This document shows, piece by piece, positions 1 through 64,000 of a stretch of DNA of 64,000 bases. This DNA comes from Edaphobacter sp. 4G125. Lineage in GTDB: Bacteria > Acidobacteriota > Terriglobia > Terriglobales > Acidobacteriaceae. Within the stretch, counting starts at the first letter, position 1; each line of letters begins with the position of its first letter. The DNA is taken from NCBI RefSeq assembly GCF_014274685.1, contig NZ_CP060393.1, positions 1,857,501 through 1,921,500 on the forward strand. The letters are read 5' to 3'. The translations under genes were made by a program, and so were the position numbers. The notes beneath the pieces were generated by a model, which made no database searches, was not told the origin of the DNA, and saw only the letters and a list, made by a program, of their open reading frames with translations.

Positions 1-1
1 G

Positions 2-592
2 GAGAGAGCGACAGGATGGGAAGCAGGAGGTCTGTTGAATCTGCATCGAGTTGGCTCGGTGCGTGCCAGCTACTTCTGGACCCAGGTCAACCGACCTGTA
101 GCTGCGGTGACGATCAGTTCGACACCAACGAGTTCGACCTTGCAGCGGCAGAACTTGGGGCAACTGACGAGCAAGGGTATTACGCTGGAGGCAGAGATGA
201 GGCCGATATCGTTTGTCGTTCTTAAAGGCGGCTACCAGTACGCAGATTCGACAGTAACGAAGTTTCAGGCTGATCCAACTCTGGTGGGCAAGTGGACGGC
301 GCAGGTCCCCCGCAACTCTGGCACTCTGGAAGCGAGGCTGGAGCGGGAGAAATGGGGAACATTTGGGGTGTATCTGCGAACGAGTGGACATCAATTTGAT
401 GATTCGTCGAATCAATACAGGCTGGCTGGATTTGCCCAGGTTGATCTATATGCAGAACACGGTTTTACTCGTTGGTTGAAGCTGTGGACTTCGGTACAGA
501 ATGTTGGCAATGAGAGGATCGAGGCGGGGAGAACTCCGCTGCTTACGCTTGGAGCGCCGAGAATTGTGTCCGCTGGAATCCGTTTGCAATGA
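2..592 (+). CDS. TonB-dependent receptor, C-terminal part (truncated by window edge)
   Basis: The frame is open from base 2, so the gene begins before the window; the first internal TTG at 35 is not a credible start. The visible ~196 residues alternate hydrophobic and polar residues in short beta strands, with aromatic residues at strand ends and turn motifs such as GITLEAEMRP and VQNVGNERIEAG. These are typical of the last strands of an outer-membrane TonB-dependent barrel that imports siderophores or carbohydrates. The chain ends in SAGIRLQ rather than the usual terminal aromatic residue. The plug and TonB box lie outside the window, so the substrate cannot be judged. The family call is fairly safe, the specificity unknown. 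Confidence 0.75.
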   Translation, partial: ERATGWEAGGLLNLHRVGSVRASYFWTQVNRPVAAVTISSTPTSSTLQRQNLGQLTSKGITLEAEMRPISFVVLKGGYQYADSTVTKFQADPTLVGKWTAQVPRNSGTLEARLEREKWGTFGVYLRTSGHQFDDSSNQYRLAGFAQVDLYAEHGFTRWLKLWTSVQNVGNERIEAGRTPLLTLGAPRIVSAGIRLQ

Positions 593-694
593 ATTAACTA
601 ACGTTCTGGCAATCACTCCGTTGTGTAATTAGTCGTCGATTCTCGCTTGTTCCGTTTGGCTCAAATCAACAACGCTGCTTGACGCATAGAAGCT

Positions 695-2146
695 TCAGGA
701 ATGGGTTGTGAGCGATGCAGAAAATGAAGGTCCTTCATCCTGAATCAATGCAGGAAGAGATACTGTAACGGAGGCTCCCTGGGGGAGGCGGTTCAAGATC
801 TGAATGGAGCCGCCTGCACGATCACAGATTGCTTTGCATATGGAAAGCCCCAGGCCTGATCCACCGCTTTTGCGAGAGCGCGACGGATCTCCTCGATAGA
901 AAGGTTCAAAAATATGAGGAAGGTCATCCGAATGAATACCCTCTCCTTCATCTTGAACGAATAATTTCATCCAGGGCCCTTCTGATGTAAGCGTAACGCG
1001 AATGACGCTCCCTTCAGGACTATGTTGAAGTGCGTTCATCAGCAGGTTAGAACACAAAAGGATAGCGTCGCGGCTGTCGACAGGGACCTCAGCTTTGGTG
1101 TAGAGCTCGGTCGATATATTGATTTCCTTGATTTCAGCGAAGGGCTGAACCTGTTGTGCCGCCGCTTCAATACTCTTCCAGAAAATACAAGAGGTGGGCT
1201 TATCGTTGGTATTGGAAGATGGTTGTTCCAGACGGGCCAGCGTAAGCATCTTTTGGATAGTTGTCTCCAGACGGGTCAGGTCATCGAGAGTCTGTATTAA
1301 GCCGTGATCGTATTCTTCTTGGGAACGCTTTCGCATCCTCAACAATTGCATCGAAGATTTTACGATTGCGAGATCGGTCTTCAGCTCATGTGCGGCATCG
1401 TGAGTGAGACGACGCTGCTGCTGAAATGAATCTTGCAAACGAGAGAGCGCAGCTTCGAGCGCATTCGCTAGAGGGCGCAATTCGGTGATCTCTTTAGCGC
1501 TTGCAGGAGGATCAAAGCGGCAACTATTCAAATTAATTCGGCCTGCTTCATGAGCAAGTTCATAGACCGGAGAGAGGCTCTTCCGGACCATCCAGGCTAG
1601 AACGACGGCGGTAATGCTTAGGAGGAGAATTGTAGCGATTGCGAGAAACCGGGTTGCTTCGAGAACCTCATGCCATAGATGTTTTGTGGGCATGCCATAG
1701 GTTACGGTGACTCTATATTCAGTTCCCCCGTTTGCTGTTCCCGGATCAATGATGCGTATCCCGTGAAGGACTACAAATCTGTACCCTTGCCCCTTGATTT
1801 GAGCATTATGGAAGGTGGGATCTATAGACGCGCGTTCTTCCGAAAAAGAGGGAACGATGCCTGCGGTGCCTAAGATGTTTCCTTTTTCATCTTCAACGCG
1901 AAATACAGAGTTTTTCGTCAGATGGATTCCGCGCATATCCATAAGAAGATTGTCTGAAATATCGTCTGCATCCTGAACAGCTCCAAATAGCGTCTGAGCC
2001 GTACCTGTCAGCGCAGTATCGAACGCATTCAGTCGCAGTTGGCGTTCATGGATTGCAACTGTTCCGATAAGAGCAGCTGCGGCGAGCAGTTCAAGTGTAA
2101 GTACCGTCAGAATGAGGCGGCGCGTCATGGAAAAGGGCCGATTCAT
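695..2146 (-). CDS. Membrane sensor histidine kinase
   Basis: 483 residues. Membrane segments lie at about 10-32 and 165-187, enclosing a ~130-residue periplasmic sensor region. A HAMP-like linker follows, then a dimerisation/phosphoacceptor helix with His near residue 253 (HDAAHELKTDLA), and a C-terminal HATPase domain with an N box (NLLMNALQHS), G1 (DEGEGI), F box (FEPFYRGD) and G2 (GSGLGLSICKAI). It should autophosphorylate and pass phosphate to the regulator encoded just upstream; the two reading frames overlap by 4 bases (ATGA), implying translational coupling. The usual H-E-L-[RK]-T-P-L box has Asp in place of the conserved Pro, which could alter phosphatase activity. The stimulus is unknown. 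Confidence 0.88.
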   Translation of the reverse strand: MNRPFSMTRRLILTVLTLELLAAAALIGTVAIHERQLRLNAFDTALTGTAQTLFGAVQDADDISDNLLMDMRGIHLTKNSVFRVEDEKGNILGTAGIVPSFSEERASIDPTFHNAQIKGQGYRFVVLHGIRIIDPGTANGGTEYRVTVTYGMPTKHLWHEVLEATRFLAIATILLLSITAVVLAWMVRKSLSPVYELAHEAGRINLNSCRFDPPASAKEITELRPLANALEAALSRLQDSFQQQRRLTHDAAHELKTDLAIVKSSMQLLRMRKRSQEEYDHGLIQTLDDLTRLETTIQKMLTLARLEQPSSNTNDKPTSCIFWKSIEAAAQQVQPFAEIKEINISTELYTKAEVPVDSRDAILLCSNLLMNALQHSPEGSVIRVTLTSEGPWMKLFVQDEGEGIHSDDLPHIFEPFYRGDPSRSRKSGGSGLGLSICKAICDRAGGSIQILNRLPQGASVTVSLPALIQDEGPSFSASLTTHS

Positions 2147-2832
2147 CCAACAGAACCCTCCTGATATAGACGATAGCCGCGGTGGCGTAATGTCTCAATC
2201 AAGGGTTCGCTCCCTGCGACATTCAGCTTTTTCCTGAGATTTGAGACGTGTGCTTCAATGATGTTAGAGTGATGCTCCCAGTCAAAGTCATAGAGATGTT
2301 CGAGCAGCTCCTGCTTCGATACAACAGCACGTGGGCGATGGAGAAGGTACTCCAGAATGCGGTATTCAGTAGGAGAAAGGTCGATGGATTGGCCGTTCCG
2401 GCTCACGGTTTGGTATATCGTATTGAGCTTTAGATCTGCGATGGCAAGCACAGGCGTCGCTGCACCCTTCGATCGTCGAATCAGCGCTTTGATCCGGGCC
2501 AGAAGTTCTCCCAGGTCAAAAGGCTTGCTTAGATAGTCATCTGCTCCAGCATTGAGCAGTTCGACGATCGATTCTTTGCCTTCCTGAGCTGTAAGGATAA
2601 GGACGGGCGTATGGAGCTTCGCCTGTCTCATATCCTGAAGCACCCGTTGCCCGCTTTTGCCCGGAAGCATGAGATCCAACACGATCGCATCGTAGACGCC
2701 TTGCGTGGCAAAAGCTGAACCTGTATTTCCATCTGCAGCATGATCTACTGCAAGGCCCGTCTCACGTAAGGCAGCGACGATATTTTCCGCGAGCCTTTGT
2801 TCGTCTTCGATCAGGAGTACCCGCATATCCAC
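2143..2832 (-). CDS. OmpR/PhoB-family response regulator
   Basis: 229 residues. The N-terminal receiver domain has the acidic pocket (IEDE), phospho-accepting Asp near residue 53 (VLDLMLPG), and the conserved Thr and Lys (LTAQEG, LSKPFD). The C-terminal winged helix ends in the typical LRHRGYRL hairpin. It is the partner of the kinase that follows in the same transcript with a 4-base overlap. The gene is divergent from a small EamA transporter gene across a ~105-bp intergenic region that probably carries both promoters. Its targets, possibly its own promoter, cannot be read from the sequence. Confidence 0.9.
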   Translation of the reverse strand: MDMRVLLIEDEQRLAENIVAALRETGLAVDHAADGNTGSAFATQGVYDAIVLDLMLPGKSGQRVLQDMRQAKLHTPVLILTAQEGKESIVELLNAGADDYLSKPFDLGELLARIKALIRRSKGAATPVLAIADLKLNTIYQTVSRNGQSIDLSPTEYRILEYLLHRPRAVVSKQELLEHLYDFDWEHHSNIIEAHVSNLRKKLNVAGSEPLIETLRHRGYRLYQEGSVG

Positions 2833-2937
2833 CTTTGGATTCTTTCAATTGCTCATTAAAGCAGGCTGAAGGTCGTTAATGCTGGTAACAGTGGATTTTT
2901 CTGCTGTCATGAACACCTCAGCCATAGACTAAAGACC

Positions 2938-3360
2938 ATGAACTGGTTGACTTGGTCCTTACTTTCCGCCGTCTTTGCGGCCGCGACGGCGCTTCTGGCA
3001 AAGCTGGGCGTCGCTCACGTCGAATCGAATTTAGCGACAGCCGTGCGAACCACGGTGGTGCTCGTTCTTGCCTGGGCGGTGGCGTTCAAGTTCGATTCCC
3101 ACCGCCAGCTTCAATCTCTTGATATGCGGAGTCTGGGATTCCTGATCGCTTCTGGATTGGCAACTGGGCTTTCGTGGCTCTGTTACTTTCGTGCGTTGGC
3201 GCTAGGGCCAGCTTCAAAGGTCGCTCCAATCGATAAGCTGAGCGTCCTCTTCGTGATTGTGTTGGCATGGCCCATCCTAGGAGAATCTCTTACAACCGGA
3301 AAACTGATCGGCGGGGGCTTGATCGCTCTGGGAGCTGTGATTTTAGCGGTTGTTAAATAG
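2938..3360 (+). CDS. Half-size EamA-family transporter
   Basis: 140 residues and strongly hydrophobic, with about five membrane helices forming a single EamA domain. Typical drug/metabolite transporters of this superfamily have two such domains in ~300 residues, so this protein probably dimerises like other single-domain members. The late motif GPASKVAPIDKLSVL followed by a hydrophobic helix and GESLTTGKLIGG is characteristic of the small EamA proteins. The substrate is unknown. It is monocistronic and divergent from the two-component operon. ATG at 2938 is the only reasonable start. Confidence 0.8.
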   Translation: MNWLTWSLLSAVFAAATALLAKLGVAHVESNLATAVRTTVVLVLAWAVAFKFDSHRQLQSLDMRSLGFLIASGLATGLSWLCYFRALALGPASKVAPIDKLSVLFVIVLAWPILGESLTTGKLIGGGLIALGAVILAVVK

Positions 3361-3573
3361 CAGATTGTTGGAAGATCATGAATATGGTGGTGGTTATCAG
3401 AGTCTCTGCGAATCGAGAAACCTTGGATGCGCGCATGATTTACATGTGCAGATCAGCAGCATAAGAGATTGTTGCCGATGATCATGGAATAACTTAAGGA
3501 TGCTTTAATGGGTCACCAGGTGCGGCACAGTATCCGTGTGTCTGTTGGTCGTAGATCATTAGCGGAGAAAAGA

Positions 3574-6411
3574 ATGATTCAGAGCAAGTTCGCAACCCTT
3601 GTACTGACTGCGACGATCGTTGCAGGAGGTTGTTTCAGTCAGGTTCTTGCACAGCAAAAGCCAATCGATCTGCCGACGAGCAAGCAGATTCTGCCTCTCG
3701 CTCCTGGAGATCCTCAGCGTGTGAATAGCCTGCCAATCTCTATGGCCGTCTCTCCAGATCGGCGCTACGTAGTAACCGTCAATGCGGGATATGGGACCTA
3801 CGAATCTCGTTATATGCAATCTCTCTCGGTGCTGGATACGCAAACCGGTAAGTTAGAAGATTTTCCCGAGGACTGGACGCTCGTAGGAGCGAAGCAGACC
3901 TTGTATTCCGGTCTAGCTTTCAGTCCTGATGGAAGTCACATCTATGCCAGTTTGGGGTCTGAGACCGATCCTCTGGGTGACGGCACAAAGAGGATGGGAA
4001 GCGGCGTAATTGTATATGGCTTCCATGATGGGAAGATTACGCGCGAGAAGCTGTTGAAGATTGGGATGCAACAGCTTGCTCCTGGAAAGAAGACGCTACT
4101 GGTGGGGGGAGTTGAAGGAGATAAAGCCGTTCCGTTTCCTTCCGCAATTGCTGTTCTCGGAGAGCAGGGTAAAGAAAAACTTCTAGTGGCCGGAAATCTC
4201 TCCGATGATGTGCTGTTGATGGATGCGTCCACTGGCGAGGTAGAAAAACGATTCGATCTGTCGGAGAACAGTTCCGTACCATCGGTTTATCCCATCGCAC
4301 TGGCTGTTACACGGGACCAGACCCGAGCTTTTGTTGCATTGTGGAATGCTTCGGAGGTTGTGGAGCTCGACCTGAAGAATGGCGTTGTTGGCAGAAAGGT
4401 GGCTCTTCTTAAGCCGACGCTTCCGACTGCAGCGGGAACCCATCCTGTCGTTCTGGAGATGGCTCCCGATGAGCGAACGTTATATGTAGCGCTCTCCAAT
4501 CGCGACGCGGTTGCTGCTCTGGCGATTGATAAAGATCAGTTCAAGGTGAAGGGATATTTTGATACTCGTCTGCCGGGGCAGAGCTACTTTGGTGCGGAAC
4601 CAGACGCTTTGGCAATCTCACCGGATGGCAAACGGTTATATGTCGGAAATGCGGCTTCGGACGCGGTCGCAGTCATTGATACAACCAAACTGACCCCGAA
4701 GGTGGCGAGTCGCGGCATGGTAGAGCCCGTGGGATTTGTTCCTACTGAGTGGATGCCTACTGCAATGACGCTTCTGAATGGCAAGCTGTATGTCGCTACG
4801 GCGAAAGGGAAGGGAACGGGGCCAAATAATTTTCCGCAGAGGATAACGGAAGAGACAAAAGCGCGGTACCAAAAATCAAAGTTTACCTATATCGGAACGT
4901 TAATCTATGGTTCTCTGGCCTCTCTTGATGTTGCTGCAATGGAACGTGAGCTTCCGCGCTTGACGGCAGAGACATTGGAATCAAACCGTATGAAGGCAGG
5001 AGAAGAGAAGATCCGTTTTTACGACGGATCGAATAGCCGTATCAAGCATGTGATTTACATCATCAAAGAGAATCGAACCTATGATCAGATCTTTGGCGAT
5101 CTCGAGCAAAATGGGAAGCGTGTTGGAAATGGTGATCCAACACTGACGATGTATGGAAAGGAGATTACGCCGAACCAACATGCTCTGGCGCTTCAGTTTG
5201 GCGTGCTGGATAACTTTTACGACTCGGGTGAGGTCTCCGGCGATGGACATGTCTGGTCAACTGCAGGCATTGGAACAGACTATCTGGAGAGGACGTGGCA
5301 GCAGTCTTACCGTGGCTCGCAGAGGACCTACGACTTCGAAGGAGTGGTTGCGGAAGGCTATCCATTGTTGCAGAACATCCCAGATGTGAATGAACCATCG
5401 AGCGGTTATTTATGGGGAAATCTGGCACGGCATGGCATGACGTATTATCACTTTGGCGAGTACATCTCTTCGACATTCTGTGATGTAAAGAAGAGTGGTA
5501 GTTCGCAAGAAGGGCCTTTGCTGGAAGGATTACATTGTGCTCAGTCTTCAATCAGGCCGGGAGAGAAGATTCCTGCTGAGTGGGGTGGTGGTGAGAACAA
5601 GTGGCCGTGGGCGATCCCGCTTCTGGCAAAAAACATCGCGACCAAGCCGGAACTGGTAGGTCACTTTGCGCCGGAGGCACCGGACTTCAACCTGCGTATC
5701 CCCGACCAGATTCGCGCCGAGGTCTTTCTGAAGCATTTTTCAGGTTGGATGAAGGATCGCGAGACTGGCAAAGATACGATGCCAAACTTTATTCTGCTTC
5801 GGCTTGGTGACGACCATACCGCTGGAACCACTCCGGGAGGCCCGACTCCGAAGTCTTCGGTTGCTGATAACGATCTTGCCATCGGACGTGTTGTCGATGC
5901 GGTTTCTCACTCCCCTTACTGGGACGATACAGCGTTTTTCATTCTGGAGGATGATGCTCAAAATGGTGCAGATCACGTAGACGCACACCGCAGTTTAGCG
6001 TTGGTGATCAGCAAATATGCTCCAAGAGCGAAAGATGAAAGTGCCTTTGTGGATAGTCGGTTTTATTCGACTGTCAGCGTGATCCGGACGATGGAGACGC
6101 TGCTAGGGCTTCCTCCAATGAATAATAACGATGCGTTCAGCTCTATGATGAGTTCGCTGTTTACGGGGCCCGGCGATCAGAAGCCCTTTACGGTCAATAC
6201 GGTGAATCGTGATAACGGCCTGATCTACACCGCCAACCAGAAGACTGCTGTAGGCGCTCGTGAATCGATGAAGATGGATTTCAAACATGCGGATCGGGCC
6301 GATCCGGTCAAATTGAACGTTATCCTATGGAAGGATGCGATGGGCGAGAAGCCCGTCCCGCAGATGCTTCTCGAAAAGAGAAAGAAGATCAAAAAGGATG
6401 ACGATGACTGA
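3574..6411 (+). CDS. Secreted YncE-like propeller / phosphoesterase fusion protein
   Basis: 945 residues from ATG 3574. I prefer this start to the upstream ATG at 3508 because GGAGAAAAG precedes it and it opens directly onto a signal peptide (basic start, hydrophobic core, cleavage near VLAQQ). The first ~420 residues contain repeated AVSPDRRYVV, AFSPDGSHIY and AISPDGKRLY blades of a YncE-type beta propeller. The C-terminal half is a phosphoesterase-family (phospholipase C/acid phosphatase superfamily) domain with HVIYIIKENRTYDQIFGD, a GDGHVWS segment and a later LEDDAQNG metal-site motif. It is probably periplasmic or extracellular and hydrolyses phosphate esters. The stop codon overlaps the start of manA. 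The substrate is not deducible. Confidence 0.8.
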   Translation: MIQSKFATLVLTATIVAGGCFSQVLAQQKPIDLPTSKQILPLAPGDPQRVNSLPISMAVSPDRRYVVTVNAGYGTYESRYMQSLSVLDTQTGKLEDFPEDWTLVGAKQTLYSGLAFSPDGSHIYASLGSETDPLGDGTKRMGSGVIVYGFHDGKITREKLLKIGMQQLAPGKKTLLVGGVEGDKAVPFPSAIAVLGEQGKEKLLVAGNLSDDVLLMDASTGEVEKRFDLSENSSVPSVYPIALAVTRDQTRAFVALWNASEVVELDLKNGVVGRKVALLKPTLPTAAGTHPVVLEMAPDERTLYVALSNRDAVAALAIDKDQFKVKGYFDTRLPGQSYFGAEPDALAISPDGKRLYVGNAASDAVAVIDTTKLTPKVASRGMVEPVGFVPTEWMPTAMTLLNGKLYVATAKGKGTGPNNFPQRITEETKARYQKSKFTYIGTLIYGSLASLDVAAMERELPRLTAETLESNRMKAGEEKIRFYDGSNSRIKHVIYIIKENRTYDQIFGDLEQNGKRVGNGDPTLTMYGKEITPNQHALALQFGVLDNFYDSGEVSGDGHVWSTAGIGTDYLERTWQQSYRGSQRTYDFEGVVAEGYPLLQNIPDVNEPSSGYLWGNLARHGMTYYHFGEYISSTFCDVKKSGSSQEGPLLEGLHCAQSSIRPGEKIPAEWGGGENKWPWAIPLLAKNIATKPELVGHFAPEAPDFNLRIPDQIRAEVFLKHFSGWMKDRETGKDTMPNFILLRLGDDHTAGTTPGGPTPKSSVADNDLAIGRVVDAVSHSPYWDDTAFFILEDDAQNGADHVDAHRSLALVISKYAPRAKDESAFVDSRFYSTVSVIRTMETLLGLPPMNNNDAFSSMMSSLFTGPGDQKPFTVNTVNRDNGLIYTANQKTAVGARESMKMDFKHADRADPVKLNVILWKDAMGEKPVPQMLLEKRKKIKKDDDD

Positions 6412-7318
6412 GATTGCTCCGTTCCGGCTAAAGCCGTGGTTCAGTGAAAGACCCTGGGGAAGAAAGAGTCTGAAGCCGTGGTATGAGGATACAGGCACAA
6501 CAGAGCTGGTGGGCGAAGCGTGGCTGACCGGGCCGCAGTGCGTTGTAGAGGGAGGAGATCTAGAGGGGAGGACTCTTGCAGATTTGAGTCGCGAACTTGG
6601 AGGAGAATTTCCTCTATTGGTAAAGCTCCTGTTCCCGAATGAAAAGTTGTCGGTTCAGGTGCATCCGGATGACGAACAAGCCAAAGCGGCTGGTGAGACG
6701 CGTGGCAAAACCGAATGCTGGTATGTACTGGAAGCAGAACCCGGCGCAGCAGTGGCTCTGGGGCTAAAGCCTGGTTCCGATACGGAGAAAATCAAAGCCG
6801 CAATTGCGGACGGAACGATGGAATCCCTGATGGAGTGGGTACCGGTCCAGGTAGGGGATATGCTCTTTGTCGATGCCGGAACTGTGCACGCTATCGGGCC
6901 CGGCGTTGTTCTACTGGAGACGCAACAGACCAGCGATGTGACCTATAGGCTTTACGACTATGGCCGTCCGCGCGAGTTGCATCTTGAGCAGGGACTGAAG
7001 GTCATTAAGCCGAAGACGGCAGCAGGTAAGGTCGCTCCCAAACCCATGGAAGGATTCACCCGCCTGATCGAGCAGAAGTACTTTATTGTGGACCGCTTCG
7101 ATCTTGAGGAGATGGAAGAACGGCAGATCTCGATGGAAGGCGCTGGATGCCTCGTCGGTCTTCAGGGAAATGTTTGGATCATTACGCCGGGAGAAGAGAT
7201 AGAACTTGAACCCGGAAAGGCCGTGGTGATTCCTCAGGGCACTGGAGAGGTGATCGTCGAAGCAGAGAAAGGAGCGACCTTTGTGCGGTGCGTCGCTCCT
7301 GTTTCAGGGAACCAGTAA
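6404..7318 (+). CDS. manA: Class I mannose-6-phosphate isomerase
   Basis: 304 residues from ATG 6404. Another ATG at 6398 is possible; the ORF could extend to 6335, but that part only reads through the previous gene. The enzyme interconverts mannose 6-phosphate and fructose 6-phosphate. The zinc-site motifs of the family are visible: VQVHPDD, GKTECWYVL and the VHAIGPGVVLLETQQTSD stretch, followed by TYRLYDYGR. The length fits the short bacterial type. The start overlaps the stop of the propeller/phosphoesterase gene, suggesting co-transcription, and pgi lies about 1.1 kb downstream. Product links to GDP-mannose and polysaccharide synthesis are inference. Confidence 0.9.
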   Translation: MTEIAPFRLKPWFSERPWGRKSLKPWYEDTGTTELVGEAWLTGPQCVVEGGDLEGRTLADLSRELGGEFPLLVKLLFPNEKLSVQVHPDDEQAKAAGETRGKTECWYVLEAEPGAAVALGLKPGSDTEKIKAAIADGTMESLMEWVPVQVGDMLFVDAGTVHAIGPGVVLLETQQTSDVTYRLYDYGRPRELHLEQGLKVIKPKTAAGKVAPKPMEGFTRLIEQKYFIVDRFDLEEMEERQISMEGAGCLVGLQGNVWIITPGEEIELEPGKAVVIPQGTGEVIVEAEKGATFVRCVAPVSGNQ

Positions 7319-7335
7319 AACGGGATAGGCAGTTA

Positions 7336-8199
7336 TCAGCGGAGAAAGACCGCAAGCTCGTTGGCTGCATTCCGAAGATGCGGAAGGAACCGGGTCTGCA
7401 TCTCGAGTGTCGAAAGCCGGGGTGCGCTTCCGCTGAGATTGATCGTGGCCACGGCTCGACCGTTTGGTGCGAAGACTGGAACCGCTAGGGAGCGTAACCC
7501 AACTTCATACTCCTGGTCGCATAGGGCATATCCGTTGCGTCGCACATTTCTTAGCAACATCCGCAGTTTTTCAAGGGAAGTTACTGTGCGGGTGGTGTGT
7601 GGAACGAGATTGACGCGGGAAAGATAAGCCTCAAGTTGCTCGGGTGGGAGATACGCGAGCAGGATGCGACCCATGCTGGTGCAGTAGGCGGGCAGGCGGC
7701 TTCCGATATGAAGGTCGACCGCCATCACTCGATTGACGGTGGTGCGGGCGACATAAACGATGTCTTCACCATCCAGGGTGGCGACTGAAAAAGACTCGCG
7801 TAGCGCAGAAGACATGCGTTCGAGAATAGGTTGCGCGGCCGAGGAGAGCGTGTTGGAAGCCGTGTAGGTATGCGAGAGCGTCAGCATACGGGGGCGCAGG
7901 GAGTAGCGGGAGCCGTCTTCAGCACCTGCAAAGCCAAGTTTGGTCAGCGTGTACAGACAGCGCCGAACTGCGGCACGAGAGAGTCCCGTGCGCACACTGA
8001 GCTGTGAGATCGTCATCTGGGGATTCTGCTGGGTGAAGGCCTGAATAACAATAAGACCTCGCGCAAGCGAGGTCATAAAGTTTGGGTCTCCGGTAAAGAC
8101 ATCCAGCGCGGCCGCGGGTGTCTGCTTTTGAGGTGCGGGTGCAGAAGGTGCAGGAGGGAGAGGCTCAGACGGAAGCGGGCGGCGCGGAGTAAGGCTCAT
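7336..8199 (-). CDS. IclR-family transcriptional regulator (PcaR/PobR-like)
   Basis: 287 residues from ATG 8199, preceded by AAAGGGG at good spacing; the frame stays open to 8259. After a ~40-residue proline/alanine-rich tail comes a winged helix-turn-helix (MTISQLSVRTGLSRAAVRR) and an IclR effector domain (RLPAYCTSMGRILLAYLP, GYALCDQEYEVGLRSLAVPV). These resemble regulators of aromatic catabolism such as PcaR, PcaU and PobR. The neighbours are sugar-phosphate isomerases rather than aromatic pathway genes, so its regulon may lie elsewhere. It is divergent from pgi over ~209 bp, where it might act. The family call is secure, the ligand is not. Confidence 0.87.
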   Translation of the reverse strand: MSLTPRRPLPSEPLPPAPSAPAPQKQTPAAALDVFTGDPNFMTSLARGLIVIQAFTQQNPQMTISQLSVRTGLSRAAVRRCLYTLTKLGFAGAEDGSRYSLRPRMLTLSHTYTASNTLSSAAQPILERMSSALRESFSVATLDGEDIVYVARTTVNRVMAVDLHIGSRLPAYCTSMGRILLAYLPPEQLEAYLSRVNLVPHTTRTVTSLEKLRMLLRNVRRNGYALCDQEYEVGLRSLAVPVFAPNGRAVATINLSGSAPRLSTLEMQTRFLPHLRNAANELAVFLR

Positions 8200-8408
8200 G
8201 GTACCCCTTTCAGGCCGACCTCGAGGGCGATAGCCGGTCTTTACATACGATAAACGCACGACCTCTTCTCCTGCAAGTCCTGTTTCCTACATGGGCATAC
8301 AGCCTATGAGAAGATACAGCCGGAGATGTTCCTTTTTGTGCCCAGAGCACATCTGAAGTTAAGACGCCTGATTTAACAACAAAGTAGAAGAGGAGAACAC
8401 GAAAGCAC

Positions 8409-10046
8409 ATGCAGACCGCAACCAGCTCCACACCTCTCGTCGATCGTCCGGCCTGGAAGTCCCTGAAGGCTCACGCGGATCAGATTCGTGGGAGGCATCT
8501 GCGAGATCTATTTAAGGAAGATCCAACTCGTGGAGAGCGTCTGACGGCTGAAGCGGAAGGTCTCTTTCTCGATTACTCCAAAAACCGCGTTACCGATGAG
8601 ACATTGAAACTCCTGGTGCAGCTTGCGGAGCAGTCGAAGCTACGCGAGCGCACGGAGGCCATGTTCAACGGCGAGAAGATTAACATTACCGAGAACCGTG
8701 CCGTTCTGCATGTTGCCCTGCGCGCACCGAAGAATGAATCGATCGTTGTGGATGGCGAAAATGTCGTACCTGAGGTCCACAAAGTATTAGAGAAGATGGC
8801 TGCTTTTGCTAATCGGGTTCGGAGCGGCGAGTGGAGGGGACACACCGGCAAGAGAATCCGCAATATTGTGAATATTGGCATTGGAGGCTCCGACCTGGGC
8901 CCCGTGATGGCCTATGAGGCGTTGAAGCACTATAGCCAGCGTGATCTGACCTTTCGTTTCGTCTCCAATGTGGATGGCACAGACTTTGCTGAAGCGGTAC
9001 AGGATCTGAATGTCGACGAGACCTTGTTCCTCGTGGCGTCGAAGACGTTTACCACGCTCGAGACCATGACGAACGCTCACACCGCGCGTGAGTGGGCGTT
9101 GAAGTCGTTGGGAGATGAGAAGGCCGTCGCGAAGCACTTTGTCGCGATCTCAACGAACGCTAAAGAAGTCGCAAAGTTCGGCATCGATACAGAAAACATG
9201 TTCGGCTTCTGGGATTGGGTTGGTGGACGCTACTCGATGGACTCGGCCATCGGCCTTTCGACCATGATCGCAATCGGGCCCGAAAATTTTAATGAGATGT
9301 TGGCGGGTTTCCATGCGATGGACGTGCACTTCCGGACGACCCCTTTGGAAAAGAACCTGCCGGCATTATTGGGGCTGCTGAGTATTTGGTACACGGAGTT
9401 TTTCGATGCGCAGACGCAGGCTGTATTGCCGTATGAGCAATATCTGAAGCGCTTCCCGGCATACCTGCAACAGTTGACGATGGAGTCCAACGGCAAGCAC
9501 GTGACCCTGGATGGCGCAAAGGTGAACTATCAGACGGGGCAGATCTACTGGGGCGAGCCCGGGACCAATGGGCAGCACTCGTTCTATCAGCTAATTCATC
9601 AGGGGACCCGCCTAATTCCCTGCGATTTCATTGCCTTTTACAAGTCGCTCAACCCGTTGGGACGCCACCACGACATGCTGGTCGCGAATGTGTTTGCACA
9701 GGCCGAAGCGCTTGCATTTGGCAAGACGGCGGAGCAGGTGAAGGCCGAGGGTACTCCGGACTGGCTTGTTCCGCATCGCGTCTTCGAAGGAAACCGCCCT
9801 TCAAACACGATTCTTGCTGACGTGCTGACCCCAGCTGCATTGGGCAAGTTGGTGGCGCTGTATGAACATGCAGTGTTTACCCAGGGTGTGATCTGGAACA
9901 TTGATTCCTTCGATCAGTGGGGTGTTGAGCTGGGCAAGGTTCTGGCGACGAAGATTCTGGGTGAGCTGGAATCAAAGGACAAGCCGAAGCTGGATCACGA
10001 CAGCTCGACAACGAACCTGATTGAGTTGTATCGAAAGAATAAGTAG
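8409..10046 (+). CDS. pgi: Glucose-6-phosphate isomerase
   Basis: 545 residues, the size of the large Pgi family. Motifs: [10 protein letters not shown] (phosphate site), [11 protein letters not shown], the signature [27 protein letters not shown] with catalytic His, and [11 protein letters not shown] with the conserved Lys. It interconverts glucose 6-phosphate and fructose 6-phosphate in glycolysis and gluconeogenesis in the cytoplasm. ATG 8409 has AGAGGAGAAC upstream. An intrinsic terminator follows 14 bases after the stop, so the gene ends its own transcript. Together with manA just upstream it channels hexose phosphates through fructose 6-phosphate. Confidence 0.97.
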
Positions 10047-10059
10047 AGGAACCTCAAAT

Positions 10060-10090
10060 AGCCGCAGTTCAGAAGATCTGCGGCTTATTT
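10060..10090 (+). terminator. Intrinsic terminator after pgi
   Basis: AGCCGCAG (10060-10067) and CTGCGGCT (10078-10085) form an 8-bp perfect stem with a 10-base loop, followed by TATTTCTTTT. It lies 14 bases past the pgi stop. Confidence 0.8.
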
Positions 10091-10398
10091 CTTTTAATCG
10101 TTTTATCGGGTGTCCTCTTCATGCGGTTTCATCGCATGAAGGGGAGCATTCGCAGGCGCGAACCGCTTCTAGGCCGTATCCCCATATAGGCAGCCGATCT
10201 TCGATTGCTTTTGGTGATTGGGCCGGGAGCAGTTTTATATCATTGGTCGTGAAATTTATCTCTATTGTCCCAATAGGTATGGAAATACCAAGCTCTCTAA
10301 TACCGCTATCGAAAAGAAATTGTCTGCCGGTGCTACAACACGGAACTGGGCAACTACAAAAACTCTTCTGACTATGATGCAGTAAAGGGACACAATTT
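10091..10398. other. AT-richer intergenic segment with a possible gene remnant
   Basis: No convincing complete gene. The minus strand is open through this stretch and ends in a stop at 10119. The peptide downstream of a Cys-rich stretch (residues like FLFDSGIRELGISIP, then EINFTTNDIKLLPAQSP) looks protein-like, but there is no plausible start: the frame runs back only into the antisense of the next gene. It may be the 3' remnant of a lost gene. The base composition is visibly more AT-rich than pgi and continues into the YdeI-type gene, which suggests a transferred patch. Confidence 0.35.
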
Positions 10399-10962
10399 AT
10401 GCAAACCTTGCATTTCAAAACAGCGGTGGATTTCCGACATTGGTTGGAGAAAAACCATGTGAATTCAGAAGGTATATGGTTGCGCATTTTCAAAAGAGAT
10501 TCGCATGAGAAATCTGTGACCTATGCTGAAGCGCTGGATCAGGCACTTTGCTATGGCTGGATCGATGGCCAGAAAAAAACCTTCGACAAACTATCCTGGC
10601 TTCAGAAATTCACACCAAGACACCCTAAAAGCGGTTGGTCGAAAATAAACACTCAGCATGTAGAGCGCCTTATGAAAGCAGGAGAGATGACCCCTGCAGG
10701 GATGGAGGCAGTTGAAGCAGCAAAAGCAGATGGCCGATGGGAAACTGCCTATGCTTCATCCAAGGATGCTCTCCCGCCGGAAGATTTTCTGAAGGAATTG
10801 AGTAAAAATAAAAAAGCAAAGGCATTTTTTAATACGCTTAACAAAACAAATGTTTATTCGATTGTTTATCGCCTCGAAACGGCAAAGAAGCCGGAAACCA
10901 GAGAAAAACGGATGAAGATGATTCTTGCCATGATGGAGCAAGGCAAAACATTTCATCCTTAA
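10399..10962 (+). CDS. YdeI/OmpD-associated-family protein
   Basis: 187 residues. The start LHFKTAVDFRHWLEKNH, the motif GIWLRIFKRDS, the sequence YAEALDQALCYGWIDGQKK, and the closing ETREKRMKMILAMMEQGK match the YdeI/OmpD-associated family (bacteriocin-tolerance type, DUF1905-related). E. coli YdeI has been linked to stress and peptide resistance, but the biochemical role is unclear. Codon use is richer in A and T (AAA, TTT, AAT) than in the flanking genes, a sign of recent acquisition. ATG 10399 follows AAAGGGA. It is monocistronic; no partner gene is visible. Confidence 0.8.
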   Translation: MQTLHFKTAVDFRHWLEKNHVNSEGIWLRIFKRDSHEKSVTYAEALDQALCYGWIDGQKKTFDKLSWLQKFTPRHPKSGWSKINTQHVERLMKAGEMTPAGMEAVEAAKADGRWETAYASSKDALPPEDFLKELSKNKKAKAFFNTLNKTNVYSIVYRLETAKKPETREKRMKMILAMMEQGKTFHP

Positions 10963-11075
10963 ACCTACGTTACATTTGGCCCCTTCCTGACCTTTTCCCA
11001 GGGGCTGGCCCCATATCGTAAAAGCCTTGCTGTTACCCTCTATAGCTTGAGTCTGAATCTCAGCGTCCCAACAAA

Positions 11076-11690
11076 CCTGTCAAGCCCCTCACTCCCCTGT
11101 ACAAACTCTCCATCCAAAACAAACCAAACCACTTCCCCACCCAGAAACAAACCTCTGGAAAGTGCTGATTTACCCATCCCAACTCTCTACAATAGAAAGT
11201 AGGGAAAGAAGCAAAGCCCCGGCACACGCCGGGGCTTCTTTATTTAACTCGCAGTTTGACAGTCGGACTGCGCCCGAAGTCCAGACTTAAACAATCTGCT
11301 TTGAAGACTTTGCACGAAAACAAGGGGGGATACCCATGCACAACGAAGCCACACTCAACAACGACCAGCCCGATAACGACTACCAGTGCCACCACATCTT
11401 CCCCGATAACGCCCGCTGCGGCAGTCCACGAATGCGCAACGAGCAGTTCTGCTACTACCACCACGACTCCCGCCGCCCCGTCGTTCGCCCGCACGAGCGA
11501 CTCGCACGTCGCAGCACCTTCTCTCTCTTTACCCCCACCGATCACGACGCCATCCAGGAATCTCTCGGCGAGCTCCTCATCCGCATCGCCGCCAACGACA
11601 TCGACCCACGCCGCGCCGGTCTTCTCCTCTACGGCCTCCAGATCTCCTCTGCCAACCTGCGCCGCAAGCAACGAGCTCAGCAAACCCAGC
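11076..11690 (+). repeat. Inverted duplicate module, copy 1 (leader + terminator + Cys/His gene)
   Basis: This segment matches the minus strand of roughly 19569-20185 with scattered differences. Matching begins near a CTGTCAAGCCCC block and includes CATCCAAAACAAACCAAACC, CAACTCTCTACAATAGA, the GCCCCGGC hairpin, CGCCCGAAGTCCAGACTTAA, the GGGGGATACCC box before the ATG, and ~355 bp of coding sequence up to CAAACCCAGC. The two copies face each other 8 kb apart. Whether the unit moves by itself or spreads by gene conversion cannot be told from this window. Confidence 0.8.
11188..11245 (+). promoter_or_regulatory. Promoter-like -10 box followed closely by an intrinsic terminator in the leader
   Basis: TACAAT (11188-11193) is a good -10 box, with no strong -35. 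A start would fall near 11200. Only ~14 bases later, AAGCCCCGGC (11214-11223) and GCCGGGGCTT (11228-11237) form a 10-bp perfect hairpin with loop ACAC and tail CTTTATTT. The Cys/His gene begins ~90 bases further on. This could be an attenuator that normally ends a short RNA, or a terminator insulating the gene. The same arrangement is kept in copy 2. The promoter call is inference; the hairpin is seen directly. Confidence 0.6.
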
Positions 11691-11797
11691 TTCGCTCTCA
11701 ACCCTCAACCCAGGCCACCCATGAATCCGAACCGAAATCGAACGTAGATTCTCAGGCCCAGTCGTATTCGCAAACGACCCCGATTGCTTCCCCGTAA
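11336..11797 (+). CDS. Small Cys/His (C-x9-C-x10-C-x2-H) zinc-finger-like protein
   Basis: 153 residues. Near the N-terminus C18, C28, C39 and H42 (with extra His at 19, 20, 43) have the exact spacing C-x9-C-x10-C-x2-H, suited to one zinc ion and numerically the same as the plant WRC finger; no homology is claimed. An Arg-rich stretch follows, then a predicted helical region (IQESLGELLIRIAAND, RRAGLLLYGLQISSANLR), then a low-complexity Ser/Gln/Thr tail. I do not recognise a named family; nucleic-acid binding is a reasonable guess. The start is preceded by a GGGGGATACCC box. A second copy at 19.9 kb carries a nonsense codon. The C-terminal tail differs after about residue 118. Confidence 0.7.
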   Translation: MHNEATLNNDQPDNDYQCHHIFPDNARCGSPRMRNEQFCYYHHDSRRPVVRPHERLARRSTFSLFTPTDHDAIQESLGELLIRIAANDIDPRRAGLLLYGLQISSANLRRKQRAQQTQLRSQPSTQATHESEPKSNVDSQAQSYSQTTPIASP

Positions 11798-11813
11798 GGT
11801 AGACATCAGATCG

Positions 11814-12278
11814 TCATTGTTTGGGAAGCGCGTCAAGACCGGATTGCGCAATGGCTTCATCAATCTCCGATTTGGCTCCACTCGCGGATATCCCACCCAG
11901 AAGCTGCCCATTCACCTTAATCGGCAACCCTCCTTGATTCGGGAAGAATTCCGGAAATGCCAGCGCTTCCGTGCTGCCCTTTTTGATCGTCTCTGCTCCT
12001 TCTCTGGAAGGTTTGCCGTAGAAGGCCGCATGGCGGGCCTTCCTTTGAGCAAATTGAATCGTACTCAGTGAGGCCGTTTCGCCCTTTTCCAGAAAAAGCA
12101 GATTGCCGCTCTCATCCACGACGCAAATCGTCACGGAAACATTAAGCTCTTTGGCCTTTGCCTCTGCCGCCGCAACCATGACTTTGATATTGGCAAGATC
12201 CAGATACTTCTTGCTTGGAAGATCAGCCGCGGAAGCCACCATCGCTGGAAGAAGAAAAGCCGCTAGGAATCGATTCAC
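11814..12278 (-). CDS. GlcG/HbpS-family heme-binding-like protein, exported
   Basis: 154 residues. A short signal peptide (MNRFLAAFLLPAMVASAADL) is followed by a GlcG/HbpS domain: AAEAKAKELNVSVTICVVDESGNL, LIFLEKGE-like strand, FAQRKARHAAFYGKPS, and GGLPIKVNGQLLGGISASGAKSEIDEAIAQ. Members of this fold bind heme or small molecules and often act with oxidoreductases; the specific function is usually unknown. The signal peptide indicates the periplasm. The 3' end lies close to the convergent 3' end of the Cys/His gene, and the start is divergent from the diguanylate cyclase. Confidence 0.8.
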   Translation of the reverse strand: MNRFLAAFLLPAMVASAADLPSKKYLDLANIKVMVAAAEAKAKELNVSVTICVVDESGNLLFLEKGETASLSTIQFAQRKARHAAFYGKPSREGAETIKKGSTEALAFPEFFPNQGGLPIKVNGQLLGGISASGAKSEIDEAIAQSGLDALPKQ

Positions 12279-12495
12279 AAGTCCCTCCCGTAAAAGTTAT
12301 GCCTTCCAATCTACAAGAGGCCGGGAGCATACATTCCAAACTACTGACCATCGGGCACCCGCAGGGCGAAACGACTCATTATTCAAAACGGGCTGATGAG
12401 ATGCCACCCCATTACTCATTGGTAAACACAGTAGGTGACCAAACCCTATCCCATTGGCATAAAATTGTCTTTTCGGTTTCCCCGAGGCACTCCCA

Positions 12496-13686
12496 TTGGA
12501 CATCCACACACTCCATGTCGAGCATGTTGTCTTTCTTGCCTTGTATTGTGTCCTCACCCTGACCAATTCCTGGCTCTATAAGGGAATGAAGGGGGTTAAC
12601 GGATTCTGCGCCTACAGCTTCTTTGTTCTTCTTGGAGCCCTCGCTGTGTCCCTTCGCGGACACATTCCTGCTCCCATCTCCATCCTCATCGGAACCATCC
12701 CCGTCTCCATCGGCTACGCCTTTCTCTTTGCCTCGGTCCGCGACTTCTTCAACGCGCGCACCCACCAGTTCTATCTCCAAGCCGGCCTGCTCTGTCTGAT
12801 GGTCATCGCCATGGTGCAGTACGGCTGGATTCAGCCCGACACCAGCAAACGGCTCATCGCATACAGCCTTCTGCTCTGCCTCCAGCAGGCCCAGACTGCT
12901 TACCTTCTCTTCCGTACCCATGATCCGGCGATCCGGATCCCCTGTACCTCGCTGGCCCTGATGATGTCCGCGCTGTCTCTCAGCAATCTCGTGCGGCTCA
13001 CCGGAGTCTTCCTCCATGGAGCGCCGCGAAACTATCTCGATGCTGGCCCCTTCCTCGTCTGGATTCTCATTGCGAACTGCTCCCTGCAGGGCGGCATCAT
13101 GATCTCCTACGTCTGGATGACCGCCGCCATGCTGCGCGGCAAGCTCGAAGTGCAAGCGACCACCGATCCGCTCACCGGCACCCTCAACCGTCGCGGAATC
13201 GAAGTCGCCGCTGAGAAGAGCATCCTCGCCTGCAAGCGTGACTCCTCCCCCTTCTCCGCCATCATCATCGACCTCGACGACTTTAAGGGAGTCAATGACA
13301 CCTATGGCCATCACTGCGGCGACGCCACTCTCATCGCCGTTGCTTCCTGCCTTCAGCGAGGAATCCGTCCCGGCGACCTTCTGGCTCGCATCGGTGGCGA
13401 CGAATTCGCCATCCTTCTTCCCAATACCGCGCAAGATGAAGCCACCGAGATCGCCGAACGCCTGAGAGCTTCCATCGCCGCAACCGACATCCTCTACGGC
13501 CAGGTCAAGACAAAGATCACCGCCAGCTTTGGACTCGCCCAGATGCAGCCTTCCCTCGACACATGGGAGGAACTCTTCCTCATCTGTGACAAGCTGCTCT
13601 ACGAAGATAAACGCTCAACGATCCGTCCAGACTTTTCGCAGGAACTCAGTGATTCCTCCCGTCTGGATCTTCTGCAGCCTCGCTGA
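12496..13686 (+). CDS. Membrane-bound diguanylate cyclase (GGDEF)
   Basis: 396 residues from a TTG start at 12496, with GAGG about 8 bases upstream. The first ~205 residues are hydrophobic with about six or seven membrane helices and no recognised sensor fold. The C-terminal ~170 residues form a GGDEF domain: [26 protein letters not shown], and an intact active site [12 protein letters not shown]. An RPGD inhibitory (I) site sits five residues before GGDEF, so product inhibition is likely. It should make c-di-GMP from two GTP at the inner membrane. There is no EAL domain. The signal sensed is unknown. Confidence 0.92.
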
Positions 13687-13750
13687 AGAGAATTGGCAAC
13701 GCTAATCCTTCACGGTGTCATTTTGGCTGAGCGAGTCTTAAAATGTCCTC

Positions 13751-14128
13751 ATGGAACCCTTGATCACCGAAGCCGAGATCTCCACCCTCGTCGACACCTT
13801 CTACGACAAGGTTCGCCGCGACCCTGATATCGGCCCTATCTTCAACGCCATCGTCGGTGACTGGCCCCATCATCTCGCCACCCTTAAGAACTTCTGGTCT
13901 ACCGTCCTGCTCACCACCGGCCGCTACAAGGGCGACCCCATGATGACCCACCTCCAGCTCCCTCTCGACCCTGATCACTTCTCTCGCTGGCTCGCCCTCT
14001 TTGCCGAAACCGCCCGCGAGATCTTCCTACCCGAAGCAGCCTCCGTCGTCATCGCCAAATCCGAGAGAATCGCCGAAAACTTTCAGGCTGGAATCGCCTA
14101 CCAGCGCGAGCAACGCTCCAGGTCCTGA
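13751..14128 (+). CDS. Group III truncated hemoglobin-like protein
   Basis: 125 residues, the size of the 2-on-2 globins. The early helix ISTLVDTFYDKVRRDPDIGPIF, then DWPHHLATLKNFWSTVLLTTGRYKGDPM, and LPLDPDHFSRWLALFAETA with the likely proximal His match group III truncated hemoglobins. These bind O2, NO or CO in the cytoplasm; their physiological role is mostly unsettled. The short gene stands alone ahead of the fucosidase leader, with a TTGACA promoter element 22 bases after its stop that belongs to the next gene. Confidence 0.88.
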   Translation: MEPLITEAEISTLVDTFYDKVRRDPDIGPIFNAIVGDWPHHLATLKNFWSTVLLTTGRYKGDPMMTHLQLPLDPDHFSRWLALFAETAREIFLPEAASVVIAKSERIAENFQAGIAYQREQRSRS

Positions 14129-14150
14129 ATGCTTTCCACACCCTAGCCTC

Positions 14151-14214
14151 TTGACACGCCTGTTAAACTAAACCTATAGACAAGTGGAAAAGCCCGGGCA
14201 CTCCCCGGGCTTTT
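14151..14214 (+). promoter_or_regulatory. Sigma-70-like promoter with an intrinsic terminator immediately after the start site
   Basis: TTGACA (14151-14156), a 17-base spacer and CTATAG (14174-14179) make a strong promoter with a start near 14186. Directly behind it AAAAGCCCGGG (14188-14198) and CCCGGGCTTTT (14204-14214) form an 11-bp perfect hairpin with loop CACTC and then TTGTTATG. The fucosidase start lies ~97 bases on. Farther down the leader GTACAAA (14250-14256) can pair with TTTGTAC (14290-14296), which abuts the GGGGGGAG ribosome-binding site. This looks like a conditional leader, although the hairpin might instead terminate transcription from the globin gene. Confidence 0.6.
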
Positions 14215-14310
14215 GTTATGCTCATTTCATCGCCTGTCCGAACCATCAAGTACAAACCTAAACTGTTTTTTCCGAATACTTTGTGCATTTTTGTACCGGG
14301 GGGAGTATCC

Positions 14311-15672
14311 ATGACCAAGCCAAACCTGAAGAGCATCGTCTTGATCGCCGCAGCCCTTCTAACGCCACTCGCTCCGGCCCAAAGTTTTCCTGATGTCAAA
14401 CCAAGCCCAGCTCAACTTGCTTGGCAGGACCTCGAAATTGGGGTCATCATCCACTTCTCTACCAACACCTTCCTCAATCGCGAGTGGGGCGATGGAACCG
14501 CCTCCCCTTCCGTCTTCAATCCCAGCCACGTCGATACCGACCAGTGGATGCAGGCCGCCAAAGCCGGAGGAGCAAGGTATGCGGTCCTCGTCGCCAAACA
14601 TCACGACGGCTTCGCGCTCTTCCCTAGCGCTCACACCGACTACTCCGTCAAAGCCAGCCCGTGGATGAACGGTAAAGGCGACCTCGTCCGTCTCGCCTCC
14701 GCCTCCGCCCATCGCGCTGGGCTTGGCTTCGGTGTCTATCTCTCCCCCTGGGACCGGCACGATTCTCGATACCCTGACCCAGCCGCTTACGATAAGTACT
14801 ACCTCGCGCAACTCACCGAGTTGGCCAGCCATTACGGTCCACTCACCGAGTTCTGGCTCGACGGCGCAGGCTCTGCCGGGCGCACATACGACTTCGACAA
14901 AATTGTTCAAGAGCTGCGCACCTATCAGCCCAACACCCTCGTCTTCGCAGACACCGCACTCTATAAAAATGCTGACATCCGTTGGGTCGGGTCGGAAGAT
15001 GGCACCGTCCCATACGAAAACTGGAACGTCATCGACCGCACCGGCTACCTGCGCTGGCGGCCTGTCGAAGCCGATACTCCGCTGCGCAAGCTGCACTGGT
15101 TCTGGCATCCCAATGATGAGGCTTCGCTCAAAACCGTTGATGAACTCGTCCACGTCTATAACAAGACCGTCGGACACGGAGCACAGCTCATGCTTGGTAT
15201 CGCACCAGATGATACCGGCCGCCTACCAGAATCCGACGCCACCCGTCTTCGCGAGTTTGGCGAAGCCATCCAGCGCCTCTATGGGCCTGAGCATAACCTC
15301 ACCCGCCAGGCAACACATGTCCTCAACGATCCTGCAAATGCAGCGATCGATAATGATCCCTCCACCTTCTGGTCAGCTCCCGAACGCCACGCCACTCTCG
15401 AAGTCCGCTTTGACAAGCCTGTAACCTTCGACCGCACCCTCACCATGGAATGGCTCAACGAGGGCCAGCGCGTCGAGGAGTACAGCATCGAAGTCTTCCA
15501 GAACGGAGCCTGGAAACAGATCGTCCATGCCCAGGCCATCGGACATAAAAAGATCGATATCTTCCCGCCTGTTACAGCACAGCGTGTTCGTCTGAATCTT
15601 CTCTCGACCATCGGTTCTGCCGGAATCCGTGAGTTCCAGCTGTTCAACGGATCGAATGCGCAGACCCGTTGA
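14311..15672 (+). CDS. Secreted alpha-L-fucosidase, GH29
   Basis: 453 residues from ATG 14311, which follows GGGGGGAG and opens onto a signal peptide (LIAAALLTPLAPAQS). The GH29 barrel shows GVIIHFSTNTFLNREWG, AKAGGARYAVLVAKHHDGF, GVYLSPWDRH and the nucleophile region LTEFWLDGAGS. The last ~110 residues (from about NDPSTFWSAP) resemble an F5/8-type (discoidin-like) carbohydrate-binding module. It should release alpha-L-fucose from glycans outside the cytoplasm. The leader upstream contains a promoter-terminator pair. The frame is open upstream to 14218, but that part overlaps the leader hairpin and is not a likely start. Confidence 0.9.
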   Translation: MTKPNLKSIVLIAAALLTPLAPAQSFPDVKPSPAQLAWQDLEIGVIIHFSTNTFLNREWGDGTASPSVFNPSHVDTDQWMQAAKAGGARYAVLVAKHHDGFALFPSAHTDYSVKASPWMNGKGDLVRLASASAHRAGLGFGVYLSPWDRHDSRYPDPAAYDKYYLAQLTELASHYGPLTEFWLDGAGSAGRTYDFDKIVQELRTYQPNTLVFADTALYKNADIRWVGSEDGTVPYENWNVIDRTGYLRWRPVEADTPLRKLHWFWHPNDEASLKTVDELVHVYNKTVGHGAQLMLGIAPDDTGRLPESDATRLREFGEAIQRLYGPEHNLTRQATHVLNDPANAAIDNDPSTFWSAPERHATLEVRFDKPVTFDRTLTMEWLNEGQRVEEYSIEVFQNGAWKQIVHAQAIGHKKIDIFPPVTAQRVRLNLLSTIGSAGIREFQLFNGSNAQTR

Positions 15673-15694
15673 ACAGCGCTTTTATACTGACCCA

Positions 15695-16243
15695 ATGGCT
15701 AGTTTTTCCTTGCGTATAGCAACAGCAGAAGATGTTGCTAGTATTCGTGAATTGATCGATGCTTCTGTACGAGGTCTTCAGGCTGGTGACTATTCACCAG
15801 CCCAGATCGACGCATCGCTGCGGACCGTCTTTACTCTCGATAGCCAACTGATTAAAGACGGAACTTACCTGGTCGCGTTTTCCGAGAATGGCGAGATGGC
15901 GGGCTGTGGTGGATGGTCGAAGCGTAAGACCCTGTATGGCGGAGACCACCAGGTGGAAAGAATTGAATCCGAACTGCTGGATCCAGCAGTCGATGCAGCA
16001 AAGGTGCGAGCAATCTTTATCCATCCGCGATTTGCGCGTATGGGGCTTGGCAGTAAGATTCTGGCCGCAGCAGAAGAGGCAGCGAGGCAAGCTGGATTTC
16101 ACCGCTTCGAAATGGGAAGCACTCTGACCGGTGTTGCCTTATACACGCTGAAAGGTTATCGCGAAGTCGATCGGGTAGTGGTTCCGGTAGGGACCAATGA
16201 GTCGATTGAGGTTGTGCGCATGGTGAAGGACACATCGTTGTAG
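15695..16243 (+). CDS. GNAT-family N-acetyltransferase
   Basis: 182 residues from ATG 15695; upstream in-frame codons to 15629 overlap the fucosidase end and lack support. The GNAT fold shows in the N-terminal [18 protein letters not shown], the strand [10 protein letters not shown], the acetyl-CoA pyrophosphate loop [22 protein letters not shown] (Q/R-x-x-G-x-G/A type) and the C-terminal [19 protein letters not shown]. It transfers an acetyl group from acetyl-CoA to an unknown amine. It is followed within 31 bases by the HerA-like ATPase gene in the same direction. Confidence 0.85.
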
Positions 16244-16274
16244 GCTGATAGATACACGTTGGGAGGAATCTGGA

Positions 16275-17804
16275 ATGTCGCAGATGGAGATCGCCAAAGG
16301 CGCAGACGAGTTATACCTTCTGTCTGGAATGTCGAACCGGCACGGCCTGGTCGCCGGAGCAACCGGGACCGGCAAGACTGTGACCCTGCAGGTGATGGCC
16401 GAAGCGTTGAGCAACATCGGCGTATCAGTGTTTGCCGCCGATGTAAAAGGCGACCTTTCGGGCATCAGCCAACCCGGAAAAAGCTCTCCCAAGTTCGAGG
16501 ATAGGGTAAAGTCTCTGGGACTCGGCGAATGGGGCTTCAGCGGTACGCCCGTCGTCTTCTGGGACGTCTTCGGAAAAGAAGGACATCCGGTGCGGGCAAC
16601 CGTCAGTGAGATGGGGCCGCTCCTGATGAGCCGAATCCTCAATCTGAATGAGACTCAGACCGGCGTTCTGACACTGGTCTTCAAGATTGCCGACGACAAT
16701 GGACTGCTCTTGCTGGATATGAAGGATCTTCAGGCAATGTTGCAGCATGTCTCCGAAAACGCCAAAGAATACCAGACACAATATGGCAACATCTCAGCAG
16801 CAAGCGTCGGAGCGATTCAACGTGGACTTGTTGCCTTGGGACAACAAGGTGGAGATCTCTTCTTCGGCGAACCTGCTCTTAATATCGAAGACCTACTGCA
16901 AACCGATGCGCACGGCAAAGGTGTCGTGAATATCCTGGCAGCAGACAAGCTGCTGCAATCGCCACAGTTGTACGCGACGTTTCTTTTGTGGCTAATGAGC
17001 GAGTTGTTCGAAAAACTTCCAGAAGTGGGAGATCCGGAAAAGCCAAAGCTGGTTTTCTTCTTCGACGAAGCTCACCTGCTGTTCAACGATCTTCCTTCGG
17101 TGCTGCAATCGCGAATCGAGCAGGTCGTCCGGCTGATTCGTTCAAAGGGCATCGGCGTTTTCTTTGTGACGCAGAATCCTATTGACGTCCCCGACACGGT
17201 ACTCGGGCAGCTTGGTAATCGTGTGCAGCACGCCTTGCGAGCCTTCTCCCCGAAAGACCAGAAGGCAGTCAAATCCGCGGCGCAGACCTTCCGCGCCAAC
17301 CCAAAGCTCGATGTAGAGGAAACCATCACTCAGCTCGGGGTCGGCGAAGCACTGGTCTCCTTCCTCGACGACAAAGGAATTCCCGGAATCGTCGAACGTG
17401 CAATGGTGTTGCCACCGCATAGCCAGATTGGCCCCATTACTCCCGAGCAAAGGACCGCAATTATTCAGTCGTCTGTCGTTGCAGGAGTGTATGACACACC
17501 GGTGGATCGTGAATCAGCCTACGAGAAATTAAAAGGCAAAGTAGCGACTTCGACCGCAGCTTCTAGTCCTGCCTCTGGCGGAGCAGGCGCAGGCACAGTC
17601 GAGCATGGCTCTGGATGGTTAGGCAGTCTTGAATCCGCAGGAACGATGCTCGGAGGTGTATTCGGCAGTGGAGGTTCACGCCGGGGCGACACCGTTGTAC
17701 AGGCGATGGTCAAGAGCGCAGCTCGCACCATGGGAAGCACCGTCGGGCGCCAGATCGTACGTGGCGTGCTTGGATCGTTGCTGGGTGGCTCGTCGCGGAG
17801 ATAA
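16275..17804 (+). CDS. HerA-like ATPase, DUF853 family
   Basis: 509 residues. Walker A ([12 protein letters not shown]) lies near residue 31, DVKGDLSGI follows, and the Walker B-like [12 protein letters not shown] is near residue 263, with sensor motif VFFVTQNP. This is the DUF853 branch of the HerA/FtsK P-loop superfamily, thought to be hexameric DNA-translocating ATPases; the cellular role is undefined. The last ~100 residues are a Gly/Ser/Ala-rich linker and a short conserved basic tail ([16 protein letters not shown]). ATG 16275 is preceded by GGGAGGAA. No NurA-type nuclease partner is nearby. Confidence 0.88.
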
Positions 17805-17860
17805 ACCCACACATCACTTTTGCATTGTCGAGTCAGATTATCTCGGCATACACTCCTCGC

Positions 17861-18772
17861 ATGCGCCGACTTGTGGTTTGCCTCCTCGCCCTCGTGTTGA
17901 CCGTCTCTGTTCCTGGCTTTGCCCAGCAGTGGGCGAAGACAAAGCTTGACGCTTCGCCGCGCCATCGCGAATACGTCACTCTAAAGCATGGCAACCGGTC
18001 TTTGCAGGCCTTCGTTGTCTATCCCGAGGTCAGCGGCAAAGTTCCTGTTGTCGTTCTGATCCACGAGATCTTCGGTTTGTCGGATTGGGCCAAGGAGATG
18101 GCTGACGAACTAGCCGCGGCTGGCTACATTGTTGTGGCGCCTGATCTGCTCTCCGGCTCTGGCCCGGATGGCGGTGGAACCGACTCCTTTGCTGGAGTGG
18201 ACGCCATCACCAAAGCAGTTTCCGGATTGAACGCCGACGTCGTTAATGCCGATCTCGATGCTGCCGTCGATTATGCGAAGAAGCTTCCGGCCTCGAACGG
18301 CACGGTTGTTACCGCCGGGTTCTGCTGGGGTGGAGGAAAATCCTTCGCCTTCGCAGCACATCGTAAAGACCTCGCCGCCGCTTTTGTCTTCTATGGCCCG
18401 CCGCCTTCGGACTTCTCGACGATCACGGCTCCTGTATATGGCTTCTATGCCGGAAACGATTCACGCATCGGCGCCACCCTTCCAGCTACCACGGAGGCGA
18501 TGAAGGCCGCGGGCAAAAAGTTCGATCCCGTTACCTACGATGGTGCCGGGCATGGCTTTATGCGTGCAGGAGAAGACCCGGGTAACACCAATCCTGCGAA
18601 TAAAACCGCACGCGATCAGGCTTTTGAACGCCTGACTTCCCTGCTCAAATCGCTTCCTGCGACACACGGTTCGATCTCTTCACCGCGTTCTTCGAAGAAG
18701 CCTTCTGGCGAAAAAGGCCTTGCAGCCACTACGGTCTCCTGTCACTCCGGCTCCACGGCAACCGCAATGTAG
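17861..18772 (+). CDS. Exported dienelactone hydrolase-family protein
   Basis: 303 residues from ATG 17861, chosen because it begins a clean signal peptide (MRRLVVCLLALVLTVSVPGFAQ). The alpha/beta-hydrolase fold has the dienelactone-hydrolase features VVLIHEIFGLSDWAKEM, AAGYIVVAPDLLSG, the nucleophile elbow with Cys (GFCWGGGKS) and the catalytic His in GAGHGFMR. Classical members open dienelactones in chloroaromatic breakdown; exported relatives are general esterases of unknown substrate. The last ~40 residues are a Ser/Pro/Lys-rich tail. It is followed 41 bases later by the peroxiredoxin-like gene. Confidence 0.85.
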   Translation: MRRLVVCLLALVLTVSVPGFAQQWAKTKLDASPRHREYVTLKHGNRSLQAFVVYPEVSGKVPVVVLIHEIFGLSDWAKEMADELAAAGYIVVAPDLLSGSGPDGGGTDSFAGVDAITKAVSGLNADVVNADLDAAVDYAKKLPASNGTVVTAGFCWGGGKSFAFAAHRKDLAAAFVFYGPPPSDFSTITAPVYGFYAGNDSRIGATLPATTEAMKAAGKKFDPVTYDGAGHGFMRAGEDPGNTNPANKTARDQAFERLTSLLKSLPATHGSISSPRSSKKPSGEKGLAATTVSCHSGSTATAM

Positions 18773-18813
18773 TGAACCATGCTGGTTAGCGAAGGGGCTG
18801 CGATAATAGATAC

Positions 18814-19506
18814 GTGGCTTCCTCGCTTAATACCTCGCTTCAGGACCAGCTCGACCGTATCACTCAGAACACCCGTGCACTGGTGCAACCGGAGCGCCTT
18901 GCCTTCTCAGAAAAGGTGATCGCTGAACTCTTCGCCAGCGGAATTGAAGAGCGCATCCTGAAACCTGGAACAACCGCACCAGCCTTTTCTCTTCCCGATG
19001 CGCGGACTGGCAAGCCGGTTCACTCCGGTGACCTTGTCGCGCTTGGTCCGGTTGTCATCAAATTCTTTCGTGGCCGCTGGTGTCCGTACTGCGTCACCGA
19101 GCTTGAAACCTGGCGCGATCTCATCTCTGAATTACGCAGCCGAAACGCGATCTTTGTAGCAATCTCGCCCCAGGCCCCGCGCCAAAATGTCTTTATGCTC
19201 GATCAACACGCGTTGAATTTTCCGCTCCTCACGGACGCGGGATGCACCATCGCAGAGCAGTTCGGAGTAGCTTACAGCGTCTCGCAGGAACAACGTCGCT
19301 ACTTCCAATCGATTCTCGTCAATATCCCCTTCAACAATGCGGGGCTCAGCTATCACACCGCAACCGAGGCAAGCTGGCGCCTTCCAATTCCCGCGACGTT
19401 CATCATTGACCGGGAGAATACAATCGCCTTCTCCGAAGGCCACGCAGACTTCCGCGTTCGTCCCGAACCTGCTGACGTGCTTTCTGCACTTGACAGACTT
19501 CCATAG
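18814..19506 (+). CDS. Peroxiredoxin-like (AhpC/TSA) protein
   Basis: 230 residues from a GTG start at 18814; there is no close Shine-Dalgarno site, so the start is uncertain. The thioredoxin-fold core has FFRGRWCPYCVTELETW with a CxxC pair, IFVAISPQAP, LTDAGCTIAEQFGVAYSV and RLPIPATFIIDRENTIAF. Family members reduce peroxides through the first Cys, with thiol recycling. The ~60-residue N-terminal helical extension is typical of the peroxiredoxin-like subgroup. Likely cytoplasmic, as no signal peptide is seen. The stop is only ~45 bases from the end of the inverted module copy. Confidence 0.85.
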   Translation: MASSLNTSLQDQLDRITQNTRALVQPERLAFSEKVIAELFASGIEERILKPGTTAPAFSLPDARTGKPVHSGDLVALGPVVIKFFRGRWCPYCVTELETWRDLISELRSRNAIFVAISPQAPRQNVFMLDQHALNFPLLTDAGCTIAEQFGVAYSVSQEQRRYFQSILVNIPFNNAGLSYHTATEASWRLPIPATFIIDRENTIAFSEGHADFRVRPEPADVLSALDRLP

Positions 19507-19551
19507 TGAGCCGCTGATAGAACAACTTCGATCGCAATTTTCTTCGCTACT

Positions 19552-19923
19552 CTACGACCTCTTCACCGGCTGGGTTTGCTGAGCTCGTTGCTTGCGGCGC
19601 AGGTTGGCAGAGGAGATCTGGAGGCCGTAGAGGAGAAGGCCGGCGCGGCGCGGGTCGATATCGTTGGCGGCGATGCGGATGAGGAGTTCGCCGAGAGATT
19701 CCTGAATCGCATCGTGATCGGTGGGGGTAAAGAGAGAGAAGGTGCTGCGGCGTGCGAGTCGCTCGTGCGGGCGAACGACGGGGCGGCGGGAGTCGTGGTG
19801 GTAATAGCAGAACTGCTCGTTGCGCATTCGCGGACTACCGCAGCGGGCGTTATCGGGGAAGATGTGGTGGCACTGGTAGCCATTATCGGCCTAGTCGTTG
19901 TTGAGTGTAGCTTCGTTGTGCAT
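19552..19923 (-). pseudogene. Cys/His protein, copy 2, interrupted by an in-frame amber codon
   Basis: Read from ATG 19923, the frame gives MHNEATLNND and then TAG (complement of 19891-19893) where copy 1 has CAG. The rest of the frame is intact and nearly identical to copy 1, including C28, C39 and H42, to a different tail ending PVKRS. The change is one base. Re-initiation at the Met before RNEQFCYYHH (19827) would lose the first two Cys of the finger. So this is a recent pseudogene, or the amber is read through or suppressed. The leader and hairpin are kept. Confidence 0.8.
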
Positions 19924-20185
19924 GGGTATCCCCCTTGTTTTCGTGCAAAGTCTTCAAAGTAGATTGTTTAAGTCTGGACTTCGGGCGCAATCCGATTGCA
20001 AAACTGCGAGTTAAATAGGGAAGCCCCGGCGAGTGCCGGGGCCTTTTTGTTCCTGCTTCTATTGTAGAGAGTTGAGGTGAGTAAAAAAGCAGTTTCAGAG
20101 GATTTGTTTTCCGGTGGGGAAGTGGTTTGGTTTGTTTTGGATGAGGAGTGTTGGTGGGTTTTATACAAAGCCCAGGGGCTTGACA
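19569..20185 (-). repeat. Inverted duplicate module, copy 2
   Basis: Reverse-complement counterpart of 11076-11690. It keeps the TACAAT box (complement of 20061-20066), the terminator hairpin (20022-20043, GCCCCGGC stem, loop ACTC on the minus strand), the ~95-base leader and the GGGGGATACCC box before the ATG. Differences are scattered substitutions and small indels. Similarity ends within the coding region near 19569, so copy 2 carries a different 3' tail. Confidence 0.78.
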
Positions 20186-20202
20186 GGAATTTTGGGTGAT
20201 CG

Positions 20203-20345
20203 CCTGATCGGGGTGGCGGTGCGAACAGATCAGTCGCTTCGTCCCTTGGACTTCGCTCAGGCCTACGGCAGTGAGGTAGCCCGCTTCGTGGGGCGATTCT
20301 ACGGCACCCATTCGACTGCGCTCAGGGCAGGCTCTAAAGCCGTGC
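20203..20345. repeat. Dispersed intergenic repeat
   Basis: Contains GGACTTCGCTCAGG and CATTCGACTGCGCTCAGGGC, forms of a motif that recurs in opposite orientation near 56575-56605 (GCCCTGAGCGTAGTCGAAG). It is non-coding on both strands as far as I can see. Confidence 0.55.
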
Positions 20346-20358
20346 CCTTAAGCAAAAC

Positions 20359-20400
20359 GGTTCGAGCTTCGCTCGAATGATCCCAATCATGGGGTACCCG
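20359..20400. repeat. REP-like palindromic repeat
   Basis: GGTTCGAGCTTCGCTCGAAT forms a hairpin (TTCGAGC/GCTCGAA), followed by GATCCCAATCATGGGG and ACCCG. It is a diverged form of the two REP blocks around the RAYT gene at 20646 and 21209. Confidence 0.65.
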
Positions 20401-20439
20401 ATGTATCGGTTGGATTTTGATGTATGGGCCACCCGCCCA

Positions 20440-20598
20440 TCAGATGTTGAATCGCAGGAGTCTTGCATTCATCCTGGCGTCGGCGATACGGCGTGCGCGT
20501 GCCTTGTCCTCTGCTGCTCTCCATCGCTCTCCCGACAGAATTATCAATAGCGGGAGGAAAAGGGCTGCAAAGATAGCGACAAAGATGGCGAGTTCCAT
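20440..20598 (-). CDS. Candidate 52-residue single-pass membrane protein
   Basis: A short frame from ATG 20598 to TGA 20440. GAAGGAGA sits six bases before the ATG, a near-ideal ribosome-binding site. Residues 2-22 (ELAIFVAIFAALFLPLLIIL) form one strong membrane helix; after SGERWRAAED the rest is a basic, Ala/Arg-rich amphipathic helix (KARARRIADARMNARLLRF), so the N-terminus is probably outside and the tail cytoplasmic. No known family is recognised. It sits among REP repeats just downstream of the RAYT gene on the same strand. The small size makes chance possible, but site plus topology argue for a real gene. Confidence 0.5.
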   Translation of the reverse strand: MELAIFVAIFAALFLPLLIILSGERWRAAEDKARARRIADARMNARLLRFNI

Positions 20599-20645
20599 GT
20601 CAGTCTCCTTCGAACAGCTTATACTTTCCGGGCTCGGACGGGCGT

Positions 20646-20746
20646 GGGTTGATTTTAGGTGTCAGGTTCGCGCTTTGCGCGAATGATCCCACATCTGGCT
20701 TTGCCAGATGTGGGGCACCCGCACCCGATTCGTGGTGGTTCAGTCA
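20646..20746. repeat. REP block, left direct repeat flanking the RAYT gene
   Basis: Begins GGGTTGATTTTAGG, then two hairpins in tandem: TTCGCGC-TTT-GCGCGAA and CACATCTGGC-TTT-GCCAGATGTG, then GGGGCACCCG and GTGGTGGTTC. It is nearly identical, in the same orientation, to 21209-21307. Its last bases form the stop codon of the RAYT gene (complement of 20744-20746). Confidence 0.85.
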
Positions 20747-21208
20747 GGGTTGGGTGATGAGGACGGGGGAGGGTTCGTTGAGAAGGTAGTGGCGGTAAGA
20801 GGACCAGGGCCAGTCTTGGGGGTGGGAGACCAGACCTCGGGTGACGGGGTTGCGGTGGATGTACTTCAGCTTTTCAACTCGCTTGTTGTGGGTGTGGACG
20901 TTGAAGTCGTAGTAGCGGGTCTGCCAGAAGGGGCGCTCAGTGAGGTTTCTGGAGACGGAGATTTTTAAGGCCTGGAGGGCCTTGGAGAGTGGGGCATGGG
21001 GAGGTTCGGAGACGAGGAGGTGGATGTGCTCGGGCATGACGACGTAGCCGAGGACTTCGAAGCCGTAGGTGGAGCGGGTTTGTTCGAGGGATCTCAGGAA
21101 GGTGTCTTTGGATGACGGGGTGTTGAGGTAGGGTTTGCGGTGGTAACAACTGAAGGTGATGAAGTGGTCGTCGTCTTCTTGTTGGTAGCGCTTAAGGCCC
21201 AGCGGCAT
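20744..21208 (-). CDS. REP-associated tyrosine transposase (RAYT), Y1/IS200-like
   Basis: 154 residues. ITFSCYHRKPYLNT at the start, VMPEHIHLLVSEP carrying the HUH metal-binding His pair, and WQTRYYDFNVHTHNKRVEKL with the candidate catalytic Tyr are typical of Y1 transposases of the RAYT class. IHRNPVTRGLV and the WPWSSYRHYL ending are also diagnostic. These enzymes cut and join single-stranded REP hairpins; they are usually single-copy and chromosomal. REP blocks border the gene exactly on both sides. The last residues (PVLITQP) are encoded by the left repeat boundary. Confidence 0.9.
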   Translation of the reverse strand: MPLGLKRYQQEDDDHFITFSCYHRKPYLNTPSSKDTFLRSLEQTRSTYGFEVLGYVVMPEHIHLLVSEPPHAPLSKALQALKISVSRNLTERPFWQTRYYDFNVHTHNKRVEKLKYIHRNPVTRGLVSHPQDWPWSSYRHYLLNEPSPVLITQP

Positions 21209-21307
21209 GGGTTGATTTTAGGGTATCGGGTTCGCGCTTTGCGCGAATGATCCCACATCTGGCTTTGCCAGATATGGGGCACCCGATTGGTGGTGGTTCG
21301 GTCAGAT
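21209..21307. repeat. REP block, right direct repeat flanking the RAYT gene
   Basis: Near-identical to 20646-20746 in the same orientation, starting directly at the base before the RAYT ATG. It contains both TTT-loop hairpins, the second with one mismatch (GCCAGATATGGGG). A partial third copy of the terminal part (CAGATGTGGGCCACCCG) follows at 21304-21320. Confidence 0.85.
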
Positions 21308-21437
21308 GTGGGCCACCCGTCCAAAGATTCATTCCGCTTGTCAGAACATTAGGGTCAAATCTAATCTCCGATGTGAGCGCTCTTGAGTAGATAACAATCG
21401 CTCATCGATCTTTGGACAGGTTCGCCGAGCTCCGCAT

Positions 21438-22070
21438 TCAGTTAGTGGTTGATTCGTCTGAAGGATTTTTCTTGCGACGTTTCTGGAAACGCTGAAACTG
21501 ATCTTGGTATGTGAACACATATTGGACAAGCGCTTCAGTGAAATCGAGCGTATCCTGACAGTCCTCTTTCGAAATTGTGCATTCGACACCATGCGCTGCT
21601 TCGTTACCGAGTGTTCTAAGCATTTCGGCCCATTCGAAGAGTCTGGCTTCGATAATTTGGTTGTCCTTCAGCTTTTTCAGGCTTTGGGATAGGTTCGGGG
21701 CTTTTATCCCATGTTCCGCACATAAACCTTCTAATGTTTTCCGGCACATGATGGCGCTGGCTGTGAAGGCCTTCGCCTTGAAACAAGCCACCGCCTCCTT
21801 GAAAGCTTTTTTAATCGAGTCCGGAACGTGCCATCCAAGCTGCCTGTCGCGAGGGGGAAATACTCTGGATGGAGGATCGTCATCGAATCCACGGCCATAA
21901 TCGCATTGAACCGCAAGCATGGCTAGACGACATCTGGGACAGGATGCAAAAGTCCATTTCCCTGGAACGTCCTCTAAATTGCCTTCATCGTCGTATGTAC
22001 CTCCATCATCATGCGTCGCGATGACTTTAGCGTCTACAAGCGCAGAGCAATGCTTACATTCGAGAATCAC
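21438..22070 (-). CDS. DUF4145-domain protein
   Basis: 210 residues. The N-terminus has two CxxC pairs (CKHCSAL and CPRCRLA), a likely zinc ribbon. A helical region follows with the DUF4145 features ACFKAKAFTASAIMCRKTLEGLC and LRTLGNEAAHG, the latter a HEPN-like R/E-x-x-x-x-A-H helix. DUF4145 proteins are found alone or fused to restriction and other nuclease domains; no activity is established here. The gene starts 11 bases after the ffh stop in the same direction, so it is probably co-transcribed with it. The last ~20 residues are basic. Confidence 0.8.
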   Translation of the reverse strand: MILECKHCSALVDAKVIATHDDGGTYDDEGNLEDVPGKWTFASCPRCRLAMLAVQCDYGRGFDDDPPSRVFPPRDRQLGWHVPDSIKKAFKEAVACFKAKAFTASAIMCRKTLEGLCAEHGIKAPNLSQSLKKLKDNQIIEARLFEWAEMLRTLGNEAAHGVECTISKEDCQDTLDFTEALVQYVFTYQDQFQRFQKRRKKNPSDESTTN

Positions 22071-22081
22071 TCTCGTCTCCC

Positions 22082-23467
<1,386 letters not shown>

Positions 23468-23616
23468 GACTGCTTCAAGTTTAGCAAGCCGAACGGGTTG
23501 GCGAGTGAATGGGGTCTCCTGTGGAAGAGAGGGTGTGTTGTCCGGTTCGTACCGAGGTGGATACCGGGTGCATTGTGCGACGGTTGGCGAGGGGCGTGCG
23601 CGGAGATAATGAAGCC

Positions 23617-24549
23617 ATGCAAGGACAACCTCAGGTGCCCGGAAACGTGCAGATTGTACGGGAGTACATGGTGTATCTGCGCGTGGAGAAGGGCATGCGA
23701 CCCGCGACTTGTGATGCCTATCGGCGTGATCTGGAGCAGTTTGCTGAGCATGTCGAGGGGAGCAACGGGCTCCTGGTAACGGCGCGGCAGGAAGATGTCT
23801 CGGGATTTATGGAGGGGTTGCGCAGGAACGGCGTTGAGTCACGTTCGATTGCGCGCAAGCTGAGCGCGCTGCGAGGGTTCTATCGCTGGCTGTTGATGGA
23901 CAAGAAGATTACGCACGATCCGACAGTGAATGTGGAGACTCCGTCGAGCTGGAAGATACTGCCGAAGAGTCTTGCGGAAAATGAAGTCACGGAGATGCTG
24001 GAGCGGACCGGCGTAGCGGCCAGGGTTCCGGATGCCGATGGGTTGGCGCTACGAGATCACGCAATTCTGGAGCTGCTGTATGCCGGGGGATTGCGGGTGA
24101 GCGAGATCTGCTCATTGCACGTAGAAGATTTGCAGCTGGATGCAGGTCGAGCTCTGGTTCGAGGCAAGGGAGATAAGGAAAGGATTGTTCCGCTGGGGCG
24201 GTCGGCGGTGGAGTCTCTGGAACGATATCTGAAGCTGGGGCGCTCGGAGCTTGAAGGCGTGACAAGACAGCGTTCGTTGTTTCTGAGTGTTCGCGGCAGG
24301 CCGCTGACTCGGCAGTGGGTGTGGGAGATGGTGCGGTCGACGAACCATCATGCGAGCCCGCACAAGCTGCGGCATAGCTGTGCGACGCATATGGTGGAGC
24401 ATGGCGCGGACCTGCGCAGTGTCCAGACATTGTTGGGACATGCGGATATTGCAACAACGCAGGTGTACACGCATGTCGCTCTGGGGCGATTGAAGCAAGT
24501 GCATCGAATGCATCATCCGCGGGGAAGAAAGATCGCGTCTGGGGAATAG
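23617..24549 (+). CDS. xerD: Tyrosine recombinase, XerC/XerD family (first of tandem pair)
   Basis: 310 residues from ATG 23617, which has GGAG upstream; the frame extends to 23509 but that part overlaps the ffh promoter region. The N-terminal SAM-like domain (REYMVYLRVEKGMRPATCDAYRRDL) precedes the catalytic core: Arg in GGLRVSEIC, Lys in VRGKGDKERIVPL, H-x-x-R in HKLRHSCATHM, His in LLGHADIATT and Tyr in QVYTHV. All active-site residues are present. Tandem with a second Xer gene 3 bases downstream; the pair probably resolves chromosome dimers at dif, this one as XerD-like (assignment by order is inference). Confidence 0.85.
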   Translation: MQGQPQVPGNVQIVREYMVYLRVEKGMRPATCDAYRRDLEQFAEHVEGSNGLLVTARQEDVSGFMEGLRRNGVESRSIARKLSALRGFYRWLLMDKKITHDPTVNVETPSSWKILPKSLAENEVTEMLERTGVAARVPDADGLALRDHAILELLYAGGLRVSEICSLHVEDLQLDAGRALVRGKGDKERIVPLGRSAVESLERYLKLGRSELEGVTRQRSLFLSVRGRPLTRQWVWEMVRSTNHHASPHKLRHSCATHMVEHGADLRSVQTLLGHADIATTQVYTHVALGRLKQVHRMHHPRGRKIASGE

Positions 24550-24552
24550 CTT

Positions 24553-25533
24553 ATGGAACAGGCTACGAAAGAAAGCGAGTTTCATGAGCTGGCAGAACGA
24601 TTTCTGGCGATGCTCTCGAATGAGCGTGGAGCTTCGGAACATACGGTGCGGGCGTATGCACGTGAGATCCGCAACTTCGCAGCTTATCTAGGAGAGACAT
24701 TTGGACAGGAAGGTCGCATTGGAAGGGTCGAGCATACGCATATCCGGTCGTACCTGGGAGTACTGTACGAGCGGGGACTGACGAAGGCGAGTGCAGCTCG
24801 AGCGTTGGCTGCGGTGCGGAGCTGGTTCAAGTGGCTTGCGAAGGAGAAGCTGGTGGAACAGAATCCAGCGTTGCTGGTGAGCACGCCGAAGTTGCCGAAG
24901 CATCTTCCACGGGTTCCGACTGCCGAAGAAGTCAATCGCGTCCTCAATTCGCTGGAAGGAGCAAAGCAGAACGAGAAACAGATGGAAGGTGAGCCAATTG
25001 CATGGCCGGAGCGCGAACGCGTCATCTTCGAACTGCTGTACGGATGCGGGATTCGCAACTCAGAGCTTGTGGGGTTGAATTTAGACAGCGTGAAGTGGGG
25101 AGATGAGGCGATCCTGGTGCGCGGTAAGGGGCGCAAGGAGAGGCTGGTTCCCCTGGGAGATGAGGCTGCGATTGCGTTGCGCGCGTATCTGCCCATTCGG
25201 GCAGAAAGACTGAAGGCTGCGGGCAAAGGTGTTCTGCAACATGAAGGTCCGCTGCTGATCAATGTACGGATGCGCGGCGATTGCCGACTGACGACGCGTA
25301 GCGTGGGACGAATCGTAAAGGCAATTGCATTGAGCAGAGGTCTCGCAGCGGATGTGCATCCTCATACGCTGAGACATGCGTTTGGGACGCACATGTTGGA
25401 GGAGGGCGCGGACCTGCGGGCGATTCAGGAGATGCTGGGACACGAGAGGCTGTCAACTACGCAGCGTTATACGCAGTTGACGGTGGGGCAGGTTCAGCGA
25501 GTGTACGACGAGACGCATCCACGCGCGAAGTAG
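24553..25533 (+). CDS. xerC: Tyrosine recombinase XerC-like (second of tandem pair)
   Basis: 326 residues. The N-terminal domain has [19 protein letters not shown] and [19 protein letters not shown]; the catalytic core has Arg in [11 protein letters not shown], Lys in [42 protein letters not shown] with the nucleophilic Tyr. All residues of an active recombinase are there. The gene follows the first recombinase by 3 bases, an unusual tandem XerD-XerC arrangement. The last 77 bases, which encode the catalytic Tyr motif, also encode the C-terminal end of the PAS kinase on the opposite strand. Confidence 0.88.
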
Positions 25534-26845
25534 AGCCGCTCTCTTCGATAGGTAGAGAGAGTTGGCGCGAGCCTGGTTCTGCCGCCTCGCTGGAAGGGGC
25601 TTCGCTGATCCGAGGCAGAAAGATGGAAAATACTGTCCCCTTGCGTTCAGCAGCCTGGCTGCTGCGGACGCTGATGTAGCCTTTGTGACGGGCGATGATC
25701 TGGCTGCTGACCCATAGCCCGAGGCCGGTCCCAGTTGAGCCCTTGGTGGTGTAAAAGGGCTCAAAAAGTTGACGCAGGGTGGCGTCGCTCATACCCGATC
25801 CCGAGTCAGCGATGCTGATTCGGACGCCCGGTGACCCTGTCCGCGCATCGAAAGCTGGATGAATGCGTACCCGAAGATGGCCACCGTTGGGCATGGCATC
25901 CAGTGCGTTTGCTACCAGGTTGACAAGGACTTGCCGCAGCTCGCCCTGATTCAGAAACATCGAGGGTATGGGAGCATATTCCTTCTGGACGAAGATATTG
26001 CATGTTGTTAATCGGCCCAGATGAAGAGAGAGCGCGCTGTCAGCGATCTCGGAAAGCGACGTCGTAGCAGCAGACCCACGATTGTTGCGGAAGAAACCGA
26101 GGGTCTCGGCGGCAATATGGGAGACGCGCGAGAGCTCATGTTGAGCCAGTGCCAGGTAGCCATGGGCTTCTTCAGAGAGCACCTCCTGCGACATGAGATA
26201 GAGCAGGTTGGTAATGGCTTCGAGCGGGTTATTGATTTCGTGTGCGATGCTGGCGGCCATGCGACCGGCGAGTGCCAGCTTGTCGGCGTTGCGGAGGGCT
26301 TCTTCGGCGCGGCGGATCGAGGTAATGTCTCGAGAGACCTTCGATGCTCCAATCAGCTCTCCTGCAGAGTTGCGGATCGGAGAGACGGTCATAGAGACAA
26401 TGACGTCGCTGCCATCTTTGTGGCGGCGGATTGTCTCATAGTGGTCTACGGTCTCTCCCCGCCGAACCATCTTGAGGACGCGCTCTGCGTCTTCCTTGGA
26501 GTCCTCGGGGGCAAGTTCTGAAGTGTGGTGGCCCAGTATCTCGGCTTCGGTGTATCCGAAGGTTCGTTCGGCGCCTTTGTTCCAGCTGGTAATGACTCCA
26601 TCCAGGTTACTGCTGAGGATGGCGTCGTCGGAGGAGTCCACAATGGCTGCGAGCAATGCGAGACTTCGGTCAATTTCCTGTCTCATCGCCGTTCCGTATC
26701 TGGAAACAGAAAAAGATGGATCCAAGTCACCTGCGAGCTGCCAAAGAGGTTCATCGAAGGTAACAGTTTTATCCAGGTGTGGACTTTGCTCTCTTTTTTT
26801 TTCTGCATCCCTCTTCGAACCAAGACGCCAACGTTCCCAATCCAT
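25457..26845 (-). CDS. Cytoplasmic PAS-domain sensor histidine kinase
   Basis: 462 residues with no membrane segment. A PAS/PAC module ([50 protein letters not shown]) lies at about 65-185. A HisKA box with phospho-accepting His ([16 protein letters not shown]) and an HATPase domain ([39 protein letters not shown]) follow. The Ser/Pro-rich tail overlaps the 3' end of the convergent xerC by 77 bases. No response regulator is adjacent, so it is an orphan kinase. The ATG at 26845 has a G-run upstream but no strong ribosome site. Confidence 0.88.
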
Positions 26846-27005
26846 ACAGGCCCCCAGCGGAAGGCGGCATAGCCATCGTGTTTTTTTGGCATTTCGCCGC
26901 TTCTTTTAGGTAGGTAGGATGCGGAAACCGGGAAAAAAGGATGGCGAAAAGGAAAAAGAGAGAGGAAGAAAATGCCGTAGTACGTGAAATTTTTCTCGCT
27001 AGTAC

Positions 27006-27332
27006 CTAGTATCTGGAGACGCGAGGATCGATTGCCCGTGCCCAGTGGTCGATTCCGCCAGAAAGAGATTGCACATGCTCAAATCCCTGATCACGAAGCC
27101 ACATCGTGACAGAGAGGGAGCGCATGCCGTGATGACAGAGGACGACGATCGGTTGATCTGGATCCAGTTCCTGGTGCGCGCGGGAAGAGACTTCTCCCAT
27201 GGGCATCAGGAGCGAGCCCGGAAGACTTGCAATGTTGAACTCCCAGGGTTCGCGAACGTCCAGCAGAAGGGGTGGTGCATTTTGCTGGATCTTCTGTACC
27301 AAGTCTTCGGCGCTGATTTCGGGTTCAAGCAC
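27006..27332 (-). CDS. Rhodanese-like sulfurtransferase (single domain)
   Basis: 108 residues, size of GlpE-type single-domain rhodaneses, from a GTG start. The fold is marked by LLLDVREPWEFNIASLPGS, then the active loop VVLCHHGMRS with Cys. A persulfide carrier or thiosulfate sulfurtransferase role is likely in the cytoplasm. No operon partner is evident; it sits between the PAS kinase and the sigma-54 regulator operon. Confidence 0.9.
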   Translation of the reverse strand: MLEPEISAEDLVQKIQQNAPPLLLDVREPWEFNIASLPGSLLMPMGEVSSRAHQELDPDQPIVVLCHHGMRSLSVTMWLRDQGFEHVQSLSGGIDHWARAIDPRVSRY

Positions 27333-27536
27333 AGAGCAAGGATATCAGTATCTTGAAGAGAGCACCTAAGGTTGAACGTTAATAAGCTAAGGCTCTTCAG
27401 TGGCTTAGAGTTTCGTGACAGTTTTCGGGTTGGAGGGAGTTGCCAAGGAATACTTTTTCAAGAGGTACACTTAAGGATTCAGAGGCATCCAAGCAGATAT
27501 CTATCTGACAACTCTGGTTAAGGAAAGCAGGAAATT

Positions 27537-28982
27537 TTGGAACGAGTTTTGATCGTCGAAGACGAAATCCATGCACGCACCGGTTTGACTGAGTTGATTG
27601 GGAGCTGGGGGTATAGGACGGAAGGCGCTGCCGATGGTGTGGAAGGCCTGGAGAAGGCGATCTCGTGGAAGCCGGCGATCGTGGTGACCGATTTGAAGAT
27701 GCCGCGCATGGATGGGATGGGATTGTTGGATCGTCTTGCGGAGCTTCCGGACCACATTGCTGTCGTGATGATGACAGCCCAGGGCTCGATTGAGTCGGCT
27801 GTGGAAGCGATGCGGAAAGGGGCGTACGACTATGTCCCTAAACCGGTGGACCCGATGCGGCTTCGCGTTATTCTGGAGAATGCCAGTCGGCAACATCTGG
27901 ACTTTGACCTGCATGAGAAAATCGCGCCTATACATCACGATGACGATGTACTAGGACCGTTGGTAGGAAGATCTTCCAGTATGAAGGAGATTTTCTCGCT
28001 GGTCGAGAGAGTCGCGCCATCGAATGTCAGCGTATTGGTTACAGGGGAAAGCGGAACCGGGAAGGAATTGGTTGCTCGTGCCCTGCATGAGCTGAGCTCG
28101 CGACGGACCAAACCATTTATTGCGGTGAACTGCGCGGCGATTCCTGAAACACTGATCGAGAGCGAGATCTTCGGTCACGAGAAAGGCGCATTTACCGGTG
28201 CCCTTGAACGAAGGGCTGGATGCTTCGAGTTGGCCGAGGGGGGGACCCTGCTGCTGGATGAGATTGGCGAGATGCCCGCAGCGACCCAAGCCAAGCTATT
28301 GCGCGTGCTGGAGGATCGCAAACTGCGGAGACTCGGAAGCAAGACGGAGACGCCGGTGGATGTGCGGGTGGTTGCCGCAACCAATAAGGACCCGGAAGAG
28401 GCGGTGGCCGTAGGTGAGCTGCGAGGCGATCTTTACTACCGCCTGAATGTATTCAATATCCAGATGCCTCCGTTGCGAGAGCATGTTGAAGATATTGCCC
28501 TGATTGCGCAGAAGATGATCTCCGATATGAACGAGCGGCACAATTGCACCGTTACGGGGATTAAGGATGCTTTACTGAAACGGCTTACGGTTTATTCCTG
28601 GCCTGGTAACGTGCGTGAGCTGCGCAATACGATCGAACGCGCAACAATTCTGGCAGGCTCGGGGATGCTGGGACTTGAGCATCTGCCGCCAAACTTTGGG
28701 GAGCCTGGTTTTGCTCCTGGAATGGGTAAAGCAGGTCGTTCGATGGAAGGAGCGTCGGATTCTGCACGGCCCAGTGAGATCGAGCGCTATCTCGAAGACC
28801 AGAATACGGTTCGAGTTGAGGTGGGAACGACGGTCGATGAGGCTGAACGTCAACTGATTCTGAAAACGCTGGTGGCGACCCACAACAATAAGACCAAGGC
28901 TGCGGAGATTCTGGGGATCAGCTCCAAGACATTGCAGAACAAGCTCAAAGAATACTCGAATCAATCTGCTGTGGTGGATTAA
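27537..28982 (+). CDS. Sigma-54-dependent response regulator, NtrC family
   Basis: 481 residues from a TTG start, with AGGAAA just upstream. Receiver domain: VEDE pocket, Asp52 in VVTDLKMPRMDG, conserved Lys in VPKPVDP. AAA+ domain: Walker A GESGTGKELVARALH, GAFTGA loop that contacts sigma-54 (EKGAFTGALERR), Walker B GTLLLDEIGEM. A Fis-type helix-turn-helix ends the protein (NNKTKAAEILGISSKTLQNKL). It needs RpoN and ATP hydrolysis to open promoters. It is in one operon with the kinase 3 bases downstream. Confidence 0.93.
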   Translation: MERVLIVEDEIHARTGLTELIGSWGYRTEGAADGVEGLEKAISWKPAIVVTDLKMPRMDGMGLLDRLAELPDHIAVVMMTAQGSIESAVEAMRKGAYDYVPKPVDPMRLRVILENASRQHLDFDLHEKIAPIHHDDDVLGPLVGRSSSMKEIFSLVERVAPSNVSVLVTGESGTGKELVARALHELSSRRTKPFIAVNCAAIPETLIESEIFGHEKGAFTGALERRAGCFELAEGGTLLLDEIGEMPAATQAKLLRVLEDRKLRRLGSKTETPVDVRVVAATNKDPEEAVAVGELRGDLYYRLNVFNIQMPPLREHVEDIALIAQKMISDMNERHNCTVTGIKDALLKRLTVYSWPGNVRELRNTIERATILAGSGMLGLEHLPPNFGEPGFAPGMGKAGRSMEGASDSARPSEIERYLEDQNTVRVEVGTTVDEAERQLILKTLVATHNNKTKAAEILGISSKTLQNKLKEYSNQSAVVD

Positions 28983-28985
28983 GCA

Positions 28986-30911
28986 ATGCGTCTGAAGACG
29001 AAGCTGGTGGTGTCGGCTACTGGACTGACGTTTGCGATCGTTGCAGTGCTGTCGATTCTGTTTGTCGGAGAGTTGTTGCGACAGAGAATCGAACAGACGG
29101 CAGCGGCCAACGATGTGCTCGCCAGCCAGGTGACATTGATGACGAGGCAGGCGATTGAGACGGGCCTGCGGGCTAATCCTCCTTCGGACCTGAGCGATGA
29201 GGCGCTATCTGCAGCGGTTACAGATGCATTGCGCAACTACCAGCCGCTAACGGATGTAATGAACGCCATCATTCGCTATTCGCCTACAGTGCAGGATGTC
29301 AGCGTTACGGATGCCCAGGGCATCACCATCGTCAGTACAGATCCGGGGGAGGTCGGGCAGTCTCTAGAACATCGGAACAGCCTGGGAAGCATTCAGAACG
29401 GCAGCATTGCGTATCAGCGCAAGCAGGTCTTCGGGAGACCTCAGGTCTTCGACACAATGCAACCGCTGGATCGGAATGGAAAACCCTTTCTCGTGATCCA
29501 TGTCGGAGTGCGATCGACGTTTCTTCGAAACTCCTATGAACCATGGTTGAGAGCGGCTGGGCTGTTCGCGCTTCTGGCTGCGTTGGCTGCCATGCTTGCC
29601 TCTGCTGTGCTGGCAAATGCCGCGTTGCAGCCCATTGAGCAGATCAGCCGACAACTGGAAAAACTAACCTCGCAATCGGGTGAGGCGGCGGCGGGATCGA
29701 ATCAGGACGGAAGCGATACGGTGGTGCGGGTGTCGCAGACGATCTCGCGGCTGGGGGAGCAGATGCGCTCGCAGGAGGCAGGGTACACGGCACTGCAAGC
29801 GAATCTGAACCAGATGCTGGATGCCTTGCGGGATGGTGTGCTGTTGTTCAATGCAGACGGCCGAGCGATGATGGTCTCGGATGCGGTGGCATATTTTCTG
29901 AACCAGCCCCAGGACGATCTGATTGGCGAACGCGTAGAGGAGATCTTTGCGCCCGGTACGGCTCTGGGCTCTGCGGTGCACTCTGCTTTTGCGGAGGGAG
30001 AATCGGTAAGCGCTGAGAGTGTCACCCTGGAAGATGGACGGCAGGTACAGCTTTCCATCGACCGGTTCGATGATGGTCTGGGAGGAGGCAGTCTGGGAAC
30101 GCTGGTGACGCTGCGGGACCTGGAATCTGTGCTGCAACTGGGACAGGAGTTGGAGATATCGCGTCGACTGGCTGCGATTGGCCGCCTCACCGCGGGCGTG
30201 GGGCACGAAGTTAAGAACCCAATCAACGCAATGGTTGTGCATCTGGAGCTGTTACGCAGCAAGTTGGCGATTGCGGGGCCGGATGCGTTTGGAGGAGCGC
30301 AGCGGCATGTAGACATTCTTGCAGGCGAAATGCAGAGGCTCGATCGCGTAGTGCAGACGCTTGCCGACTTCTCTCGTCCTATGGAGATGAAGTTGCGTGA
30401 CCATGATATGCGTCAGGTAGTCAATGCAGTCATTGAGCTGACGGCAGCGGAGATGCATGAAAATGGCATACAGGTGGAGGTAGATGCTCCTGCCAAGCCT
30501 TTGATGGTTCGGATCGATTCAGAACTGGTTCGACAGGCACTGTTGAATCTATTTCTGAATGGGATGCAGGCGATGGCGCAGGGAGGAAGACTACGCATTC
30601 GGCTTTATCGAGATCACCTATTTGCTGTGGTAGAGGTAATGGATGAAGGAACGGGTATCCCTGCGGAGATTCTTCCGCGTATCTTTGAACTGTACTTCAC
30701 AACGAAGACAAGAGGGAGTGGAATCGGGTTGGCGATGACCTATCGCATCCTGCAGATGCATGGCGGAGCCTTGGATGTGAGATCGAATGCTGATCCCCAG
30801 GCTCAGGATCGTGGAACGACATTTACAGTTCGGTTGCCGATTGCTGTGGTGGAAACGAGAAAGGCCGTTGCGGCTGAAGCCAGTCGCCGGGTGATAGGAG
30901 AGCACGTTTGA
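28986..30911 (+). CDS. Membrane sensor histidine kinase, partner of the NtrC-type regulator
   Basis: 641 residues. Membrane helices at about 7-27 and 190-215 frame a ~160-residue periplasmic region. HAMP and coiled-coil sequence follow, then a PAS-like region (LRDGVLLFNADGRAMMVSDAV). HisKA carries the His in GVGHEVKNPINAMVVHLELL near residue 406, and the HATPase domain has FLNGMQAMAQGG and TKTRGSGIGLAMTYRI. The order and spacing (3 bases from the regulator, stop overlapping the next start) make this a two-component-plus-lipoprotein operon. The signal is probably envelope-related, which is an inference from the lipoprotein. Confidence 0.9.
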   Translation: MRLKTKLVVSATGLTFAIVAVLSILFVGELLRQRIEQTAAANDVLASQVTLMTRQAIETGLRANPPSDLSDEALSAAVTDALRNYQPLTDVMNAIIRYSPTVQDVSVTDAQGITIVSTDPGEVGQSLEHRNSLGSIQNGSIAYQRKQVFGRPQVFDTMQPLDRNGKPFLVIHVGVRSTFLRNSYEPWLRAAGLFALLAALAAMLASAVLANAALQPIEQISRQLEKLTSQSGEAAAGSNQDGSDTVVRVSQTISRLGEQMRSQEAGYTALQANLNQMLDALRDGVLLFNADGRAMMVSDAVAYFLNQPQDDLIGERVEEIFAPGTALGSAVHSAFAEGESVSAESVTLEDGRQVQLSIDRFDDGLGGGSLGTLVTLRDLESVLQLGQELEISRRLAAIGRLTAGVGHEVKNPINAMVVHLELLRSKLAIAGPDAFGGAQRHVDILAGEMQRLDRVVQTLADFSRPMEMKLRDHDMRQVVNAVIELTAAEMHENGIQVEVDAPAKPLMVRIDSELVRQALLNLFLNGMQAMAQGGRLRIRLYRDHLFAVVEVMDEGTGIPAEILPRIFELYFTTKTRGSGIGLAMTYRILQMHGGALDVRSNADPQAQDRGTTFTVRLPIAVVETRKAVAAEASRRVIGEHV

Positions 30912-31480
30912 TGTTGGATAGGAAGGTTGTGGTGACGAGATCCGCGATGCAATCTCTGGGGCTGGCCTGTGTGCTTGTCTTTGGAGTGAGCGGCTGCCGC
31001 CACAAACCAGTCGTGCCCCCTTTGCCTCCGATCACACAGCCTGTCGATTTGGTTGAAGTTCCGCGCCAGGAACCACCTCCCATGATTCAGCCTCCACACA
31101 TCACCTTGCCTCCGGTGCCCGTGGCCTCTGGCGCTCATCCCCATCGCGAACGCAGACGAAGAACGGCGACGGCGAATGCATCGACCCCTGAGACAGAGCC
31201 ATCCTCGACCAGCTCTCCCGAGACTGCCGCAATTGGTTCTCTTTCCTTGGGGGGAGTTGCGAATCCGCATGCGCAGCAGGAGGCCGCCGACTTGATTACT
31301 TCGATTGAAAAGCGGCTAAATGGTTTATCTGCTCAGAAAGCTGAAGGAGAAAAGCAGCAAGTGAGTCGCATCAGAAATTTTGAGAAGCAGGCCCAGGATG
31401 CGCTGAACTCAGGGGATGTCGAAGGAGCCAAGACGCTGGCGACCAAGGCGCGGCTGCTGTTGGACGATTTAGAGAAATAA
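30911..31480 (+). CDS. Proline-rich lipoprotein with C-terminal coiled coil
   Basis: 189 residues from ATG 30911, which overlaps the kinase stop by one base (TGATG). The N-terminus is a lipoprotein signal with a lipobox ending ...GVSGC (Cys ~26). A Pro/His-rich linker (KPVVPPLPPITQPVD, PPPMIQPPHITLPP) and Arg/Thr/Ser-rich stretch lead to a helical, coiled-coil-like end (AADLITSIEKRLNGLSAQK, VSRIRNFEKQAQDALNSGD, AKTLATKARLLLDDLEK). No known domain is recognised. Its place as the last gene of a two-component operon suggests a periplasmic partner of the kinase or a periplasm-spanning element. Confidence 0.7.
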   Translation: MLDRKVVVTRSAMQSLGLACVLVFGVSGCRHKPVVPPLPPITQPVDLVEVPRQEPPPMIQPPHITLPPVPVASGAHPHRERRRRTATANASTPETEPSSTSSPETAAIGSLSLGGVANPHAQQEAADLITSIEKRLNGLSAQKAEGEKQQVSRIRNFEKQAQDALNSGDVEGAKTLATKARLLLDDLEK

Positions 31481-31490
31481 TTTTTTGCAA

Positions 31491-31534
31491 AAGAAGAAGG
31501 GCTGACCGTATCAGGTCAGCCCTTCTTCTTTTCT
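31491..31534. terminator. Bidirectional intrinsic terminator between lipoprotein and secA
   Basis: A 17-bp perfect stem: AAGAAGAAGGGCTGACC (31491-31507) pairs with GGTCAGCCCTTCTTCTT (31514-31530), loop GTATCA. The plus tail is TTCTTTATG; the minus strand is followed by TTGCAAAAAATT. It serves both convergent genes. Confidence 0.9.
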
Positions 31535-31542
31535 TTATGAGA

Positions 31543-34524
31543 CTAAGCTTCTGCCCCGTGGCATTTCTTGAACTTCTTACCAGAACCGCATGGGCATGGA
31601 TCGTTGCGACCAACCTTTGCTCCTGTGACTCGTGGGGAATTGCCGTTGGTTGCGGTAGCCGTTCCCACGGCGCGGGCCTGATCCAGCTCGCGCTGCTTTT
31701 TCTGTTGGAACTCACGCTCCAGCGCATCGATGGTGGTGGAAGGAGCACGCGTAGGAATAGGAACCGGGGCGTGTTGTGGTGGAGCGGCTTCTTCAGCTGG
31801 AGGAGTATTTCCCAGGGCAGAGCCTGGGGGCATGAATCCTCCGAAGCCTGGAGGAAGCTGGTCGACGCTCTCGATGGGAGTACCATCCGGGCCGATGATC
31901 TGCATCCGGTAGAGGTGACGCAGCGTATCTTCCTGGAAGCGCAACATCATGCTCTCGAACATTTCAAAGGATTCCTTCTTGTAGGCCACCAGAGGATCCT
32001 GCTGAGCATAACCGCGTAGGCCGATACCTTCCTTCAGGTGATCCATCTGGAGAAGGTGGTCCTTCCATAGACCGTCGAGCACGCTCAGCATTACGACGCG
32101 TTCGTGATAACGCATTGCCTGCTGACCCAGGATGCGCTCCTTGATCTCGTAGCGCTCCTGCAACTTGGTAAAGATGGCCTCACCCAACTCATGGTGGCTC
32201 AGATTCGAAACATCGATCTCGTTCTCAAGATGCACGCCGAATTGATCGTAAAGCTGCGAGAACAGGGCTTCGACCTTCCACTCATCCGGGTGGACCTTCT
32301 CTGGAGCGTTTTCGTCGAGCAGGTTGGAGAGAATCGTGGAGAGATAGTCGTCCGTGATGAGCTGTTTCTGGTCGACGCCTCCCATAAGCTGTTTCCGCAG
32401 GCCATAGACGGCCTCACGCTGCTTGTTCATCACGTCGTCGTACTCAAGGACGTGTTTACGGGATTCAAAGTTCTGGGTTTCGACGGCCTTCTGCGCGGCT
32501 TCGATGCGACGGGAGATCATGCCGCTCTCGATGGGGACGCCCTCTTCCATGCCGAGCTTCTGCAGCAGGGTCGAGACCCACTCGCGCGCGAAGATGCGCA
32601 TCAGATCGTCTTCGAGTGAGAGATAGAAGCGCGAACCGCCGGGATCGCCCTGGCGTCCTGCGCGTCCGCGAAGCTGGTTATCGACGCGTCGACTCTCGTG
32701 GCGTTCGGTACCGATGATGTGTAGACCACCAGCGGCGATGACGGCCTCATGTTCCTTCTGGGCGGCGCTTGAGTGCGCAGCGACAGCGGCTTCCCATGCC
32801 TCCTGTGTTGCCTCGAACTCCTGCCCCTGGTAGTAGAAGCGGAACATGCCTGGCCCTGCCACGGGAGAGATGGTTCCCTCGGCAGCAGAGACAGCACGCG
32901 CCTGGGCTTTGCGGACGAGGTCCTGACGGGCGATGAAGTCTGCATTGCCGCCGAGAAGGATGTCGGTTCCGCGACCCGCCATGTTAGTGGCAATCGTAAC
33001 CATGCCAAGGCGGCCCGCCTGAGCGACGATCTCGGCTTCCTTCTCATGGAATTTGGCGTTCAAAACAACGTGGCGCACGCCTTTGCGCTTGAGAATTTCG
33101 GATAACAACTCCGATTTCTCAATGCTTGTGGTTCCCACCAGGACAGGCTGACGCTTCTCGTGAAGCTGGGCGATTTCGTCGGCTACGGCGAAGTACTTCT
33201 CCTTCGCGGTGCGATAGACGACGTCCGGATATTCGATACGTAGCATCGGCCGGTTGGTCGGGATCACGACGATGTCGAGCTTATAGATATTGTCGAACTC
33301 AGCGGCCTCGGTTTCAGCGGTACCGGTCATGCCGGAGAGCTTTTTGTACAGGCGGAAGTAGTTCTGGAAGGTGATAGTGGCCAGCGTCTGATCTTCCTTG
33401 CGGATCGTAACGCCTTCCTTGGCTTCGATGGCCTGGTGCAGACCATCGGACCAGCGGCGCCCGGGCATCAGACGGCCGGTGAACTCATCGACGATGATGA
33501 CCTCGCCCTCTTTGACCACGTACTCAACGTCTCTCTTGTAGAGAGCGTGGGCCTTGATGGCGGTTTCGACGTGATGCTTCAGGTCCCAGTTTTCCGGATC
33601 GGCGATGTTCCCGATGTCGAGCAGCTTTTCGATCTTCTCCCAGCCCTCGTCAGTAACGGTGATGGCGCGAGCCTTTTCATCGATGACGAAGTCTCCGGTC
33701 CAGGTTTTCGTCTCCAGCTTTTCGATCAGTTCGCCTTCTTCGAGCTGGGGGATAATGACGTTCACACGAACGTACTTGTCGGTGGTCTGGTCGGTGGGGC
33801 CCGAGATGATTAGCGGTGTCCGAGCCTCGTCGATGAGAATGGAGTCGACTTCGTCGACGATGCAGTAGTAGTGACCGCGCTGCACCTGATCGGCCAGCTC
33901 GAACTTCATGTTGTCGCGCAAGTAATCGAAGCCGAACTCGTTATTGGTTCCGTAAGTGATGTCGGCAGCATAGGCCTCACGGCGCTGCTGGTCGTCGAGG
34001 TCGTGCACGATCACACCGACAGAAAGCCCCAGGAAGCCATAGATCTTGCCCATCCATTCGGCGTCGCGCTTGGCCAGGTAGTCGTTAACAGTGACGACAT
34101 GGACGCCGTGGCCAGCCAGCGCATTTAGATAGCAGGGAAGCGTGGCGACCAGGGTCTTACCTTCACCGGTCCGCATCTCGGAGATTTTGCCGGAGTGTAG
34201 GACCGTTCCGCCAATTAACTGCACGTCGAAGTGGCGCATCTGCACCACGCGGCGGCCGGCCTCGCGAACAACGGCGAAGGCTTCCGGAAGGATCGCGTCC
34301 AGCGCGTCCTTTTCTGCAGCATGGCGCTCGTCTGCATCTTCGATTCCTGCGGTAGCGTCGGCGATCCGTTTCCGAAATTCTGCCGTTTTGTTGCGAAGCT
34401 CTTCATCGCTGAGGGCCTGCAGGGCCGGTTCCAGTGAGTTGATCTGGGCCACAAGGGGCAGCAGGCGCTTGACTGCGCGATCGTTACTGGTTCCAAAGAC
34501 TTTCTTTATGACTGAGTTAAACAA
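31543..34524 (-). CDS. secA: Preprotein translocase ATPase SecA
   Basis: 993 residues from the TTG at 34524; the frame continues to ATG 34557. I favour the TTG because AAAGGA lies seven bases before it and [18 protein letters not shown] matches the usual SecA start, while the ATG has AGGAG only two bases away. Motifs: Walker [41 protein letters not shown], and a C-terminal zinc motif [18 protein letters not shown] that binds SecB/ribosome. Long Ala/Pro linker before it. It powers export through SecYEG. The other start would add 11 residues encoded by a perfect palindrome. Confidence 0.95.
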
Positions 34525-34537
34525 GCCTGTGTCCTTT

Positions 34538-34557
34538 ATGCCGTCTGTAGACGGCAT
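34538..34557 (-). promoter_or_regulatory. Perfect 20-bp palindrome in the secA leader / 5' coding end
   Basis: ATGCCGTCT-GT-AGACGGCAT, an exact inverted repeat. In the secA mRNA it would form a stem directly before AAAGGA and the TTG start. If the ATG (34557) is used, the stem includes the start codon itself. Either way it could control translation of secA. It may also be a DNA-binding site. Confidence 0.55.
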
Positions 34558-34686
34558 ATCTCCTGTCGCCTGTCAGCGACATTTCCAGTGTAAATGTTTC
34601 GGAGAAGAGCCGCTCAGATGTCTGCAAATGGATAAGTGATTCATAGCAGGATAGAAACGCCAAACCCGATCTTACGACGCCCGGAT

Positions 34687-36300
34687 TTAGTGTCCACCCA
34701 TCGTCTCCGGATCTGGTTTGACGTTCTTATCCGGCAGCCGCATCACAAACGGCAACGGAACCAGGCACAGGATCACGACCGAAAGGATAAAGAATGCACT
34801 CTTGTAGCTCAGCATGGAGGCTTGGCGGAGCATCTCCTGGTAGGCACGACCGACGGCCATCTGTGCTGCCGTAGCCGCGGGTACTCCATGTGAGGTGAGG
34901 ATGGATATAACGCTGTCCATGTACCGGCGATAGGGAACGCTGCCGGGGATCACATTGGCGGCCAGAGCTGCTTGATGCACCTGGGCGCTGCGGGCGATAA
35001 ACGTCGTCAACAGGGCTGTTCCCATGCTGCCGCCCAGGTTGCGGGCGAAGTTGGAGAGGCTCGAGATTTGGTTGGTCTTGTCGAGGGGGACTCCGACGTA
35101 GTTCAGCGTGCTGATCGGGATAAAGATAAAAGGAAGCCCAATGACCTGGAGCATGCGCCATATCGTAACGGTTCCGAAGGCGGTGTTCAGGTCCAGACGG
35201 GTCAAATTATAGATACCGGCGGCGGTCGCGATATAACCCAGGGCGACCATGACACGAGGATCGCCTTTGCCCAGAGTGCGGCCAGCGACAGCCATCATCA
35301 CCATCATCACAAAACCAGCAGGAGACAACACCATGCCGGCCCGTTCCGCCGTGTAGCCCAGAAGCACCTGAAGATATTGCGGGATCAGAACGGTGCTTCC
35401 AAACAGCACCATACCCAGAATCAATTGCAGAAAGACGGCGGTTCCAAAGTTGCGATTTTTCAGCAGCTTTAAATCGACAATGGGGTGCGAGTGGTTCCAC
35501 TCCCAGATAGCGAAGACGATTAATGTGACCACTGCGAGAATCGCGAAGGTGGTGATCATCTGCGATCCGAACCAGTCTTTCTCCTGCCCTTTATCCAGGG
35601 TGAATTCTAGGAAGCCAACACCCATAGCCACCAGGCCCAGGCCGAAGAAGTCTACTTTTTCGTGCTTGGCTTCTTCGCGGCGCAGCTTCAGGTGAGGTGG
35701 ATCTTCCACCATCTGATTGCTCAGATAGAGTGACAGCAGGCCAACGGGGAGATTGATGAAGAAGATCCAATGCCAGTTGAAGTTATCTGTAATCCAGCCT
35801 CCGAGTGTGGGGCCGATGGCAGGCGCGACGACTACAGCCATTCCGTAAACCGCAAAGGCCTGACCGCGTTTTTCGATGGAGAAGGTGTCGGCGAGGATTG
35901 CTTGTTCACTGGGCGCCAACCCACCACCGCCTGCTCCCTGCAGAATGCGGGCAATGATCAGCATGGGCAAAGTCTGTGCGATACCGCAAAGCAGCGAGCA
36001 GACTGTAAACAACGCGACGCAGGTCATATAGAAGCGCTTGCGTCCAAAACGATTGGAGAGCCAGCCCGAGATGGGCAAGACGATCGCGCTCGAGACCAGA
36101 TAACTGGTCAATACCCAGGTGGCCTCTTCCTGACTGGCGCCAAGCGTTCCGGCCATGTGAGGAAGCGCAACGTTTGCAATCGAGGTGTCCAGCACCTCCA
36201 TAAAGGTCGCCAGAGTGACTGTAAGGGCGACGAGCCATGGGTTATGGCGCGGCTTCCATGCAGCGAAGGAGAGGTCCGGAGTGGCGACGGCAGTCGACAT
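34687..36300 (-). CDS. DHA2-family MFS drug exporter (EmrB/QacA type)
   Basis: 537 residues from ATG 36300; TTG 36309 is a possible alternative. About 14 membrane helices. Motif A of the family (GWLSNRFGRKRFYM), the antiporter motif region (LQGAGGGGLAPSEQAIL), and TLATFMEVLDTSIANVALPHMAG are clear. Exporters of this class use the proton gradient to expel drugs or lipophilic anions across the inner membrane, often with a periplasmic EmrA partner; none is seen here. It is divergent from a MarR regulator and shares a tandem operator with it. Confidence 0.92.
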   Translation of the reverse strand: MSTAVATPDLSFAAWKPRHNPWLVALTVTLATFMEVLDTSIANVALPHMAGTLGASQEEATWVLTSYLVSSAIVLPISGWLSNRFGRKRFYMTCVALFTVCSLLCGIAQTLPMLIIARILQGAGGGGLAPSEQAILADTFSIEKRGQAFAVYGMAVVVAPAIGPTLGGWITDNFNWHWIFFINLPVGLLSLYLSNQMVEDPPHLKLRREEAKHEKVDFFGLGLVAMGVGFLEFTLDKGQEKDWFGSQMITTFAILAVVTLIVFAIWEWNHSHPIVDLKLLKNRNFGTAVFLQLILGMVLFGSTVLIPQYLQVLLGYTAERAGMVLSPAGFVMMVMMAVAGRTLGKGDPRVMVALGYIATAAGIYNLTRLDLNTAFGTVTIWRMLQVIGLPFIFIPISTLNYVGVPLDKTNQISSLSNFARNLGGSMGTALLTTFIARSAQVHQAALAANVIPGSVPYRRYMDSVISILTSHGVPAATAAQMAVGRAYQEMLRQASMLSYKSAFFILSVVILCLVPLPFVMRLPDKNVKPDPETMGGH

Positions 36301-36335
36301 ATCAGGCAACTGATATAATATCAGCTAACTGATAT
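36299..36335. promoter_or_regulatory. Tandem MarR operator overlapping both divergent promoters
   Basis: Two exact inverted repeats with the same architecture, ATATCAG-GCAA-CTGATAT (36299-36316) and ATATCAG-CTAA-CTGATAT (36318-36335), one base apart, so their centres are 19 bp apart, close to two turns. A perfect TATAAT (36314-36319) for marR lies inside. The first repeat overlaps the last two bases of the exporter ATG codon. A dimer at each site should block both genes, as is known for MarR-type repressors. Confidence 0.85.
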
Positions 36336-36338
36336 TTC

Positions 36339-36842
36339 GTGGCACACCGAAACCACAAAACGAGGCTTGAGGCAGAAAGCGACGGCCAGCCCATCGCATT
36401 GCAGAGGCAGGCGCTGCGGAATATGAAGCGCATCCTGCTGCATTTCCGTTCCCGCATGGATGAAAGGTTGCGTCCACAGGGAGTGACGACAGCGCAGTTA
36501 CAGGTTCTCTTCGCAATCCATAATTCACCAGGAAGCTCTGGAGCGCAGCTTGCGCGAGCCTGTTACATTACCCCCCAAACCACGCAGACCCTGCTTCAAC
36601 ATCTGGAGAAGAACGGCTTCATCGTTCGTGGTAAAGATCGGGTCAATGACCGTATCGTTACGGCCAGAATTACTCCGGCTGGGGAAGAGCTGATCAAGAC
36701 GATTGAAAAAGAGGCCCACGTCATGCAAGGCAATCTATGGAGAGGAGTCTCCGAGCACGAGTTAGCTGGACTGGATGCTTTGCTTCAACGATGCCTGCAA
36801 AATCTGGGAATGGTAGACGACCTCTCGGAAGACTGTCGCTGA
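36339..36842 (+). CDS. MarR-family transcriptional regulator
   Basis: 167 residues from GTG 36339. With TATAAT at 36314-36319 the transcript would start ~13 bases before it, so it is nearly leaderless and no ribosome site is seen. The winged helix-turn-helix shows in TTAQLQVLFAIHNSPGSSG, ACYITPQTTQTLLQHLEKNGF and the wing GKDRVNDRIVTARITPAGEEL. It probably represses itself and the divergent exporter, and is released by a ligand that the exporter removes. The stop is two bases from the convergent DUF488 gene end. Confidence 0.9.
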   Translation: MAHRNHKTRLEAESDGQPIALQRQALRNMKRILLHFRSRMDERLRPQGVTTAQLQVLFAIHNSPGSSGAQLARACYITPQTTQTLLQHLEKNGFIVRGKDRVNDRIVTARITPAGEELIKTIEKEAHVMQGNLWRGVSEHELAGLDALLQRCLQNLGMVDDLSEDCR

Positions 36843-36843
36843 G

Positions 36844-37194
36844 TTATCTCTTGCGCTCAAGAAGTTTCTGCAATACGACCGCCTGGTTGTGCTCTTCGTC
36901 TTTTGCTCCATACAGCAAGGTGACTTTGCTCTGATGGGCGAGTTCTTTTAGCTGCGAAAGAGAGTCGTGGTCATGCTGCAGCTCGGCCAGGTACCGTTTT
37001 TGAAACTCCGACCACTTTGCAGGATCGTGACCAAACCATTTGCGAAGTTCATTGCTGGGAGCGACATCTTTGAGCCATAAATCCACTGCGGCATCTTCTT
37101 TGGAGAGGCCGCGCGGCCAGAGACGGTCGACAAGAATTCGCTTCCCGTCTGCTTTAGCGGGGGTCTCATATACACGTTTGATCGGGATTTGCAT
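36844..37194 (-). CDS. DUF488 (YeaO-like) protein
   Basis: 116 residues, the usual size. The hallmark ILVDRLWPRGLSKEDA and WLKDVAPSNELRKWFGHDP, and VTLLYGAKDEEHNQAVVLQ near the end, place it in the YeaO branch of DUF488. The function of the family is not established; the many conserved Arg, Trp and His suggest an enzyme or a small-ligand binder. It lies tail-to-tail with marR and 24 bases beyond the cupin gene, with which it may be co-transcribed. Confidence 0.88.
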   Translation of the reverse strand: MQIPIKRVYETPAKADGKRILVDRLWPRGLSKEDAAVDLWLKDVAPSNELRKWFGHDPAKWSEFQKRYLAELQHDHDSLSQLKELAHQSKVTLLYGAKDEEHNQAVVLQKLLERKR

Positions 37195-37218
37195 CTTGTC
37201 GCTCTTTCAAAATATCTA

Positions 37219-37626
37219 TTACGTTCCATAGCCTCGATGCTTCATGGCCAGCAGCTCCTGGTTGCTTGGCCAGGAGATTGTCAGCAGAAAGGCCGAATCT
37301 TCGAGCGATTCGACTTCGTGTGGGATGGAGGCTCCTAGCGTTACCAGGTTTCCTGTGCGAAGTTCGTGGGCTTTTCCCTGAGCGGTAAAGCGGATTGCGC
37401 CCTGGATGACCTGGACCGAGAGGGTGCCATCGGCGTGATGCTCCTTCATCCGGGAGTTTGGCTCCATGGTGATCAGTACCGTTCGGAAGTCCTCTTTTTT
37501 AAAGAGAGTCTTTGCATAGTGGCCGGCAGACCATGGTTTTTTATTGCGAGAGTCGGCGATCTCTTTTACCAAATCGAACTGGGCAAAGCTATCAATCATG
37601 TTTCCATCGGTTTTTGATGTGGTCAT
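37219..37626 (-). CDS. Cupin-domain protein
   Basis: 135 residues from ATG 37626, supported by GGAGGAGAG upstream; the frame extends to 37680. The cupin core has motif 1-like MKEHHADGTLSVQVIQG and motif 2-like LVTLGASIPHEVESLEDSA. The metal-site His residues are partly present (EHH, PHEV). Such small cupins often bind sugars or metals, or act as stress-response enzymes; no substrate can be named. It precedes the DUF488 gene in the same direction. Confidence 0.82.
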   Translation of the reverse strand: MTTSKTDGNMIDSFAQFDLVKEIADSRNKKPWSAGHYAKTLFKKEDFRTVLITMEPNSRMKEHHADGTLSVQVIQGAIRFTAQGKAHELRTGNLVTLGASIPHEVESLEDSAFLLTISWPSNQELLAMKHRGYGT

Positions 37627-37771
37627 GAATACTCTCCTCCAATGCGGGTTCATCCTACGCCTTTCTTTCTTTGGATGCATATTGTTACCAATAGGCTGAC
37701 TTCGGTGTGAGCTTCATTGCATACTGATGTTTCGTGCATATGCGTTTGATTTGCGCGAAGGGAGTGGATTT

Positions 37772-39172
37772 ATGACGGAAAATACCGCGGCAGCGATCGA
37801 ATTTGCTCGCAGTCATCGCGATCGATTTGTAGACGAGTTGAAGGCGCTGTTGCGTATCCCTTCCATTTCTACTCTGCCGGAGCATGCTGGAGATGTGCGG
37901 CATGCCGCCGAATCGGTTGTCGCAGAGCTTCGCCGTATCGGTATGGAGAATGTGCGCCTCATCGAGACCACGACAGCAGAGCATCCAAATGGGCATCCTC
38001 TGGTCTATGCGGACTGGCTGCACGCGGATTCTGCCCCGACTGTCCTCTGCTATGGCCACTACGATGTGCAGCCTGCGGAGCCTCTGGATGAGTGGACAAC
38101 GCCACCCTTTGAGCCAACCGAGCGCAATGGCAATCTTTATGCTCGTGGCGCAGTCGACGACAAAGGGCAGATGTGGATGCACGTCAAAGCGCTGGAGTCG
38201 CTTTTCGCAGCGAACGGAGGCAAGCTGCCGGTGAATGTTCGTGTCCTGATTGAGGGTGAAGAGGAAGTCGGCGGAGAGGGGATCGCATGGTTTGTCCGCG
38301 CGCATGGAGACCAACTCCGCGCCGATGTTGCGCTCGTCAGCGACACCGAGATGTTTGCTCCGGACCTTCCGACACTTTGCGTTGGCTTGCGCGGAATGAT
38401 CTATACCGAAGTTGAGGTTCGCGGCGCTCGCACGGACCTGCATTCGGGCATGTATGGGGGAGCGGCGCCGAACCCCTTTGTTGCACTGGCTCAGATCATC
38501 ACAAAGTTGAAGGACGAGAATGGCCGCATTCTGATCCCCGGGTTTTATGACAAAATCTCTCCTCCTACGCAGGATGAACTTAAAGCATGGAAGGCACTGC
38601 CCTTTGATGAGGAGCATTATCGGCAGACCGAGGTCGGTTCACCAGAACTGACAGGAGAGCCTGGTTACAGCGTGCTGGAGCGCACGTGGGCGCGTCCCAC
38701 TTTGGATGTGCATGGAATGCCGGGAGGTTTTATCGGAGCAGGGGCAAAGACGGTGATTCCGGCGAAAGCTATAGCGAAGATTAGTATGCGTCTCGTTCCC
38801 AACCAAACTCCTGCTGAGGCATTTGCTCAGTACAAGGCGTCCGTTGAATCGATTGCTCCACGGGGAGTAGAAGTCGTCGTGCGGCTGATTCACTCCGGCG
38901 ATCCGATCGTCGTCTCCACGGATAATCCTTACGTGAAGTCGGCCACAACGGCGATGCACGAGGTCTTCGGTACAGAGACAGTCTTCGTGCGCGGAGGAGG
39001 CTCTATCCCAATCGTGGGAGATTTCGTTCGTGAGCTGAAGATTCCGACCCTGATGATGGGCTTCGGTCTGCCGGACGACAACCTTCATGCTCCGAACGAG
39101 AAGTTTCATCTGGCCAACTTCCATCGCGGGATCGAATCCATCATCCGTTTCTTCTGTCTGGTTCAGGCATAG
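37772..39172 (+). CDS. M20-family dipeptidase
   Basis: 466 residues from ATG 37772, which follows AAGGGAGTGG. Zinc-site motifs: CYGHYDVQPAEP, GAVDDKGQMWMH and GEEEVGGEG. The dimerisation domain is the part with RTDLHSGMYGGAAPNPF, and the C-terminal region has MGFGLPDDNLHAPNEKF. Family members hydrolyse dipeptides or acylated amino acids in the cytoplasm; no signal peptide is seen. The stop abuts the start of the MobA-like gene (ATAGATG), implying coupled translation. The minus-strand frame of ~310 residues over 37685-38617 is a shadow. Confidence 0.9.
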   Translation: MTENTAAAIEFARSHRDRFVDELKALLRIPSISTLPEHAGDVRHAAESVVAELRRIGMENVRLIETTTAEHPNGHPLVYADWLHADSAPTVLCYGHYDVQPAEPLDEWTTPPFEPTERNGNLYARGAVDDKGQMWMHVKALESLFAANGGKLPVNVRVLIEGEEEVGGEGIAWFVRAHGDQLRADVALVSDTEMFAPDLPTLCVGLRGMIYTEVEVRGARTDLHSGMYGGAAPNPFVALAQIITKLKDENGRILIPGFYDKISPPTQDELKAWKALPFDEEHYRQTEVGSPELTGEPGYSVLERTWARPTLDVHGMPGGFIGAGAKTVIPAKAIAKISMRLVPNQTPAEAFAQYKASVESIAPRGVEVVVRLIHSGDPIVVSTDNPYVKSATTAMHEVFGTETVFVRGGGSIPIVGDFVRELKIPTLMMGFGLPDDNLHAPNEKFHLANFHRGIESIIRFFCLVQA

Positions 39173-39886
39173 ATGGAAAAGTTTCCGATTGCGGCATATG
39201 TTCTGGCAGGTGGCCGCAGTTTGCGCATGGGGCGAGATAAGGCCACCCTTCTGCTCGGAGGCAAATCGCTGATCGAGCACGCTGTTCAAAAGCTCGGTGC
39301 GATAACAGATGAAGTTTTCATTCTGGGCAATCGTCCGGATCTGTCCGGGTTTGCTCCGCCAGTTCCTGACCTGCACGAGCATTGCGGCCCATTGGGTGGA
39401 ATGGAAGCTGCGCTCGCTCATTCGAGCCACCACGACTGGATACTGGTGGTTCCCGTTGACGTGCCCTTTGTTCCCATTGCTCTGCTTCGGTCCTGGATTC
39501 GCCGTGTACTTCGACAACCATTTGCACGGGTGGCATTCTTCACAGTGGATGAAGTCGCTCAACCGACGATTTGCCTGTTGCATCGAGAGATAGCTCCCTC
39601 TCTCGCGGAGGCGGTGCGTCAATCGAAATTCAAGCTGTATCCCGTGTTGGAGGAGGCTGCCTGCACGTTGGCCGAACGCAAAAAGGTTTCGATCGAGGAG
39701 ATTCTTCTGATCCAAAGATGGGAGTCCACGAAGGGCCTTTCGCTTTATTCAGAATTAGATAACGGGAGGGAAGAAGGCCTGACGCCTGCTCAGCGTTCGG
39801 CAGCGCACCTATGGTTTGCAAATCTTAACAGTCCGGAGGAGTTGGCCGCGGTGCAATCGCATCTGAATGCTCTTGAAGAGGAATGA
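39173..39886 (+). CDS. mobA: MobA-like molybdenum cofactor guanylyltransferase
   Basis: 237 residues. The N-terminal nucleotide-binding loop AYVLAGGRSLRMGRDKATLLLG and the metal motif VVPVDVPFVP are typical of MobA-type NTP transferases, which add GMP to molybdopterin to form MGD. The body is ~190 residues as usual; the last ~45 residues (SPEELAAVQSHLNALEEE) look like a helical extension. It is coupled to the M20 gene and followed 56 bases later by an ABC ATPase. MobA/MobA-like distinction (for example MocA or a sugar nucleotidyltransferase) is not settled by sequence alone. Confidence 0.75.
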   Translation: MEKFPIAAYVLAGGRSLRMGRDKATLLLGGKSLIEHAVQKLGAITDEVFILGNRPDLSGFAPPVPDLHEHCGPLGGMEAALAHSSHHDWILVVPVDVPFVPIALLRSWIRRVLRQPFARVAFFTVDEVAQPTICLLHREIAPSLAEAVRQSKFKLYPVLEEAACTLAERKKVSIEEILLIQRWESTKGLSLYSELDNGREEGLTPAQRSAAHLWFANLNSPEELAAVQSHLNALEEE

Positions 39887-39942
39887 AGCGACGGCGGATC
39901 CATTGCAGCATTGGAGTGCAACAATACAGAAGGGGATACGGA

Positions 39943-40965
39943 ATGGCTGGAGATACTCCAGAACTGCCGCAGAACAACTCATACGATTCGCAAAACATCG
40001 CAGGGCGGGACCGGCGAGATGTTCTGGGAAAAGAGGGTCAGGACGGCTCTGCGCATATCTCAGACGATCAGTTGGAGCCGCCTGCTGAGGACTCAGTTCC
40101 ACTGACGGCGGAGGTTTCGGCCGAGGTCGCTCCAGTAGTAGAAGAGTTCATGGGACAGGCCGCGCAGCAGAACGAAGCCGCAGCGGAGGCCGTTCCAGAA
40201 CATCGCAATCGTCCTGGCCCCTATATCTCCTTTGAGCATGTCTCCAAAGCTTTCGGTGGTGTCTCGGTGCTCGAAGACGTCAGCTTCTACGTTCTTCCGG
40301 GAGAAACGCTCTGCATCCTGGGCCGTAGCGGAGTGGGAAAATCCGTCTCTCTGCAGATGCTGATGGGGTTTCTCAAGCCTGATAGCGGGACGATCAAGGT
40401 GGCGGGTGACGATATTACAGCCTATGACGAGCGGCAGATGCAGGCCGTCCGTCGAAAGGTGACTATGGTGTTTCAGAACGGGGCGCTCTTTGATTCCATC
40501 ACCGTTGGCGAAAATGTTGCGTTTCCTCTGCGCGAACGAGGAGAGCTTTCGGAAGAACAGATCATGCAGGTGGTGAAGGGTTTGCTGGAGATGGTGGGAG
40601 TTGCCGGCATGGAAGACCTTCTGCCTTCCGATCTTTCCACCGGAATGAAGCGCTCGATTGCCATTGCACGTGCACTGGCAGCCCAGCCTGAAGCGATTCT
40701 GTATGACGAGCCCACCACAATGGTCGATCCCCTGATGGCGCATCTATTGGGCGATTTGATTGAAAGACTTAAGGAGCAACTTCATCTCACGAGCATTGTC
40801 GTTACCCATGACATGCGTTTCGCAAAAAAACTTGCCGACCGCGTCGTTTTTCTTCACGCGGGGAAGGCTCATTTCTTTGGCACGATGGAAGAGATGGAGA
40901 GAAGCAGCGATCCGATTCTATCTGAGTTCCTTCAGCTCGATGAACTTGTTGTCCCCGTGACTTAA
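39943..40965 (+). CDS. ABC transporter ATPase, MlaF/Ttg2A-type, with acidic N-terminal extension
   Basis: 340 residues from ATG 39943, preceded by AAGGGGAT. The first ~90 residues are acidic, low-complexity and probably disordered, rich in Glu, Ala and Gln. The ATPase domain starts at about residue 93 (YISFEHVSKAFGGVSVLED): Walker A GRSGVGKSVSL, Q loop VFQNGALFDS, the unusual signature LSTGMKRSIAIARAL and Walker B ILYDEPTTMVDP. STGMKR and the GALFDS loop are characteristic of MlaF, which maintains outer-membrane lipid asymmetry. No MlaE permease or MCE protein gene is adjacent, so it is an orphan here. Confidence 0.85.
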   Translation: MAGDTPELPQNNSYDSQNIAGRDRRDVLGKEGQDGSAHISDDQLEPPAEDSVPLTAEVSAEVAPVVEEFMGQAAQQNEAAAEAVPEHRNRPGPYISFEHVSKAFGGVSVLEDVSFYVLPGETLCILGRSGVGKSVSLQMLMGFLKPDSGTIKVAGDDITAYDERQMQAVRRKVTMVFQNGALFDSITVGENVAFPLRERGELSEEQIMQVVKGLLEMVGVAGMEDLLPSDLSTGMKRSIAIARALAAQPEAILYDEPTTMVDPLMAHLLGDLIERLKEQLHLTSIVVTHDMRFAKKLADRVVFLHAGKAHFFGTMEEMERSSDPILSEFLQLDELVVPVT

Positions 40966-41293
40966 AAACAGACAAGGATGCGTCTACGAGAAGATCAGAA
41001 AAGGTTGCTTAGCCGCTATTCCACATTTGTGGAATCCACAAAAAGCTCATTCTCATCTAAAACAAGATAGAGCGTCACTTGCGTAGCTTAGCGCTTCCCG
41101 GGTATCTTAACTAAGAAGACATCACCAACTTTGCAACGAACGATTGCAAAGTGACTGCATACAACTTTACGCCGTATCTCGTGTCGAATTGATTAACTGT
41201 TACGTTCTGTTCGGATTGACGTAAGTCCTGCAAGCCGTCCTAATCCAACTTTTTCTTTTATCGCCTGGGAAACCTGGTTATGAGGCATAAGCT
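40966..41293. other. Intergenic region with a perfect 18-bp palindrome (41018-41035)
   Basis: About 330 bases without a credible gene. ATTCCACA-TT-TGTGGAAT at 41018-41035 is an exact inverted repeat, with a further TCCACA directly after it. It may be an operator for the downstream polysaccharide gene or a terminator-like hairpin without a U tail. Further down, TTGAC-like and AT-rich elements occur around 41185-41220, but no promoter stands out. Confidence 0.5.
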
Positions 41294-42805
41294 ATGGCGA
41301 CTCCAGACTATTTGCAGCAGGTCATTGTCTCAGGACGAAAATCAGTTGCCCAGGGCAATCGGGCTGGTTCTGCTACCGGCATATTTCGTCGTCCCTCAGT
41401 CACAAGTCTAATCTGGGCCTCCCTGGATCTTTTTACGGTTTTGGTTGCAGGCATCGCTTCGCTCCGGATTCATGGGGTACTGCCAGCAGGGATCACGACT
41501 CTTTTTCTTATTCCGCAGCTCTTCAATACAACGCCGCATGTTCTGTTGCTATATGTCTTGTGGTATGCGCTCTGCCTGATCTTCTTTTCGCGTTCCTACG
41601 GACTTTACGGTCCCGTTCAAACCCGCGGCGGACTGCATGAACAGCGTATGACGATTCAGGCTTCGCTGACTGCCGGTCTTATCCTTTGCGGAACGCTCTA
41701 TATATCCAATGGCAGCGCTGTCTCCCGCACGGTCGTCATGCTGACGATCTTTTTGACGACCCTCTTGCTTTGCGCACGACGTACATGGGAACGACGCAGC
41801 TTCTATCGCCGCAGTCTCGCTGGGATTGAAACGCGCAATGTGCTGATCGTTGGAGCAGGGCGAGTCGGACAGGCTTTGCGCAATCATTTGGAATCGCTCC
41901 AGCACCTTGGGTACCGCTTCAAAGGATTTATTGCTCTGACGGAACGCGAGGCGGAACTTGGCAGTACCGATGTTGTGGGCGATGTACGCAACTGCCTTTC
42001 ACTAGCGCGTTCACTTTTTGTCGATGAGATCTTCTTCTCCGTTCCTGGAGACAAAAAGCTCGTCATCAATATGGTGGAAGAGGCACGTCTTGCCGGTATC
42101 GATGTTCGGGTAGTTCCGGACCTCTACGATGGCTTGGCCTGGAACGCTCCTGTGGAGTATATCGGTCAGTTTCCGACCATTCCGCTCCATCGCCGCGATT
42201 TTCCGCTGGGCGCCTTCCTGCTAAAGCGGGCGCTTGATATTACGCTCTCTTCGGTTGCCCTCATCGCTCTTTCTCCCTTGATGCTGGCGATTGCGGTCGC
42301 GATCCGTCTTGACTCCAAGGGATCGATCTTCTATCGAGCACATCGAGTTGGTCGCAAGGGCCGCGACTTCTCTTGCTACAAGTTCCGCACGATGGTGCAG
42401 GACGCGGACAAACTCAAAGAGGAGTTGGCTCATATGAATGAGCGCGACAGCGTGCTCTTCAAGATTGCCAACGATCCGCGGATTACGCGTGTCGGCCGGA
42501 TTATGCGGAAGTATTCTCTCGACGAGTTGCCCCAGTTCTTCAATGTTCTGCATGGTGATATGAGCCTCGTCGGCCCTCGTCCTCCGATCGCTCGCGAAGT
42601 GGAGCAGTACGATATCGAGCACCTGCGTCGCCTTGACGTTCTGCCCGGTATTACGGGGCTATGGCAGGTGGAAGCCCGACAGGATCCGTCGTTCGACAGC
42701 TATATCTCGCTTGATACTGCCTATGTCGAAAACTGGAGTCTCTGGCTCGATATGAAGATTCTTGCTCGTACCATCGGGGTTGTCTTCGCCGGAACTGGGA
42801 GCTAG
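41294..42805 (+). CDS. Polysaccharide-priming polyprenyl glycosylphosphotransferase
   Basis: 503 residues. An N-terminal membrane region with about four helices is followed by a Rossmann-like domain (NVLIVGAGRVGQALRNHLES). After a further helix comes the C-terminal bacterial sugar transferase domain: KRALDITLSSVALIALSP, KGSIFYRAHRVGRKGRDF, YKFRTMVQDA, GRIMRKYSLDELPQFFNVL and SLVGPRPP. It transfers a hexose-1-phosphate from a UDP-sugar to undecaprenyl phosphate, the first step of exopolysaccharide or capsule repeat assembly. No other polysaccharide genes lie nearby. Confidence 0.92.
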   Translation: MATPDYLQQVIVSGRKSVAQGNRAGSATGIFRRPSVTSLIWASLDLFTVLVAGIASLRIHGVLPAGITTLFLIPQLFNTTPHVLLLYVLWYALCLIFFSRSYGLYGPVQTRGGLHEQRMTIQASLTAGLILCGTLYISNGSAVSRTVVMLTIFLTTLLLCARRTWERRSFYRRSLAGIETRNVLIVGAGRVGQALRNHLESLQHLGYRFKGFIALTEREAELGSTDVVGDVRNCLSLARSLFVDEIFFSVPGDKKLVINMVEEARLAGIDVRVVPDLYDGLAWNAPVEYIGQFPTIPLHRRDFPLGAFLLKRALDITLSSVALIALSPLMLAIAVAIRLDSKGSIFYRAHRVGRKGRDFSCYKFRTMVQDADKLKEELAHMNERDSVLFKIANDPRITRVGRIMRKYSLDELPQFFNVLHGDMSLVGPRPPIAREVEQYDIEHLRRLDVLPGITGLWQVEARQDPSFDSYISLDTAYVENWSLWLDMKILARTIGVVFAGTGS

Positions 42806-42851
42806 TCACAGAGACCCTGCGTTCCGGTGAGGGAAGCGGTAGACTAGAGCC

Positions 42852-44528
42852 GTGAAGATAGCTCTGGCGCAGATCAATCCCACGGTAGGCGATTTCACTG
42901 GAAATACAAAAAAGATCCTTGAATTTGCTGCTCGGGCTGCAGAACAGCAAGCCGAGTTCGTCATCTTTCCTGAACTGGCGATCTGCGGATATCCTCCCGC
43001 CGATTTTCTCGAAAAGAAGGCTTTTGTCGATCGGGCGGCTCAGGCCGCTGAAGAGCTTGCAGCATGGACTTCTGCACCAGGGCGTCCTGCTCTTCTCGTC
43101 GGCTCGGTGATGGCGGTTGATTCGGCCATCGGAAAACGAGTCCGCAACGTTGCGGTTTTACTTGCGGAAGGTCGGGCCACTTTTGTTCAGCAGAAGATGC
43201 TTCTGCCCTTCTACGACGTCTTTGATGAGCAGCGATATTTTGAACCGGCCACCTCGCAGTCTCTCGTGTCCTTGAACGGCCAGCCCCTGGCGATCACCAT
43301 CTGCGAGGATGCATGGAACGATAAGGACTTCTGGCCTCGTCAGCTTTACCCCGTTGATCCTGTGGATGCGCTAATGCAGCAGTGGCAGACGGAGGCAGAG
43401 CAACTTGACCGCTATCCTCGCCTAATCGTGAATATCTCAGCTTCTCCGTTCAACCAGGGCAAGCCGGCAGTACGACAGAAAATGCTTGCGGCGATTGCGG
43501 CTCGGCACAATGCTTTTGTGGTGATGGTGAACCAGGTGGGGGGTAACGACGGCCTTGTCTTTGACGGTTCTTCGTTGGTTCTGGATCCAACAGGCACTGT
43601 CGTTGCTCGCGGAGCCTGTTTTGCTGAAGACCTCGTTGTGGTGAATGTTCCTCATACTTCAGCCGCTGCTCCTCTTGGTTGCGATGAGATCGCTGAGGTC
43701 TGGCAGGCGCTTGTGCTGGGCACTCGCGATTACATCCGCAAATGCGGATTCAGCAAGGCTCTCATCGGGCTTAGTGGAGGGATTGATTCGGCGCTGGTGG
43801 CTGCGATTGCGGTGGAAGCTCTTGGCGCTGAAAACGTCGTTGGCATCGGGATGCCGAGCGAGTACTCCTCACTTGGTTCGATCGAAGATGCCCGTTATCT
43901 GGCCCGGAATCTGGGGATCCGTTTCGAGCTACTTCCGATTCACGATGTCTTTGCGCAGTTTCAGAAGACGCTTGAGCCTCTCTTTGCCGGAACTTCGTTC
44001 GGCCTTGCGGAAGAGAACTTGCAATCCCGCATTCGTGGAACTTTGTTGATGGCGCTCTCCAATAAATTTGGCGCGCTTGTTCTTACGACGGGAAACAAGA
44101 GCGAGATGTCAGTGGGATACTGCACCCTATATGGCGATATGGTGGGTGCACTTGCTGTTATCGGCGATGTTTATAAAACCCGCGTCTACCAGCTCTCGCG
44201 CTATGCTAATCGAGAGCGAGAGGTGATTCCCCGCAACACGATTGAGAAGCCACCATCAGCCGAGCTGAGGCCCGACCAGAAGGATACGGACTCTCTTCCG
44301 CCCTACGAGGTCCTCGATCCCATTCTCGAGGCCTATGTCGAGCGTTTTCTTTCTGCCGAACAGATCGCCAAAAAGCAAGGGATCGATCCTGCTCTCGTGC
44401 GGTCGGTTCTGAAACTCGTGGAACAGAGTGAGTACAAACGTCAACAGGCAGCGCCCGTCCTCAAAGTTACCCAAAAGTCCTTTGGCACAGGGCGTAGATT
44501 TCCCATTGCTGTCAAGGTTCAGGTTTAA
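42852..44528 (+). CDS. nadE: Glutamine-dependent NAD+ synthetase
   Basis: 558 residues from GTG 42852. The N-terminal glutaminase (nitrilase-like) domain has Glu in FPELAICGYPP, Lys in QQKMLLPFYDVFDE and Cys in TICEDAWND. The C-terminal synthetase domain has the PP-loop GLSGGIDSALVAAIA, and TTGNKSEMSVGYCTLYGD, followed by the KPPSAELRPDQKD segment. It makes NAD+ from deamido-NAD+, ATP and glutamine in the cytoplasm. The length matches the two-domain bacterial form. The alternative reading frame of the next gene overlaps its 3' end, but that start is not favoured. Confidence 0.96.
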   Translation: MKIALAQINPTVGDFTGNTKKILEFAARAAEQQAEFVIFPELAICGYPPADFLEKKAFVDRAAQAAEELAAWTSAPGRPALLVGSVMAVDSAIGKRVRNVAVLLAEGRATFVQQKMLLPFYDVFDEQRYFEPATSQSLVSLNGQPLAITICEDAWNDKDFWPRQLYPVDPVDALMQQWQTEAEQLDRYPRLIVNISASPFNQGKPAVRQKMLAAIAARHNAFVVMVNQVGGNDGLVFDGSSLVLDPTGTVVARGACFAEDLVVVNVPHTSAAAPLGCDEIAEVWQALVLGTRDYIRKCGFSKALIGLSGGIDSALVAAIAVEALGAENVVGIGMPSEYSSLGSIEDARYLARNLGIRFELLPIHDVFAQFQKTLEPLFAGTSFGLAEENLQSRIRGTLLMALSNKFGALVLTTGNKSEMSVGYCTLYGDMVGALAVIGDVYKTRVYQLSRYANREREVIPRNTIEKPPSAELRPDQKDTDSLPPYEVLDPILEAYVERFLSAEQIAKKQGIDPALVRSVLKLVEQSEYKRQQAAPVLKVTQKSFGTGRRFPIAVKVQV

Positions 44529-44577
44529 TATCGAATACAGCGCGGCCTACCGGCCGACCCCGAAGGAAGGTTTTGAA

Positions 44578-45651
44578 TTGAAGAGAGCATACCCCCTGTC
44601 ATTCGTATTGGCATCGTTCGTCTGTGCAGCCCAATTTGTCTCGGCTCAGGCACCTGCCCAGCAATCTTCTCCTGCACCTGCGGGAGCATCACAGGCCAAA
44701 CCGGCGGCCAAGCAACCGTTGCAGCTTCAGTCCCTTGATCCCTCCAGTCATCCTGACCCATTTCCTCCGGTCAATCTCAAATACTTCACGGCCTCTACTC
44801 CTACTGTGGAAACAGTGGACTCTTTTCTTAAGGCTCTATGGGGATACGATCCAGATCGCATCTGGCGCGTAGAAGCGATTCAGACCACCCAGGCTCCTGG
44901 AGTGAGCAAGGTCGTGGTTTACGTCACAGATAAAAAGCCAAATGCCAAGGTTGCTTCGGCAGCCTTTTTTGTTATGCCGGATGGCAAACATGCCATTGCC
45001 GATGCCACTGCGGTCATTCCCTTTGGGGCGACTCCTTTTGCAGATGCGCGTAAGACCCTCCAGGAACGGGCCGACGGAGCCTATCGCGGGGCTGCCAGCA
45101 AAGATCTTTTGCTGGTAGAGTTTGCTGACCTGCAGTGTCCGCACTGCGCGGCCGCCCAGGCTACCATGGATCGCATCGTGCAGGACTTCCCGAATGCGCG
45201 CGTGGTTTTCCAGAGCTTTCCCCTGACCGAGATCCATCCCTATGCTTTCAAAGCGGCTGCTTATGGCTATTGCGTTGAGAAGCAGAAGAACGGTGCTTTC
45301 TTCCCATTTGCCACAGAAGTCTTTGCAAAGCAGACAGCCTTGACCTCCGATACAGGCGATCAGACCCTCAAAGACGCGGTGACCAAAGCTGGACTTGATC
45401 CCAATGCGATCGATGCCTGTGCTGCCAGCGCCGACACGAAAAAGGAAGTTGACGCCTCCACCAAGCTGGCCCAGGATCTCGGTGTCGATCAGACTCCGAT
45501 GCTGGCCATCAATGGTCGCATGCTTCCGCTCACTTCGAACGTGCCCTATGAGACCCTGAAGACCATCATTTCCTACCAGGCATCACAGGACGGCGTCAGT
45601 ACAGGTGCTGCGCCGGTTTCGCTTCGTTCTGCACCCAGCCTGACTAAATAA
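44578..45651 (+). CDS. DsbA-like thiol oxidoreductase, exported
   Basis: 357 residues from TTG 44578, preceded by GAAGGAAGG seven bases away; the longer frame begins inside nadE at 44428 and lacks support. Signal peptide (KRAYPLSFVLASFVCAAQFVSAQ), then a Pro/Ala/Gln linker. The DsbA/thioredoxin-fold domain carries FADLQCPHCAAAQA (CPHC active site) near residue 185 and the cis-Pro motif GVDQTPMLAINGRM. Likely periplasmic disulfide formation or reduction. An N-terminal ~100-residue domain of unclear function precedes the catalytic domain. Confidence 0.85.
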   Translation: MKRAYPLSFVLASFVCAAQFVSAQAPAQQSSPAPAGASQAKPAAKQPLQLQSLDPSSHPDPFPPVNLKYFTASTPTVETVDSFLKALWGYDPDRIWRVEAIQTTQAPGVSKVVVYVTDKKPNAKVASAAFFVMPDGKHAIADATAVIPFGATPFADARKTLQERADGAYRGAASKDLLLVEFADLQCPHCAAAQATMDRIVQDFPNARVVFQSFPLTEIHPYAFKAAAYGYCVEKQKNGAFFPFATEVFAKQTALTSDTGDQTLKDAVTKAGLDPNAIDACAASADTKKEVDASTKLAQDLGVDQTPMLAINGRMLPLTSNVPYETLKTIISYQASQDGVSTGAAPVSLRSAPSLTK

Positions 45652-45832
45652 CTGGCCGAATACCCTTCCTTTCATCGACGGGATTTTGAGTTTTGGGCTT
45701 TCCTGAACTCAGAGTCCCGGTTTATTTGGGAGAGGAGGAGGCGCAGCCTGTTCTCTATCGTTCCGGTAGAATCCCATTGCACCTGATTGGAATCTGAACC
45801 TATAGCCCAAGGAATGTGGGAAGGAGGATCAA

Positions 45833-46291
45833 GTGCTCTACGCGACCGTAGTTTCGGTAACGGTGGTCATTGTGCTTGCAGCGATTGGCTTAGTGATTTG
45901 GCGTATCCGATCTAGTCGGTTACGCGAACTCGATGGTCATAGCATTGACGCTCAGACTCTTCATGATCTGCTACTCCCGGAGCCTCGAGTCCTGCTCTTC
46001 GATGTGCGTCAGCCGCTCGATCTACTGGCCTACTCGGAGAAGATTCCAGGAGCGGTCCGTCTGGCTCCGAAAGATGTTATGTCGAATCCTGCCCTGATTC
46101 CGCAGGATCGCGATGTTGTGGTGTACTGCACCTGTCCAGGCGACAAGACCAGTCGCGAGATCATTCAACGCGGACTCGCGCTCGGACTCCGGCGCGTGAA
46201 GCTGCTCTATGGTGGACTGGATGCTTGGAAGCAGAAGGGGTATCCCGTGGAGCCCTACAAAGAGTCTTTTCGCCTTGATACTGCCGTCTGA
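45833..46291 (+). CDS. Membrane-anchored rhodanese-domain protein
   Basis: 152 residues from GTG 45833, with AAGGAGG at good spacing. A single N-terminal membrane helix (LYATVVSVTVVIVLAAIGLV) is followed by a rhodanese domain with VLLFDVRQPLDLLAYSEKIPG. The active-site loop VVYCTCPGDKTSRE has a Cys (CTC). It should present sulfurtransferase or persulfide activity to one side of the inner membrane. It stands alone between the DsbA-like and the S10 peptidase genes. Confidence 0.88.
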   Translation: MLYATVVSVTVVIVLAAIGLVIWRIRSSRLRELDGHSIDAQTLHDLLLPEPRVLLFDVRQPLDLLAYSEKIPGAVRLAPKDVMSNPALIPQDRDVVVYCTCPGDKTSREIIQRGLALGLRRVKLLYGGLDAWKQKGYPVEPYKESFRLDTAV

Positions 46292-46379
46292 ACCGCTCTT
46301 GCGTGGCTTGTCATAGCTCGGACTGAAGGTATGATGGACGCATTCAGAAAGACAGCGACGGAAGAGAAGGAGCCTCCAT

Positions 46380-47936
46380 TTGAGCCTCAATGCCTGGAAG
46401 AGATTGCGTCTGGCAGCGGTGATGGTCCTGGCCGTATCGGTATCTGGGAAAGTGCTGGCCCAGGTACCCGAGAAGCCTAAAAACCAGGAGGAGAAGAAGG
46501 AAGACGTCGGGATCCCGGTGCCGCCGGAGACCAACTCTGTTACCAAGCACGATATTACTCTGGGCGGTCAGGTGATTCACTACACGGCAACAGCCGGCAA
46601 CCTTCTTATTCGCGACGAACATGACCACCCCAACGGTAGCATCTTCTATGTGGCCTATACCCAGGACGGGGTTGACGCCAAATCGCGTCCGGTCACCTTT
46701 TTCTATAACGGCGGCCCCGGTGCAGCGACCATCTGGCTGCATATGGGTTCTTTTGGCCCCATACGGGTGATCACCCAGAGTCCTGAGGCCAGCAGTCCTG
46801 CTCCCTTCAACTGGGTGCAGAACGAGTACAGTCTGCTCGACAAAAGCGATCTCGTCTTTATCGATGCTCCTTTGGCTGGATTTTCCCGCGCCGTAGGAAA
46901 GGGAACCGTCAAAGACTTTGCTGGGACCGACCAGGACATCCAAGCCTTCCGCAAATTCATTGAGCGCTACATCACGGTGAATCAACGCTGGAGTTCTCCG
47001 AAGTTCCTCTTTGGCGAGTCTTATGGAACGACTCGCTCGGCAGGACTTGTCTCTGCCTTACAGAACGATGGAGTCCCGTTCAATGGAGTCGTTCTGCTGT
47101 CTTCGATTCTCAACTACAACATTAGAAATCCAGGATATGATACTGAATCTATTGGATATTTCCCCTCATTCGCTGCGATTGGTTATTACTTCAAGAAGGT
47201 GAAGGCGACCGGCAGTATGGCCGACTGGGTCCAGCAGGCCCGTGAGTTTGCCCGTGGTCCATACGCTCAGGCGCTTGCCCAGGGAGATCGTCTTCCCCAG
47301 GCCGAATTCAATGCCATTGCAGCCCGCGTTGCTGCCTTTACGGGACTCAAGGAGGAGTACGTCAAAAATGCCCGACTGCGTATCTCTGCCTCGCGGTTTC
47401 GCAAAGAGCTTCTGCGCGATGATGAGCGTACTTTGGGGCGGTACGATGCCCGCTTCATGGGCTGGGATCCGGATGAAGCTGGCGAAACACCCGGATACGA
47501 TCCTTCTGAGAGCGGTATCAGCGGAACCTATGTTGGGGCCTTCCATGACTATATCCAGCGTGAATTGAAGTACATGAGCCAGGAACCCTACTATACTTCG
47601 GCGCCTGGGGTGAATCAGGCCTGGGATTTCAAGCATCGTGCTCCAGTTCAGGGGCGAAATGAGCAATCCAACCCGGATACAGCGCTTGATCTGGCGGATG
47701 CCATGCGAAAGAATCCGAAGCTGAAGGTCTTCTCGGCCAATGGTTATTTCGATCTGGCAACCCCTTTCTTTGCCACGGAATATGACCTGAGCCATATGGA
47801 GCTTCCTTCGAAGCTGATTGGGAACGTGGAATTCGGTTATTACCCGGCCGGACACATGGTTTATTTGAACGTCGACGCTCTGCGGCAGATGAAAGGCGAC
47901 CTCGCAAAATTCTATGCCGGAGCGCTCCATAACTGA
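46380..47936 (+). CDS. Exported serine carboxypeptidase-family (S10) peptidase
   Basis: 518 residues from TTG 46380, with AGAAGGAG upstream. A signal peptide ([18 protein letters not shown]) is followed by an alpha/beta-hydrolase S10 domain: oxyanion-loop [17 protein letters not shown], nucleophile [10 protein letters not shown], Asp in NGYFDLATP and His in YPAGHMVYL. These exported peptidases remove C-terminal residues; the substrate in this group is unknown. A linker with Gln-rich Pro-Glu-Lys stretch follows the signal. Monocistronic. Confidence 0.9.
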
Positions 47937-48101
47937 GGCAGTCAAAGGGGTTGCGGCTGGTTCGGAGAAGCCCTCGGAATAGCCGAAAACCCTTGATTTT
48001 ATTGGGAAATTTGACATAAAATAGCTTTGTGTTCTCTTCTCCTTGCGGTCTTCTGTGAAGGAAAAGCCTAGGCACAACACATAGGAAGAGGTACTTGCAT
48101 A

Positions 48102-48329
48102 ATGGCAAAGCGTCGTGGAAATCCGAATTGGGGCAAGCCGGAACCGATCGGCCCTGTCGTCCCAACGGTCACATCGTTTGAGCAGGTCGTAAAAGAGTTC
48201 AAGCTGACCCCCGACCAGTACATCCGGTCGACCCGGCTGCGCGAATGGGCGCGTCGGAACAAAAACTCGAAGTACATCCCTGAGGCACTTCTGGAAGCCT
48301 GGGGCTTTGAGATTGAGTCGACCCTGTAG
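48102..48329 (+). CDS. Small conserved-looking protein of unknown function
   Basis: 75 residues: [20 protein letters not shown], then a helical region ([42 protein letters not shown]). Basic N-terminus, Trp residues and an ordered end suggest a folded protein, perhaps nucleic-acid or ribosome-associated. A purine-rich ribosome site (GGAAGAGG) lies upstream, and a strong terminator closes the gene, so it is expressed as its own unit. No known family is recognised. It is the only gene between the S10 peptidase and ribBA. Confidence 0.75.
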
Positions 48330-48351
48330 TACGAGAGTTCCGTAGAGTAAA

Positions 48352-48385
48352 GAACGCCACCCCTTTCGGGTGGCGTTCTCTTTTT
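48352..48385 (+). terminator. Intrinsic terminator after the 75-residue gene
   Basis: GAACGCCACCC (48352-48362) pairs perfectly with GGGTGGCGTTC (48368-48378), loop CTTTC, then TCTTTTTG. Confidence 0.92.
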
Positions 48386-48447
48386 GCGTCGAAAGTATGA
48401 TGAGAAGAGTCGAAAGAAACGAAAGGCCTAAATTCAGGGAGGCGACG

Positions 48448-49605
48448 ATGTTTGCCGATGTCAGAGAAGCCGTTGCGGAGTTCCGTGCAGGAAAGATGGT
48501 GGTCGTCGTCGATGATGAGGACCGCGAGAACGAAGGCGACCTCACGCTGGCGGCAGAGTTTGTCACGCCCGAGGCCATCAACTTCATGGCGAAATACGGC
48601 CGCGGACTGATCTGCCTGACCCTCACCGAAGAGCGAGCCGACTATCTTCGATTGGGGCCGATGACCCAGGAGAACACCTCACGCTTCGGCACAGCCTTTA
48701 CCGAGAGCATCGAAGCCCGTGAGGGAGTGTCGACGGGCATCTCCGCAGCGGATCGTGCGCATACCATCTGTGTTGCCATCGATCCCAAATCAACCTCCCA
48801 GGACCTCGCTCGTCCTGGCCACGTTTTTCCCTTGCGTGCGCGTAAGGGGGGTGTTCTCGTTCGTGCTGGTCAGACGGAAGCGTCCGTAGACCTCGCACGG
48901 ATGGCCGGTCTGGTTCCTGCTGGCGTGATCTGCGAGATCATGAATGACGACGGCACCATGGCTCGTGTGCCCGATCTGGTGAAGTTCTGCGAGCAACATG
49001 GTCTGAAGATGGTCACGGTTGCCGATCTCATCCGCTATCGGCTTCAGAACGAACGCTACATCCATCGTGTTGCTGAATCCCTGATGCCGACTCCGTATGG
49101 AGATTTTCGTTTTATCGCCTACGAGAGCGAGGTCGATGGTGGCGAGTCGCATGTCGCGCTGGTCTACGGCGATGTGGGGGGCGATAACAATAGCGACGAA
49201 CCCGTCATGGTTCGCGTTCACACGCATTGTCTTGCAGGGGATGTTTTCGGGGCAAGCCTCTGTGACTGCCGAGCTGTTGTCGAGAACTCGCTTCGCATGA
49301 TCGCTGAGGCTGGGCGGGGTGCACTGGTCTATCTCCACAACGGCAGTGCTGGCTTTGGAATTGATCGCAGCGCCGCTCCAAATCGCGTGACCTTCCATCG
49401 CGATCTGAGGCACAGAGAGCACGGAGACGATCGTGCGCAGCGAATCCTGCGCCAGGTCGGACTCGGTGGACAGATTCTTTCCGACCTGGGAATTCACAAA
49501 ATTCGGCTGCTGACCAACCGGCCTACTCACGTCCCTGCATTACAAGGATTTGGAATCGAAATTGTGGATCAGATCCCGGTGTCTCTTTCCAGCGCGGTGA
49601 GATAA
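48448..49605 (+). CDS. ribBA: RibBA-type protein: active DHBP synthase domain, degenerate GTP cyclohydrolase II domain
   Basis: 385 residues from ATG 48448 (AGGGAGG upstream); the frame extends to 48370. DHBP synthase (residues ~5-205) is intact: [43 protein letters not shown]. It makes 3,4-dihydroxybutanone phosphate for riboflavin. The GTP cyclohydrolase II half keeps the zinc Cys ligands ([15 protein letters not shown]) and the C-terminal [15 protein letters not shown] region. The usual RQEGRGIGL catalytic loop is replaced by [16 protein letters not shown], and D-x-R-x-Y-G by [10 protein letters not shown]-like sequence. Cyclohydrolase activity is doubtful. An independent RibA should exist elsewhere. 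Confidence 0.88.
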
Positions 49606-49639
49606 CAAGGAGCGGCTACTTGACTTTGCCTGCGACTGC

Positions 49640-50275
49640 TTACGGTTTCAAGAGCGTAGCGAACCCGCGCTCTTCCATCTCTCGCTCGAACGCATCATGG
49701 TCGCTGTACTGAATCGCCTGCAACCCAACTGCGCGAGCAGCCTCAATATTTTCGGCCTTATCGTCGAGAAAAAGGATGTTGCCTGCTGGCGTTTCCAGTC
49801 CTTTGACGGCTGCCCTGTAGATTCCTTCCTCTGGCTTTGCCATGTTGAGTTGATACGACCAGATACAGTGGTTGAAGCCGCCGAGCCATTCGAACTTCTT
49901 TAAAAGCCCTTCGGTCATGGCGTCCCCGATATTCGACAGGATGCCCGTACGCATGCCTGCACGCTGCAATTGCTGCGCCCACTCAACCATTGGCATATTC
50001 AGACGCGTCCACAGATCGATGTCTGCAGCCATCAGTTCCTGGACCTGCTCCGGCGTAAAAGCCGTTCCGCCAGATTTGGCAACCTCTGCCCAATAGGTCA
50101 GTCCATTTAGATCATTACGATCGTATGCGTGCCGAAAGGCCCAGTAGCCCTGGTGAAAAGTCTTCTCATCGAATCCGGAGATGTCCTTCATCCGTTGCCA
50201 GGCTGCGGGATCAGGAGAAGTGGAAAGAACCATGCCGTAGTCAAAGAGAACTGCTTGAATAGGGGTCATCTTCAT
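49640..50275 (-). CDS. HAD-superfamily hydrolase
   Basis: 211 residues from ATG 50275 (frame open to 50335); no clear ribosome site. Catalytic motif I is DYGMVLS with Phe-Asp-Tyr-Gly (one Asp replaced, in LFDYG), motif II GILSNIGD, motif III KPEEGIYR, motif IV FLDDKAENIEAARAVG. This is the HAD IA subgroup (epoxide hydrolase-like/2-haloacid dehalogenase-like). The motif I Asp + Tyr form resembles phosphatase-like members with noncanonical acid/base. The substrate is not deducible. Its start overlaps the 5' flank of the divergent aminotransferase gene by ~40 bp. Confidence 0.85.
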   Translation of the reverse strand: MKMTPIQAVLFDYGMVLSTSPDPAAWQRMKDISGFDEKTFHQGYWAFRHAYDRNDLNGLTYWAEVAKSGGTAFTPEQVQELMAADIDLWTRLNMPMVEWAQQLQRAGMRTGILSNIGDAMTEGLLKKFEWLGGFNHCIWSYQLNMAKPEEGIYRAAVKGLETPAGNILFLDDKAENIEAARAVGLQAIQYSDHDAFEREMEERGFATLLKP

Positions 50276-50316
50276 ATTGTAGGGAAGCCATATGACGATG
50301 CCATTAGCATTGAAGA

Positions 50317-51465
50317 GTGAGTCAACGTTTTTCATCCCGAACCGGATGGGATCTTGCCGAAAGCGCCTTCGCCGAATCTATTCGCCGTGTCCGTTCCCAA
50401 GGGCGCGATCTGATCGATCTCACCGTCTCCAACCCCACTACATGTGGGTTTGATTATGATGCTGAGGCGATCCTGGCTCCACTCAGTGACCCTCGCGCGC
50501 TCCTTTATGATCCTGACCCCCGCGGAATGCTTCGCGCTCGTGAAGCTGTGACGAGCTATTACGCAGACCATAAAGCGGAAGCCGATCCAGATAGTTTGGT
50601 TCTGACGACCAGCACCAGCGAAGGCTATGGCTATCTCTTTCGTCTGCTCTGTGATGCGGGAGATGAGGTACTTGTCGCTCAGCCAAGCTATCCACTCTTC
50701 GACTTTCTCGCCGATCTCGAAGATGTGCGCCTTCGCCCTTATCCGCTCTTCTACGACTACGGCTGGTGGATCGACTTTGCGGAGCTTGAGCGCAGGGTTA
50801 CCTCGCGCACGAGGGCTATTGTGTTGGTGAATCCCAACAATCCCACTGGTCAGGGGACAAGCCTGGAAGAGCGCCAGCGGCTCGAAGAGATATGCCTGCG
50901 CCATCAACTTGCCTTGATTGTCGACGAAGTCTTTCTCGATTATCCGCTCGATACGGTTCGCCTTGAGTCCTTCGCTCGCGGTCCCCATCCTGTACTCACC
51001 TTCGTGCTCAGCGGAATGAGCAAGATTGCTGGCCTGCCTCAGATGAAAGTCGGCTGGATCGCGGCTTTCGGACCGGAACAGGATCGAAAGCCCGCTCTGG
51101 CTCGGCTCGAAGTGATCGCCGATACCTTCCTATCCATGAATGCTCCCGCACAGTTTGCTCTACCTCGCTGGCTCCAGGGACGGGGAGCGATTCAGCAGCA
51201 GATTCTTCTGCGAGCAACAGCAAATCTGGCTGTGATCAAAGCCTCCGGCCTCGAAGCCCTGCATACCGATGCTGGTTGGAGCACCGTCCTTCGCCTTCCC
51301 CGTATTGGTGTCGGCGCGGAGGACCTGCTGGAACGAGAGGGAGTCATCGTTCATCCCGGCGCTTTCTACGGTATGGCCGAGACAGAACGAATCGTTATCA
51401 GCTTGATCGCTTCTGCAGATCAATTTACTCAGGGAGTACAGCGGATAAAAACCCTTGCAGGTTGA
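50317..51465 (+). CDS. PLP-dependent aminotransferase, class I/II
   Basis: 382 residues from GTG 50317. Fold type I: TVSNPTTCGFDYDAEAIL, VLTTSTSEGYGYLFRLLCD, VLVNPNNPTGQGTSLEE, the PLP-binding Lys in SGMSKIAGLPQMKVGWI, and the Arg-containing tail GAFYGMAETERIVIS. It transfers an amino group between an amino acid and a 2-oxo acid. The Asn-Pro-Thr/Asn-Pro-Asn motifs bind substrate and PLP. Close divergent start with the HAD gene. The exact substrate (alanine, aspartate or aromatic) is not settled. Confidence 0.92.
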   Translation: MSQRFSSRTGWDLAESAFAESIRRVRSQGRDLIDLTVSNPTTCGFDYDAEAILAPLSDPRALLYDPDPRGMLRAREAVTSYYADHKAEADPDSLVLTTSTSEGYGYLFRLLCDAGDEVLVAQPSYPLFDFLADLEDVRLRPYPLFYDYGWWIDFAELERRVTSRTRAIVLVNPNNPTGQGTSLEERQRLEEICLRHQLALIVDEVFLDYPLDTVRLESFARGPHPVLTFVLSGMSKIAGLPQMKVGWIAAFGPEQDRKPALARLEVIADTFLSMNAPAQFALPRWLQGRGAIQQQILLRATANLAVIKASGLEALHTDAGWSTVLRLPRIGVGAEDLLEREGVIVHPGAFYGMAETERIVISLIASADQFTQGVQRIKTLAG

Positions 51466-51488
51466 CCGACCGTGGATCCCGCAGATCG

Positions 51489-51528
51489 ACACGGATAAAA
51501 AGCATTTGTAGGTCGCTCTTATCCGTGT
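51489..51528. repeat. Inverted repeat in a convergent intergenic gap
   Basis: ACACGGATAA (51489-51498) and TTATCCGTGT (51519-51528) are exact inverted arms, 20 bases apart, followed by TAATCCACAAAATTCGCGG. Both flanking genes end here, so it may act as a termination structure. The ATCCGTGTTAATCC wording resembles intergenic repeats I know from other bacterial genomes; no second copy is seen in this window. Confidence 0.55.
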
Positions 51529-51560
51529 TAATCCACAAAATTCGCGGTTGTTTTTTCGTT

Positions 51561-53117
51561 CTAAGCTGAATACGTCCGGACCCACTCAAGAATCGAGCGG
51601 ACAGCAATACCGCTCGGTCCTTTGGGATGCCAAGGCTTGACCTCTTCGTTCCAGGCGCATCCTGCAATGTCCAGGTGGACCCACGGAGTATCCTCAGCGA
51701 ACTCCTTGAGGAACATTGCTGCGGAGATGGCTCCGCCCCAACGCGATCCGCCCGTATTCATGATGTCCGCGATCTGACTCTTGATCTGGTCTTTGTAATC
51801 GTCGGTGCAGGGAAGTCGCCAGAATTTTTCTCCTGAGACTCGAAGAGAGCGTTCGAATCGCTCATAAGCGTCCTCGTTATTTGAGAACACTCCGGCGTTG
51901 ATCATCCCCAGAGCCACCACGCAGGCTCCCGTCAGGGTGGCCGCGTTGATCAGATGCGTGCAACCCAGCGTCTTGGCATAGTGCAGACCATCGGCCAATA
52001 CCAGGCGCCCTTCCGCGTCTGTGTTCATAATCTCGATCGTCTTGCCGGACATCGCCGTAACGATATCGCCCGGCTTGTAGGCCGTGCCGCTCGGCATATT
52101 CTCCGCAGAACAGAGGATCCCTATGACCTTTACGGCAGGCTTTAGCTGCGCGATAGCCCGCATGGCGCCGATCATTGCCGCTGCTCCGGCCATGTCGTAC
52201 TTCATCTTTTCCATACCGTCGGCTGGCTTTAGCGAGATGCCGCCAGTATCGAAGGTGATCCCTTTCCCCACCAGCCCGATGACTGGGCCGCCGCTTTGTG
52301 GAGTGTTTCCTTTCTCTCCTTTTGGCTCATAGGTCATTACCACTAACGCGGGTGGTTGAGCCGATCCCTTCGCCACAGCCATAAAAGCGCCCATCTTCAG
52401 ATCTTCCAACTTGGCTGTGGAGTAGACCTCACACTTCAGACCCATTTCGGTACACATCGCCTTAGCGCGTTTGCCCAATTCTGTAGGAGTCAGGACATTG
52501 CTCGGCTCGTTGACCAGGACGCGAGCAAAATTCTGTGCCTCACCGACGATGCGCCCCTCTTCAAATCCCAGCTGAATCTCTTTTGTGGTGGACTCTTCCG
52601 TCGTCGGTGAAACCACAGTGAGGTTCTCCAGAGACGAGTCCTTCCTGTCGCTCTTATAGGTGTCCCAATCCCGTTCGCTAATCACGGCTCCTTCAACGAG
52701 CGCGCGACACAATAACGTGCAGGGGAGGTTGTCCAGATGTTCGTCTGAGAGAGCGTGGTCCTCTGGAAAGGCAATCGCCATCTGCCGAACGCCGCGAGGT
52801 TTGGCCGCCCGAATTGCCGCTCCGGCCCCTTTGCGGACCTCATCCACCGATAGGTTTTTTGCTTTGCCCAGGCCTACGATCAACAGCCGCTCAGCCTTCA
52901 ATCCGTTCGGTTTATGAAGCAGCAGCTGATCGCCCAAGCCGCTCTTAAACTCTCCGGAGGCGATCACTGCCGCTGCTGCATTAGTAATCGCGCTCGAGGT
53001 TGTCAGCAGAGCGATCAGCGGTTCTGCATCCTTCCCGATAGCGATATCAACGGCCAGTACCGCGAGGAGGGGAGTCGCCAATCCTGCTGCGTCCTGAAAT
53101 ACCAGCTTTATGTCCAT
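51561..53117 (-). CDS. pepA: Leucyl aminopeptidase, M17
   Basis: 518 residues. The conserved M17 C-terminal domain has GKGITFDTGGISLKP (metal-binding Lys and Asp), the signature NTDAEGRLVLADGL and GAILAAMFLKEF-like AGAISAAMFLKEFAED. Two divalent metals support hydrolysis of N-terminal amino acids. The N-terminal domain (residues ~1-170) is the typical regulatory/PepA N domain. Cytoplasmic; no signal. In some bacteria PepA also acts as an accessory factor in Xer recombination; here Xer genes lie ~27 kb away, so no operon link. Confidence 0.95.
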   Translation of the reverse strand: MDIKLVFQDAAGLATPLLAVLAVDIAIGKDAEPLIALLTTSSAITNAAAAVIASGEFKSGLGDQLLLHKPNGLKAERLLIVGLGKAKNLSVDEVRKGAGAAIRAAKPRGVRQMAIAFPEDHALSDEHLDNLPCTLLCRALVEGAVISERDWDTYKSDRKDSSLENLTVVSPTTEESTTKEIQLGFEEGRIVGEAQNFARVLVNEPSNVLTPTELGKRAKAMCTEMGLKCEVYSTAKLEDLKMGAFMAVAKGSAQPPALVVMTYEPKGEKGNTPQSGGPVIGLVGKGITFDTGGISLKPADGMEKMKYDMAGAAAMIGAMRAIAQLKPAVKVIGILCSAENMPSGTAYKPGDIVTAMSGKTIEIMNTDAEGRLVLADGLHYAKTLGCTHLINAATLTGACVVALGMINAGVFSNNEDAYERFERSLRVSGEKFWRLPCTDDYKDQIKSQIADIMNTGGSRWGGAISAAMFLKEFAEDTPWVHLDIAGCAWNEEVKPWHPKGPSGIAVRSILEWVRTYSA

Positions 53118-53223
53118 GGCAACATCCTAACCCGAGCCGCCATGCCTTTTGGCTACAGAAGTTTAGAAACACTGAGGGAAAAATATGAAATCGCAGGAAG
53201 AAAGGCTACATGTGCTGGCAGAA

Positions 53224-53766
53224 TTACCTGCGCTGCCCACGAGCCATGGCGGCCCTGGCCTCACGATCGGCTTCGCGACGACGTTCCGTCTCGCGTTTGT
53301 CCCAATCCTGCTTCCCCTTAGCGAGAGCCAATTCGCACTTTACGCGTCCATTACGAAAATAAAGCCGCGTCGGAATCAGCGTATAGCCTTTCTGCCGGGT
53401 CAGGGCTTCCAACTTGCGCAGTTCCTCTTTGTGCAGCAGCAGCTTCCGGGTGCGCAGCTCTTCGTGGTTCATCGTATTGCCATGGCTGAAATGCCCGATA
53501 TGCGCGTTCAGCAGAAAGCATTCGCCATCTTTCAAAAGGCCGTAGGCGTCCCGCAGGTTGGCTTTGCCTTCACGGATGGATTTCACCTCGGTCCCTCGCA
53601 GGGAAACCCCAGCTTCAAATCGATCGGTCAGGAAGTAGTTATGACTCGCTGTTCGGTTGACGGCGGCATCCCGCTGACCGGAGGCGACAGGGTCGCGGTC
53701 CTTCGGCTTGGTTCCCGTAGTCTTCGGCTGGTAAGCCGCAGTCGGATTGGAGAGGGAACGAGACAT
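53224..53766 (-). CDS. smpB: SsrA-binding protein
   Basis: 180 residues, with a ~35-residue Pro/Thr/Lys-rich N-terminal extension before the usual ~145-residue core. Core: NRTASHNYFLTDRFEAGVSL, GTEVKSIREGKANLRDAY, HIGHFSHGNTMNHEELRTRKLLLHK and a basic tail (GKQDWDKRETERRREADRE). It binds tmRNA and carries it to stalled ribosomes. The ssrA gene is not seen next to it. It is divergent from the secretin operon. Confidence 0.95.
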   Translation of the reverse strand: MSRSLSNPTAAYQPKTTGTKPKDRDPVASGQRDAAVNRTASHNYFLTDRFEAGVSLRGTEVKSIREGKANLRDAYGLLKDGECFLLNAHIGHFSHGNTMNHEELRTRKLLLHKEELRKLEALTRQKGYTLIPTRLYFRNGRVKCELALAKGKQDWDKRETERRREADREARAAMARGQRR

Positions 53767-53949
53767 GAATCTCTTATTTTACATGCTGTTAAGCAGCAGG
53801 ATCTTGTCTCACTTCCATCGTCTTGTATCGTCTAAGCTGTAAAGCTCTGGCCTGTTTCTCCCGATTCCTCTTCTCGCTGTACCGGTCTGTAGAAAATCCC
53901 GGGCGCTGGGTTTCCGGCCAGAGAAGAAGGAAAGCGTAGTCGCGAATGC

Positions 53950-54086
53950 TATACTCACCCGAGCGCAACAGCCTGGCAGGCAACGCCCCCACAGGCAGCG
54001 TCCTCCCCGGTGGAGATCCAGGGGCAGGCGTGTACTCCGGCAGACGCCTCACTCTTTTCGGTGTAAAGGACGCAGACGAACGTAGA
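53950..54086 (+). promoter_or_regulatory. Promoter-like -10 element and GC-rich leader of the secretin gene
   Basis: TATACT (53950-53955) would start RNA near 53962, which places the first in-frame ATG (53946) upstream of the transcript and supports the start at 54087. The ~125-base leader repeats short GGCAG-type blocks (GGCAGGCAACGCC, CAGGCAGCG, GGCAGGCGT, GGCAGACGCC) and is strongly structured. I do not match it to a known riboswitch class. Confidence 0.45.
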
Positions 54087-56480
54087 ATGGGTCGCGGTAA
54101 GAATTTTTCTCATCTCTGGATCGCCTCGCGCGCCGCTCAGGCGCTTCCCGCTCTCTTCTTGACTGTTCTCTTCAGCGCCTCGGTGGCCCATGCGCAGTCC
54201 GCCAAGACATTAGATAAACGGGGCCAGGACGCCGAAGCTCGCCATGACTACGACGCCGCCTACGAAGACTATCGCCAGGCCATGATCAAAAGCCCGAAGG
54301 ACATGCGCTATCGGGCCCACTTCGAGTTGATGCGTTTCCAAGCGGCCGTATCGCACGTTGACCGCGGGCGCGTCCTCCGTCAGAATGGCGACCTTCAAGG
54401 GGCCTACAACGAGTTCACTCGCGCGATTGCTATTGATGGAGGCAATCAGACCGCCCAGCAGGAACTCGACCAGGTTAAAAAGGAAATTGCAGTGCAGCTT
54501 TCGGCTGCACCGCTCCAGAATCCACAGGCTAGTCTCCCTGAGACCTCCGATCTGGCGACCATTGCGGGACCGATCACGCTCAGGCCTGTCTCGAACGATC
54601 CCATCACGCTCCATATGGTGGAAGATGTCCGCAACGTCTATCAGGCCATCGGCAAACTTGCCGGCCTCAACGTCATCTTCGACCCTGACTATACCTCTAA
54701 ACGTATTCCAGTTGACCTGGTGAACGTCAGCCTCGCAGATGCGCTTCGCATCGTAGGAACTGTCTCTGGGACTTTCTATAAGCCGGTGACATCGAACACC
54801 ATCTTTGTCGCGCAGAACAATCCCACCAAGCGCCGCGACCTCGACGACCTTGCCGTCCAGACCTTCTATCTCACCAATGCCAGCCAGCAGGCTGATGCCA
54901 ACGAAGTCCTCACGGCGCTACGCAATCTTCTCGACCAAAGCTCCAAAGTCACTCTTGTCCCCAGCCAGAATGCAATCGTGGTGCGTGCTACGCCCGATCA
55001 GCTGTTGCTTGCCCAGAAGCTGATGAACGATCTTGACCGCGCCCGGCCTGAGGTCACCGTCGACGTAGCAATCCTCCAGGTGAATCGCGACAAATTACGG
55101 AAGCTCGGCATCACCCTGCCACAGTCCATCACCATTACTCCGCAGGCTTCGCCCAGCACCTCCAGTAGCAGCTCGTCCTCCAGTAGTAGTGGAAGCACTA
55201 CGCCGAATAGCTTCACGCTCAACACGCTGGGCAATATGAATGCCACGAACTTCGGTGTCACAATTCCTGCCGGGACCTTGGATGCTCTTCTGACAGACAG
55301 CGACACCCGCATCCTGCAGAATCCTCGCATCCGCGCTACCGATGGGCAGAAGGCTTCACTCAAGATTGGCCAGAAGATTCCCATTGCCACTGGTTCGTAC
55401 AACGCGGGCGTAGCTACGGGTGTTGCCAGCATCGGCGTTCAGACTCAGTTCACCTATCTTGACGTTGGCGTCAATATCGACATGACTCCGACGGTTCATT
55501 ACGACCGCCAGGTCACCCTCAAGATGCACATGGAGGTCTCCTCCCAGCAGGGGTCCGTGACCATCTCGGGCGTGACCGAGCCTATTATTGGTCAGAATGT
55601 TGTCGAACAGACTATCCAGCTCAAAGAAGGCGAACCCAGCATCCTCGCTGGCCTGGTCAGCAAAGAAGAGGACCGTGGCCTCAGCGGAACCCCCGGCCTT
55701 AGCGAGCTCCCGCTCTTCAAATACTTCTTCGCGTCAAACTCTCGAGAGACAAAACAGAACGAGATTGTCTTTGTTCTCATTCCGCACATCGTTCGTGAAT
55801 CCGTCCTGACCCGTCTCAACCGCCGTGCGATCGATACTGGTACCAGCAACTCGTTTGAGCTGCGACAGGATCCCACGCTTTCGGCGCAGGATGAATTTGT
55901 CGGCCCGGCTCGGCCCCAGCAGATCGGTCAACCGACTACGGCGGCCAACGCTGCTTCTGCGGCTGTGCAACAGTTGATGCAACAGGCACAACCTCCGACT
56001 CCGCCTCCTCCGGGATCCACGACGCCTCCTGCGAGTACCGCTCCGCAGCAGACACCAGCCGCTGGTCAGCCGATCAGCCTCTCCGTCGCGCCTCCTGCAG
56101 GAAACCAGGCAGTTGGAAGTACCTTCCAGGTCTCCGTCAACGCATCCGGTGCGAATGACCTCTATGCTGTGCCTCTGCAGATTCAGTTCAATCCCGCCGT
56201 TCTGCAGTTGGTGAATGTAGACGCCGGAAGTCTTCTGGGACGTGACGGCCAGCCTGTCTCTATCGTCCATCGAGATGAGGGCAACGGCCTGGTGACCATT
56301 TCTACCTCGCGTCCGCCCAATGTTCAGGGAGTCAGCGGACAGGGAAGTGTTGCCACGCTGACTTTCAAGGCCGTAGCGGCGGGAGATTCCAATCTCGCGC
56401 TGGTCAAGGTAGGTGCGCGGAACAGCTCCCAGGCCAATCTGCCTGCGGTCGGCTCACAATCTGTGGTGCATGTGAAGTGA
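54087..56480 (+). CDS. Secretin (GspD/PilQ-like) with C-terminal cohesin-like domain
   Basis: 797 residues from ATG 54087; the frame extends to 53946. Signal peptide (LPALFLTVLFSASVAHAQ), then TPR-like helices (~45-125), an N1/secretin-N region (~170-300, SLADALRIVGTVSGTFYKP and a VTLVPSQNAIVVRATPDQL repeat), and the secretin barrel (~324-570) with SILAGLVSKEEDRGLSGTPGL and EIVFVLIPHIVRE. A Pro/Thr/Gln-rich linker leads to a cohesin-like fold (~663-797, GNQAVGSTFQVSVNASGAND). It forms an outer-membrane gate of a type II secretion or type IV pilus-like machine. The first pseudopilin gene overlaps its stop. Confidence 0.87.
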   Translation: MGRGKNFSHLWIASRAAQALPALFLTVLFSASVAHAQSAKTLDKRGQDAEARHDYDAAYEDYRQAMIKSPKDMRYRAHFELMRFQAAVSHVDRGRVLRQNGDLQGAYNEFTRAIAIDGGNQTAQQELDQVKKEIAVQLSAAPLQNPQASLPETSDLATIAGPITLRPVSNDPITLHMVEDVRNVYQAIGKLAGLNVIFDPDYTSKRIPVDLVNVSLADALRIVGTVSGTFYKPVTSNTIFVAQNNPTKRRDLDDLAVQTFYLTNASQQADANEVLTALRNLLDQSSKVTLVPSQNAIVVRATPDQLLLAQKLMNDLDRARPEVTVDVAILQVNRDKLRKLGITLPQSITITPQASPSTSSSSSSSSSSGSTTPNSFTLNTLGNMNATNFGVTIPAGTLDALLTDSDTRILQNPRIRATDGQKASLKIGQKIPIATGSYNAGVATGVASIGVQTQFTYLDVGVNIDMTPTVHYDRQVTLKMHMEVSSQQGSVTISGVTEPIIGQNVVEQTIQLKEGEPSILAGLVSKEEDRGLSGTPGLSELPLFKYFFASNSRETKQNEIVFVLIPHIVRESVLTRLNRRAIDTGTSNSFELRQDPTLSAQDEFVGPARPQQIGQPTTAANAASAAVQQLMQQAQPPTPPPPGSTTPPASTAPQQTPAAGQPISLSVAPPAGNQAVGSTFQVSVNASGANDLYAVPLQIQFNPAVLQLVNVDAGSLLGRDGQPVSIVHRDEGNGLVTISTSRPPNVQGVSGQGSVATLTFKAVAAGDSNLALVKVGARNSSQANLPAVGSQSVVHVK

Positions 56481-57073
56481 GTGTGTTGCACAACTCGATT
56501 GCTTTTCTCCCTCTATCGTTCCATGACCTTAGAAGGGGACATCTTGAGCGAAGTCATCGCAGAGGAATGACGCAGGGGCCTGCCCTGAGCGTAGTCGAAG
56601 CGAAGGATCCGCGGGGTGCAAATCTCTCAAATCCCGAAGCCGGGTTGACTCTCGTGGAGCTTATTATCGTCGTCGCGATTCTTTCCATCCTGGCGACGGC
56701 GGCAATTCCCATCGCGCGTTTTCAGGTTCGCCGCGAAAAAGAACGTGAACTGCGTCGCGACCTCTGGGAGATGCGGGCCGCGATCGACCGTTATAAGGAT
56801 GCTGCGGATAAAGGCGCCTTTCAGGTCAAGGCCGATTCTTTAGGCTATCCTCCCGATCTTCAGACACTGGTCGATGGAGTCGAAGTTCAGGGAAAGAAGG
56901 TTCGTTTCCTCCGTCGTATTCCCGTCGACCCAATGACAGGAAACACAGAATGGGGGATGCGGTCGAATCAGGACGACCCCGACTCTGATTCCTTCGGGGG
57001 CCAGAATGTCTTCGACGTCTATTCGAAGGGGCAGGGAACCGCCCTTGACGGTACAAAATATTCCACATGGTAG
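56477..57073 (+). CDS. GspG-like pseudopilin with a repeat-derived leader
   Basis: 198 residues from GTG 56477, coupled to the secretin stop (GTGA). The prepilin site is AGLTLVELIIVVAILS with cleavage after G56 and conserved Glu at mature position 5; one N-terminal helix then a pseudopilin globular domain (REKERELRRDLWEMRAAID, YPPDLQTLVDGVEV). The 56-residue leader is far longer than usual, and its first half is encoded by an intergenic dispersed repeat. ATG 56567 would give a normal 26-residue leader but has its AGAGGA directly attached. Two pseudopilins in tandem with the secretin make a small secretion/pilus operon. Confidence 0.82.
   Translation: MSVLHNSIAFLPLSFHDLRRGHLERSHRRGMTQGPALSVVEAKDPRGANLSNPEAGLTLVELIIVVAILSILATAAIPIARFQVRREKERELRRDLWEMRAAIDRYKDAADKGAFQVKADSLGYPPDLQTLVDGVEVQGKKVRFLRRIPVDPMTGNTEWGMRSNQDDPDSDSFGGQNVFDVYSKGQGTALDGTKYSTW
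56520..56612. repeat. Dispersed repeat inside the pseudopilin 5' coding region
   Basis: CATCTTGAGCGAAGTC, GAGGAATGACGC and GCCCTGAGCGTAGTCGAAGC form a block of the kind that is normally intergenic; its reverse complement resembles 20300-20330. It encodes residues ~15-45 of the preprotein. Confidence 0.6.
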
Positions 57074-57522
57074 CCAATTCACCAATTCGTCGTTCCTGGT
57101 TGTCGCTCAGGCCGAATCCGCAAAGCGGCGTGGTGGAGAGATCTCGCGGCTTCACGCTCATCGAGCTGGTCATCGTGATGACCATTATCGGTTTGCTTGC
57201 CGCGATCGCTGTTCCAATGTATATCCAGAGCGTTCGCCATGCCCGCGAGGCGGTCCTGCGCGAAGACCTTCGCACCCTGCGCTCTGCCATCGATTCCTAC
57301 ACGATCGACAAGCAGAAGGCCCCCCAGTCCCTTGAAGATCTGGTGCAGGCTGGCTACATCAAATCTATGCCAGTCGACCCCTTCACCCATCGCACCGATA
57401 CCTGGGTCCCTGCCCAGGATGATACCTTCCAGAGCCTTGATCAGACTGATTCCGGAATCAACGATGTCCATTCCGGCGCTCAGGAGGTCGGTTCTGACGG
57501 GACCAGCTATTCCAGCTGGTAA
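57067..57522 (+). CDS. Pseudopilin (type II secretion-like)
   Basis: 151 residues; ATG 57067 overlaps the previous stop by seven bases. The prepilin leader is 28 residues with cleavage after Gly in RGFTLIELVIVMTIIGLL; Glu5 is present. After the membrane helix the globular domain is REAVLREDLRTLRSAIDSY, APQSLEDLVQAGYIKSMPVDPFTHRTD, like GspG. It ends with SYSSW, similar to the SYSTW end of the upstream pseudopilin, so the two are paralogues. Processed by a prepilin peptidase not in this window. Confidence 0.9.
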   Translation: MVANSPIRRSWLSLRPNPQSGVVERSRGFTLIELVIVMTIIGLLAAIAVPMYIQSVRHAREAVLREDLRTLRSAIDSYTIDKQKAPQSLEDLVQAGYIKSMPVDPFTHRTDTWVPAQDDTFQSLDQTDSGINDVHSGAQEVGSDGTSYSSW

Positions 57523-57551
57523 GCAGGAAGGTAAATGTAGGGAAATCCAAG

Positions 57552-57673
57552 GGAAATTCGTGTGAAAAGTTTTTCCTATTTATTCGGAAGTCCTTGGGGA
57601 TCCCCCAGTCTGATTTAGAAAACTCGATATTTTTAGGTTTTTTTGCCGTTTTGGAAATGGCCACCCAAATGCT
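57552..57673 (+). promoter_or_regulatory. Putative sigma-54 promoter and upstream activator block of PEP-CTERM gene 1
   Basis: TGG-CCACCCAAAT-GCT (57658-57673) has the GG-N10-GC spacing of -24/-12 promoters; a start near 57684 gives a ~40-base leader. About 120 bases further up, 57552-57575 reads GGAAATTCGTGTGAAAAG and then TTTTTCC, almost the same as the block upstream of PEP-CTERM gene 2. A perfect TTGGGGATCCCCCAG-like palindrome lies between. The shared block suggests an enhancer-binding protein; which one is unknown. Confidence 0.5.
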
Positions 57674-57723
57674 ATAGGGTAGGTTGTTCCATCTCTTCAC
57701 AGAGATATTTAGAAAGGACTGCC

Positions 57724-58356
57724 ATGATCATCAAGGCTCTATCACGATTTGCCATGGCTCTCGCTGCAGCAGCTCTTCTGGTGCCTGTCGCGAAGGCTGA
57801 CTCACTTTTTGTCGGTTCCCAGGCCGGTTACTGCTGCTTCAACGTTGACCTTTTACAGGTGGACTCTACCCATATGCAGGTTACGGTTTCTCTTACTGGG
57901 GGAGCGCAATATTTTGTCAATTCAGGGGGAGGAAACCATCCTGGGTTTGCCTTCAATCTTGCTGGCGATCCGGCCGTTTCGGTGACATCGATTAACGCTC
58001 CCTGGACTCTTTCCAGTTTCTCTCCGAACCCTGTGAACTCCAATGGGCCTAGCTTAGGGACGTTCGACTACTACATCACCAACCCTGGCAACGGAGCCAA
58101 CGCACACAATCCTGGCCCGCTCGTCTTCACGCTTTTCAATGCTTCTGGAATCAACTATAGCGACTTTGTTGCGAACAGCGCTGGCTACTACTTTGCTGCG
58201 GACATTATGAATGCGGACGGAAAGACTGGAATGTCTGGTATCAGCAATCCTCCGACCTCCACTTCTCCCGTTCCGGAGCCCTCGTCCTTGGCGCTTTTGG
58301 GAACAGGGATCATTGGAGCTGCTGGTTTTGTTCGCCGTAAACTGCTTCACTCCTAA
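57724..58356 (+). CDS. PEP-CTERM-anchored exported protein 1
   Basis: 210 residues from ATG 57724 (GAAAGGA upstream). Signal peptide (LSRFAMALAAAALLVPVAKADS) and a C-terminal sorting signal: VPEPSSLALLGTGIIG, a hydrophobic helix and an RRK basic end. The ~160-residue middle is Gly/Asn/Ser-rich beta-type sequence (GGGNHPGFAFNLAGDP, GLTGTFDYYITNPGN-like) with one early CC pair. Exosortase cleaves after the PEP motif and moves such proteins to the outer surface or matrix. No exosortase gene is in the window. A terminator follows 22 bases after the stop. Confidence 0.9.
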   Translation: MIIKALSRFAMALAAAALLVPVAKADSLFVGSQAGYCCFNVDLLQVDSTHMQVTVSLTGGAQYFVNSGGGNHPGFAFNLAGDPAVSVTSINAPWTLSSFSPNPVNSNGPSLGTFDYYITNPGNGANAHNPGPLVFTLFNASGINYSDFVANSAGYYFAADIMNADGKTGMSGISNPPTSTSPVPEPSSLALLGTGIIGAAGFVRRKLLHS

Positions 58357-58377
58357 TCGGATACTTTTCTTTACCTT

Positions 58378-58404
58378 GAAGGCCCTCGGTTTTCGAGGGC
58401 CTTC
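58378..58404 (+). terminator. Hairpin terminator after PEP-CTERM gene 1
   Basis: GAAGGCCCTCG (58378-58388) and CGAGGGCCTTC (58394-58404) form an 11-bp perfect stem with loop GTTTT. The plus-strand tail is not U-rich (AGCATT), so efficiency is uncertain. Confidence 0.7.
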
Positions 58405-58694
58405 AGCATTTAACTGGGCTACTTTCAATATTTTGGCCGATGAATTTTTGCTGCAGGCGATATTACTCGTGGCTCCCGCACTGTCGCCTATGCGAGCACT
58501 GATGGTATTACTGCCGCAATCGCAGCACATTGCTCGCTCATCTTCTAGGTACATCATTGAAGCCATGAGGGGCTGGATTCAAAACCAGCGCTTCTCCCAT
58601 TTGTCTACCACGACTTTTCAGGAGCATACTACGTCTAAGTAGTTGTGGCCGAGTTGTGTCTTCCCTGGAAAGCAGCTCGCCAGGAGACTTTCCT
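58405..58694. other. Intergenic region without a supported gene
   Basis: ~290 bases. A minus-strand frame with CCDCGSNT-type cysteines is open here but also runs through the PEP-CTERM gene and has no ribosome site. A segment near 58570-58620 can be drawn as a tRNA-like fold with a UUG anticodon, but the acceptor stem and T loop do not match, so it is not called. Confidence 0.4.
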
Positions 58695-59855
58695 ATGCGT
58701 CCCGTACATCTCAGTCTGGCCGCCCTTCTCGTGCTCTGCACGGTCTCCTACGCGCAGACCAGTTCACAGACGCCTTCTTCCACCCCAGCGCCTCCCCCGG
58801 GAAGCTCCAAACCTGTTCCTGGAGCGCCTACGGCTACTCCGGAGGAACAGAAGGCTGCCAAAGAAGAAGCCAGCAAAAAGGCTGACTCCATCCCTTCTCC
58901 TGGGGAAGCCCTTGATCCGCACATCAAGGCAGGCAGTGAAGATGACGTCAACGCCATCGGAACCCGCAACATCGGCGGTCGCGGCCTTGGCAACTGGTAC
59001 TCCACCGACTGGGAGATCCGTAACGGCAAGATGTACTCGATGGAGATCGAAAAGTCGGCCCACATGGTCACCGACCCCGTCGTCAACGAGTACGTCAATC
59101 GCGTTGGCCAGAACATCGTCAAGAACTCTGACTGCAAAGTGCCCTTCACCATCAAGGTCATCGACTCCGACGAGATCAACGCTATGGCGTTGCCGGGAGG
59201 ATTCTTCTATGTCAATTCCGGCCTGATTCTCGCAGCCGATGAAGAGGCTGAGCTTGCCGGCGTCATGGCGCACGAAACTGCTCACGTTTGCGCTCACCAT
59301 GCTGCTCGCCAGATGACCAAGATGAACTACGCCCAGATCGGCTCGATCCCGCTGATCATCTTCACCTCGGGATCCTGGACTGGTTATGGCATATACGAAG
59401 CAACGCAGCTTGCTATTCCTATTACCTTCCTCAAGTTCTCACGTGTCGACGAGGCGGAGGCCGACTGGCTGGGCCTTCAGTACATGTACAAGGCGGGATA
59501 CGACCCCCAGGCGTTCATCCAGTTCTTCGAGAAGATCGCCGCCCTCGAGAAACATAAACCCGGCACTCTCTCCAAGGTCTTCTCCGATCACCCGCAGACG
59601 CCGGACCGTATCAATCGTTCCGAGGAAGAAATTGCGACCATTATGCCGCCGCGGCCGGACTACATTGTCTCCACCAGCGAGTTCGATGACGTCAAGGCTC
59701 GTCTTGCCCGCATCGAAAACAAGCGCAAGCTCAACGATAAGAAAGATGGCAACAAACCGACGTTACGCCGCACGGGTACGACGAATAACGATCCAAACAA
59801 CCCCAATAATCCTTCAAACTCCGACGATCGTCCGACCCTAGGCCGCAGGGATTAG
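58695..59855 (+). CDS. Exported M48-family metallopeptidase
   Basis: 386 residues from ATG 58695 (AGGAGACT upstream). Signal peptide (LSLAALLVLCTVSYAQ), a Pro/Ser/Lys-rich linker, then the peptidase: MAHETAHVCAHH with the zinc HExxH near residue 193, and the later Glu of SRVDEAEADWLGLQYM as third ligand. BepA/Ste24-like proteins of this group degrade misfolded envelope proteins. The last ~60 residues are a charged low-complexity tail (NNPNNPSN). A periplasmic site is implied by the signal peptide. Confidence 0.88.
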   Translation: MRPVHLSLAALLVLCTVSYAQTSSQTPSSTPAPPPGSSKPVPGAPTATPEEQKAAKEEASKKADSIPSPGEALDPHIKAGSEDDVNAIGTRNIGGRGLGNWYSTDWEIRNGKMYSMEIEKSAHMVTDPVVNEYVNRVGQNIVKNSDCKVPFTIKVIDSDEINAMALPGGFFYVNSGLILAADEEAELAGVMAHETAHVCAHHAARQMTKMNYAQIGSIPLIIFTSGSWTGYGIYEATQLAIPITFLKFSRVDEAEADWLGLQYMYKAGYDPQAFIQFFEKIAALEKHKPGTLSKVFSDHPQTPDRINRSEEEIATIMPPRPDYIVSTSEFDDVKARLARIENKRKLNDKKDGNKPTLRRTGTTNNDPNNPNNPSNSDDRPTLGRRD

Positions 59856-59996
59856 GCTCAAAGCCGGAAGTTGACGATTGCGCCAATACAGATCGCGGCT
59901 AGCTCCGAGCGTTCATATCGGCAACGGCTAGGCTATTGATCGAGTTGCGAAGATGCAATAACCCATTCTGAGATGTGAAGTTGAAGATGTTCGTGT

Positions 59997-60398
59997 TCAC
60001 TTTTTGGAAAACGATCGCACCAGCACAACCAGGTTCCACACATCATCATCCTTTGCGCGCGCGATCTCTTCGGCTGGCATTTGGCCTTTACCGTTCCTGA
60101 TGATGTAGAACAGCTCTCCATCCGTCATGTCTTTGAGAGTAGCTGGATTGGTGTAGTCCTTCATCTGAAGCTTCATGTCGGCGACGGCATCACCCTTCCC
60201 ATCGCCGATTGTTCCATGACAAAGGGCACAATCGTACCCGTAAAGCTTCTTGGCGTGAGCCAACGACTCTGGTGTCGTCTTGACCGGATTCACCATGCGC
60301 ACCGCTTCAGCGGGAATAACTGTCGGCGACGGCCCAGGAGTGGGTTGTTGTGGCGACGATGCGAGAAGTAGCGTACAGCAGAAAAAAGGCTTCAACAT
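59997..60398 (-). CDS. Exported c-type cytochrome, single heme
   Basis: 133 residues from ATG 60398, with GGAGG five bases upstream. Signal peptide (LKPFFCCTLLLASS), a Pro-rich linker, then class I cytochrome c: heme-binding CALCHGTIGDGKGDAV and the axial Met in GKGQMPAEEI. It carries electrons in the periplasm; partner oxidases or reductases are not adjacent. The last residues (NLVVLVRSFSKK) form the C-terminal helix. Confidence 0.92.
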   Translation of the reverse strand: MLKPFFCCTLLLASSPQQPTPGPSPTVIPAEAVRMVNPVKTTPESLAHAKKLYGYDCALCHGTIGDGKGDAVADMKLQMKDYTNPATLKDMTDGELFYIIRNGKGQMPAEEIARAKDDDVWNLVVLVRSFSKK

Positions 60399-60513
60399 AC
60401 GAGCCTCCATATTTGCCGAGCGAAATCTTATGCCTCAGCCGCTCCAATAGGAAGCTTTATTTTTTGCATCCACATTCTTGCCGTTTTCGGAAATAAACCA
60501 ACCTAGGGCACCT

Positions 60514-60690
60514 TCAAAACTCGGTTCTGTACTTCGAATGCGTGTCAAACCCCAACACGCAATTCCACTCCAGCCACCATGCCGAAGAGATTGGGGTGAC
60601 ATTCGGCGTACTGCCTTCATTGCGCGACACAGCCAGCACCACCGGAGTGCCAGCGTAAAGAATCGAGGGATAAATCGTCTGATGCGTCAT
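60514..60690 (-). pseudogene. Truncated flavin reductase-like gene
   Basis: 58 residues from ATG 60690: THQTIYPSILYAGTPVVLAV, SRNEGSTPNVTPISSAWWL, then a stop after HSKYRTEF. The first ~50 residues match the N-terminus of FMN-binding flavin reductase-like (DIM6/NTAB type) proteins of ~200 residues. The domain core is gone. A second frame shortly after (EGALGWFISENGKNVD, ending near 60435) looks like the tail of another, different protein, suggesting that a deletion joined two gene pieces. Confidence 0.65.
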
Positions 60691-60815
60691 GCAGATTCTT
60701 TTCGCTGCGATTACTTCTTTAACGATAGGAATCTTCTCTCTCGACGCAACACTCCGTGTGTAGTCAAACTCGGTTCTCAGATGTTCTATCCAAGAGGCGC
60801 AAATTTCAGAGTCGG

Positions 60816-61319
60816 TTACAACAACTCCGTCTTGTATTTCGGAGCCAGCCCAAACACTTTCTTCCCGAGTTCTTCCATGGCTGGGCCATCCAGCTTCGGC
60901 GGAGCCTGGGTTCGCGTAGCAACCTGGACTCCCACCTCCTCGAAGAATCGTTCCTGTCCGGCCGGAGCACAAATGCAAAGCATCCGCGCAACGCTCTTCG
61001 ATCCGTTATGAAACTGGTGCGGAGCATTCGCAGGAACATGCACTGTCTCCCCCGCCTTCGCCGTCATCTTCTTTCCGCGAAACGTAAACTCCAACTCCCC
61101 CTCCAGTAAGGTGAACGTCTCCTCGAAATCGTGACGATGGGGAGGAGGCCCGCCCCCAGGAGGAACATGCATATCGATCAGGCAGTAACGTCCGGCCGTG
61201 TCTTCGCCATTCAATAGAACTGTGTATGTATCCCCAACTAATCCCAGGTGTAAGGCGTCCTCGACGTCCCTTATCACCAATGCTCTCGTCAAATCGTCTG
61301 CCGGAATCTTCTCGCTCAT
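60816..61319 (-). CDS. Cupin-domain protein
   Basis: 167 residues from ATG 61319 (AGAGGTCAGG upstream; the frame extends to 61349). Both cupin motifs are clear: PPPHRHDFEETFTLLEGELEF with HxH and Glu, and ETVHVPANAPHQFHNGS with His. The metal site is complete, so a dioxygenase-, isomerase- or sensor-type role is possible. The C-terminal ~45 residues are helical (GPAMEELGKKVFGLAPKY). It lies divergent from queF over ~60 bp. Confidence 0.88.
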   Translation of the reverse strand: MSEKIPADDLTRALVIRDVEDALHLGLVGDTYTVLLNGEDTAGRYCLIDMHVPPGGGPPPHRHDFEETFTLLEGELEFTFRGKKMTAKAGETVHVPANAPHQFHNGSKSVARMLCICAPAGQERFFEEVGVQVATRTQAPPKLDGPAMEELGKKVFGLAPKYKTELL

Positions 61320-61380
61320 CCTGACCTCTCTTGGATGTTCATTGAACACCCTCTTTATGAAATATCGCTAAAATAGAGCT

Positions 61381-61815
61381 ATGCCCAAGAAGGACAAATC
61401 GAAGAAGACCACCGGCTACACTGACGATCACGCCGCTTCCGGCCTGGATACAAAATTTCCTGAGATCGAAACCTGGCCCAATCAATTCCCGGCCTACGAG
61501 ATCCTCATCGACGACCCGGAGTTTACCTCGGTTTGCCCCAAGACCGGTCTGCCCGACTTCGGTCGCCTCACCATACGCTACATGCCCAACAAGCGCTGCA
61601 TGGAGCTCAAGTCACTTAAGGAATATCTCTTTACCTATCGCAACCTCGGCATTTTTCAGGAGAACATCGTCAACCAGGTTCTCAACGATGTTGTTAAGGC
61701 GACCGATCCCGTCTGGGCCAGGGTCGTTGGCGACTTCCGTCCGCGCGGTGGTATCTCGACCATCGTCGAAGCCTTCTATCCTCGCCCTAAAGACTCGAAA
61801 GGCCCGCGCTCCTAG
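61381..61815 (+). CDS. queF: 7-cyano-7-deazaguanine (preQ0) reductase, single-domain QueF
   Basis: 144 residues, the short (B. subtilis-like) form. The catalytic Cys52 is in FTSVCPKTGLPDF, with Asp59; the QueF substrate loop is ELKSLKEYLFTYRNLGIFQE, and PRGGIST lies near the end. It reduces preQ0 to preQ1 with NADPH in the queuosine pathway. The start follows a weak ribosome site. No other queuosine genes are next to it. The tail is short and basic. Confidence 0.95.
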   Translation: MPKKDKSKKTTGYTDDHAASGLDTKFPEIETWPNQFPAYEILIDDPEFTSVCPKTGLPDFGRLTIRYMPNKRCMELKSLKEYLFTYRNLGIFQENIVNQVLNDVVKATDPVWARVVGDFRPRGGISTIVEAFYPRPKDSKGPRS

Positions 61816-61894
61816 CTGCAAAAAAATCCCTCCTCTTCAGCCCACAATGGAAGCCAAAGATGGAGGGATGAATCTGCCTTTATGAAAGCTGTTG

Positions 61895-62506
61895 TTATGT
61901 GTGCATTGCGTTTGCGCGACGACGGATCAGCCCTGCCAGTCCAAGAACTCCGCTTCCTAGCAATGCCAGGGTCGAAGGCTCGGGAACGGCAGAAGCAGAT
62001 GCGGAGAATGTTGTTGAAGTCTGCCCGTTGACGAGTTGAGTAGTAAAGGTGAAGCTGCCGGGAGTTGGATCGTAATCTACGACGCCCGTAGCTGTAAAAA
62101 AGCCATTGCCTGTTGCATCGAGACATGTGGCATTGAGGCAACCGGTCACATTGCTGATGTACTCAGCGTTATAGTCTGTCATATGGAACGCGAAGGTTTC
62201 TCCGTTTTCCGTAATAGTAAAAAGTTGGACCGGACTGATTGCCGGCGGCACCATGTTTTGGCCCTGGGTGTAGGGAAGAACACCGCTCAAAAAATTAATT
62301 GGATTTCCATTCGTCAAATACAAACCGAATGTTCCAGTATTTGCTCCAGGTCCTCCCGCTACGAATCCATCAAAAAATTGGATCGTAGAGGAAGTAAAGG
62401 TGTCATCCCCAAAAGCGGAGACTGTTCCTGTAATTGAATCGGCGTGAAGTGCCGTGGGTGCAATAAAAGCAGCAGCCAAGGCAAAGACAGCGAGCGGTCT
62501 TAACAT
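61895..62506 (-). CDS. PEP-CTERM-anchored exported protein 2
   Basis: 203 residues from ATG 62506, with GGAGGTA upstream (frame open to 62584). Signal peptide (LRPLAVFALAAAFIAPTALHADS), a beta-rich middle (TGTVSAFGDDTFTSSTIQFF, PGSFTFTTQLVNGQTSTTFS) and a C-terminal VPEPSTLALLGSGVLGLAGLI helix with an RRRAN basic end. A CLNATCLD pair of Cys occurs in the middle. The same sorting signal as gene 1; probably surface-attached through an exosortase. It shares a promoter-type and an upstream block with gene 1. Confidence 0.92.
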   Translation of the reverse strand: MLRPLAVFALAAAFIAPTALHADSITGTVSAFGDDTFTSSTIQFFDGFVAGGPGANTGTFGLYLTNGNPINFLSGVLPYTQGQNMVPPAISPVQLFTITENGETFAFHMTDYNAEYISNVTGCLNATCLDATGNGFFTATGVVDYDPTPGSFTFTTQLVNGQTSTTFSASASAVPEPSTLALLGSGVLGLAGLIRRRANAMHT

Positions 62507-62566
62507 GAAGGTATACCTCCAATAGATGAGCAAGATGCGGCATCGTGCGACCGTATCGCTCATAAA

Positions 62567-62670
62567 ATGCACGTTAATGACCAATGACTACCGCTGTCGC
62601 ACACCCCGGCGATAATTCATGAGTTAACTACTTACAAAATCAGGGCGGAAAATTGTGAAAAGTCTTTTTC
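62567..62670 (-). promoter_or_regulatory. Putative sigma-54 promoter and upstream activator block of PEP-CTERM gene 2
   Basis: On the minus strand TGG-TCATTAACGT-GCA (complement of 62568-62583) has the GG-N10-GC spacing of a -24/-12 promoter; a start near 62557 gives a ~50-base leader. About 100 bases up, plus-strand 62646-62670 reads GGAAAATTGTGAAAAG and then TCTTTTTC, matching the 57552-57575 block (GGAAATTCGTGTGAAAAG, TTTTTCC) with small indels. It is in the opposite orientation relative to its gene, which enhancer sites tolerate. Confidence 0.5.
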
Positions 62671-62741
62671 AGAAAACACGCAAATTTTTGCATATAAAAA
62701 TAGTGTTATAAGAATTTTTTTCTCATTCTGGCGTGAATTCC

Positions 62742-63818
62742 TTACCATTGCAGCAACAATAGCTCTGAGCAGAATGCCGGTCCCATTGCTCCCATCATGC
62801 TGTAACAGCCTGGACTCCCCGGGCGATTCTCCAGATACTCCTTCATCACGGTGAGCACAGAGGCTGACGAAAGATTCCCGTGTCGGCGCAGGCTGTTCCA
62901 CGAGGCTGAAAGGGCTCCTGAGGGAAGATTCAGACTGTTTTCCATCGCCAGCAGCACCTTGGGGCCACCGCTATGGAAGATGAAACTGCAGATCTGTCCC
63001 ATGTGCATATCCTGTTCGCTAAGAAATGTTTCTACGGTCTTTCGCAGCTCTTTGTTGACCAGTTCGGGTACATCTGCTGAAAGCACAATATTAAATCCGC
63101 TATGGTTGATGCTCCATCCCATCAGATGCTCCGTATCCGGATAGAACGTAGACCTTGTCGCCACCACCCGAGGACACGGTTCCGCTACGCTCGTCGGCTT
63201 TAGAGCATGCGGCGTCTCTTCTCCGGCAAGCACGACTGCGGCTGCGCCATCACCAAACAATCCGCATGCAACAAGTGCTGCCATAGAGGAGTCCTGTTCC
63301 TGCCAGGTGAGCGAACAGAGTTCGACGGAGAGCAACAATGCATATTGTTTTGGATACGCTCGGACATAATCTGCTGCGCGCGCAATGCCCGCTGCCCCGG
63401 CGACGCAGCCTAATCCGAAGATAGGGGTGCGCTTGATGTCGTGCGGAAAGCCCATTCGATTCACAAGGCGAGCATCGATGCTTGGACACGCAATGCCGGT
63501 GACTGAAGTAAAGAAGATGGCTGAGATATCTGCGGGAGTCAGACCAGCCTGGTCCAGTGCCTTCTGAATGGCCTCTTGTCCAAGCTGCATAGCTCCCTGG
63601 ATCCAGGCATCATTCGTTGGACCAAAGCCTGAGATGCTTCCCAGGGTTTCCAGTGGAAACATGATGTGACGGTAGTCCACGCCACAGTTCGTGTGAAGGC
63701 GATCCATGACTTCGGGCATCGCCAGCTTGTCTTGCATACGCTCTTTCAATGCTTCCGTAATCACGGCCTGGGGATAACGGTGAGGCGGAAATGCCGTACC
63801 GACGGATGTAATGCGCAT
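62742..63818 (-). CDS. Type III polyketide synthase (chalcone synthase-like)
   Basis: 358 residues, normal length. The catalytic triad is complete: Cys ~138 in FGLGCVAGAAG, His ~280 in FIFHSGGPKVL and Asn ~314 in RRHGNLSSAS. VTEALKERMQDKLAMPEV and the GPAFCSELLLLQW end are typical bacterial features. It condenses an acyl-CoA starter with malonyl-CoA to make alkyl-pyrones, resorcinols or similar. No O-methyltransferase or tailoring gene is visible downstream; upstream sequence runs out of the window. ATG 63818 is a good start although the ribosome site is weak. Confidence 0.95.
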   Translation of the reverse strand: MRITSVGTAFPPHRYPQAVITEALKERMQDKLAMPEVMDRLHTNCGVDYRHIMFPLETLGSISGFGPTNDAWIQGAMQLGQEAIQKALDQAGLTPADISAIFFTSVTGIACPSIDARLVNRMGFPHDIKRTPIFGLGCVAGAAGIARAADYVRAYPKQYALLLSVELCSLTWQEQDSSMAALVACGLFGDGAAAVVLAGEETPHALKPTSVAEPCPRVVATRSTFYPDTEHLMGWSINHSGFNIVLSADVPELVNKELRKTVETFLSEQDMHMGQICSFIFHSGGPKVLLAMENSLNLPSGALSASWNSLRRHGNLSSASVLTVMKEYLENRPGSPGCYSMMGAMGPAFCSELLLLQW

Positions 63819-64000
63819 AGGTCTGAAAACCTCTCAGAGGTTGGGGAGTTTCGGGCACACCAATGACTGCTCATTGGCAAACTGCTATGGGGCAGAAATG
63901 TCTGGAACCCTGCGCTCAGAGGCTGGGGGGAAGGTGTTACATCCAGCACGCAAGGGAAGAAGCCGAAGATCGGCAACAGGCCCAGTATAAGTCACAAAAG
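63819..64000. other. Upstream flank of the polyketide synthase gene
   Basis: ~180 bases to the window edge. It should carry the promoter of the polyketide synthase gene. A minus-strand frame to 63976 has a Pro/Phe-rich product without domain features and is not called. No repeat is seen. Confidence 0.4.

Follow-up and report, generated by a model that had tools for sequence, protein, structure and literature searches.

A dispersed, oriented intergenic repeat in Edaphobacter and its possible partnership with a predicted zinc-knuckle protein

Do a long non-coding leader and the small gene behind it, found twice within a few kilobases of an acidobacterial genome, form one unit, and what would the leader be doing there? 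The question arises from the window, i.e. the whole stretch of 64,000 nucleotides of Edaphobacter sp. 4G125 that was analysed here. A repeat search of the window returned three inverted pairs, 11318-11690/19569-19941 (95% identity), 11213-11328/19930-20045 (92%) and 11105-11197/20057-20149 (83%), which tile a single unit (11105-11690 on the plus strand versus 19569-20149 on the minus strand). blastn of both neighbourhoods gave a single 587-nt match at 92% and reported no similarity in the flanks of either copy, and by eye the 5' end of the duplicated unit can be traced back to the TGTCAAG box (Table 1). The inverted duplication of leader and gene that an initial annotation had proposed is thus borne out, and the 153-residue reading frame with its C-x9-C-x10-C-x2-H pattern is as it had described. 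That some 118 codons recur in the second copy holds for the similarity, which is real, but not for an intact gene: an in-frame TAG interrupts it at codon 11 (one TAG was also reported in the protein search), and past this codon the frame stays open until a stop at 19554-19552, with an ending that differs from that of P0001, the product of the first copy. Because of the TAG and the different ending, the second gene copy is probably a pseudogene, or else begins downstream.

Table 1. Features of the duplicated module and the third leader copy in the window
Feature	Position	Strand	Basis or remark
5' boundary box TGTCAAG	11078..11084	+	direct reading
-10-like TACAAT, conserved GCTANNNT..AAAT / TACAATAGAAA box	11188..11193	+	reading, consensus
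G+C-rich terminator-like hairpin, 10 pairs, then CTTTATTTAA	11214..11237	+	hairpin search
Conserved 3' box	11275..11329	+	GAAGTC 11276-11281 can pair with GACTTT 11306-11311; G-run 11324-11329
P0001, 153-aa predicted zinc-knuckle protein	11336..11797	+	ORF reading, alignment
C-x9-C-x10-C-x2-H motif, residues 18-42	11387..11461	+	alignment of 23 sequences
Predicted helical hairpin, residues 70-120	11543..11695	+	structure model, pLDDT block means 86-95
Third element copy	14150..14310	+	CTTGACA, hairpin 14190-14220, box 14248-14305, fucosidase ATG 14311
Second gene copy	19552..19923	-	TAG at codon 11 (19893-19891), own ending
3' box of inverted second copy	19930..19983	-	entire copy from about 20187 to 19569

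The leader occurs a third time in the window, before an alpha-L-fucosidase gene; the initial annotation does not mention this copy. The three window copies were scored with R2, a broad model built from 36 of 46 extracted sequences (ten, duplicates among them, were left out), at E values of 1.3e-15, 1.3e-14 and 6.4e-9; the first copy is among the 36 training sequences, and the other two lie outside the training set. The match among the three leaders is far beyond chance, which disposes of the notion that their similarity might be random. The neighbourhoods of the first and second loci suggest that both are old sites. Close to the first is a bacterial-globin-like gene (13751-14128, Pfam E 1e-4) that also stands beside a P0001-type gene in E. 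aggregans (L018) and in genome G024 (L214), and close to the second is a HerA-like gene, as for the relative in G033.

Adjoining the second copy is a gene for a Y1-type transposase (20744-21208, minus strand; IS200-like, RAYT-like), flanked by two REP-like repeat copies (20653-20721 and 21217-21285) in a REP-RAYT-like arrangement. The sign of the GC skew flips over 8-kb stretches (-0.106 at 8-16 kb and +0.108 at 16-24 kb of the window), and between 8000 and 24000 the element orientation flips along with it, as if small inversions were frequent.

Across an alignment of 23 sequences of the P0001 family, C18, H20, C28, C39, H42 and H43 are invariant and the block LLLYGLQIAS is well conserved. The structure model of P0001 is confident for the helical hairpin and of low confidence in the N-terminal half, with a weak overall pTM of 0.47, and Foldseek found no match to it in the PDB at E<=0.001. 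The family has no match in Pfam, NCBIfam, PHROG or PADLOC, nor in the PDB by sequence or fold; P0001 matches nothing in phage and plasmid collections, and the anti-phage defence models of PADLOC match 0/23 members. The initial annotation knew of no described bacterial family of this kind, and these four libraries of families contain none. The Cys/His spacing of P0001 agrees with that of the plant WRC finger (C-x9-C-x10-C-x2-H; PF08879) and is like that of zf-C3Hc3H (PF13891). The proposed WRC-like finger is right in this respect, but the Pfam WRC profile reaches at best E 0.044, in 3/23 members and below the curated score, and does not match P0001 itself, while zf-C3Hc3H gives E 0.08 in 1/8 members and is unlisted among the 23; membership of P0001 in the WRC family is not supported. 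Further sub-threshold matches to zf-primase (9/23 members, best E 0.041), NCBIfam GvpO (16/23, best E 0.031) and PlcR (P0001 alone, E 0.036) were set aside as composition or short Cys/His similarity. P0001 is predicted to be a small, zinc-binding zinc-knuckle protein that probably binds nucleic acids.

There are six protein matches in the own genome, namely P0001, the broken copy, relatives at 54% and 50% identity, a distant one (27%) and a remnant. The profile of alignment A2 gives matches in 33/36 same-genus genomes as well as the own one and in 0/24 genomes outside the genus. With the larger alignment A4, for which the best 13 candidates per genome were scored, the wider family is seen in 69 of the 299 class genomes, the own one among them, and best matches below E 1e-30 were reported solely for the own genus and for 2/3 genomes of genus g22. 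Named relatives of P0001 come from Edaphobacter aggregans DSM 19364, Acidobacteriaceae bacterium KBS 89, two acidobacterial metagenome-assembled genomes (MAGs) and one Verrucomicrobia-labelled MAG; we call P0001-type the loci of these relatives and any match with a profile E below 1e-30 in the A2 or A4 survey. The contig of the Verrucomicrobia-labelled MAG (L022) carries the leader box together with a P0001 relative (41% identity), by mis-binning or transfer. Proteins of the wider family with a similar Cys/His start are found in many acidobacterial genera, with up to 10-14 matches per genome, and the members scanned gave no Pfam or NCBIfam model above cut-off.

The leader proves to be far more abundant than the gene. 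Its DNA alone finds 11 matches in the own genome, itself included, and R1, a sequence-only model of the 3' box made from 10 own-genome sequences (three being leaders of P0001's gene family), has 112 matches at E<=1 and 93 at E<=1e-3 in the 4.25 Mb. Among the best 90 of these 112, which were read with their flanks, four stand before a P0001-type gene or before the broken copy or remnant of one; the other 86 have no P0001-type gene and lie before unrelated genes, or with the G-run abutting the stop codon of a convergent gene. A constant unit of leader and protein is not supported, given these 86 copies and nine of 36 P0001-type loci that lack the leader by the model. Separate searches of the genome confirm many copies of the leader box, with 93 matches, but not that it always accompanies the protein, with six. 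R2 matches 32/36 same-genus genomes and the own one, and 0/24 outside the genus; the best ~88 candidates per genome were scored for the genus, and large counts are thus lower bounds. Among 17 genomes of other genera it finds 100 (G150), 9 (G345), 10 (G278) and 5 (G275) elements.

The consensus of the element, taken from 38 length-filtered own-genome copies, consists of TGTCAAGCCC, an A/C-rich stretch, TTGCAGATTCACCCC, GCTAaAaTtaAAatAG and, in part of the copies, a hairpin, followed by GAAGTCCgAaCCTAA-N-TTcGAATACTTTGCgCAAAA and the G-run (often GGGGGAGGGG). It is no palindrome and measures ~130-260 nt from TGTCAAG to the G-run; TGTCAA occurs <=260 nt upstream of the 3' box in 73/90 own-genome copies, and some copies have extra AATACTTTGC-type units. 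The 5' modules vary among species and are common to the copies within one species. No promoter pair was found at 11188-11193 by a consensus sigma-70 scan. By eye, a second class of elements has CTTGACA 7-8 bases ahead of the -10-like box; a TTGACA only 7-8 bases before a TANNNT box, seen at L070, L186, L207, L222 and window position 14151, is an unusual sigma-70 spacing. Of 25 leaders of the P0001 family, 22 have the hairpin (author-set criterion) and 24 have GGGG <=30 nt from the ATG. Rfam 15 has 0 matches in the window at gathering score, and the best match of a permissive scan of 11000-11400, on the opposite strand, scored 35.7 bits where the family requires 55. A coding function of the 3' box was considered, as the frame is open before several genes, and was rejected on inspection, its fixed and variable bases being unlike codon wobble.

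The leader folds better than its shuffles (z -5.5), a large share of which is due to the G+C hairpin. The GAAGTC/GACTTT stem is paired in 94.9% of cells versus 22-51% when slid, and convergent and codirectional copies are alike in this pairing. Most of its pairs, however, hardly vary. The closing pair changes from C-G to A-U in 6/36 sequences, with the pair broken in 11; within the own genome, A is opposite G in 0/41 and C opposite T in 28/80. Overall, there is moderate support for GAAGTC/GACTTT as an RNA stem. A local alternative hairpin, AAGTC/GACTT, was discarded, having no covariation beyond shuffles.

How closely, then, is the element tied to the protein? In a locus test with 46 sources, five of which repeat a locus already counted, the R1 box lies just upstream of the gene in 27/36 distinct P0001-type loci of other genomes (among them L263 at E 0.011 only) and in 0/5 loci of more distant or fragmentary relatives. 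As the leader accompanies the protein in these 27 distinct loci, the non-coding part is conserved, in agreement with the initial annotation, which had seen it duplicated with the gene. Relatives with the protein and no leader do exist: nine P0001-type loci have none by the model (L215, L217, L223, L224, L225, L226, L275, L280 and L281). Leader remnants are visible by eye at L215, L224 and L281; both P0001-type loci read in genus g22 belong to the nine, which weighs against a partnership.

The number of elements also follows the presence of the gene. Within the genus, the 25 genomes with a P0001-type match (<1e-30) have 6-89 elements, large counts being lower bounds, while the 12 without have 0, 0, 0, 0, 1, 2, 2, 3, 4, 4, 19 and 30, hence 0-4 in 10/12 (Mann-Whitney p 1.7e-5 over 37 genomes, kinship ignored). 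A second set of genomes was chosen after the class protein survey and before the element counts were known. In this set, the genomes with a P0001-type gene have 18 (G082), 86 (G064), 100 (G150) and 9 (G345) elements, and the 17 without have 5, 10, 5 and fourteen zeros (p 5e-4, kinship ignored), with G299 (8e-30) and G302 (7e-30) in the latter group just short of the cut-off. Shared ancestry could be behind part of this co-occurrence. Against a partnership stand G006 and G020, which hold 30 and 19 elements and no clear P0001-type gene, and the weak correlation of protein copy number with element number (Spearman 0.41).

Neighbouring genes were called with a simple author-made codon-usage gene caller. 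On the G-run side of the 90 own copies, the gene is codirectional in 47 cases and convergent in 42. The distance between the G-run and a convergent stop codon is -1 to 5 nt in 21/42 own, 19/21 G026 and 7/16 G031 copies, and the TGTCAA end comes that close to a coding sequence in 1/70, 1/33 and 0/10 measurable cases, respectively. Codirectional starts are looser, with 4/47 at <=5 nt and 14/47 at <=25 nt in the own genome. By the author-set criterion, the hairpin is found at convergent versus codirectional copies in 22/42 versus 16/47 cases in the own genome (p 0.09), 17/21 versus 5/13 in G026 (p 0.025) and 2/16 versus 2/10 in G031. An attenuator limited to codirectional genes was rejected as a general rule, as convergent copies have the hairpin, if anything, more often.

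The element is strongly polar. Its strand has flanks with C>G, i.e. the G-run lies on the locally C-rich strand, in 84/90 own copies, in 33/34 copies in G026 (34 read of 35 matches) and in 26/26 in G031 (26 read of 77), and this holds for either direction of the neighbouring gene. Between ~0.2 and 2.5 Mb, the origin and terminus assumed from the minimum and maximum of the sampled skew, 37/50 copies are on the minus strand, and elsewhere 32/40 are on the plus strand. The other short repeats GTCATTTCGACC, GAGAAATCCCCG, GGGTGCCCCA and GGGTACCC (L023-L112) are oriented with the element in 14/14, 24/24, 10/10 and 6/6 cases (54/54). Strand polarity seems to be general for dispersed repeats in this genome, and with these other repeats oriented alike it was ruled out as a mark of this particular element and protein.

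Comparison of relatives gives an impression of turnover. Genomes G025 and G032, with ~79-98% DNA identity in aligned pieces, have element positions in common for 17/17 and 17/20 copies. One of the three G032-only copies was followed and has a decayed counterpart at that site in G025; this sole difference examined looks like decay rather than excision. The self-spreading system considered at the outset gains no support here: nearly all positions are shared, and the site examined looks decayed. Five of the 90 own copies and the 34 G026 copies read coincide at orthologous genes with conserved arrangement (L054/L157, L109/L174, L029/L161, L062/L144 and L023/L145), and comparison of the own genome with 26 copies read in G031 gave no coinciding position. 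Of the genus loci read at the dnaJ stop codon, 3/30 carry the element (G000, G033 and G034; one of the 30, L247, leaves its contig after ~40 nt), as does G026; G012 may hold a decayed copy, and several element-free relatives have hairpins at the dnaJ end. Given the positions common to relatives and the patchy presence, dnaJ included, the copies are old but not fixed.

Taken together, we tentatively favour an oriented repeat lying between genes, with parts that resemble a promoter, a terminator and an RBS, and as its partner a zinc-knuckle protein that would bind zinc and the element and be controlled by its own copy. This partnership is supported by the copy numbers, the leaders at 27/36 versus 0/5 loci, the co-occurrence, the stem pairing and the invariant Cys and His residues, and is weakened by the 28/80 C-T closing pairs, the pTM of 0.47 and the little-varying stem pairs. 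RNA polymerase would start at the -10-like box and many transcripts would stop at the hairpin, as in attenuation, while read-through would expose the stem-loop box and the G-run, which likely serves as ribosome-binding site wherever a start codon follows. Expressed from a leader of this type, the zinc-knuckle protein could then bind the element, either in the RNA (at stem-loop box and G-run) or in the DNA, feed back on its own leader and act on other copies at gene ends; at convergent genes, the element may mark the transcript end. Over long periods, copies of this oriented repeat would have spread among intergenic sites, with losses occurring through decay. Those outside P0001-type genes may be functional targets or a repeat merely of like sequence. 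It is somewhat unlikely that the protein, as an RNA/DNA-binding zinc knuckle, reads a polar structured element of ~10-100 copies per chromosome at housekeeping gene ends on one replication strand and sets transcript ends or starts genome-wide via an autoregulated leader.

IS200/IS605 or REP elements may insert into single-stranded DNA on one fork strand, and the present element could be mobile in the same manner: a non-autonomous repeat whose target is one strand of the replication fork while it is single-stranded, with the gene as passenger or helper on few copies. The orientation of the copies read (84/90, 33/34 and 26/26), the other short repeats oriented with the element (54/54), the species-specific 5' modules common within a species, the patchiness at dnaJ (3/30 loci read) and the Y1 transposase gene nearby (20744-21208) would all suit such a repeat. 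We nonetheless consider it unlikely, given that terminal repeats and a target duplication were not seen by eye, that G025 and G032 share 17/17 and 17/20 positions with the one difference read apparently decayed, and that the modules within the element are conserved in a unit without transposase. A general intergenic punctuation module, with promoter, bidirectional terminator and strong RBS, that the protein uses like any gene and without special tie, would agree with neighbours resembling housekeeping genes (dnaJ, mnmA, pyrE and others, named from sequences at 12 loci), and the hairpin of a convergent copy can terminate the neighbour, as hairpins do at dnaJ in element-free relatives. However, the 27/36 leaders and the co-occurrence are then in need of explanation, and the numbers of codirectional (47) and convergent (42) neighbours are similar, which makes this account quite improbable in our view. 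Chromosome-wide spread and strand polarity could finally point to a polar site of chromosome organisation or replication, with the protein as its binding factor. This is hardly credible, as such a site would have no need of a conserved part resembling promoter and RBS, and the polarity is common to other repeats. KOPS that orient FtsK are expected on the strand opposite to the C-rich strand of the element; the G-run does contain GGGGAGGG, but on the C-rich strand and thus the wrong way round, and KOPS were rejected as the main reading.

REP/RAYT already exemplifies the general case of an intergenic repeat that is linked to a protein. REP/BIME and REPINs with RAYT (Y1) transposases resemble the present element in being dispersed, intergenic, partly near stop codons (446 of 4,072 E. 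coli REPs within 15 nt; PMC12306157) and linked to a protein gene. They differ from it in that the element has ~130-260 nt, no palindrome, a promoter-like box, a G-run and a hairpin in part of the copies. P0001 gave no Y1 match in the searches made, and the Y1 gene nearby is accompanied by different repeats, so that membership in REP/RAYT is not supported. IS200/IS605-type elements insert into the lagging-strand template (PMC6006769), and one orientation relative to strand composition is a common trait. Here, by contrast, the unit is without transposase, and neither end structures nor a fixed target tetranucleotide were recognised by eye. The MIRU of mycobacteria likewise lie between genes and adjoin a stop or start codon, a likeness of placement when compared by description; we know of no tie of MIRU to a zinc-knuckle protein. 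Autoregulated leaders with attenuator hairpins are similar in that our leader, too, combines a promoter-like box, a hairpin and an RBS ahead of a gene whose product is a putative nucleic-acid-binding protein, but this leader type recurs at some 86 other places and has no Rfam family at gathering score. Literature searches returned nothing on this element or on such a protein-repeat partnership.

Dispersed bacterial repeats are common, and to our knowledge few come with a dedicated non-transposase protein. The repeat described here combines parts resembling expression signals, strong polarity and a frequent position only a few bases from stop codons with a number that follows one small protein family. 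A regulatory partnership, if shown, would move the system further from the REP/RAYT kind, and the old question of whether repeats are parasites or a regulatory layer is made directly testable in soil bacteria such as Edaphobacter.
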